Virus record (IMG/VR): IMGVR_UViG_3300042391_000196
Span: 1-27,678 of that record
Length of the DNA: 27,678 bases
Source of the DNA: a virus
Direction: 5' to 3' (one strand)
Shown here: in pieces, positions 1 to 27,678 of the stretch
Layout of the letters: each line of letters starts with the position of its first letter
How positions within the stretch are numbered: position 1 is the stretch's first letter
The notes under the pieces: generated by a model
What the model was told of the DNA's origin: nothing
What the model saw: the letters and a program-made list of their open reading frames with translations, nothing else
Databases searched by the model: none
Made by a program: the position numbers and the translations under genes

Positions 1-578
1 ATGTAATGAATCCAACTACGGATAGTACCATTCATATACATGCGACTAACAGTAAGTCCTTCAGGTAATACAGCTCGGGCTTGCTCTTTCGCAATTCCAT
101 TCTTGATAGCCCACGAGTATTCTTGCTTAACTGAGAATAACACACGCTTCTGGGCTCGTTCCCACTCAAAGGCAAGAAGCTTTTGTGCTTCGTCGTTCAT
201 ATCAAGTTCTACACTATTCTGACGATTCTTTGTATCTTGAAAACGAGCTTCACGCAACACAAACGCTTCGTCAAGTTCTGCTGTTGGGTCAGCGTAACGT
301 TGGCTAAACTCTTGAAAGCTGAAACTCCTATGTCGCAAGATTTGTCGGGCAATGTCTCTAGTTGTGGTAATTTCCATACAGGCTGAAACCATTTCAAGAG
401 GGCTCCAGTGTTGGTGCTTGACCAAGTACTTGATTAATTTTTCACTTGTTTCTGTATTGAATTGATTAGCAGGATTGCTTACTCTTGCGCAGTATGCCAC
501 TAAGTCTAGTGCGTTTTCAATGCCTTGATTTTCAAATTCATTAGTTGGCTTACTGTAGGATACTAGTTTAACGTTCAT
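1..578 (-). CDS. thyX: Flavin-dependent thymidylate synthase ThyX (3' end off window)
   Basis: ThyX methylates dUMP to dTMP using methylene-tetrahydrofolate and FAD, supplying thymidylate for phage DNA synthesis. I translated this by hand from the ATG at 578; the frame stays open to base 1, giving about 192 residues without the C-terminus. The diagnostic RHRX7S signature is exact: R82-H83-R84, then seven residues, then S92, followed by Q-R-Y. Upstream, H57-W58-S59-P60 matches the conserved 'H-x-S-P-x-E' region of the family, and a segment near residue 180 (G-T-I-R-S-W-I-H) fits the ThyX substrate-binding end. The start overlaps the upstream gene's stop as ATGA, so the two are probably translationally coupled. 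The ribosome binding site is weak. The enzyme is common in T4-like marine phages, in place of T4 td. Confidence 0.95.
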   Translation of the reverse strand, partial: MNVKLVSYSKPTNEFENQGIENALDLVAYCARVSNPANQFNTETSEKLIKYLVKHQHWSPLEMVSACMEITTTRDIARQILRHRSFSFQEFSQRYADPTAELDEAFVLREARFQDTKNRQNSVELDMNDEAQKLLAFEWERAQKRVLFSVKQEYSWAIKNGIAKEQARAVLPEGLTVSRMYMNGTIRSWIHY

Positions 579-892
579 TTTAGTTTCTTATTAGTTAGAA
601 ATTTGTTAGTGTGTTTTGTTATGTCTTTTTTTATTCGATCAGTGTCTAACTTAAAATCGATATTTTCGATATTTTCTTCGTATTGAGACAATACATCTTT
701 TATCTGTTTCTCAAAGTTATCCCAATCTAACTTTGAATTTTTTTCTAATTCAAGTTCCCAAATTTTGCTATTTTTGAAAGTAATTTTGACCGCATGAAGA
801 TAACGTAGGGGTACTACATTGAGTGTTATCTCTCCGAACACCTCGGGCCAGCGGTCAATTACGTCTTTGGGAAGCGGCTTCCCATTTGTCAC
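575..892 (-). CDS. Conserved small protein of unknown function (105 aa)
   Basis: I do not recognise a function. The start codon is GTG at 892, overlapping the TGA of the upstream gene as GTGA, and the stop overlaps thyX as ATGA, so it sits in a coupled run of genes. The protein is mixed alpha/beta in appearance, with a hydrophobic, Trp-containing N-terminal half and a Lys/Asp/Glu-rich C-terminal half (about residues 50-105) that looks helical and charged. The tight overlaps on both sides argue that it is a real gene. From memory, similar proteins occur in T4-like cyanophages, but I cannot verify this here. Confidence 0.8.
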   Translation of the reverse strand: MTNGKPLPKDVIDRWPEVFGEITLNVVPLRYLHAVKITFKNSKIWELELEKNSKLDWDNFEKQIKDVLSQYEENIENIDFKLDTDRIKKDITKHTNKFLTNKKLK

Positions 893-1506
893 TTTACTTT
901 CTTAATAGGCGACAGTGTTTCTGCTTGACGTCTGAAATCTGCAGCTTGCTTGCTCAATCGATCAGCTTCGCTTCGGAATCGTTTAGCTTGATCTTCTGGA
1001 CTTAGATTTTCTACAACTGGTTGTAGATCTTCGTTGATACTACCAGATGTAGTTTTAGCTTGTGGACTCAAATCTTTAATTTTAGCAACTTCTACAACTT
1101 CCACATTATCTCTAACTGGCTCTTTTACAGCAAGTTCGTCGACTGAACAATTACGCTGTTCTGCAATAAGTTGATTGAGTTCGTCTAAACTAATACGAGT
1201 TTGAAAATTAGGAGTCATTTCAATCGCATCGGTCGGTGCTTTAATTAATCTACCCTGTGCATGTAACGCTGGCAACATAGTGCTACCGTCGGAAAATTTT
1301 GCTCTTGCTAATACTTCGGCAAATTCAAAAGATTCTTGTGCTGATGCATTTTCCACTAATTGTATTAATGAATCGTGATTAACATCACTTAAATTTTCTG
1401 TCGGTATAATTAAACAATTATACGCATCTCCTGGCAATGTTCTATAGGCTACTAGACATTTACGTCCTGTTGCCTTAACTCTGCCTACGTGTTTTAGATC
1501 TTGCAT
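889..1506 (-). CDS. Conserved protein of unknown function (205 aa)
   Basis: No function is recognised. The N-terminal 120 residues look like a compact folded domain: a beta-rich start followed by L-x-x-L-V-E helices and a 'DELNQLIAEQ' helix. The C-terminal part, from about residue 130, is low-complexity and charged, ending in a helix rich in Arg, Ala and Gln ('RFRSEADRLSKQAADFRRQAE', approximately 178-198) that could form a coiled coil. The start ATG at 1506 is preceded by a purine-rich AAGGGG ribosome site. It lies 1 nt after the 82-residue gene upstream and overlaps the next gene as GTGA. A protein with a similar N-terminus is, as I recall, widespread in T4-like cyanophages. Confidence 0.85.
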   Translation of the reverse strand: MQDLKHVGRVKATGRKCLVAYRTLPGDAYNCLIIPTENLSDVNHDSLIQLVENASAQESFEFAEVLARAKFSDGSTMLPALHAQGRLIKAPTDAIEMTPNFQTRISLDELNQLIAEQRNCSVDELAVKEPVRDNVEVVEVAKIKDLSPQAKTTSGSINEDLQPVVENLSPEDQAKRFRSEADRLSKQAADFRRQAETLSPIKKVK

Positions 1507-1507
1507 G

Positions 1508-1756
1508 TTATTCCCCTTGTGCAGGTGCTGCTGGTGCTGCTTGCTTCTGTGCTGCTTCTAAAAATGCATTTAGCTTATCAAATAATACACCGACGCTGGA
1601 TAACTCATTGGCCTTAAACGCACCTCGAGTTGTCACAACATCAATAAGATTACGCATTGCTAATAGATCGTTAAGATTGAGATCGGGTGCGGGCGCTGGT
1701 GTTACTTCGGGCTGTGCGGTCTCAACTGCTGGTTGTTCTAATTCTTGATCACTCAT
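1508..1756 (-). CDS. Small paralogous protein A (82 aa)
   Basis: This protein shares its core with the adjacent upstream gene at 1757-1969. Both contain L-N-D-L-x-A-M, then I-D-V, an R-G-A-F-K motif, and a C-terminal L-x-A-F-L-E helix. The core is flanked by low-complexity ends rich in Ala, Pro, Gln and Glu, so the folded unit is only about 45 residues, likely two helices. An AAGGAG-type ribosome site lies just before the ATG at 1756, and the gene abuts its paralogue exactly. Function is unknown. The pair looks like a tandem duplication; whether they form a heterodimer is speculation. Confidence 0.85.
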   Translation of the reverse strand: MSDQELEQPAVETAQPEVTPAPAPDLNLNDLLAMRNLIDVVTTRGAFKANELSSVGVLFDKLNAFLEAAQKQAAPAAPAQGE

Positions 1757-1969
1757 TTATTTTTCTCCTTGAGGTTTGGCACCTTCTAAAAATGCCATTA
1801 ATTTACTATATGTTTGGCCAACGATTGTCATTTCGGCCGGTTTAAATGCTCCACGTGAGCTAGCAACATCAATGATGCTTTTCATGGCTGCTAGATCATT
1901 TAAGGTCAACTGATTTGCATCAGTTGATGCTGTTTGAGATACTTCTGTTTTATTAGTTTCTTCAGTCAT
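1757..1969 (-). CDS. Small paralogous protein B (70 aa)
   Basis: This is the partner of the 1508-1756 gene. The conserved core (about residues 20-65) has L-N-D-L-A-A-M-K, I-I-D-V-A, S-R-G-A-F-K-P and L-M-A-F-L-E. The N-terminus is Thr/Ser/Glu-rich and probably disordered. An AAGGAG ribosome site lies a few bases upstream of the ATG at 1969. The 42-base gap upstream contains a TATAAT string (1987-1992 read on the minus strand) but no convincing -35, so I do not call a promoter. Function is unknown. From memory, small proteins of this kind are conserved in T4-like cyanophages. Confidence 0.85.
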   Translation of the reverse strand: MTEETNKTEVSQTASTDANQLTLNDLAAMKSIIDVASSRGAFKPAEMTIVGQTYSKLMAFLEGAKPQGEK

Positions 1970-2011
1970 ATGAACTCCTTCTCATTATTATATATGCTTA
2001 TAATTTATCGA

Positions 2012-2290
2012 CTAGGCTAAAAGTGGACAAGCTAATCTGAAAAAGCTAAGTTCTTTTTCTTGCTCAAATCCGATTCTAGTAGTGAATACTAGACTGTTAT
2101 CTATTAGATCTAAATACTGACCTATATAGTATCTACTGTTAAGATTGTGATAAATCCATTGATCTATATGCGTAAGCATTACTGGATTATATTTAGGAAT
2201 AATTGTATAGTAAAAGTGATGCGCTGGAAAAGAGACCTTCCTCAATTCCAGCGCATTAATCGGATTAACTTTACCGTTTTTTAACGCCAT
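2012..2290 (-). CDS. Hypothetical protein (92 aa) coupled to VWA gene
   Basis: No family is recognised. The ATG at 2290 shares one base with the TAA of the VWA/metallopeptidase gene (TAATG), so it is probably translated by re-initiation after that gene. The protein is rich in aromatic residues, including Y-Y and H-H-F-Y-Y near residues 23-28 and several Tyr/Phe pairs later, and has no transmembrane segment or recognisable motif. Position and coupling suggest it belongs to the CobS/VWA unit, but this is inference only. Confidence 0.75.
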   Translation of the reverse strand: MALKNGKVNPINALELRKVSFPAHHFYYTIIPKYNPVMLTHIDQWIYHNLNSRYYIGQYLDLIDNSLVFTTRIGFEQEKELSFFRLACPLLA

Positions 2291-3495
2291 TACTGAACTT
2301 CTTCATCGTAGTATGCGTGAGCACCCCATGGCGGAACAATACTAGTAGTACCATGAATAATAAACACTGTGTCACAGTAGTGTTCATCACCCCACGAATC
2401 CCAAGGATAACCGTCTGTAAACATGATAAACTTTTTAGGGTTAATATCGTGATTCTTCATGTATTCCCAATTAGCCATAAAGTCGGTGCCACCACCGCCC
2501 ATAGGCTGATACTCGGTAATATCATTACCACCGTAGCCATCAAAGTCTTGTTCGTTATAAACCTTAGTATCAAAACACCACACTTTGATATTGTAGTCTT
2601 TGTACTCGTCCATAATGCCTTTGATCTCTGTCAAGAAGTCTTTGGCTTGTGCATCACTAATGGATCCAGACATATCAATGGCAATGGAGATATCAATAGT
2701 TTCGTCAAAGTTCATACCTGGCAAGATTGCACCAGTATGCCAACCTTTACGGCTAGGACGACTAAACGTATAGTCGTTACGAATAGTACTTTGAATTTGC
2801 TGACGCAGAATCTGACGCCAGTTCATCTTAGGCTCAGTCAGCTCACGAATCATACGTTGAATCTCAGCAGGAGTATTGCCGGCACCTGCAGCTTGCGCAG
2901 CTGAAATTGTAGCTTCTCGTACTTCATCACGGATTTTGCGCAATTCATCTTTCGAGTATTGCGGCTTATTACCTTGGCCTGGCTGACTACCGTTATTCCC
3001 AGTGCCGTCACCTTCCCAATCGATATGCTCGTCTAATAGTTGACCCAACGCAGACAGACTTTCTTCGTCCATCTTTTCATAAATCTCGTCATACACTTGT
3101 TCGGCACTTTTTCCGTAATGCTTGGGATCATGGAAAATCTTAATATCTTTTGGAGAGTCACCAATACGATCCCTAACCAACTGTCCGTTCACACAGTAGT
3201 CGATAGCCGCATTCCAAATGCCGCGATTTCTATTTTCAGTACGAGCAATGTGATCAAACACATTATGCAAGATCTCGTGTGCTACAACGAATTCAACTTC
3301 TTTGGTGCTGAGTTTTTCAAAAAACGGACGACTGTAGAACAAGTTACGGCCATCTGTTGCAGCTGTTTGACACCAATCGCTAGCATCTACAATTTTAAGG
3401 CGTGTAGCCATATTGCCAAAAAATGGATGGCGTAGTAGCAACCCAATTCGTGCTACAATAATTTTGTCTATAACTGGATCTAAATGTTGCGACAT
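2290..3495 (-). CDS. Putative metallopeptidase-like protein with VWA domain (DUF2201 type), partner of MoxR/CobS ATPase
   Basis: The 401-residue protein has two recognisable parts. The N-terminal domain carries a zinc-peptidase HExxH motif, H73-E74-I-L-H77, inside a hydrophobic helix, as in the DUF2201 N-terminal 'putative metallopeptidase' family. A Gly/Asn/Gln linker around residues 165-180 follows, then a helical region, then a C-terminal von Willebrand A-like domain from about residue 265. That domain has a MIDAS site: D274-M-S276-G-S278, a Thr-Asp at 337-338, and T-D-G at 360-362. VWA proteins of this type work with MoxR-family AAA ATPases as chaperone or insertase pairs, and the ATPase gene lies immediately upstream. 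CobT of cobaltochelatase has the same architecture of VWA plus ATPase partner. A perfect sigma70-type promoter precedes the gene, and AGGAG lies before the ATG. Confidence 0.88.
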   Translation of the reverse strand: MSQHLDPVIDKIIVARIGLLLRHPFFGNMATRLKIVDASDWCQTAATDGRNLFYSRPFFEKLSTKEVEFVVAHEILHNVFDHIARTENRNRGIWNAAIDYCVNGQLVRDRIGDSPKDIKIFHDPKHYGKSAEQVYDEIYEKMDEESLSALGQLLDEHIDWEGDGTGNNGSQPGQGNKPQYSKDELRKIRDEVREATISAAQAAGAGNTPAEIQRMIRELTEPKMNWRQILRQQIQSTIRNDYTFSRPSRKGWHTGAILPGMNFDETIDISIAIDMSGSISDAQAKDFLTEIKGIMDEYKDYNIKVWCFDTKVYNEQDFDGYGGNDITEYQPMGGGGTDFMANWEYMKNHDINPKKFIMFTDGYPWDSWGDEHYCDTVFIIHGTTSIVPPWGAHAYYDEEVQ

Positions 3496-3527
3496 AATCT
3501 GCTCCTAAATAATTACTCTATGTATAT

Positions 3528-3556
3528 ATTATAACACCGCCCGTAGGCGGTGTCAA
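3528..3556 (-). promoter_or_regulatory. Perfect sigma70 consensus promoter with palindromic spacer
   Basis: Read on the minus strand, TTGACA (3556-3551) is followed by exactly 17 bases and then TATAAT (3533-3528). Both hexamers are perfect. It lies about 33 bases upstream of the VWA gene start, in the 77-base gap after the CobS-like gene. The spacer is almost wholly occupied by a perfect inverted repeat (separate entry). The sequence after the -10 (ATATACATAGA) resembles that after the promoter at 4714-4742, which suggests a shared early-promoter class. Confidence 0.85.
3534..3553. repeat. Perfect 8-bp inverted repeat filling the promoter spacer
   Basis: ACACCGCC and GGCGGTGT are exact complements separated by the 4-base loop TACG. 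The repeat spans the last three bases of the -35 and the entire spacer. It could be a protein operator, or an RNA hairpin in transcripts reading through from the CobS-like gene. The downstream bases (TATAATATATA) are not a good U-tract, so an intrinsic terminator is only a second choice. The GC-rich repeat stands out in AT-rich surroundings. Confidence 0.85.
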
Positions 3557-3572
3557 ATAGCACAGTACCAAA

Positions 3573-4664
3573 TTAACGCTTTTCGGTAGCTGCTGCAATG
3601 TACTTACCAAATTTAGCATGGAAGTCATCGAAACATTTGATCTCATCTGGATCCAACGGTAATTGGTATTGAGTCAATGCAAGTTTAGTGCCCATAACAA
3701 CTAATTCAGTTTCAAAATTGTCCATAATAAACTGGAAGAAGTTATTAACTTGATCATTCCAATTTTTAACGTTTTTGTCACATGCATCTTTGAGTTCGTA
3801 GCACAGGCTAACAGTTAAAGAGTACATGGCACTGATTTCTTTAGTGTCCATTTTCTTAACCTTGCCAAGCAAGATGTCAGTAGGGTTAGGCAACTTAGAC
3901 GCAACTTTTCGGTGTGCCATAAACTTAATAGCAAGGCCTTCACCGACAGCACCCGACACCAAATCTGTCAAAGTGTTTTCGTCTTCGTCGTCGTCAAACA
4001 ACAGTTCAGAAACAAATGCCCAGCTACGCGGAGTAGCAAATGCTTTTGAACCAGACTTAGGATCAAAGTCGTACAGGTCTTTCTTAGAGAAAGTAAGGAA
4101 ACCAACTACGTCTTTGTGGATACGATTTTCAGTAGCCCAAGTAAAGTAGTCATCCCAGTCAACACGCATTTCCATGTGAACGAAACGGTTTGCCAACGGA
4201 GCAGGCATGCGATAAGTAACACCCTTGTCAGCTTCACGGTTACCAGCGGCAACAATCAGCACGTTATCTGGCAACTTGTAAGTACCAACTCGACGGTTCA
4301 AAACCAACTGATAAGCTGCCGCTTGAACAGCAGGAGCTGCAGAGTTCATTTCATCCATGAATAGGATAATTTGTTTATGTTGGCTAGCCATGTACTCGTC
4401 TGGCAATTCCATTGGCGGAGCCCAAGCCATTTTGCCCGCATTAGCATCAAAGTAAGGAATACCTTTAATATCAGTAGGTTCCCAAAGACTCAAGCGAATG
4501 TCAATAACATGAGCCTCTAGTTCTTCGCCCAATTGTTTAACAATATCCGACTTACCAATTCCTGGAGGACCCCACAAGAAGATTGGACGCTTTGCTTTAA
4601 AAGCACGACGAATAGATTTTTTAGCTGCTTTAGGGCCTACTGTACGGGAAACAATTTCGCTCAT
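3573..4664 (-). CDS. cobS: MoxR/CobS-like AAA+ ATPase
   Basis: This 363-residue AAA+ ATPase has Walker A G32-P-P-G-I-G-K38-S39, Walker B L-F-M-D104-E105, a sensor-1 A-A-G-N-R at roughly 143-147, and an N-R-F arginine-finger region at about 163. It closely resembles the proteins annotated 'CobS' in T4-like cyanophages, where the name comes from the ATPase subunit of aerobic cobaltochelatase (cobalt insertion in B12 synthesis). The fold is the MoxR family, so a general role as a chaperone ATPase acting on a VWA partner is equally possible. The HExxH/VWA gene directly downstream supports a two-component ATPase-VWA unit. A perfect consensus promoter and an AGGAG ribosome site precede it. The actual substrate is unknown. 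Confidence 0.92.
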   Translation of the reverse strand: MSEIVSRTVGPKAAKKSIRRAFKAKRPIFLWGPPGIGKSDIVKQLGEELEAHVIDIRLSLWEPTDIKGIPYFDANAGKMAWAPPMELPDEYMASQHKQIILFMDEMNSAAPAVQAAAYQLVLNRRVGTYKLPDNVLIVAAGNREADKGVTYRMPAPLANRFVHMEMRVDWDDYFTWATENRIHKDVVGFLTFSKKDLYDFDPKSGSKAFATPRSWAFVSELLFDDDEDENTLTDLVSGAVGEGLAIKFMAHRKVASKLPNPTDILLGKVKKMDTKEISAMYSLTVSLCYELKDACDKNVKNWNDQVNNFFQFIMDNFETELVVMGTKLALTQYQLPLDPDEIKCFDDFHAKFGKYIAAATEKR

Positions 4665-4713
4665 ATTTACTCCTGGGTTAAAAAAGCGTTTAACATTAAC
4701 TGTCTATGTATGT

Positions 4714-4742
4714 ATTATACGATAGATACGTCACTATGTCAA
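4714..4742 (-). promoter_or_regulatory. Perfect sigma70 consensus promoter for the CobS-like gene
   Basis: On the minus strand, TTGACA (4742-4737), a 17-base spacer and TATAAT (4719-4714) are all perfect. The box lies about 50 bases before the ATG at 4664. The downstream ACATACATAGACAG resembles the post -10 sequence of the VWA and folE promoters. The -35 starts just upstream of the stop of the 4750-5157 gene. Confidence 0.88.
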
Positions 4743-4749
4743 CAGTTTT

Positions 4750-5157
4750 TTAGGAGTTTTCGTCCGTTTGGCTGTCTTTCTTTCTAGCGTTCATTGCTTT
4801 GACTAGTCCATATTTTCGAATATCGTCCGAAAACATGTAAAGCTCGAATGCCTTTTTCTCTGCAAATACGGTTAAACTTTGACCTGTTAAGAAATACGGA
4901 CAATCTAAAAATTGGTCAAAGAAAATAATAGTTTGTGGACTCAATTCGATTTGTTCAGAAAATGGAACTTCGTAACTTTCGAGTTTAAGCTCATCTGTAA
5001 GAAATTCAAATCCTTCTAAACTTAACCTAAGACCGCCCTCGTCTTTGGTTCGTTTACTTTGCCATAATTTATGTAGATGTAATTTAATGTTGGCTTCGTC
5101 GCAACTACGACCTAGCTCATTGAGAAAAATTTTAGTATATGTAGCTCTAGAGATCAT
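4750..5157 (-). CDS. Conserved phage protein of unknown function (135 aa)
   Basis: No function is recognised. The N-terminal half is helical and basic, with Lys/His-rich segments at about residues 25-40. The C-terminal half has hydrophobic strands followed by a conserved-looking L-Y-M-F-S-D-D-I-R-K-Y-G-L element (about 105-118). The start ATG at 5157 overlaps the stop of the upstream gene as ATGA. It is the last gene before the promoter of the CobS-like gene. I recall homologues in T4-like cyanophages with the same 'S-D-I-R-K-Y-G' ending, but no assigned role. Confidence 0.82.
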   Translation of the reverse strand: MISRATYTKIFLNELGRSCDEANIKLHLHKLWQSKRTKDEGGLRLSLEGFEFLTDELKLESYEVPFSEQIELSPQTIIFFDQFLDCPYFLTGQSLTVFAEKKAFELYMFSDDIRKYGLVKAMNARKKDSQTDENS

Positions 5158-5438
5158 TTGATGATTTCGCCAGTAGTCAATTTGACCACTTCGAAATCGC
5201 TAGAGTTAAACATTGAGTTAAGTTTCTTAGCTAAATTGATAGCGTGGCCCGGATTAGAAAAACTAACTTTTTTATATTTAGGTCCTGGATAACTAGTTAA
5301 GCTATTTGAACTTTTTAAATTAAATGGTTCGCCTTGATAAAAGACCGCCCAGATTGCATCAGACTTGAGAATTTGCTCAGTCTTATAGTTCTTTTTATTC
5401 GTGTATTCTAAAAGTACATCGGGCTTTGGTCTACTCAT
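5154..5438 (-). CDS. Conserved phage protein of unknown function (94 aa)
   Basis: I choose the ATG at 5438 rather than the in-frame ATG at 5474. An AAGGA ribosome site sits 7 bases before 5438, the chosen N-terminus begins M-S-R-P-K-P-D, and a late-type ATAAATA box lies 27 bases upstream. The small basic protein has a P-G-P-K-Y-K-K-V-S-F-x-N-P-G-H segment (about residues 55-70), then a helix L-A-K-K-L-N, and ends V-V-K-L-T-T-G-E. I recall this pattern in a conserved T4-like cyanophage family without known function. It overlaps the next gene as ATGA. Confidence 0.8.
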   Translation of the reverse strand: MSRPKPDVLLEYTNKKNYKTEQILKSDAIWAVFYQGEPFNLKSSNSLTSYPGPKYKKVSFSNPGHAINLAKKLNSMFNSSDFEVVKLTTGEIIK

Positions 5439-5464
5439 ATATGCGTCCTTAATATATACGCATA

Positions 5465-5472
5465 TATTTATC
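5465..5472 (-). promoter_or_regulatory. Possible T4-type late promoter box (GATAAATA)
   Basis: On the minus strand, GATAAATA matches 7 of 8 bases of the T4 late consensus TATAAATA. It lies 27 bases upstream of the chosen ATG at 5438 and just after the stop of the previous gene. The same ATAAATA core precedes two structural genes at the right end of the window. No separate -35 is expected for late promoters of this class. Confidence 0.5.
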
Positions 5473-5474
5473 AT

Positions 5475-5717
5475 TTAATTGCTAGAAAAACCACCACCGT
5501 CCATTCGTACAGTTACATCGCCGCCCTGGCTTTGCTGTAGTTTAGTCAACAAAATATCTTGATCTTCTAATAACTTAACACTAAGCTCTGATAAACAGTA
5601 GGCAAGTGTTTTAGCTGTTTTTAGGTCTAATTTAATTTCTTTCTGTTGGCTAAGTTCGGCAGATTTTACTTGTTGTATAAACTGCTGTATTGGGATAGTA
5701 TTAATCGGATTTGGCAT
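5475..5717 (-). CDS. Small conserved protein of unknown function (80 aa)
   Basis: The protein starts M-P-N-P-I-N-T-I-P and continues with two amphipathic helices (about residues 9-30 and 30-60), ending in a Gly/Asp-rich tail (M-D-G-G-G). The helices have regular Leu spacing and could dimerise. The gene overlaps the 3' end of the upstream gene by 17 bases. I recall small cyanophage proteins with the same N-P-I-N-T-I-P start, function unknown. Confidence 0.8.
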   Translation of the reverse strand: MPNPINTIPIQQFIQQVKSAELSQQKEIKLDLKTAKTLAYCLSELSVKLLEDQDILLTKLQQSQGGDVTVRMDGGGFSSN

Positions 5718-6180
5718 TTGATAGCACCTGTTTCATTTCTAAGTCTGTTTTAAACGGGCCTTTATTTTCGTATCGTTCGATAGTAATTAGTTTAGGACAA
5801 AAACTTTTTACCCATCCCTTATTGAATCGAATAATGTAGTACCCTGCACAATACAAACTCTTACTGGCTTGACTCTTTGTAAACAACGGCAATCGTTTTT
5901 GCACATTAAACATTAGATTATACGGATCACAACTAGTGGGATATCCGTATACATCGCAATTCTCATCTTGACTGATTGTAGTTTTAATTTTACTGCTAAA
6001 AAAGTCTTTACCAAATGCTTTAATTAATTCTTCTCGCTTGCCAAAGAAGCTGCTGCCATCAGACGAACTGAGCATAAATCGATTATTTTCTTTTTTATGC
6101 AGTGTTCCAATTTTTACACCGTTTTCTTCTACAATCCAAAATTTGCCATCTACTATCGGCTTTGCATGTATTTCTGTCAT
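5701..6180 (-). CDS. Conserved protein of unknown function next to RNase H (159 aa)
   Basis: No function is recognised. The protein starts with a small beta-rich region (M-T-E-I-H-A-K-P-I-V-D-G-K-F-W), has an acidic middle, and then a Tyr/Cys-containing C-terminal half with Y-C-A-G-Y-Y-I-I-R-F (about residues 110-119) and W-V-K-S-F-C-P-K-L. It contains four Cys residues (D-C-D, S-C-D, Y-C-A, F-C-P) but no clear zinc pattern. It overlaps the RNase H gene as ATGA, so it is coupled to it. From memory, the arrangement next to RNase H is conserved in T4-like cyanophages. Confidence 0.82.
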   Translation of the reverse strand: MTEIHAKPIVDGKFWIVEENGVKIGTLHKKENNRFMLSSSDGSSFFGKREELIKAFGKDFFSSKIKTTISQDENCDVYGYPTSCDPYNLMFNVQKRLPLFTKSQASKSLYCAGYYIIRFNKGWVKSFCPKLITIERYENKGPFKTDLEMKQVLSNAKSD

Positions 6181-7142
6181 TCTGTATACCTCGCTTGTAA
6201 TGGTTCAGCATATTGCTGAATACTGTCAATCATACGTTTCATATCGTATAGTTGACAAAATTTTAATAATCTAATACCAACTTGATCTACTGATTTAGGC
6301 ACAGCATTAGTAGTAATAGTTTCTTTAATAACAGTTTTAATGTCTTCGGGCTGTGCTGTAAGGTCAATCAATTGACGATTACGTTCGTAATCATCTAGTA
6401 CACGATGTTCTTTACCTTCATGGTCCACCCAGCGTTGCAGCATCATATTGTTCCACGCGAACCCCTTGTTACTGCGATCAGTAAATGCTTCTTGCAATTT
6501 ATTCTTACGTACTTTAGGAAATGCTGAAAATACATTATCGCTACTATCGCCACGCATACATTTCTCAAACAAGATCCATTCTGGATTAGGAATATCTTTA
6601 GGCTCGCCAGTTTTGCTATCTTTAACCATCTTACCTTTTTTATCAAAGATACCCTCGTGCGTAGTAAGTGTTTCAGCTACACCGTTATATTGCTTAACAT
6701 TGGGAGCAATCAACTGATGAAAATCACTGTCTGTCGAAATGATTACATGGTTATCATTAGGATGACTTTGTATCCAACCAGCAATTAAGTCATCTGCTTC
6801 TAGTTGACTATGTTGTAACACAGTACAATTAGTCTTTTCATTAATGAAATCTTTAAATGCATCAAATGTTTCCCAGAACAGTTTGTCTTCATCTTGTTCT
6901 TTAACTGTCATGGCTGCACGAGTTTCTGCTCGATTTGCCTTATAAGGCTTGTAGTAGTCTTTGCGCCATGAGCGACCTTCGAGGCAGAACACTACATGTT
7001 TCCCCTCAAAGTCTTGCCATGCCTTCTTGATACTGTTAAAGGTAATATGCAGAGCCATGCCTAACTTAATGTCAGCATCTCCGCGAATAACGTGTCTAGC
7101 ACGAAAAAATGTGTTAGCAGTATCAACTAAAATATATGTCAT
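6177..7142 (-). CDS. rnh: T4 RNase H-type 5'-3' exonuclease / flap endonuclease
   Basis: This FEN-family 5' nuclease removes RNA primers and flaps from lagging-strand fragments, together with the phage polymerase, clamp and ligase. The 321 residues hold the expected metal-binding acids: D7 in V-D-T-A-N, L-E115-A-D117-D118-L, S-T-D138-S-D140, and M-R-G-D199-S-S-D202. The R-K-D-Y-Y-K-P-Y-K region (60-68) matches the conserved basic, substrate-gripping segment of the family. The length is close to T4 RNase H (about 305 residues). It overlaps both neighbours as ATGA. Confidence 0.93.
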   Translation of the reverse strand: MTYILVDTANTFFRARHVIRGDADIKLGMALHITFNSIKKAWQDFEGKHVVFCLEGRSWRKDYYKPYKANRAETRAAMTVKEQDEDKLFWETFDAFKDFINEKTNCTVLQHSQLEADDLIAGWIQSHPNDNHVIISTDSDFHQLIAPNVKQYNGVAETLTTHEGIFDKKGKMVKDSKTGEPKDIPNPEWILFEKCMRGDSSDNVFSAFPKVRKNKLQEAFTDRSNKGFAWNNMMLQRWVDHEGKEHRVLDDYERNRQLIDLTAQPEDIKTVIKETITTNAVPKSVDQVGIRLLKFCQLYDMKRMIDSIQQYAEPLQARYTE

Positions 7143-7588
7143 GAAACCTCTGATTTGCCTTTGGCAATTGGTGTTACGTTAATGAAACCTGCGCCACGCG
7201 ACGGATCTTGACCTTCATCTGCAAGTATATTTCTGGCAAGATCTCTAAACCATCTATCTACTATCTCTTCTGCCGGATCACCGTCGAACCCGTAGCCAGC
7301 TAGTTTCAATTGTACTACAAATTCATCATTCCAGTCAAGCTCAAAAAAGCCATTTCTAATGTTGTCTTTATTAATATGTGTATCCAGCACAGCTACCCAA
7401 GGTTCGCCTTTGGCAGTAGCTCGCTCTTTCGGAGTAAGTTTAGCCTGTCGTTCTGCTTCAGTTGCTCTTTCGGCAGATGCGGTTGCTGCCTCTGCAAGCT
7501 GTTTGGCCTGTTCTGCTTCTTCTATAGCGGCAACAGTTCTTGCTTCGATTTTATCAATGCCAAAAATTCGTTTAATGTATTGTTTCAT
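7139..7588 (-). CDS. Conserved protein with N-terminal coiled coil (149 aa)
   Basis: I place the start at 7588, where the ATG overlaps the QueE stop as ATGA and the protein begins M-K-Q-Y-I-K-R-I-F-G. An in-frame ATG at 7609 is less likely. Residues about 12-55 are almost all Ala, Glu, Lys, Arg and Gln with heptad-like spacing, a probable coiled coil. The C-terminal domain (about 60-149) contains W-V-A-V-L-D-T-H-I-N-K-D-N-I-R-N-G-F-F-E-L-D-W-N, which I recall from conserved cyanophage proteins. Function is unknown. Coupling to queE does not by itself link it to base modification. Confidence 0.82.
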   Translation of the reverse strand: MKQYIKRIFGIDKIEARTVAAIEEAEQAKQLAEAATASAERATEAERQAKLTPKERATAKGEPWVAVLDTHINKDNIRNGFFELDWNDEFVVQLKLAGYGFDGDPAEEIVDRWFRDLARNILADEGQDPSRGAGFINVTPIAKGKSEVS

Positions 7589-8442
7589 TTTCCCCACCCA
7601 TTGCCCCAAAGATCTACGTGTAGTCTAGGGCTGTAATAATAACCACGTTTTAATGCCTCGTCTGCTATGTGAATTCTATTACCATCGTATACACTAACAA
7701 CACCACCTACTGGCATTACATATACTGGACCTTCGAATCCTGCAAGTCTATATGCTCGTACCGCTTTATCAACTTCATCAAAATGTGCTAGACTGTCTAC
7801 TACGAATTTTAAGTATGTAAATCCATATTGCTGATATGATGCAATAACCTCTGGCTTAACAGCGTCATCCCACGATTCACCGCTTGCGCTAAGTTTAGGA
7901 CTTACACTAAATGTAATTTCTCTAGAAGCACGATACCACTCATCTAAGAAATCTTTAAAAGCTTCGTGCAAATATTGAGTACCGTTAGTTTCGAATGTAA
8001 TATTTCGAATGTCCTGCATGTCTGCATGATTTAATAATTCTGGGTACAACTGTTGCCAACCTAGTAATGGCTCACCGCCTGTGATAACTAAATGAACATC
8101 ATTGCCGTTTTCTTGAGCCCAGTGATGATTGGGAGTTAATGCTAACAACTTGGCAACAATTTCGTCAATTGTAAAATGTGGACTAAGTTCTTTAAATGCT
8201 GGATGCCAGCTAGCATAGCTATCACACCCTGTGTTAACTAACGGCAATTCTTCAAATGTTTTATATAATTGCACGTTAGCGGCAATAGGTTCGATTTCTT
8301 TAGTTGATTCGCCAGCAGGCATGCCAAATCCGGCACATTTAAAGTTACATCCAAATGTGCGTAAGAAAACAGAAGGCACGCCTACAAAGCGTCCTTCTCC
8401 TTGCGCAGAATAAAATAATTCTGAAATTTTAATTGAGTTCAT
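7585..8442 (-). CDS. queE: QueE-like radical SAM enzyme (7-carboxy-7-deazaguanine synthase)
   Basis: QueE converts 6-carboxy-tetrahydropterin to 7-carboxy-7-deazaguanine (CDG) using S-adenosylmethionine and a [4Fe-4S] cluster. The N-terminus has the family's Q-G-E-G-x-x-x-G-x-P-S-x-F-L-R run (14-28). C32 and C36 follow in G-C-N-F-K-C, but position 39, where CxxxCxxC would put the third cluster Cys, is Phe. A likely replacement is C73 in G-C-D-S-Y-A-S-W, which looks like the usual 'C-D-T-x-x-x-W' displaced by an insertion, giving C-X3-C-X36-C. The SAM-binding T-G-G-E-P is at 121-125. At 285 residues it is longer than many QueEs. It overlaps its neighbours on both sides. Confidence 0.92.
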   Translation of the reverse strand: MNSIKISELFYSAQGEGRFVGVPSVFLRTFGCNFKCAGFGMPAGESTKEIEPIAANVQLYKTFEELPLVNTGCDSYASWHPAFKELSPHFTIDEIVAKLLALTPNHHWAQENGNDVHLVITGGEPLLGWQQLYPELLNHADMQDIRNITFETNGTQYLHEAFKDFLDEWYRASREITFSVSPKLSASGESWDDAVKPEVIASYQQYGFTYLKFVVDSLAHFDEVDKAVRAYRLAGFEGPVYVMPVGGVVSVYDGNRIHIADEALKRGYYYSPRLHVDLWGNGWGK

Positions 8443-8707
8443 ATATAGTCGACCATTGTTCTAATTTACGTTTTTTATTAGCCTTAGCAATTTCTAATTC
8501 TGCAAGATCTAGTATACCTTGCTCTACTAGGATATCTACTAATGCTAACATATCTCCTACCTCAAGTTCAAGCATTTTGGAATGTTTTAAGCCCGTTTTA
8601 TAATGAATAGATTCTAAACCAAATCGATTACATTTACTAACTTCAACAATTACCTCTGCACACTCTTCTTGTAGAATTCCTAATGCTTCTTTAGTCTGTC
8701 TTTTCAT
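8429..8707 (-). CDS. MazG-like nucleotide pyrophosphohydrolase
   Basis: MazG-type enzymes hydrolyse nucleoside triphosphates, or alarmones, to monophosphates. Starting at 8707 (AGGA upstream; an earlier ATG at 8734 would enlarge the overlap), the 92-residue protein has the helical metal-binding pattern L-Q-E14-E15-C-A-E18, followed by L-E49-V-G-D52, as in all-alpha NTP pyrophosphatases. A hydrophobic V-D-I-L-V-E helix follows. It ends A-K-A-N-K-K-R-K-L-E-Q-W, typical of the single-domain phage versions. The job may be dNTP-pool adjustment or removal of non-canonical nucleotides. It overlaps queE by 14 bases. Confidence 0.8.
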   Translation of the reverse strand: MKRQTKEALGILQEECAEVIVEVSKCNRFGLESIHYKTGLKHSKMLELEVGDMLALVDILVEQGILDLAELEIAKANKKRKLEQWSTIYELN

Positions 8708-8936
8708 TTTGACTTTCCTGCTTGTACTCTGCATACGCAGAAGAAATACTATCCCAAACAGCCCACTTAAATAACCATGACAGTAATGAGGTTAATCCTA
8801 GTACTAGTAATAACGCACCGATAATTCCTGGCAATAAAAATCCAGCTATAACTGACAACATGGCAACAAAATAAACCTTTTGCCAAGGTTTCCATTTACT
8901 CCATTGCCATATGACAAATTTATATACATCGTTCAT
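8691..8936 (-). CDS. Small membrane protein (81 aa)
   Basis: The N-terminus is Trp- and Lys-rich (W-Q-W-S-K-W-K-P-W), then one long or two closely spaced hydrophobic segments cover about residues 20-60, rich in Leu, Ile, Gly and Val. The C-terminus is hydrophilic and acidic. This suggests an inner-membrane helical hairpin with both ends cytoplasmic. Function is unknown. The start overlaps the upstream stop as ATGA. Confidence 0.8.
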   Translation of the reverse strand: MNDVYKFVIWQWSKWKPWQKVYFVAMLSVIAGFLLPGIIGALLLVLGLTSLLSWLFKWAVWDSISSAYAEYKQESQNEKTD

Positions 8937-9265
8937 TGTTTAAATAATTCCAAGTTAATAATCTTTGCTACACGCTCGCCAACGTCTTCACCGTTGGGAA
9001 TAACATAAGTTTGTTGATCATGTCTATCTTTACGTTCGTCGTAGTGCCGCACATTTAAAATCTTTCCACCAACAGCCGAACTTAGTTCAAAACTAATACG
9101 ACCTTCGCCTTCTGGACGACCTCGCTCTACCATTGCTGTTCCCATACCAATTGCCATATTATGTTTCTCCTGTAACCATGTTGCTGTTTTTATTTGTTCG
9201 TACTTGTCTCTGTTGTCCCACATGTCTCGAACTTTGGTATATAACCAGTTGTCAAACCATTTCAT
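8933..9265 (-). CDS. Conserved protein of unknown function (110 aa)
   Basis: I choose the ATG at 9265, which overlaps the upstream TGA as ATGA and is preceded by a strong AAGGAG. An earlier in-frame start at 9292 has no such support. The protein begins M-K-W-F-D-N-W-L, has a charged helical N-terminal third, then a beta-rich part with F-E-L-S-S-A-V-G-G-K-I-L-N-V-R, and ends in a helix. The motif is not one I can place. It lies in the folE operon. Confidence 0.8.
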   Translation of the reverse strand: MKWFDNWLYTKVRDMWDNRDKYEQIKTATWLQEKHNMAIGMGTAMVERGRPEGEGRISFELSSAVGGKILNVRHYDERKDRHDQQTYVIPNGEDVGERVAKIINLELFKQ

Positions 9266-9924
9266 ACAGACTCCTTGGCAAGTCCACGCCACAATTCCAC
9301 ATGTTCGTCAGACCATTGATTTCCGTCCCACTGTGCATAACTAGGAAATGGCCAATTAGGTGTTGCACTTGACATAATTTGATAAGTGCCGTTTCTTACA
9401 GGATTTATACTTACTGGAAACCAATCAGTTACTTCTGGTTCTTCGTCTACTATTTCTTCAACAGGTGCAATAGGAACTCCACCTAGTGAAATATTTTCAT
9501 CAGGTTCACCTTGGAATACTTCGCCTGTATCTTGATTAGTAAGTTCTAACGGACCATAGTAGTAGTATTCAGTGTCATCTTGCATCCAACCCAATGCTTC
9601 AACAGCTTCGTATGTATCTTCGTCCCACGCGGTATTAAACTCTTCAAGGTCTTCGTCGGCACAATTACGGCCAGCTTCGGTGTCTGCCCAACATCCGTCA
9701 GTTAAGTCCCATAGTTCCCAACATTCGTCATTGTCAATACAGCTAAGTTCGTAACCATCTTCGTTTTTAAGTTCGATATCACTAAGAGGACGCTCTTCTG
9801 ATTCTACGCTAAATGTACCCCAGCGATAGCCTTCTTCTCGAATAATCACTTTATCATCTTTGTACCAGAATTGCCGTTCGACAGCAGACTTCTTGTATTG
9901 TGGGGAAAGTTTCCATGTAGCCAT
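9262..9924 (-). CDS. Acidic conserved protein of unknown function (220 aa)
   Basis: The protein is strongly acidic, with clusters such as D-N-D-E-C-W-E, N-C-A-D-E-D-L-E-E, and Y-Y-Y-Y in the middle, and it is unusually rich in Trp and Tyr. No catalytic motif is seen. Acidic phage proteins sometimes act as DNA mimics or host-enzyme inhibitors, but nothing here proves that. The last 60 residues (about 160-220) look like a separate small Trp-containing beta module. It lies 11 bases after folE with an AAGGAC ribosome site. I recall similar W-x-W-G-x-F proteins in T4-like cyanophages. Confidence 0.8.
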   Translation of the reverse strand: MATWKLSPQYKKSAVERQFWYKDDKVIIREEGYRWGTFSVESEERPLSDIELKNEDGYELSCIDNDECWELWDLTDGCWADTEAGRNCADEDLEEFNTAWDEDTYEAVEALGWMQDDTEYYYYGPLELTNQDTGEVFQGEPDENISLGGVPIAPVEEIVDEEPEVTDWFPVSINPVRNGTYQIMSSATPNWPFPSYAQWDGNQWSDEHVELWRGLAKESV

Positions 9925-9935
9925 TATAATAGTCC

Positions 9936-10637
9936 TTATCGTGGAGCAAACTCTTGTTGAAGTTTGATGTTGTCAAAAAATTCTTTCTTTGTATGGGGAT
10001 CATCTTTAAATGTTCCTCGCAATACGGTAGTTTGTGTAAGACTCGAATGTGCCATAATACCGCGATTTTCACAGCATCCATGTACAGCTTGTACGTAGAC
10101 TGCTACGTTTTCCGATTCAGTAGCTTTGCTAATCTCGCGGGCAATGTCGTTACAGAGTTCCTCCTGGAGAGTTCCTCTACGGGCGCACCACTGAGCGATT
10201 CGGGTATACTTGCTAAGACCAATAAGTTTGTTAGCAGCAATAATACCAATATAAGCAACGCCAGCCACAGGTTGGTGATGATGAGAACACATAGAGCGCA
10301 ACTCACTACGTACAACAAGCATACCTTCATAACGGTCTTGCGAATCATTTGGAAATGCTGTTGCGTCTGGTGATGGGTCATATCTTCCTGCCATTATTTC
10401 GTTATAGTACATTTTGGCCAGTCTACGTGCTGTGCCTTTTGAGTTGGGATCGTTTTCTCTGTCAATAAGCAGTGTATCGAGTACCTGTTCAAATGCTCGA
10501 GTTGCTTCGTTGATAAGATCAACCTTATCCATGGGCTTAATATAATCTGAGACATTGTCTCCTGCCCAAAATCTTTTGTTATCGTTTTTCATTTTATCGC
10601 GGATGACTTGCGATAAGTTTTTACTGTTGTCTGACAT
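9936..10637 (-). CDS. folE: GTP cyclohydrolase I (FolE)
   Basis: FolE converts GTP to 7,8-dihydroneopterin triphosphate, the shared first step of folate, queuosine and phage 7-deazaguanine synthesis. The zinc and active-site residues are complete: C117-S-H119-H120-H121 and G-C188-C, with the 71-residue spacing matching E. coli C110 and C181. The conserved G-x-I-A-x-N-K-L-I-G-L-S-K (132-143) and R-R-x-x-x-Q-E (153-159) segments are present. The 233 residues include a slightly long N-terminus. It is the first gene after the promoter at 10675-10703. With QueE and the DpdA-like enzyme in the same window, use in base modification is the simplest reading, but folate supply for ThyX is an alternative or additional role. 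Confidence 0.96.
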   Translation of the reverse strand: MSDNSKNLSQVIRDKMKNDNKRFWAGDNVSDYIKPMDKVDLINEATRAFEQVLDTLLIDRENDPNSKGTARRLAKMYYNEIMAGRYDPSPDATAFPNDSQDRYEGMLVVRSELRSMCSHHHQPVAGVAYIGIIAANKLIGLSKYTRIAQWCARRGTLQEELCNDIAREISKATESENVAVYVQAVHGCCENRGIMAHSSLTQTTVLRGTFKDDPHTKKEFFDNIKLQQEFAPR

Positions 10638-10674
10638 GTGTTCTCCGAGTTAGTGACGTGGATGTCTATATGTT

Positions 10675-10703
10675 ATTATACAATATTATTTAGGTTTTTG
10701 CAA
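10675..10703 (-). promoter_or_regulatory. sigma70-type promoter for folE operon
   Basis: On the minus strand, TTGCAA (10703-10698), a 17-base spacer and TATAAT (10680-10675) are followed by AACATATAGACA, which resembles the post -10 sequence of the CobS-like promoter. It starts the folE, MazG-like, queE and rnh run, about 38 bases before the folE ATG. The -35 overlaps the 3' end of the UDP-glucose dehydrogenase gene. Confidence 0.75.
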
Positions 10704-11492
10704 CCTTAATAGGGTATTTTTCTTAACCGCTTCTTTCAAAACATTTAATTTTATATCTATAACACTTGCATAGTGCAGTAATGCGCTAGTATCTTTTGGA
10801 AAGCACATACCACCAAATCCATATTGGCCGTCTGGTCCGGGCACTTGTGTATGAGTATTTCCAATTCTAGGGTCCATTGCAATCATGCGCCGAATGTTAT
10901 TCCATTCATAACCGTTATGTTCTGCAATGGCTGCTAGTTCATTCATAAACACTACTTTAGTAGATAAGAAGCTGTTAATAGCATATTTTACCAAACTAGC
11001 TTCACCAATAGAACAATGAATAATGTTAGCCTGCGGTTTTGTATATCGAATAATACGCTCAGCCTCATGTTGATACGCCAACACGTTACCGCCTATAATA
11101 GCCCAGTTCTCTTTTGCATAATCTTCAGCAGCCTTTGCAGCAGTTAGAAACTCAGGAACATGCACTAAGTTAGGATACAGTTTGCCTAATCTTTCGTATA
11201 CATCAGGTGTTGCAGTTACCTTGCTAATGATAACACCTTTGTAATCTTTAAGATTGTCTAATACACTTTCTAATATATCTGTGTTACAAGCCCCATTGAG
11301 TCTTTGCGGACTAGGCACGCAGACAAAGATGCCCTCGGCATCCATTATTTCTTTATATGTACCGACATATCCTCTTGATACATCTGTATCGATGCAAATT
11401 TTATGAAAGGAACCGTCGTAGCTATTTCTAATAGCTTCCCCTACAAATCCTAGACCTATAAAGCCTATTTTAGGTAAATTAAAACCCATCAT
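10686..11492 (-). CDS. Short UDP-glucose/GDP-mannose dehydrogenase family protein
   Basis: Members oxidise UDP-glucose to UDP-glucuronate (or GDP-mannose and similar sugars) with two NAD+. The Rossmann motif G13-L-G15-F-V-G18 is at the N-terminus, V-C-V-P-S-P is seen in the first domain, and the catalytic thiol is C230 in G-F-G-G-M-C-F-P-K-D. I chose the ATG at 11492 (268 aa), 8 bases after an AGGA and overlapping the upstream stop; 11489 is also possible, and 11519 is unlikely. Usual family members are 390-450 residues, so this one ends soon after the catalytic loop and lacks the C-terminal nucleotide-sugar domain. No frameshift is obvious downstream. Either it is a compact phage form or it acts on a different substrate. 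Confidence 0.9.
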   Translation of the reverse strand: MMGFNLPKIGFIGLGFVGEAIRNSYDGSFHKICIDTDVSRGYVGTYKEIMDAEGIFVCVPSPQRLNGACNTDILESVLDNLKDYKGVIISKVTATPDVYERLGKLYPNLVHVPEFLTAAKAAEDYAKENWAIIGGNVLAYQHEAERIIRYTKPQANIIHCSIGEASLVKYAINSFLSTKVVFMNELAAIAEHNGYEWNNIRRMIAMDPRIGNTHTQVPGPDGQYGFGGMCFPKDTSALLHYASVIDIKLNVLKEAVKKNTLLRLQKPK

Positions 11493-11755
11493 TGATATTT
11501 TCCTATTTCTGCATCCCAATGGCGATTGTCATAGAAGTTAAAGTGAAAGTTATATCCAAACAACCCTAGTTCTAGATCTAGTCCTGCGTGGCTTTGTCGC
11601 ACAGTCCAGTTAAACATAACCGATACTAGTGTGAAGTCTTGAGTGAATTCTAATTCAATAAACTTATTCTTAAACGGAGTGTCGTAAGCACGGCACCACA
11701 AGTTGTTGAATGTGTTACTCCAAGGGTTACGGATATTAAAATTAAAACTAATCAT
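11489..11755 (-). CDS. Hypothetical protein (88 aa), aromatic-rich
   Basis: The protein is unusually rich in Phe, Asn, Trp and Tyr (for example I-S-F-N-F-N-I and N-F-H-F-N-F-Y), with a predicted alternating strand pattern and no hydrophobic helix, suggesting a small beta fold. No family is recognised. The start overlaps the upstream stop as ATGA and the end overlaps the dehydrogenase start. Confidence 0.8.
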   Translation of the reverse strand: MISFNFNIRNPWSNTFNNLWCRAYDTPFKNKFIELEFTQDFTLVSVMFNWTVRQSHAGLDLELGLFGYNFHFNFYDNRHWDAEIGKYQ

Positions 11756-11937
11756 ACTGATAAACTTTTTTTAGATTGATCATTATGTCTTTTACGACAT
11801 TCTTCTTTAACTTCTTTAGGGATATCAGGATGCCACTCAGCCATGCCGCAATCGTACACACGCACTTGATTATCGTTAAACGACATTAATAAAAACATCA
11901 ATATTATTATTAGTAACGCTATTGCAGCTTGTTTCAT
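11752..11937 (-). CDS. Small single-pass membrane protein (61 aa)
   Basis: I start at 11937, where ATG overlaps the HIT-like gene's stop as ATGA and GGAG sits 7 bases upstream. A longer in-frame reading from 12069 would run through the HIT gene out of frame and is rejected. The N-terminus (residues 4-19) is one hydrophobic helix made of Ala, Ile, Leu and Phe, followed by a polar tail with Cys31 and Cys48. It is a membrane anchor or signal peptide with a short periplasmic domain. Function is unknown. Confidence 0.78.
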   Translation of the reverse strand: MKQAAIALLIIILMFLLMSFNDNQVRVYDCGMAEWHPDIPKEVKEECRKRHNDQSKKSLSV

Positions 11938-12251
11938 ACTAAATCTCCAGGACGCCTGGGTACCATATGTATATGTGGATACTTTCCAGCTTGACCTGCA
12001 GCATCGCCTACTGATTGGACAATGTTGAATCCGCTCCACTTGTCGCTTTCCATTCCTTCCCATCCCCACTTGTAGGCTGCTCGATATGCGCCGACGAGAC
12101 AGTCCACTGTTTTATAGGTAGGCACAAAGCACAAATAGCCGTCTGGCGGCTCTCCGGTTTCTTTAAATACCCAGAACGTGTTAGTTCTGTACTCAATTTC
12201 TTTCCAAGGAGCACTGCCATCATTTAGAGCCTTTTCAATATCAGTTATCAT
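11934..12251 (-). CDS. HIT-like protein with incomplete histidine triad
   Basis: The C-terminal part reads A-G-Q, then Y91-P-H93-I-H95-M-V-P-R, matching the HIT family end (G-Q-x-V-x-H-x-H-x-H-x-x-P-R) except that the first His of the triad is Tyr. HIT proteins hydrolyse or transfer nucleotidyl groups, and the central His is the nucleophile, which would be H93 here. The N-terminal part carries a W-V-F-K-E-T-G strand and a central helix A-Y-R-A-A-Y-K. I choose the ATG at 12251 (105 aa), overlapping the phosphoribosyltransferase stop by 11 bases; the ribosome site is poor. An in-frame ATG at 12293 is possible. Confidence 0.7.
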   Translation of the reverse strand: MITDIEKALNDGSAPWKEIEYRTNTFWVFKETGEPPDGYLCFVPTYKTVDCLVGAYRAAYKWGWEGMESDKWSGFNIVQSVGDAAGQAGKYPHIHMVPRRPGDLV

Positions 12252-12738
12252 TACGCCAAAAATCTTCCCATGGATAAACCAACCAACAATCATCTTCTAA
12301 TTTGTTAACTTCCCATACTGAGTAGTCAACTGACTCTTTACTATCGGTATTATTAGTGAGTGTAGCAAAGCGAACATTATCACCCCATACGGAATTCCAT
12401 TTAGGATCGTCAGGGAAACAGCCGCTAGGCCAATCTTGTTTAATCCATGCAATAGTAGCACCGCTATCGTTAATATCGTCAACGATAAGAATGTTCTTAC
12501 CTTCGAATGCATCTTCTCCCATGCCTAGGTCACTAACACATTCTCCACCATCTCGTAGACTAACTTGTAATGGCCGCATGGCAATTCCTAAGTATTGACT
12601 TAGGAGGATTGCAGGAATTGCACCGCCTCTAGTAATTCCTACAATATATTCTGGCCGCCAATTGCTAGCAGTAATTTGCCTAGCAAGTTCGAGACATGCA
12701 CCTTCAACATCATTCCATGAATAATAAATCTTTTTCAT
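12241..12738 (-). CDS. Phosphoribosyltransferase (purine/xanthine type)
   Basis: PRTases join a base to PRPP. The PRPP-binding loop is clear: I-L-I-V-D87-D88-I-N-D-S-G-A-T (83-95), and an earlier G-I-T-R-G-G-A-I-P loop (34-42) matches the PRTase pyrophosphate loop. The length (165 aa) and layout resemble bacterial xanthine/hypoxanthine-guanine PRTases. It may salvage host purines for phage DNA. It may also serve a modified base, but the TGT-type route to DNA modification does not need PRPP. Its start overlaps the upstream stop as ATGA. Confidence 0.9.
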   Translation of the reverse strand: MKKIYYSWNDVEGACLELARQITASNWRPEYIVGITRGGAIPAILLSQYLGIAMRPLQVSLRDGGECVSDLGMGEDAFEGKNILIVDDINDSGATIAWIKQDWPSGCFPDDPKWNSVWGDNVRFATLTNNTDSKESVDYSVWEVNKLEDDCWLVYPWEDFWRNDN

Positions 12739-12923
12739 TTAGCAACATCCTCGAACATTTTTTTCCGACCTTCTTCGCCTAGCTCGGCATCAAAGATTTC
12801 TTTTGATCGTTGCATCATAGCACAAGCCAACATTAGCAAATCTTCTCGGTCGTCGCACATAAGAATACGTTGGTCAATTGGATACATTAGTTCCGCCATT
12901 CGTTGTTCAATAGGATTAGTCAT
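12735..12923 (-). CDS. Small conserved protein (62 aa)
   Basis: A short, probably all-helical protein beginning M-T-N-P-I-E-Q, with M-Y-P-I-D-Q-R-I and a second helix rich in Met and Leu. No function is recognised. I recall cyanophage proteins of the same start and length. It overlaps the upstream gene by 8 bases and the PRTase gene as ATGA. Confidence 0.78.
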   Translation of the reverse strand: MTNPIEQRMAELMYPIDQRILMCDDREDLLMLACAMMQRSKEIFDAELGEEGRKKMFEDVAK

Positions 12924-13143
12924 TTACTAGGGTCTTGCAAAGATCTTTAATCTCTACATCAGTCATAAAAAAGTTATATGTAGAAGATTCTTGAACTTCG
13001 CCATTATCTTTTAGAGATTCCTGAATAAATTCAATACTGTTTAAATCTGCAGGACTTGCACACTTCCATGATCTAACACGTAGACGAAATCCCGGTTTTT
13101 CTTTAATAACTGTTTCTTTAACTTTGATACTTTCGTGGAACAT
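12916..13143 (-). CDS. Hypothetical protein (75 aa)
   Basis: I choose the ATG at 13143 because AAGGAG lies 6 bases upstream and it follows the stop of the preceding gene by one base; the earlier ATG at 13167 lies inside that gene. The protein looks like a small beta-sheet with an R-L-R-V-R-S-W strand and a C-terminal helix (D-V-E-I-K-D-L-C-K-T-L). Function is unknown. Confidence 0.78.
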   Translation of the reverse strand: MFHESIKVKETVIKEKPGFRLRVRSWKCASPADLNSIEFIQESLKDNGEVQESSTYNFFMTDVEIKDLCKTLVND

Positions 13144-13144
13144 A

Positions 13145-13615
13145 TCATTCTCCTTTAATTGCTTCAAATGTTCTGTACTTGCCCAATGCCGCTATGTATT
13201 CGTCATACAGCTTCTTTAGCTTTGGATGCTTCTTCTCTAGTTTAACATCGCGCTCGGGAATTTGCAAGACTTTTTCAATTGTATCTAACCGTTCTTCTAA
13301 GTCTCTATCATTTATTACTACTTTACCCTTGACCGTTAGTGTGGCATCTTTTTCTAAGATGACTTCGTCTTTACCATTTGGCACAGTCATAATAGGTTTA
13401 CCATTACTGCTATTAAATTGAGTACTTGGAGTAGTAGTCCAATTAGCAGTACCAGTTCCGGTGCTTGTATACACTGTTCCGACTGTTAACGGCAACCCTG
13501 CTCCGCTATTCGGCCATGCAACACTAGTGCCATTTAATTGGCTTGTTGTAAGCGATCCAACAGCGCCGCCATTAGTTACTGGTATTGTGTGCTTTGAGTT
13601 TAAGATAACTGTCAT
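13145..13615 (-). CDS. Probable structural/fibre-associated protein (156 aa)
   Basis: The N-terminal 70 residues are Gly/Thr/Ser/Asn-rich, typical of tail-fibre or baseplate extensions (for example T-S-T-G-T-G-T-A-N-W-T-T-T-P). Then a K-D-E-V-I-L-E-K-D-A-T-L-T-V-K-G-K-V strand pair leads into a Leu-rich coiled-coil-like segment (D-L-E-E-R-L-D-T-I-E-K-V-L) and a helical basic end. I recall a family of cyanophage proteins with this 'L-E-E-R-L-x-T-I-E' and 'H-P-K-L-K' ending, listed as hypothetical structural proteins. The gene overlaps the cupin gene by 44 bases. The role in the virion is inferred. Confidence 0.72.
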   Translation of the reverse strand: MTVILNSKHTIPVTNGGAVGSLTTSQLNGTSVAWPNSGAGLPLTVGTVYTSTGTGTANWTTTPSTQFNSSNGKPIMTVPNGKDEVILEKDATLTVKGKVVINDRDLEERLDTIEKVLQIPERDVKLEKKHPKLKKLYDEYIAALGKYRTFEAIKGE

Positions 13616-14057
13616 TATGAATCCATTTATTGTTTACAAGAAATCCCCATTCTCGTTTGTGCGGGCCTGGTATAAACAACGTCCAGGGTGTAACATCTTC
13701 TTTTAATTCAATACGGTGGTAACTATTGGCACCGCAGAATCTAAAATGTCCTGGGCCCCGCCATTTACGAACTTCACATGACATAGTACCGTCATCATGA
13801 AATTGAGGAATCCATTCAAAATAACCACCTGCTAGTATTAGTGTAAAGTAGGGCCACGGATGATCATGCACATCTCCGGGATCACCTTTATGAAACTTAT
13901 GTAAGAACACGTTAAACGGAAATGCTTTACGATCTTTTAGGAAAAGATAATAACGAGTTAACAACGGCTCGTTACATTGCCTATCCATAATAATACGTTT
14001 ACGGCCAATTGACTCAAGCCAGTTTAAAAATTTATTTTTTATCCTTTGGATTATCAT
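13572..14057 (-). CDS. Cupin-fold protein of unknown substrate (161 aa)
   Basis: The central region has the cupin metal pattern H64-D-H66, then a strand run F-T-L-I-L-A-G-G-Y-F-E-W and a later H114 (S-Y-H-R), which would give two His from the first motif and one from the second. It resembles small phage cupins near glycan or sugar genes, and cysteine-dioxygenase-like proteins. The glycosyltransferase gene is close by, so a sugar epimerase or a metal-dependent oxygenase are both possible. An AAGGACG ribosome site precedes the ATG at 14057. Confidence 0.75.
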   Translation of the reverse strand: MIIQRIKNKFLNWLESIGRKRIIMDRQCNEPLLTRYYLFLKDRKAFPFNVFLHKFHKGDPGDVHDHPWPYFTLILAGGYFEWIPQFHDDGTMSCEVRKWRGPGHFRFCGANSYHRIELKEDVTPWTLFIPGPHKREWGFLVNNKWIHNDSYLKLKAHNTSN

Positions 14058-14409
14058 AATCGTCCTTTACTAAGGTATAGATAGTTTGCAAATTTCGTAA
14101 TGCTATTTCAAGTCCGGGATATTGTTCGCACATTGACTTAACTCGATCCCAATCAGGGAAGCCGTCAATCCATTCTTCTGTTGCACCCCAGTTAAATACG
14201 TATCCGTCAGTTGATATAGTATCTGTAGCAAAAGTGGAATATCCGCCGCTTCCACTTGATGTTATAGTAATAGTATTACCGGATGAGATATAATTAGTTG
14301 TACTATTCATAGTAATACTAGACAAATCAATACTATAGCTATCATCGATAGTAATAGTGTCAGTTAGATAGGTGTCTAACGAGTTCTTGTGCTGAGAAGA
14401 ATTGCTCAC
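14032..14409 (-). CDS. Ser/Thr-rich probable structural protein (125 aa), GTG start
   Basis: The start is GTG at 14409 with a GGAGG ribosome site 6 bases upstream. Residues 10-70 are mostly Ser, Thr, Asn, Ile and Asp with repeating D-T-I-T / I-T-I-T strands, as in fibre-like beta-repeat proteins. The C-terminal 50 residues are a different, folded helical part with F-P-D-W-D-R-V, C-E-Q-Y-P-G-L-E-I-A and V-K-D-D-Y-D-N-P. I recall that ending in several cyanophage proteins. It overlaps the glycosyltransferase gene by 50 bases, more than usual here. Function is inferred from composition only. Confidence 0.72.
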   Translation of the reverse strand: MSNSSQHKNSLDTYLTDTITIDDSYSIDLSSITMNSTTNYISSGNTITITSSGSGGYSTFATDTISTDGYVFNWGATEEWIDGFPDWDRVKSMCEQYPGLEIALRNLQTIYTLVKDDYDNPKDKK

Positions 14410-15433
14410 GTAATGCCTCCGTTTGTTTATGTAACTGCGGTAAGAACTTTTCGTAATTATCCATGTACTGCATTATCTTACCGCATAACTCTGGACGATA
14501 GCCTTGATAATTTTCCCAGTTACGAGTCCAGATTTCCGGATACTTAAATGTATCAAATGCCATCTCGCTATAGCTAAGTCTATCAGGCACCATTGGAATA
14601 GCATCTACAACAGCACCTTCGTACCAGCTGATGCCTAATGTTTCCTGCAAGTTAGCACTGAACACTAGTTTCGCCTCACCTAGTAGGTTATGATACTCAT
14701 TCTTTGTCAGCTGTTGATCCTGACACACTACAAATTCATATTGCGGCAAATGTTCTTTTAGATCACGGAAAATTTCAACCTGTTTCTCAGGAGCAATGCG
14801 ATGCGGGAACAAGATGAGATCACGCTTGGGCATACCCTTATACATGGTTAATGTATCTTGCATATACTCCATGGGCCAACCTGTGCGGACAATCTTGCCA
14901 GATGTTTTGTAATCATACATAGTACCGAGATTGGTATCTAGTAAATTGTTACCAAACATCTTAATATGGAAGTCTGTAGCAAAGTAGTTGTGATCAAACG
15001 CATGGAAGAAACTTTTTTCTGCATGTCTTACCCAAGGTTTATCTCCAACAAGGCGTCCTAAGAAGTCTTGAGGATCATAACTACCAGCATGCCATAAGCC
15101 ATGTGTAGTTACCGGAATGCCGAGAAGCTCGGCCATGTACTTGAGATTGATGATACCAGGGTGCCAAGCATCAGTAAATATAAAATGATCACCTGGGCGA
15201 ACGGCTCCGTTGCAAAATAACCGGCCCATCTGCTCAACTTGACTAGCCTTGTATATATTAGTGCCGCCAAAGTTGAGGAACGCTCCAGGAGTGGTAGCAC
15301 TAGGTATGTCCACAGGACCAGAGATAATTTTAACATTAAAGCCTTCCTTTCGTAACAGATCGGGTACATGGGTCTTCCATTGACCTGTGTACCTAGTCTC
15401 TACTGATTCAAGATCAACTAAGAATACGTTCAT
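14360..15433 (-). CDS. GT-B type glycosyltransferase (family 4/1-like)
   Basis: The 357-residue protein has the two-domain GT-B look: an N-terminal domain with T-D-A-W-H-P-G and H-G-L-W-H-A-G (about 87-117), a central linker, then a C-terminal domain with L-I-L-F-P-H-R-I-A-P-E-K-Q (207-218). The donor-binding motif E264-T-L-G-I-S-W-Y-E272-G-A has the E-x7-E pattern of retaining transferases. It may glycosylate DNA bases, the host surface or virion proteins. Nearby genes for a UDP-sugar dehydrogenase family protein and a DpdA-like base-exchange enzyme make a nucleotide-sugar or DNA role worth testing. Its start overlaps the upstream stop as ATGA. Confidence 0.88.
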   Translation of the reverse strand: MNVFLVDLESVETRYTGQWKTHVPDLLRKEGFNVKIISGPVDIPSATTPGAFLNFGGTNIYKASQVEQMGRLFCNGAVRPGDHFIFTDAWHPGIINLKYMAELLGIPVTTHGLWHAGSYDPQDFLGRLVGDKPWVRHAEKSFFHAFDHNYFATDFHIKMFGNNLLDTNLGTMYDYKTSGKIVRTGWPMEYMQDTLTMYKGMPKRDLILFPHRIAPEKQVEIFRDLKEHLPQYEFVVCQDQQLTKNEYHNLLGEAKLVFSANLQETLGISWYEGAVVDAIPMVPDRLSYSEMAFDTFKYPEIWTRNWENYQGYRPELCGKIMQYMDNYEKFLPQLHKQTEALREQFFSAQELVRHLSN

Positions 15434-15693
15434 TGATTGTAACGTGGCTTGTTACCTTGATATGGTTTACGTTCACCTGACCAAGGTTTCTTTTCACCGT
15501 TCCATGGTTTACGTGGACGAGTAGATTGATAATATTGATTCCAAATTGGACTCATTCTATTGTACAAATCTGCCTCATTGAACGGAAGCATTTCGAACCG
15601 ACAAAAATCTAACAATTTGTCCAGATCGTCAAAGATCTTAACAACATCGGGACGGTTTTCGAAATAAGCGCAATCTTTGTAATTCTTAGCCAT
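15430..15693 (-). CDS. Conserved small protein with basic repeat tail (87 aa)
   Basis: The N-terminal 50 residues are folded-looking and acidic (M-A-K-N-Y-K-D, R-P-D-V-V-K-I-F-D). The tail repeats a K-P-W-x-G-E-x-K-P-W / R-K-P-Y-Q-G-N-K-P-R-Y pattern and is strongly basic with Trp, as in nucleic-acid or protein-tethering tails. I recall a cyanophage family starting M-A-K-N-Y-K-D with a C-terminal basic tail. Function is unknown. An AAGAGG ribosome site precedes the ATG. Confidence 0.8.
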   Translation of the reverse strand: MAKNYKDCAYFENRPDVVKIFDDLDKLLDFCRFEMLPFNEADLYNRMSPIWNQYYQSTRPRKPWNGEKKPWSGERKPYQGNKPRYNQ

Positions 15694-15707
15694 AATAGCC
15701 TCTTATA

Positions 15708-16097
15708 TTAATATTTGATAAATGAACCATTTTCTCCGTCTTCGGAGACCTCAATCCAAACCTCACGGTTGGGATACTTTTGTGAAATCTGTTGATATAA
15801 ATCTTCAGACATCATTTCACAACTCTTGTAGTCTAACGCTAGTATACTATCTTTGTAGAGATTTAGCAACCATCGTTTGAACTGAATAAACTCAATATCG
15901 CGATCATCGTGTGTGACACTTATCCAAACTTTAAAGTGGAAGATGTGACGATGCGGATAGCCCAGAAAACTCACATCATATTCATCACCTGTAGCAAGTG
16001 CTGGATCTGTAAGTGCAGCTGGATATTTGTGCATACCTTCTTTCTGGAAGGTAACCCAAATCATTTTACTAGGGCGGATGTCTTGTCTGATAATCAT
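15708..16097 (-). CDS. QueD-like (6-pyruvoyl-tetrahydropterin synthase fold) protein lacking the catalytic Cys/His
   Basis: QueD makes 6-carboxy-tetrahydropterin from dihydroneopterin triphosphate. Three zinc-ligand positions seem preserved: H23 (E-G-M-H-K-Y-P, like the family's 'A-A-H-R-L') and H49-R-H51 (like H-G-H), followed by an F-K-V-W-I-S-V strand. At the position four residues before the HxH, where QueD has its catalytic Cys, there is Leu45. The L-D-H motif of QueD appears as L88-D89-Y90, with Tyr for His. An acidic end E-V-S-E-D-G may hold the family Glu. The assignment is by pattern and not by score. It may be a redirected paralogue rather than a working QueD. It overlaps the nuclease gene as ATGA. 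Confidence 0.65.
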   Translation of the reverse strand: MIIRQDIRPSKMIWVTFQKEGMHKYPAALTDPALATGDEYDVSFLGYPHRHIFHFKVWISVTHDDRDIEFIQFKRWLLNLYKDSILALDYKSCEMMSEDLYQQISQKYPNREVWIEVSEDGENGSFIKY

Positions 16098-16669
16098 ACA
16101 GTTTCCTCAAATAGTGATACATAGGTTGAAGTAGCCATAGACTCAAGAGTATCCATATCTTTAGCATTTAATCTAAAAGAATATAAGTTAGATGTTAATG
16201 CATGACATTGTTCAAAATATCCATAAAATCCCTCGTACGGAGTATAACCAATGGTTTCGTTCACTAAAATATATGATTTGGCATTGTTATATGCTAGTTC
16301 TATTAGTGCTTGTATATGCGGAGCAGAAAAATCATACACTTTTGCTTCAACAATTATACCGTCTTTAATTTTGATCCTCAACTGTTGTTGAAATTTCTTA
16401 AATACATGTGATTGCTTATATGATTGATTTTTGATATGCTCGGGTTTCATGTCGGCAATAGTTTGAGCACTAGTAGCATCAATGTCTCTAGTTTTTACTT
16501 CTAGTCCGTATATTAAAATATCGGGACCGTGCCCTCGATTAATAGGAACACCCATCGATTCTAGTAATTTTTCAACAGCTCTACCTGCGTGTCCGCCGGT
16601 ACTAGCAGGAACAGATTTACCAATTAGTTGATTGGCTAGTTTAAATAATTTTATTTTTGCTTTGATCAT
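16094..16669 (-). CDS. PD-(D/E)xK family nuclease
   Basis: The 191-residue protein carries the core of a restriction-type nuclease: E33 in a helix (A-V-E-K-L-L-E), G-P-D50 in a beta strand, and L-E57-V-K59 six residues later, giving E...D-x6-E-x-K. After it comes an S-x-Q-T helix, a basic middle (K-I-K-D-G-I) and a C-terminal strand-rich part. It is similar in plan to MutH and type II restriction enzymes, and to phage recombination or resolvase-type enzymes. The position between the QueD-like gene and another unknown gene may matter if phage DNA is modified. Which substrate it cuts cannot be read from the sequence. Confidence 0.75.
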   Translation of the reverse strand: MIKAKIKLFKLANQLIGKSVPASTGGHAGRAVEKLLESMGVPINRGHGPDILIYGLEVKTRDIDATSAQTIADMKPEHIKNQSYKQSHVFKKFQQQLRIKIKDGIIVEAKVYDFSAPHIQALIELAYNNAKSYILVNETIGYTPYEGFYGYFEQCHALTSNLYSFRLNAKDMDTLESMATSTYVSLFEETV

Positions 16670-17178
16670 TTTACGATCTCGTCGTTTTTGTATTGATTCC
16701 AGTCTGTAAACTTACTACGATCCATTAGTGTATGTAGACTGTGAGACCATACACCGGGATTAGTTGCTTTAAAATCTTTGTCATCAATCTTAAGCATTGT
16801 ATTATAATTCCATAATCTAATGTAGGGAATTGGAATTCTTATTTGAGGAATAAAATTGTCACGTTCGTTTAATCCGCCGTCATTAAATTCTTCAACTTGA
16901 CTAAGTGGAATATCTAATGAGCACAGATAATCTTTGTCTAAAAAGTGCATGATCATGTCTTCCCATAATTTATGCTCTTTGTAGTCACTGGGATTGAAAC
17001 TATGATTAGCACCAAAGAAGATATGGTTGCAACCTTGCAAATTTAATGCAATGTGTTCAACTGATTGAATGCCTGTTACAAATAGAGTACGCATGCCAAA
17101 TGCAGGAGTATGTTCCACCTCATTGCCAATAAAGAATACTACATCTTCTGCAACACCGCTAGTATAATCACGCTTCAT
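16666..17178 (-). CDS. Conserved protein of unknown function (170 aa)
   Basis: The protein starts M-K-R-D-Y-T-S-G-V-A-E-D-V-V-F-F-I-G-N-E-V-E, a conserved-looking N-terminus, followed by beta/alpha elements (T-L-F-V-T-G-I, H-I-F-F-G-A-N-H-S-F) and a C-terminal W-S-H-S-L-H-T-L-M. Alternating strands and helices suggest a Rossmann-like or TIM-like fold, but no catalytic motif is evident. I recall cyanophage proteins with the same start and an 'I-D-D-K-D-F' element, function unassigned. It overlaps the nuclease as ATGA and the upstream gene by 11 bases. Confidence 0.8.
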   Translation of the reverse strand: MKRDYTSGVAEDVVFFIGNEVEHTPAFGMRTLFVTGIQSVEHIALNLQGCNHIFFGANHSFNPSDYKEHKLWEDMIMHFLDKDYLCSLDIPLSQVEEFNDGGLNERDNFIPQIRIPIPYIRLWNYNTMLKIDDKDFKATNPGVWSHSLHTLMDRSKFTDWNQYKNDEIVK

Positions 17179-17413
17179 TCTTTTTACTTTCTTCGTATTG
17201 TTTAAAAAGTCTAGTTACTGGTTCCATCTTTTCTTGGAAATGATCAGGAGCACCCCGTGCTGCCATTTGCATATCCCATTCGCTAGGATAGTGTCGTAAC
17301 ATAGAACGGGCTCGGTCCTTAATTGCTTTTGGAACTCGAGGTGTACTTAAAATTTCTAGTAGAAATTTTTGAGTTTGCACTACGGCACGATATCGTTCGT
17401 CTGGTAAAGTCAT
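17168..17413 (-). CDS. BPSL0761-like small protein (81 aa)
   Basis: The N-terminal half reads M-T-L-P-D-E-R-Y-R-A-V-V-Q-T-Q-K-F-L, then R-V-P-K-A-I-K-D-R-A-R-S-M-L-R-H-Y-P-S. This is the pattern I associate with the BPSL0761 family (short proteins from Burkholderia and relatives), including the T-x-P-D-E-R-x-R-A-V start and L-R-H-Y-P. The C-terminus is charged and differs from what I recall of that family. Function of the family is unknown. It may have been acquired from a betaproteobacterial host. It overlaps the next gene by 11 bases. Confidence 0.7.
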   Translation of the reverse strand: MTLPDERYRAVVQTQKFLLEILSTPRVPKAIKDRARSMLRHYPSEWDMQMAARGAPDHFQEKMEPVTRLFKQYEESKKNEA

Positions 17414-17679
17414 AGCTTATAATCAATTGGTTGATTAGTACACAAAATATTAGTTTTGGATTCTTTTGATATTACCGTGTGTAATTGAAAATCATCACTT
17501 GCAGAACACTCGTAATGATTAGCATACCGATCAGAAAGTTGCAGTAATTTACCTGTTTTATCAAACTTCATTACTACATACCAGTCTGATTCATTATAAG
17601 TATTAGCCATTGTATGCTCGATAGCAAAAACACCAACACCTATAGTTGCTCCAAATAGCAATGCACTTAACAGTTTCAT
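17410..17679 (-). CDS. Small secreted or periplasmic protein (89 aa)
   Basis: The N-terminus (M-K-L-L-S-A-L-L-F-G-A-T-I-G-V-G-V-F) is a basic start plus hydrophobic core, with a possible signal cleavage near A-N at residues 25-26. The mature part is about 64 residues of beta-like strands with two cysteines (C58, C80) that could form a disulfide in the periplasm. It might be a lysis, superinfection-exclusion or envelope protein, but nothing identifies it. It is coupled by ATGA overlaps on both sides, downstream of the DpdA-like gene. Confidence 0.78.
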   Translation of the reverse strand: MKLLSALLFGATIGVGVFAIEHTMANTYNESDWYVVMKFDKTGKLLQLSDRYANHYECSASDDFQLHTVISKESKTNILCTNQPIDYKL

Positions 17680-19289
17680 TTTACACTTTCTTCAAGTTTA
17701 TCAAGATTAAGGGTTTCGTCTTCGGTGAATTCTTCGTTGTGTTCTAATTGTACACTAGTTGAGTCTACTTCGTCAAATAAATTGGCAAACTGCGTTGATG
17801 CATTAACTGTTTTCTTACCAGTAGCACCCCTAGTACCAATAATACTCATCCAAAAACGGCTGTATTCTTCAACAACTGCATCAGCAGTTGCCCTGTCGCT
17901 AGTGGCAAAGATAGCTTCGACTACATCTTTAAAATACAGTCTATCAAACTTTTCCTGTATTAACATAGATGGAAAGTTACCTAAATCGTATTGACGATTG
18001 GCTTCTTGAACAGCATTTACGTGCATCCATACATTGTGACCCATCATGATAGCATAGCTAAATGAATCCCAGCTTGTCTTGTTACTAACTTTACCTAGCT
18101 TGTTTAAATCTGGAGGTACTAGCCAATCGGCTGGATTTAACGGATCTGGATTAGTTACTCCGGGCTTAGGAGTACCGGCACCATAAATGCAAATTTCTTT
18201 CATAGTAACTTGATCAATAATTGGACTTGATTCAAATCTATTAAAGATACCATCTTGTACTACAGCGTCTTTAAACAGTCGTGTGTCTGTTGCGTACTTT
18301 TTGTCGTCTGCAGAAGCCTGCATACGATAGACCCATTTGGTTCTGTCAGCGGTTTCTGTTTGGATGTAGATTTGTCCATTTGCAGTTGCAAGGAACGGTG
18401 AGGCGCAATCAAAAGAGATGGTAAAGTTTTCATTATGGTATTTCCTAACAGCACGTTGAATATCGGTTAACAGAACTGCCCACTCTAACTTAGAGGTGCC
18501 CAGGAAGTGCATCCAATCGTGTTGACCCTTTTCAAGAAGTCCGTCGAATCGTAGTGCTACTAATCTCTTCAATACAAGATGTATGTCGCACATGTTCTGT
18601 CCGCCCATACCCCAGCCGTTAAATGCACGATCACCGTACTGTTTAGTATCACAGTACTTTTTCATACGTTGGTACCAATCTTCTGCATCTGTATGGTTTT
18701 CGCCCTGTAACACATTTAGGAATTTACAGTTACCGTTACGATTGTTAACAAAATAATCGTTATTAATGTAAGTGCCTTGTACAGCTTCTAAATATGTATT
18801 AATACCAGTGGCTGCACGACCCGCTGGGCTTCGAGCAACCCATGCAGGAATATCAAGACACATACCATAGTCCATTAACGTATCCATCCACGTTAACACT
18901 TGACTACGTTTCTTTTGTGCTTTAGGACAGTTAGGATCTTTCCAATCGGCAGGCCAAACACCTTTACCAATCTGGAATCCACCTGAGTCACCTAATACCC
19001 AACTTGTTGAACGATCACGATTGCGAAACATGTCTTCGCTTTCGTCTGTTTTAGTAAGGTCTAAATTAGCATGACCTGCCGAGTACAAGCAATGATCATA
19101 GTAAAATGCACCTTTATCTGGTTCAAGATAATTAAGACTTTCTACACCGCTAGCAAATGAAGACGGAATACGTGCTGGATCAACATAATTGCTGTAGCGT
19201 TGTTTACCTATAAATGTAGAGTAAAAGCCGGACGTGGCCGGCAAGAACACGGCATAATCATTTTGAGTAGCAGTTAAATTTCTATTCAT
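17676..19289 (-). CDS. dpdA: DpdA/TGT-like 7-deazaguanine DNA transglycosylase
   Basis: The DpdA family replaces guanine in DNA with a 7-deazaguanine base by the tRNA-guanine transglycosylase (TGT) mechanism. The 537-residue protein has the TGT landmarks in order: L-G-D101-S-G-G-F-Q (general acid/base Asp), M-C-L-D-I-P-A-W (about 143-150), L-N-V-L-Q-G (191-196), W-G-M-G-G (226-230), then F-L-G-T and the nucleophile position I-S-F-D294-C, matching 'F-D-C' of TGT. The zinc site of tRNA TGTs is not obvious, and about 200 extra C-terminal residues follow, as in DNA-type DpdA proteins. The gene starts on the last base of the gp45 stop (TAATG). The pattern match is strong; the target being DNA rather than tRNA is inferred from the phage setting. 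Confidence 0.85.
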   Translation of the reverse strand: MNRNLTATQNDYAVFLPATSGFYSTFIGKQRYSNYVDPARIPSSFASGVESLNYLEPDKGAFYYDHCLYSAGHANLDLTKTDESEDMFRNRDRSTSWVLGDSGGFQIGKGVWPADWKDPNCPKAQKKRSQVLTWMDTLMDYGMCLDIPAWVARSPAGRAATGINTYLEAVQGTYINNDYFVNNRNGNCKFLNVLQGENHTDAEDWYQRMKKYCDTKQYGDRAFNGWGMGGQNMCDIHLVLKRLVALRFDGLLEKGQHDWMHFLGTSKLEWAVLLTDIQRAVRKYHNENFTISFDCASPFLATANGQIYIQTETADRTKWVYRMQASADDKKYATDTRLFKDAVVQDGIFNRFESSPIIDQVTMKEICIYGAGTPKPGVTNPDPLNPADWLVPPDLNKLGKVSNKTSWDSFSYAIMMGHNVWMHVNAVQEANRQYDLGNFPSMLIQEKFDRLYFKDVVEAIFATSDRATADAVVEEYSRFWMSIIGTRGATGKKTVNASTQFANLFDEVDSTSVQLEHNEEFTEDETLNLDKLEESVK

Positions 19290-20020
19290 TACTTACTTTG
19301 CGCTGGTAGAATGTAGTTATATTCAGCAAGACCGCTATCGACAGTAATTTGCATAGCGCCAGCATCACTAAGTTTCATAGTCTTGTCTCCGGATAAATTC
19401 AGAATACTCATAACTTGAGTAACGGGCCACGACCATACAGATTTCAACTTGCCAGTTGCTGGAGTTTGGAAAACAAATGATCCTGCGTGTGTGCTAGCAT
19501 CACCGAAGCTAAACACTAGATTACTATCTTCAGTTTTAACTTGGAATACTGTTTCTTCTGTATGTGCTTGACTTTGAAACTTCAAACGTTGAATACTAGC
19601 AACAGCCGGTTGGAATTCAATTTCCCATGCGGTGCCTCTAAATTTAACAGACTTTAGTTTTTCGTTAATAACTTCAGCACTCATGAAACGGTAGTCGTTA
19701 CTAAAGTCTCCTGTTGCATTTTCAAAGTGGATAGTTGTAGGAACATCTTGTCCATTACGAGTCGCTCTAACAACATCAATCTTGGCATCTTCTTTGTATT
19801 CTGGACACTTCAAGTGTATGTTCAACTTGTCTAAGTTGGGCATACCAAAAGTTCCTTCGAATTCTGCAACTGGTTTGTGAGTCTTAGCTGTCACAATAAC
19901 TGAACGATCTTCAGCCATTGATTCAAAAATTGTTTCAGTTAGTGAACCTGAAACTTTAACAACTGGCAAAAAGCCCAGTGCATGAGTGTGCGTTACGAGA
20001 TCTTGTAAAATGTCTTTCAT
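19289..20020 (-). CDS. 45: Sliding clamp (gp45-like processivity factor)
   Basis: T4 gp45 is a trimeric ring that tethers the DNA polymerase and also activates late transcription. The 243-residue protein (T4 gp45 is 228) shows the clamp-like alternation of strands and short helices, with a start K-D-I-L-Q-D-L and F-L-P-V-V-K-V-S-G and a repeat-like second half. It directly follows the polymerase gene, as do clamps in related phages. The last residues are E-Y-N-Y-I-L-P-A-Q. A promoter of its own (20044-20072) and an AAAGGA ribosome site precede it. The call rests on size, position and pattern. Confidence 0.85.
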   Translation of the reverse strand: MKDILQDLVTHTHALGFLPVVKVSGSLTETIFESMAEDRSVIVTAKTHKPVAEFEGTFGMPNLDKLNIHLKCPEYKEDAKIDVVRATRNGQDVPTTIHFENATGDFSNDYRFMSAEVINEKLKSVKFRGTAWEIEFQPAVASIQRLKFQSQAHTEETVFQVKTEDSNLVFSFGDASTHAGSFVFQTPATGKLKSVWSWPVTQVMSILNLSGDKTMKLSDAGAMQITVDSGLAEYNYILPAQSK

Positions 20021-20043
20021 ATTTTTCCTTTAAGGTTTGTATT

Positions 20044-20072
20044 AGTATATAGGTTTTTTTATCAGAAGTCAA
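20044..20072 (-). promoter_or_regulatory. sigma70-type promoter ahead of gene 45
   Basis: On the minus strand, TTGACT (20072-20067), a 17-base spacer and TATACT (20049-20044) lie about 24 bases upstream of the gp45 start. The -35 is inside the last codons of the polymerase gene. The spacing is again exactly 17. It gives the clamp and the DpdA-like gene their own start point, in addition to read-through from gene 43. Confidence 0.7.
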
Positions 20073-22728
20073 ACAATTTGTTAAAAGTATTTGTCTGTTC
20101 GGTTGACCTAATGTCCCAGTTTAGAACACCGATTAAGTTATCCAATTTGTTATCAATAATAGTAGACTCCATTTCTTCGTGATTGAACGGTAAGTCTTTA
20201 AACCATTGCGGTAACCGCAGTTCATCGACCGGGTAGGCTATTGAAGTAAAGCCCATTGGATTATCTTTAAGTTTACAGACAATAACTTTGGCACCGTCTA
20301 TAATGTTGGCACTATACTTGTCGCCAAACATACGCTTTAGAGTATTCCAATTGATACTGGCACGAACATGTCCTGGCATGTTAGCTTTACCAGCCTTGGC
20401 CTCTTTAGCTTGATATTCGGTAACATTATTTGCACGTTTTGGACTACCCTTTTCCCAACCAGGCCTAACTTTGAAATTAGTTCTAAACTCACTGATGAAG
20501 TCTAATACTTGTTTTTCTTCAGTTCCAGTTAAGACCTTTTCAAGAATGTCACTTAAAAAGTTTTGGATAAATTCTGGAGTATCGCTGCGTTTCAAATCTA
20601 GACCCATGGCTTTGATCTTACCTGGCTTGCCGTCTACGTCTGCACGTTTGCCTTCTTTATCATAGTACAATACAGCATAACGCTTCTTGGTAATGAACAG
20701 GCCTTTACTAGCTACAATCTCACGACCTGCCTTAATAACTTCACCGCGGCTTCTTGGACAATGAAATACATCTTCCATGAATTTAGGGAATGTACTATTA
20801 ACTTCTTCACCGATCTGATCGTATAGTTGTATTACAGTTTCTTTTGACCACGCGATTTGTTTCGATTCGATATCCTTCTTAAGCGTCTTATAAGCAGAAA
20901 AATAACAGCTATCAGTATCACCGTAGATAATAGCTTTTCCAACATGATTGTTTTCTCCTGTGATAATCTCATTAACTTTGCCAGCCATATGTTTAGCAAT
21001 AGCACGGCCAGTTAGTGTAGTACTTTGTCCAATCCTCTTGTCAAAGAATCTGCAATGCGGATTAAGAATAGCACCATACAGGCTGTTCAAGTTAATCTTC
21101 TTGACCAACTGACGTTTGTCCCAATATTCTTCTTCAACCTTATTGCCTGCTTTGATACAGTCTTTAAGTTTGGCCTGCATCTCTTTACGTTCAGCATACC
21201 AGCGTTTCAACAAGCCGGGAATGATACCTTCTTTCTCATAGGTGAAGATAGTTCCGTTAGCTGAAATCATAAGACTTTGATGACTATCAAAAATAAGTTT
21301 ATAAACTTCTGCAGCACTTAGAATATCGCTTTTACCATCTTCCCAGTCAATGGTAATCTCTGTACCAATTTCCTTATTCATAATTGCTGTATATTCAAGA
21401 CTACCGAATATGCCTTCCCATGCTGCAGCAAATGATTTACCTTTGGCTACTAAGTTGTCAATATACTCTTCAGTTTGAGTTTGACGTAGTTGTCCGACAA
21501 TGGTTTCTGGACCCATGTTTAGGGCACGAATCGCTGAAGGATACAGTGAGTTAATGTCTAGAGAACCAATCCATTCGTGAATACCTTCTTTGGGGTAAGC
21601 AACATACGCACCAGCCGCACCTTCGTTTTCTGCGTTCTCGTCACGCTTGATACGATTAGGAACTTGGAAACCTCGACGATGTGCTTCGTTAATAATAGCC
21701 TGTTCAGTTACAGCAACTGCACCCATAGTAGTCTGTAACAATACAGTACATTCATGTGCCAGTGTATTGGCAAGATCTAGAAACTTGAGTTTATTATCTA
21801 GTTTGTTTAATAGTGCTGTGTCTTGTCTATTATAGATAACAAACTTGCGAAAGTCATTGTTGTACAATTGATCCAGTGTACCTTCGTAAACTGTTTTACT
21901 TTCGCCTACTTCCATCTCACCGATTGCATCCAATCGATAAGTGTGTCGTTCTTCGTATGTGTACTTGCGGTACAGTTCAAGACTGTCTAAGTGTACTCTA
22001 CCCATTAAATCGTATGTAACCGCTTTCTTACCATACTTTTCATACTCACGCTTCTTGGGCATTTGATCCCATAGGCATAATCTACGAGTGTCTTCTTTGC
22101 TTAGGACCTTAATGATTCGATTAACAGTATATGGCATATCGAAGCCTTCACTGTTCCAACCACTTAAAATATCTGCATCTTGGATCAAGTTTAGAAAGGT
22201 GTCTAGCAGATCTGCTTCATTATCAAAGATATGCGTATTAGGTAAATCTTTAACAAGTTCTTCTGCTTCGGCTATAGTCATACCTTTAGGAGGTATAGCC
22301 AAACAAACAAGTGTATCCAACCATTGTAGGTGAACAGCAATCGCAGTAATGGGCATAAACGCATCTTCTGGTGATGCATAGCCACGTTCTGGATCAAAGT
22401 CCACCTCAATGTCCCAGAATGCTACGTTTAGCTTGGGAGCATCTTGATTAATGTAGTTTTCACTTAGACATGCTACGACTGGATTAATATCCGCTTCGTA
22501 GAGTTTCTTTCCACTGTTTATTTTTAACTCTTTGTGGAAATCTTTAGAGTTTTTGCAAACGATTCGACTTAACGGTTCTCCGTAGATACTGTTAAATTTT
22601 CCTCTTGGGTCTTCGTAGTAGAAAGTATAGCGAGCCGGGAATTCTTTGTATTCTCGCTTGCCTGCTTTATTTCTTTCAACTACTCGCACCACATCCGCAT
22701 TTCTATCAAAATATGCATCAACGTACAA
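20062..22728 (-). CDS. 43: DNA polymerase, family B (gp43-like), TTG start
   Basis: This is the replicative polymerase with 3'-5' proofreading. The 888-residue protein (T4 gp43 has 898) shows exonuclease motifs D106-I-E108, N192-S-E-G-F-D197 and Y-N-R-Q-D303, then polymerase motif A S-L-D391-I-N-S-L-Y-P-S, motif B K-I-N-L-N-S-L-Y-G (544-552) and motif C Y-G-D604-T-D606-S. All catalytic acids are present. The start codon is TTG at 22728 with AGGAG 6 bases before it. The C-terminal F-N-K-L-F-D-F resembles the clamp-binding tail of gp43 proteins. It sits upstream of gene 45 and downstream of a small membrane protein gene. Confidence 0.98.
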   Translation of the reverse strand: MYVDAYFDRNADVVRVVERNKAGKREYKEFPARYTFYYEDPRGKFNSIYGEPLSRIVCKNSKDFHKELKINSGKKLYEADINPVVACLSENYINQDAPKLNVAFWDIEVDFDPERGYASPEDAFMPITAIAVHLQWLDTLVCLAIPPKGMTIAEAEELVKDLPNTHIFDNEADLLDTFLNLIQDADILSGWNSEGFDMPYTVNRIIKVLSKEDTRRLCLWDQMPKKREYEKYGKKAVTYDLMGRVHLDSLELYRKYTYEERHTYRLDAIGEMEVGESKTVYEGTLDQLYNNDFRKFVIYNRQDTALLNKLDNKLKFLDLANTLAHECTVLLQTTMGAVAVTEQAIINEAHRRGFQVPNRIKRDENAENEGAAGAYVAYPKEGIHEWIGSLDINSLYPSAIRALNMGPETIVGQLRQTQTEEYIDNLVAKGKSFAAAWEGIFGSLEYTAIMNKEIGTEITIDWEDGKSDILSAAEVYKLIFDSHQSLMISANGTIFTYEKEGIIPGLLKRWYAERKEMQAKLKDCIKAGNKVEEEYWDKRQLVKKINLNSLYGAILNPHCRFFDKRIGQSTTLTGRAIAKHMAGKVNEIITGENNHVGKAIIYGDTDSCYFSAYKTLKKDIESKQIAWSKETVIQLYDQIGEEVNSTFPKFMEDVFHCPRSRGEVIKAGREIVASKGLFITKKRYAVLYYDKEGKRADVDGKPGKIKAMGLDLKRSDTPEFIQNFLSDILEKVLTGTEEKQVLDFISEFRTNFKVRPGWEKGSPKRANNVTEYQAKEAKAGKANMPGHVRASINWNTLKRMFGDKYSANIIDGAKVIVCKLKDNPMGFTSIAYPVDELRLPQWFKDLPFNHEEMESTIIDNKLDNLIGVLNWDIRSTEQTNTFNKLFDF

Positions 22729-22798
22729 GTTATTCTCCTATGCAATTTACGGCTTGCAAATACCAACATGATCATTTATGGCTGATCAAACCGTACTC

Positions 22799-23089
22799 TT
22801 ATGTATTAATTATCAGTCTAGAAATAGCAACAATGTCAATAGTGACTAGCAGTAAATAGTTAGCTACCATACCTGTACTTTTGCGTGTCCAAGCAGCCCA
22901 AGCAAAAATACCACATTGTGCAATAAACAACGGATATAAAATTAAAAATGGTGGATTAGGTAATGTTAGCCCCATCCACACAGCACAACCAATACTCATA
23001 AACCAAGCAGTAATTTCTAGAATAAACCTTAACGGATATTCCCGGTAATCCCGATTAGCCCATGAATAAATTCCTTTTATAAAATCCAT
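22799..23089 (-). CDS. Small integral membrane protein (96 aa)
   Basis: About three hydrophobic segments are seen: residues 22-42 (F-I-L-E-I-T-A-W-F-M), 46-68 (P-F-L-I-L-Y-P-L-F-I) and 74-94 (Y-L-L-L-V-T-I-D-I-V). Short charged loops lie between. Function is unknown; I recall small membrane proteins near gene 43 in T4-like cyanophages. The start shares bases with the stop of the dsbA-like gene (TGATG). Confidence 0.82.
   Translation of the reverse strand: MDFIKGIYSWANRDYREYPLRFILEITAWFMSIGCAVWMGLTLPNPPFLILYPLFIAQCGIFAWAAWTRKSTGMVANYLLLVTIDIVAISRLIINT
22809..22839 (-). promoter_or_regulatory. Possible promoter for gene 43 (TTGACA, 19-base spacer, GATAAT)
   Basis: On the minus strand, TTGACA (22839-22834) is followed 19 bases later by GATAAT (22814-22809) and then TAATACATAAGAG, which resembles the bases after the VWA and CobS-like promoters. 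The spacer is longer than the 17 bases of the other promoters, and the box lies inside the end of the membrane protein gene, so this is weaker. Confidence 0.35.
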
Positions 23090-23355
23090 CAGTCTTGCGG
23101 CAAGCGCCCAGTAACACCTAGGATCATTTCAACATCTTCCCAAGCTGATTCATGCTCTTTCCAATTGTCTTTATGTGCAATGGCAATTGCTTTATTGATA
23201 ACACTTGATTTGATTTCTAATTCTTCGGCAACAGCTTTGACTGTTTCTTTAAGACCTTCTTTAAGATCTTCAATTTCACGAAGGACTGTAGAACCTTCGG
23301 TGATTAGTCTTTCCAATTTTGCTTTTTCTTCAGGTCCGTACATGCGTGTAGACAT
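23089..23355 (-). CDS. dsbA: DsbA-like double-stranded DNA binding / late transcription protein
   Basis: T4 DsbA (89 aa) binds double-stranded DNA at late promoters. This 88-residue protein is the same size and shares the same helical layout: a charged N-terminus, a helix with D-L-K-E-x-L-K, then E-L-E-I-K-S-S-V-I-N-K-A-I-A-I-A-H-K-D-N-W, similar to the T4 end region with H-K-D-N-R. An E-D-V-E-M-I-L helix follows. It has its own sigma70-type promoter and an AAGGAG ribosome site. The assignment is by pattern and size; no structural check was possible. Confidence 0.75.
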   Translation of the reverse strand: MSTRMYGPEEKAKLERLITEGSTVLREIEDLKEGLKETVKAVAEELEIKSSVINKAIAIAHKDNWKEHESAWEDVEMILGVTGRLPQD

Positions 23356-23376
23356 AAATTCTCCTTGTTAACACAT

Positions 23377-23405
23377 ATTATATACTAGTTATCTGCAAAG
23401 GTCAA
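23377..23405 (-). promoter_or_regulatory. sigma70-type promoter for dsbA-gene 43 transcription
   Basis: On the minus strand, TTGACC (23405-23400), a 17-base spacer and TATAAT (23382-23377) lie about 22 bases before the dsbA ATG and just after the structural-module terminator. It can restart transcription into the replication genes after the late block. Confidence 0.8.
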
Positions 23406-23410
23406 GCCCA

Positions 23411-23441
23411 CAAAAGAAAACAGCTAGCCAAAGCTAGCTGT
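23411..23441 (-). terminator. Intrinsic terminator after the structural module
   Basis: On the minus strand, ACAGCTAGC (23441-23433), loop TTTG, and GCTAGCTGT (23428-23420) form a perfect 9-bp stem, followed by TTTTCTTTTG (to 23411), a good U-tract. It follows the stop of the 602-residue gene and precedes the dsbA promoter, so it separates late and early regions. Confidence 0.85.
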
Positions 23442-23447
23442 ATTTTG

Positions 23448-23469
23448 CTAAGTAAGTCGGATTACTTAG
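23448..23469. repeat. Perfect 8-bp inverted repeat over the stop codon
   Basis: CTAAGTAA (23448-23455), a 6-base loop, and TTACTTAG (23462-23469) are exact complements. The repeat covers the TAA stop of the 602-residue gene and lies just upstream of the terminator stem in the transcript. It may be part of a tandem-hairpin end or protect the mRNA's 3' end. Confidence 0.7.
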
Positions 23470-25270
23470 TTGGCATACCACCCGGTACACCTTTTGCAAT
23501 CGGGGCAGCGCCTGGTGCTGGTGCCGCTTGAACTTTGCCTGCAATCTTTTGTACTCGCTGTGCTAGTGCTGTTAGACGTTTTTGCACATCTGCTGGTAAC
23601 GCAGCCGCAGCTACTGGATCTTTTGCATACTTGTCAATAACAGCCATATGCTTGTCAAACTCTGCCTTATCAGCGGGATCCATTTGAAGAGATTGAGCAA
23701 CAGCTGGATCTGCAAATATTTTCTTGATTCCTTGATATGCACCGTACGCACCAGCGCCAATAGCACCTGCGATTGCAACAGCTTTACCGGCACCTGGAAG
23801 TCTCATGGCAACATTTTTTGCAAATTGTCCAATTCTAGAACCCACTCCTGGTTTAGCAGGAGTTACATCTCTGTACGGAGTGTAAGGCAATCCACCGCCG
23901 CCTGCTGGTCTTGATGGCACCATAGCACCACCGCCCGGACCAGGCAACGCAAGTGGTGCCTCAGTTAATACAAGCTTCATGAATTCCATTTGCTCAACTT
24001 CACTGAGCAACTTGATGTTAGTCATTACAAATGATCGTAATTCTGATTCGGTCATAAAGTCAAGGTCACTTATGTGTGTAACACTTTCAACTTTATACTT
24101 AGCTAAGATCTGTTCCATAGCACCTAATGATGCAACTAGATCACTTTGTGATTTAATCTGTGCGCCTCTAGCTAATAGTTGTTCAAACTCAGGAGTAATT
24201 TTTCCTGTCTCCGGTTTCCCAGCCATCTTTTCAAATGCTTTAATACCTGCAATAGTTGCTGGACCCATTTTACCATCTGCTCCAGTACTACCGACATTAA
24301 TACCTAATGCAATCAGTTGCTTTTGAATATTCATTACTTTGTTACCGGCCGCTGCTGGTGTAGCAGCTGGTGTAGCAGCTGGTGTAGCTGCCGGTGTTGC
24401 ACCTGACTGAGTTGTTGCACCTGGAACTTCGCCAGTATCGCCTCCGCCTGGCGCCGTTTGTGTTCCGGCAGCTAATCGAGCATCTGTTGGATTGGCTGCT
24501 GCAGGTGTTGCACCTGGAACTTCGCCAGTATCGCCTCCGCCTGGCGCCGTTTGTGTTCCGGCAGCTAATCGAGCATCTGTTGGATTGGCTGCTGCAGGTG
24601 TTGCTGTTTGTGATTGTGCTAACTTATCAAGAGCTGCTTGTGCATTTTGTAGTGCTTTTGCTATTTCTGGATCGTCTTGCATATCATTAAGCTCTGCCAT
24701 AATTTTTTTAATTTCAGCAACTTCGTTTTGAAATTTTCCTTGTTGTACACCCATTGGTCCAGTAACTGTTGGTCCAGTACCTAATGTTACTTTTTCTGCA
24801 ATTCCGTTTTCTTTAAGATTATAACTAAAACTTTCAACAATGTTACGTGCAATGTTTGATTTAAATACAAATGATTCAGCTGTTGGTGCTGCTGAAATTT
24901 TAGCTACTAGAGCATTGAGTTGTTTTAACTTTTCTTGTTTAAATTTAAAACTACCTGCATCGCCTTGATTAACTGCTGCCGCTGCCGCTTGATCTGTTGT
25001 TGCCTGGCCGCCTGTAGTTAATCTTGATACCCAATCAGGCTTACCTGTTGGCTTAGGCATAGTGCCGTCCCACTGTTCAATTGGGGGTAGTGGTGGAGGT
25101 AAACCCATTCTACCGCGTACAATCTCATCAGTACCGGTATACTTAGCTGCTTTTTCTAGTCGAGCCATTAGTTCTTGTGCCTTAGCATAGGCAGCAGGAT
25201 CACCAGCTTCCATCAAATTTTGTTTGGATTCTATGCGATCCATCTTAGCTATCAATGCTTTTAAGTCCAT
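23462..25270 (-). CDS. Probable virion structural protein with peptidoglycan-binding domain (602 aa)
   Basis: The start, M-D-L-K-A-L-I-A-K-M-D-R-I-E-S-K, resembles that of the neighbouring structural gene. Residues about 224-290 hold two identical 31-residue units (93-bp exact DNA repeat) rich in Pro, Ala, Thr and Gly, then short P-A-A-T repeats to about 305. Residues 310-368 (Q-K-Q-L-I-A-L-G-I, then G-A-D-G-K-M-G-P-A-T) match a PG-binding type 1 domain, which binds cell-wall peptidoglycan. A Gly/Ala-rich hydrophobic segment (about 495-517) may be a membrane-active helix. The end is Pro/Ala-rich. It could be a tail or capsid-associated protein that contacts the cell wall. A late promoter box precedes it. 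Confidence 0.7.
   Translation of the reverse strand: MDLKALIAKMDRIESKQNLMEAGDPAAYAKAQELMARLEKAAKYTGTDEIVRGRMGLPPPLPPIEQWDGTMPKPTGKPDWVSRLTTGGQATTDQAAAAAVNQGDAGSFKFKQEKLKQLNALVAKISAAPTAESFVFKSNIARNIVESFSYNLKENGIAEKVTLGTGPTVTGPMGVQQGKFQNEVAEIKKIMAELNDMQDDPEIAKALQNAQAALDKLAQSQTATPAAANPTDARLAAGTQTAPGGGDTGEVPGATPAAANPTDARLAAGTQTAPGGGDTGEVPGATTQSGATPAATPAATPAATPAAAGNKVMNIQKQLIALGINVGSTGADGKMGPATIAGIKAFEKMAGKPETGKITPEFEQLLARGAQIKSQSDLVASLGAMEQILAKYKVESVTHISDLDFMTESELRSFVMTNIKLLSEVEQMEFMKLVLTEAPLALPGPGGGAMVPSRPAGGGGLPYTPYRDVTPAKPGVGSRIGQFAKNVAMRLPGAGKAVAIAGAIGAGAYGAYQGIKKIFADPAVAQSLQMDPADKAEFDKHMAVIDKYAKDPVAAAALPADVQKRLTALAQRVQKIAGKVQAAPAPGAAPIAKGVPGGMPTK
24414..24599 (-). repeat. Exact 93-bp tandem direct repeat (two copies)
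   Basis: Units 24414-24506 and 24507-24599 are identical in all bases read, with a few more matching bases after the second. The repeat is in frame (31 codons) inside the 602-residue gene and encodes a P-T-D-A-R-L-A-A-G-T-Q-T-A-P-G-G-G-D-T-G unit. No drift is seen, so the duplication is recent or an assembly effect. Confidence 0.95.
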
Positions 25271-25296
25271 GTTTTATCCCCGAATTTCTTATAATA

Positions 25297-25304
25297 TATT
25301 TATG
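25297..25304 (-). promoter_or_regulatory. T4-type late promoter box (CATAAATA)
   Basis: On the minus strand, CATAAATA lies in the 35-base gap between two structural genes and 27 bases upstream of the 602-residue gene's ATG. It matches the T4 late consensus TATAAATA in 7 of 8 bases. Confidence 0.65.
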
Positions 25305-25305
25305 T

Positions 25306-26262
25306 TCACTTAGGCACACAGTTAGGAACTGTTTTGCCGCCCTTTTTCTTTGTACCGACCATTTTATGACTGTCCCAGCATGGATCTTTATCTTCTCCAA
25401 TACCTTTGTCAATCCCTCGACTGGCAACTCCGCCTTTCTTTCTTTTAGCAGCTAGTTCTTCTATACCATGACGAATTTGTTCAAGGTTCTGTGCTAGACC
25501 CATAAACATACCACCCTTGTGTAATTGTGTAATTCGTTCCCATGCTACTAAGTCGTCACTGTCTGCTAATTCGGCTAATTCTTTTAGTTGAGCACGAGCC
25601 GACATAATACGACCTTTTAGAGTCATAGGATTAGCTTTCTCGTGTCCGTAAATCTCTGGGTTGTTTGGATCAGTCGGATCCATGGCGATTGGCGCTTCTT
25701 GCAAGTCACCTGCTTGTTGCTTATATGCTATAGCAGCTTCTATTTCTTCTGGACTTAGCTTAGGTGCAAATCCTTTATATGTACCAGCCTTCATTTGCTG
25801 CAATACTATCATTTTTAGATTAGTGCCGCGAGGGCCTGCTGGGGCAGCTGGCGCAACGGGATCCGTAACTTGTGGCTCAATTGGTTTACCAGTTAGTCGA
25901 TTAATTCCAGACGCAGGTTGTTCACCGCCCGTTACTCGTTCTATAACACGTTCTGCTAATTGGCGGGCACGATCTTTATGTCGTACAGCACCCTCGGCAA
26001 ATTCTGTTTCTACAGTTTTAAAATATTTGCCAATCATACTTGGCTTTGCATCTTTAGCTACATTGAGTACTGGGTTAGTAATAGTTGTTCTAGCAACTTC
26101 CGGTGTATAATGATTCATTGCCATTGATTCGGCAGTAGTTAATCGATTCAACGGACTTTTGCTTTCGTTAACAACACGAATAAATTTAGCCATGCTGTCA
26201 ACACCTTCTACAGGCTTTGAAGCAGCTCCGTCCATTGCCTGTAGAATTTTCTTCATGTCCAT
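25306..26262 (-). CDS. Probable structural protein with Cys-end motif (318 aa)
   Basis: The N-terminus is M-D-M-K-K-I-L-Q-A-M-D, similar to the start of the adjacent 602-residue protein. The middle has Lys/Ala/Pro-rich and helical parts. The last 24 residues begin C295-W-D-S-H-K and end P-N-C315-V-P-K, a C-W-x-x-x-K ... V-P-N-C-V-P pattern that I recall at the ends of several marine phage structural or scaffold proteins. Only 3 bases separate it from the upstream gene, so the two are one transcript. Role: prohead or virion, inferred. Confidence 0.72.
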   Translation of the reverse strand: MDMKKILQAMDGAASKPVEGVDSMAKFIRVVNESKSPLNRLTTAESMAMNHYTPEVARTTITNPVLNVAKDAKPSMIGKYFKTVETEFAEGAVRHKDRARQLAERVIERVTGGEQPASGINRLTGKPIEPQVTDPVAPAAPAGPRGTNLKMIVLQQMKAGTYKGFAPKLSPEEIEAAIAYKQQAGDLQEAPIAMDPTDPNNPEIYGHEKANPMTLKGRIMSARAQLKELAELADSDDLVAWERITQLHKGGMFMGLAQNLEQIRHGIEELAAKRKKGGVASRGIDKGIGEDKDPCWDSHKMVGTKKKGGKTVPNCVPK

Positions 26263-26265
26263 TGG

Positions 26266-27435
26266 TTAACCCTTTAGACGACCGTCTTTCTCTGCTGACT
26301 TTAACATAGCCGCACGATCAGCATAGCTTCCACGCTTAACATCTTTAGCAGCAGTCTTCTCACCTTTAGTAGGATTTTTAACATGCTTTAGTGGATCAAA
26401 CTTATCGCCTTCCATCACACTTCCGCATTCTTTTAATCCGTGTACTGGGCAAGACTTGCCTTTGGCAGTGTGATTACATTTGTCAGCAGCTTCTTTTACT
26501 TTAGCAAAAGGATTTACACCTTTCTTCGGTCCTGCTTTCTTGTCAGCAACTGCCTTCTTCATCGGCTCTTTCTTGTTGCCATCCTTGTCCATGTCTAAGA
26601 AGTCTGGCTTATTGCCTTCTTTAACTGCAATAGGTTTACCGTCAGCGCCAGCAACTTCGCCTTTATCTAAACTTACACGATCCATTTGCTTTTTAATACG
26701 AGCTTCTAGAGCTGCTTTGCCTTCTGGACTTTGATACTTAGGATCTTTGCGTAGAGCAATTAGTTGTTGTAGTTGTGGACTTTTCTTTGCAAGTGCAGCT
26801 TCGTCGTTTCCGAACATGCCTTCTTTAACTTTTTTATCTCTGTTATCAAATTTCTCGCTGTCTTTCATTCCCCATGTACCAGTTTTAGATTGTTTTAGTT
26901 TAGGGGCTTGTGCTTTCTTTTCAGCAGCACTTTGCGTTTTGGCATGACTCTTTTTGCCTTTGCCGGACTTGTCGTCAGCTTCTCCGTCGTCTTTGTAATC
27001 AGTATTTTTATGTACTACACCAGTATCAGTCTTGGTTACTACACCAGTACGAGTTTTCTTAGTATCACCGACTTTAGACTTATCGTCAAATGCTTCGTCT
27101 AAATCTTTTTGATTTTTTTCTTTAAGTTTTTCTAACTTGACTTTTGCTTCAGTTAATTTTTTTCTAAATTCTTTACGTACAGATTCTGAATACATATCAG
27201 AATTTTCAATCTTATCACCGTAGCTGCTAAATTTCATTTCGTACTCCAAATAGTGATAGACTGATGCAACGTAATCTGCAGATTTAGTAATCTTAGCCTG
27301 TACCCATCCTTCTAGCTGATCCCCGTCGTGGATCATTTTAAACAATTTCATACTGTAGTTTGCCAACTTGTACAAGTCGGCACGAGCCATTGCGGCTTCG
27401 TTATCATCTGGTCTATTCATATTCATTCCTGGCAT
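26266..27435 (-). CDS. Probable structural protein with Cys/His cluster (389 aa)
   Basis: The N-terminal part (about residues 15-75) is folded-looking: A-M-A-R-A-D-L-Y-K-L-A, Q-L-E-G-W-V-Q-A-K-I-T-K-S-A-D-Y-V-A-S-V-Y-H-Y-L-E-Y-E-M, a stretch I recall from cyanophage structural proteins. A long charged Lys/Asp/Glu coiled region follows. Near the C-terminus, C320-N-H322, C329-P-V-H332 and C337 could bind a metal. The end is highly charged (K-R-G-S-Y-A-D-R-A-A-M). GGAG lies before the ATG at 27435, and a late promoter box overlaps the previous gene's stop. Confidence 0.72.
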   Translation of the reverse strand: MPGMNMNRPDDNEAAMARADLYKLANYSMKLFKMIHDGDQLEGWVQAKITKSADYVASVYHYLEYEMKFSSYGDKIENSDMYSESVRKEFRKKLTEAKVKLEKLKEKNQKDLDEAFDDKSKVGDTKKTRTGVVTKTDTGVVHKNTDYKDDGEADDKSGKGKKSHAKTQSAAEKKAQAPKLKQSKTGTWGMKDSEKFDNRDKKVKEGMFGNDEAALAKKSPQLQQLIALRKDPKYQSPEGKAALEARIKKQMDRVSLDKGEVAGADGKPIAVKEGNKPDFLDMDKDGNKKEPMKKAVADKKAGPKKGVNPFAKVKEAADKCNHTAKGKSCPVHGLKECGSVMEGDKFDPLKHVKNPTKGEKTAAKDVKRGSYADRAAMLKSAEKDGRLKG

Positions 27436-27455
27436 AGTAAACTCCGTTATTCTAA

Positions 27456-27463
27456 TATTTATC
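27456..27463 (-). promoter_or_regulatory. T4-type late promoter box (GATAAATA)
   Basis: On the minus strand, GATAAATA overlaps the TAA stop of the gene entering from the right and lies about 21 bases before the ATG at 27435. It matches 7 of 8 bases of the late consensus. It would drive the 389- and 318-residue structural genes. Confidence 0.6.
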
Positions 27464-27678
27464 GTTTGATGGCGCTGCCGCCAAAAAGACTAGCACCTTT
27501 TAGCTCATGAGCACCTTTTGCTGTGCCATTTGCATTTTTTTGCTGTACTACTTTAGGTTGGGGTGGTGATTTAGTGCCACTTTTACCACCCCACGGATCA
27601 CCTAAGTAGCTTTTCTTACCACGGGCTTTTCCGGGACTAATATGCGGATTTACTACAGTTCCGATATTAGCAGAGCTA
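27459..27678 (-). CDS. C-terminal end of an unidentified gene entering from the right edge
   Basis: An open frame without a start runs from 27678 to the TAA at 27461-27459 (about 72 residues visible). The visible end is Gly/Lys/Pro/Gln-rich: it includes P-G-K-A-R-G-K-K-S-Y-L-G-D-P-W-G-G-K-S-G and ends L-F-G-G-S-A-I-K-R. A low-complexity basic tail like this suits a structural protein. No family can be given. Confidence 0.7.
   Translation of the reverse strand, partial: SSANIGTVVNPHISPGKARGKKSYLGDPWGGKSGTKSPPQPKVVQQKNANGTAKGAHELKGASLFGGSAIKR

Follow-up and report, generated by a model that had tools for sequence, protein, structure and literature searches.

Why should the spacer of a perfect promoter also be able to pair with itself, and is that pairing read as DNA or as RNA? 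The question is raised by 29 bp (minus strand, 3556 to 3528) between two genes in the 27,678-nt stretch of IMG/VR virus record IMGVR_UViG_3300042391_000196 analysed here (hereafter, the window). The first-pass annotation of this locus had offered two readings of the repeat, i.e., an operator at which a repressor competes with RNA polymerase or an RNA hairpin in read-through transcripts, and had added that it may place the downstream gene under separate control.

Results

The minus strand from 3556 to 3528 reads TTGACA CCGCCTACGGGCGGTGT TATAAT, that is, a -35 hexamer (3551..3556), a 17-nt spacer (3534..3550) and a -10 hexamer (3528..3533) that match the sigma-70-type consensus at 12/12 positions, exactly as annotated, with a TG preceding the -10. 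The inverted repeat, ACACCGCC-TACG-GGCGGTGT (3553-3534, minus strand), has 8 perfect pairs, 6/8 of them G-C, and a 4-nt loop, and its composition from the spacer plus half of the -35 is also as had been described. Since it takes in the ACA of the -35 (3551-3553) along with the whole 17-nt spacer, the spacer by itself is no perfect palindrome; the heading given to the locus is therefore right about the perfect promoter and not about a perfectly palindromic 17-bp spacer. The ACA doubles as the base of the 5' arm of the hairpin, and TGT (3534..3536) serves both as extended -10 (TGn) and as the base of the 3' arm. In sense RNA the 8-bp hairpin (3534..3553) carries a UNCG-type tetraloop and has a predicted energy of -13.8 kcal/mol (ViennaRNA), and in the RNA of the upstream transcript the -10 hexamer would become a weak A/U-rich tract past the hairpin.

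The flanking genes, both on the minus strand and assigned by Pfam, are a CobS/MoxR-type AAA ATPase upstream (3573..4664), whose stop codon lies ~16 bp ahead of the -35, and a VWA-like putative metallopeptidase downstream (DUF2201_N and DUF2201; 2290..3495), with a Shine-Dalgarno-like AGGAG at 3502..3506 on the same strand. For comparison, the promoter of the CobS gene itself (TTGACA-17-TATAAT, 4742-4714, minus strand) also matches at 12/12 positions and is, as the first-pass annotation had pointed out, without a palindrome. Given the composition of the window and the same hexamers, a stem of >=8 bp arises in 0.12%, and one of >=7 bp in 0.58%, of random 17-nt spacers. A search for further exact copies of the repeat in the window's own record returned none, so that it is unique there, and no Rfam family matched anywhere in the window. 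The promoters at 4714-4742 and 3528-3556 (minus strand) are followed by similar start regions, TATAATACATACATAGA and TATAATATATACATAGA, and a similar start region, TATAATATACATA, is found in distant relatives; it is possibly an initial-transcribed motif of this phage group.

The element was next compared across relatives, i.e., 80 IMG/VR loci recovered by an ATPase search (83-100% identity), the junction being readable in 79. Both the promoter and the palindrome are kept at the CobS/VWA junction in 79/79 readable relatives, and the position of the element is syntenic in every relative read; that is, loss of the palindrome from relatives that keep the promoter, the outcome that the first-pass annotation had named as refuting its reading, was not seen in any of these junctions. 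The relatives hold 25 distinct 29-mers, and all but one of these (24/25) are paired at 8/8 positions. The -35 hexamer TTGACA is invariant across the 25 distinct elements, and so are the outer three pairs (ACA/TGT), because they are also part of the -35 and the extended -10. Changes on both sides occur in four of the five inner pairs, the innermost pair being C-G in 24/25, and the inner arms among close relatives include CCGCC, GGACC, GGGTC, GGGAC, GGGCC, GGAGC, CCTCC and CCACC. Of 200 stem cells, 99.5% are paired and 39 are double-change cells, and the covariation score reaches 0.493 vs. 0.131 +/- 0.025 for shuffled controls (0/500 reach the observed value) and 0.02-0.17 with slid partners. 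What is conserved is the pairing of the stem and not its sequence. The loops at this locus are nearly all YNNG, with TTCG, TACG and TGCG the commonest and one TTTA, and other loops found were TAAG, TTAG, TTTG and CTAG; the hairpin energy ranges from -11 to -15 kcal/mol across all distinct elements.

Exceptions to perfect pairing are informative about the nucleic acid and the strand involved. Over all loci, there were 731 distinct TTGACA-17-TATA(A/C)T sequences among the matches listed (scans with unconstrained stems added many promoters, and several scans required a given loop or TGT), and their pairing peaks at 3/8, with a separate group at 7/8 (19 sequences) and 8/8 (48 sequences). Among the same matches listed, 19 elements have one non-Watson-Crick pair, which is G-U/U-G on the sense strand in 12 and the mirror A-C/C-A in 2, an excess corresponding to a binomial p = 7e-6 against equal types and a 12:2 sign test p = 0.013, with kinship ignored in both cases; the G-U exceptions are mostly in elements located at genes other than CobS/VWA. 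Such a bias is expected of a sense-strand RNA hairpin and has no reason under a DNA dyad or cruciform, which suggests that the pairing is probably maintained as RNA, in transcripts that read out of CobS. Because hairpin energy is equal on both strands in nearly all elements and hence fails to separate them, the strand evidence rests on the G-U exceptions and the tail; by the latter, the terminator score (d'Aubenton-Carafa-type, our own implementation) has a median d of -3.8 for the sense vs. -21.8 for the antisense orientation.

In absolute terms, this score is borderline: only 32% of the distinct elements are >0, and three canonical terminators from the group reach 9-30. The stem is followed by a broken tract, UAUAAU (UAUAAUAUAUA), and nT after the stem is ~2.9 vs. 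3.7-4.8 in the same three terminators. Since the tract is poor and the score borderline, the sequence supports no more than partial termination or capping of the 3' end.

More distant relatives, with a ~50% identical ATPase, were reached by searching with the PA5oct phage ATPase, which gave 17 more loci. At the corresponding junction in seven of these (L603, L609-L614), there is a separate GC-rich hairpin, mostly a canonical terminator with a T-tract (e.g., AGCCCCCGGAAACGGGGGCTTTTTATTT), then a gap, then a separate TTGACA/TTGACT-16/17-TATAATATACA promoter, and then a VWA homologue sharing 43-48% identity. The distant relatives therefore have a terminator and a promoter in series, and the clade of the window would have packed both into 29 bp. 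Elsewhere in the window, a canonical terminator at 23441-23420 (minus strand) is likewise followed closely, in series, by an 11/12 promoter (23405-23377, minus strand), and a 602-aa ORF (23462-25270, minus strand) contains a near-perfect internal protein repeat, ATPAAANPTDARLAAGTQTAPGGGDTGEVPGA.

The distant loci also carry a further feature. Just past the CobS-like ATPase gene in L603-L614 and L616-L648 (e.g., L610, ~3627-3664) lies a conserved 24-nt stretch, CCTACCTATGTTACTCCCTACCTA, which a covarying stem encloses in its loop and which a canonical terminator follows. It has 33 exact matches in viral contigs, no match in Rfam and no convincing match in named phages. In L603 and L609-L614, the ribosome sites of the ATPase gene, the VWA gene or both contain AGGTAGG, to which the CCTACCT of this stretch is exactly complementary, and, judged from sequence, this stem-loop is a candidate regulatory RNA.

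Palindromic promoters were also found ahead of genes whose N-termini resemble a gp44-type clamp loader, a gp32-like protein, small lipoproteins and others, which indicates a recurrent device rather than a property of the VWA gene. Eight contigs of 65-133 kb have 1-2 copies each, one always at CobS/VWA. At the DNA level, no record of a named phage covers 80% of the CobS/VWA region; PA5oct has the ATPase with a different gene downstream, and KVP40, nt-1, T4 and PA5oct have no palindromic spacer of this kind under the strict pattern. The all-GC version gave 0 matches in bacterial genomes and a looser pattern gave 16, only two of them with 7/8 pairs, a scarcity that points to an element mainly of phages. 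Two bacterial MAG contigs (L348 and L356; Oscillospiraceae and Eubacteriales) show the same promoter pattern with 7/8 pairs, the exception in L356 being G-U; these could be prophage elements or represent use by the host.

In the genomes of relatives, the two signals are also fused in a second register (AAAGGGTCTTGACAGACCCTTTTTTTACCTTTATAAT-type): the loop and 3' arm of an unmistakable terminator contain the TTGACA, and the U-tract forms the promoter spacer. The corresponding hairpin is present in 36/115 distinct TTGACA-N5-T5-N7-TATAAT sites of viral contigs, a set selected for T5 in the spacer. Elements of this type occur in the genomes behind L022, L076 and L051 (G004, G005 and G006) and also in L093, L264 and L415-L524. 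To judge from these sites, terminator-promoter fusion appears to be a habit of these phages.

Discussion

We favor, as the probable explanation of these patterns, that the 29 bp constitute a composite regulatory element, a putative terminator-type hairpin fused with the promoter of the VWA gene. Under this model, the element would be a sigma-70-type promoter, of the kind used by the host, for the VWA gene, with the terminator-type hairpin of the CobS transcript folded into it. In RNA made by a polymerase exiting CobS, the spacer would fold into an 8-bp GC-rich hairpin whose tetraloop is YNNG (mostly UNCG), with only A and U in the stretch behind it, and the hairpin may end, weaken or cap the CobS message. 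The same DNA, acting as -35 and -10, would initiate transcription anew past the hairpin, and the VWA mRNA from the embedded promoter would be without the hairpin because its start falls downstream of it. A polymerase released at the hairpin might then restart at the embedded promoter. Recycling of bacterial RNA polymerase to nearby promoters after intrinsic termination has been documented, and in vitro recycling work suggests that promoter-proximal terminators favour restart (PMC11347151).

Alternatively, the hairpin might be kept as RNA that does not terminate, either capping the 3' end of CobS mRNA that arises elsewhere, as a barrier to exonucleases, or insulating the ribosome site of the VWA gene from RNA reading through from upstream. 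The poor U-tract and the borderline score are consistent with this, as is the fact that UNCG-type hairpins are very stable and known 3' barriers; however, distant relatives have a canonical T-tract terminator at the same junction and other fused elements of these phages have full T-tracts, and we regard this alternative as rather unlikely. A dimeric repressor or activator that binds the palindromic spacer and controls the VWA gene, the operator reading of the first-pass annotation, would account for a dyad that is truly present and lies between the -35 and -10, the classical operator position. Yet no half-site is conserved among close relatives, the compensatory double substitutions in the stem argue against a sequence-specific operator, and a DNA dyad should show no preference for G-U over A-C; hence, the operator is rejected, on covariation and G-U asymmetry, as highly improbable.

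The same two lines of evidence lead us to reject recognition of a hairpin or cruciform in the DNA itself, comparable to the promoters of the N4 virion RNA polymerase, for which we see very little chance. That idea would fit a small GC-rich hairpin exactly at the promoter, and UNCG loops correspond on the opposite strand to C-GNA-G, a stable DNA loop, but the sigma-70-type -35 and -10 are nearly invariant, the loops TAAG, TTAG, TTTG and CTAG are not GNA, and the G-U preference is strand-specific. Finally, a chance palindrome, expected at 0.12% per promoter, is refuted by its presence in 79/79 relatives with compensatory changes, and its probability is negligible. Hence, of the two readings offered earlier, it is the RNA hairpin that gains support, from the covariation, the sense-strand G-U exceptions and the separate terminator and promoter of the distant relatives, and the idea of separate control of the VWA gene holds as far as the conserved perfect promoter goes.

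Among known systems, the fused hairpin and promoter most resemble the PeSLs (promoter-early stem-loops), which T4-type phages carry and for which a composite promoter-terminator nature has been described (Arbiol et al. 2010 and Comeau et al. 2014, as cited in PMC4503421; also PMC3950731). Like these, the window's element packs a stem-loop and a strong early promoter of sigma-70 type into a single short intergenic piece; when we folded the sequences, RB49 and phi1 turned out to contain several TTGACAGGGGATCGGTGATCCCCTATAAT-type sites, with the -35/-10 spacer filled by the stem as it is in the window. In contrast, PeSLs reportedly recur within a genome as a number of near-identical copies located in variable (hyperplastic) regions and are reported to promote recombination or gene shuffling, whereas the window's element is found about once per genome at a fixed junction. 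Further, its stem diverges by compensatory change, extends into the -35 (ACA) and closes in TGT, and its tetraloops are YNNG as opposed to the mostly 3-nt loops of RB49 and phi1. Because of its single copy, fixed junction, diverging stem and YNNG loop, we do not count it among shuffling cassettes. By its sequence it would work like a PeSL, with three new aspects: it keeps to one position, occurs about once per genome and has YNNG loops. It has the look of a compact stop-and-restart signal, a type that had been described before in T4-like phages.

Other comparisons are more partial. Intrinsic terminators with CUUCGG loops (T4) share the GC-rich stem, the UNCG-type loop and the location shortly past a stop codon, but the window's element has no U run and the -10 element comes next. 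Spacer operators (MerR-type or repressor sites) share dyad symmetry between -35 and -10, whereas the element here lacks a conserved half-site, conserves pairing instead and has a 17-bp spacer that is already optimal. The hairpin promoters of the N4 virion RNA polymerase share a small hairpin at a phage promoter, but the window's element keeps canonical -35/-10 hexamers, and its loops are varied and not of the N4 kind.

It is tempting to speculate, although only tentatively, that nested stop-and-restart devices are widespread among phages and come in two or more registers, with bases shared between the terminating hairpin and the promoter; a polymerase that finishes one operon would then stay on the promoter of the next and restart there, which would couple the outputs of the two operons. 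The element described here appears to be a conserved device in which an RNA hairpin and a promoter occupy the same bases and which many environmental phages have maintained through compensatory evolution. A terminator that overlaps its own downstream promoter would be an extreme case of terminator-promoter proximity and could allow restart to be tested directly, and the element may also provide a sequence signature for locating operon boundaries in uncultivated phages.
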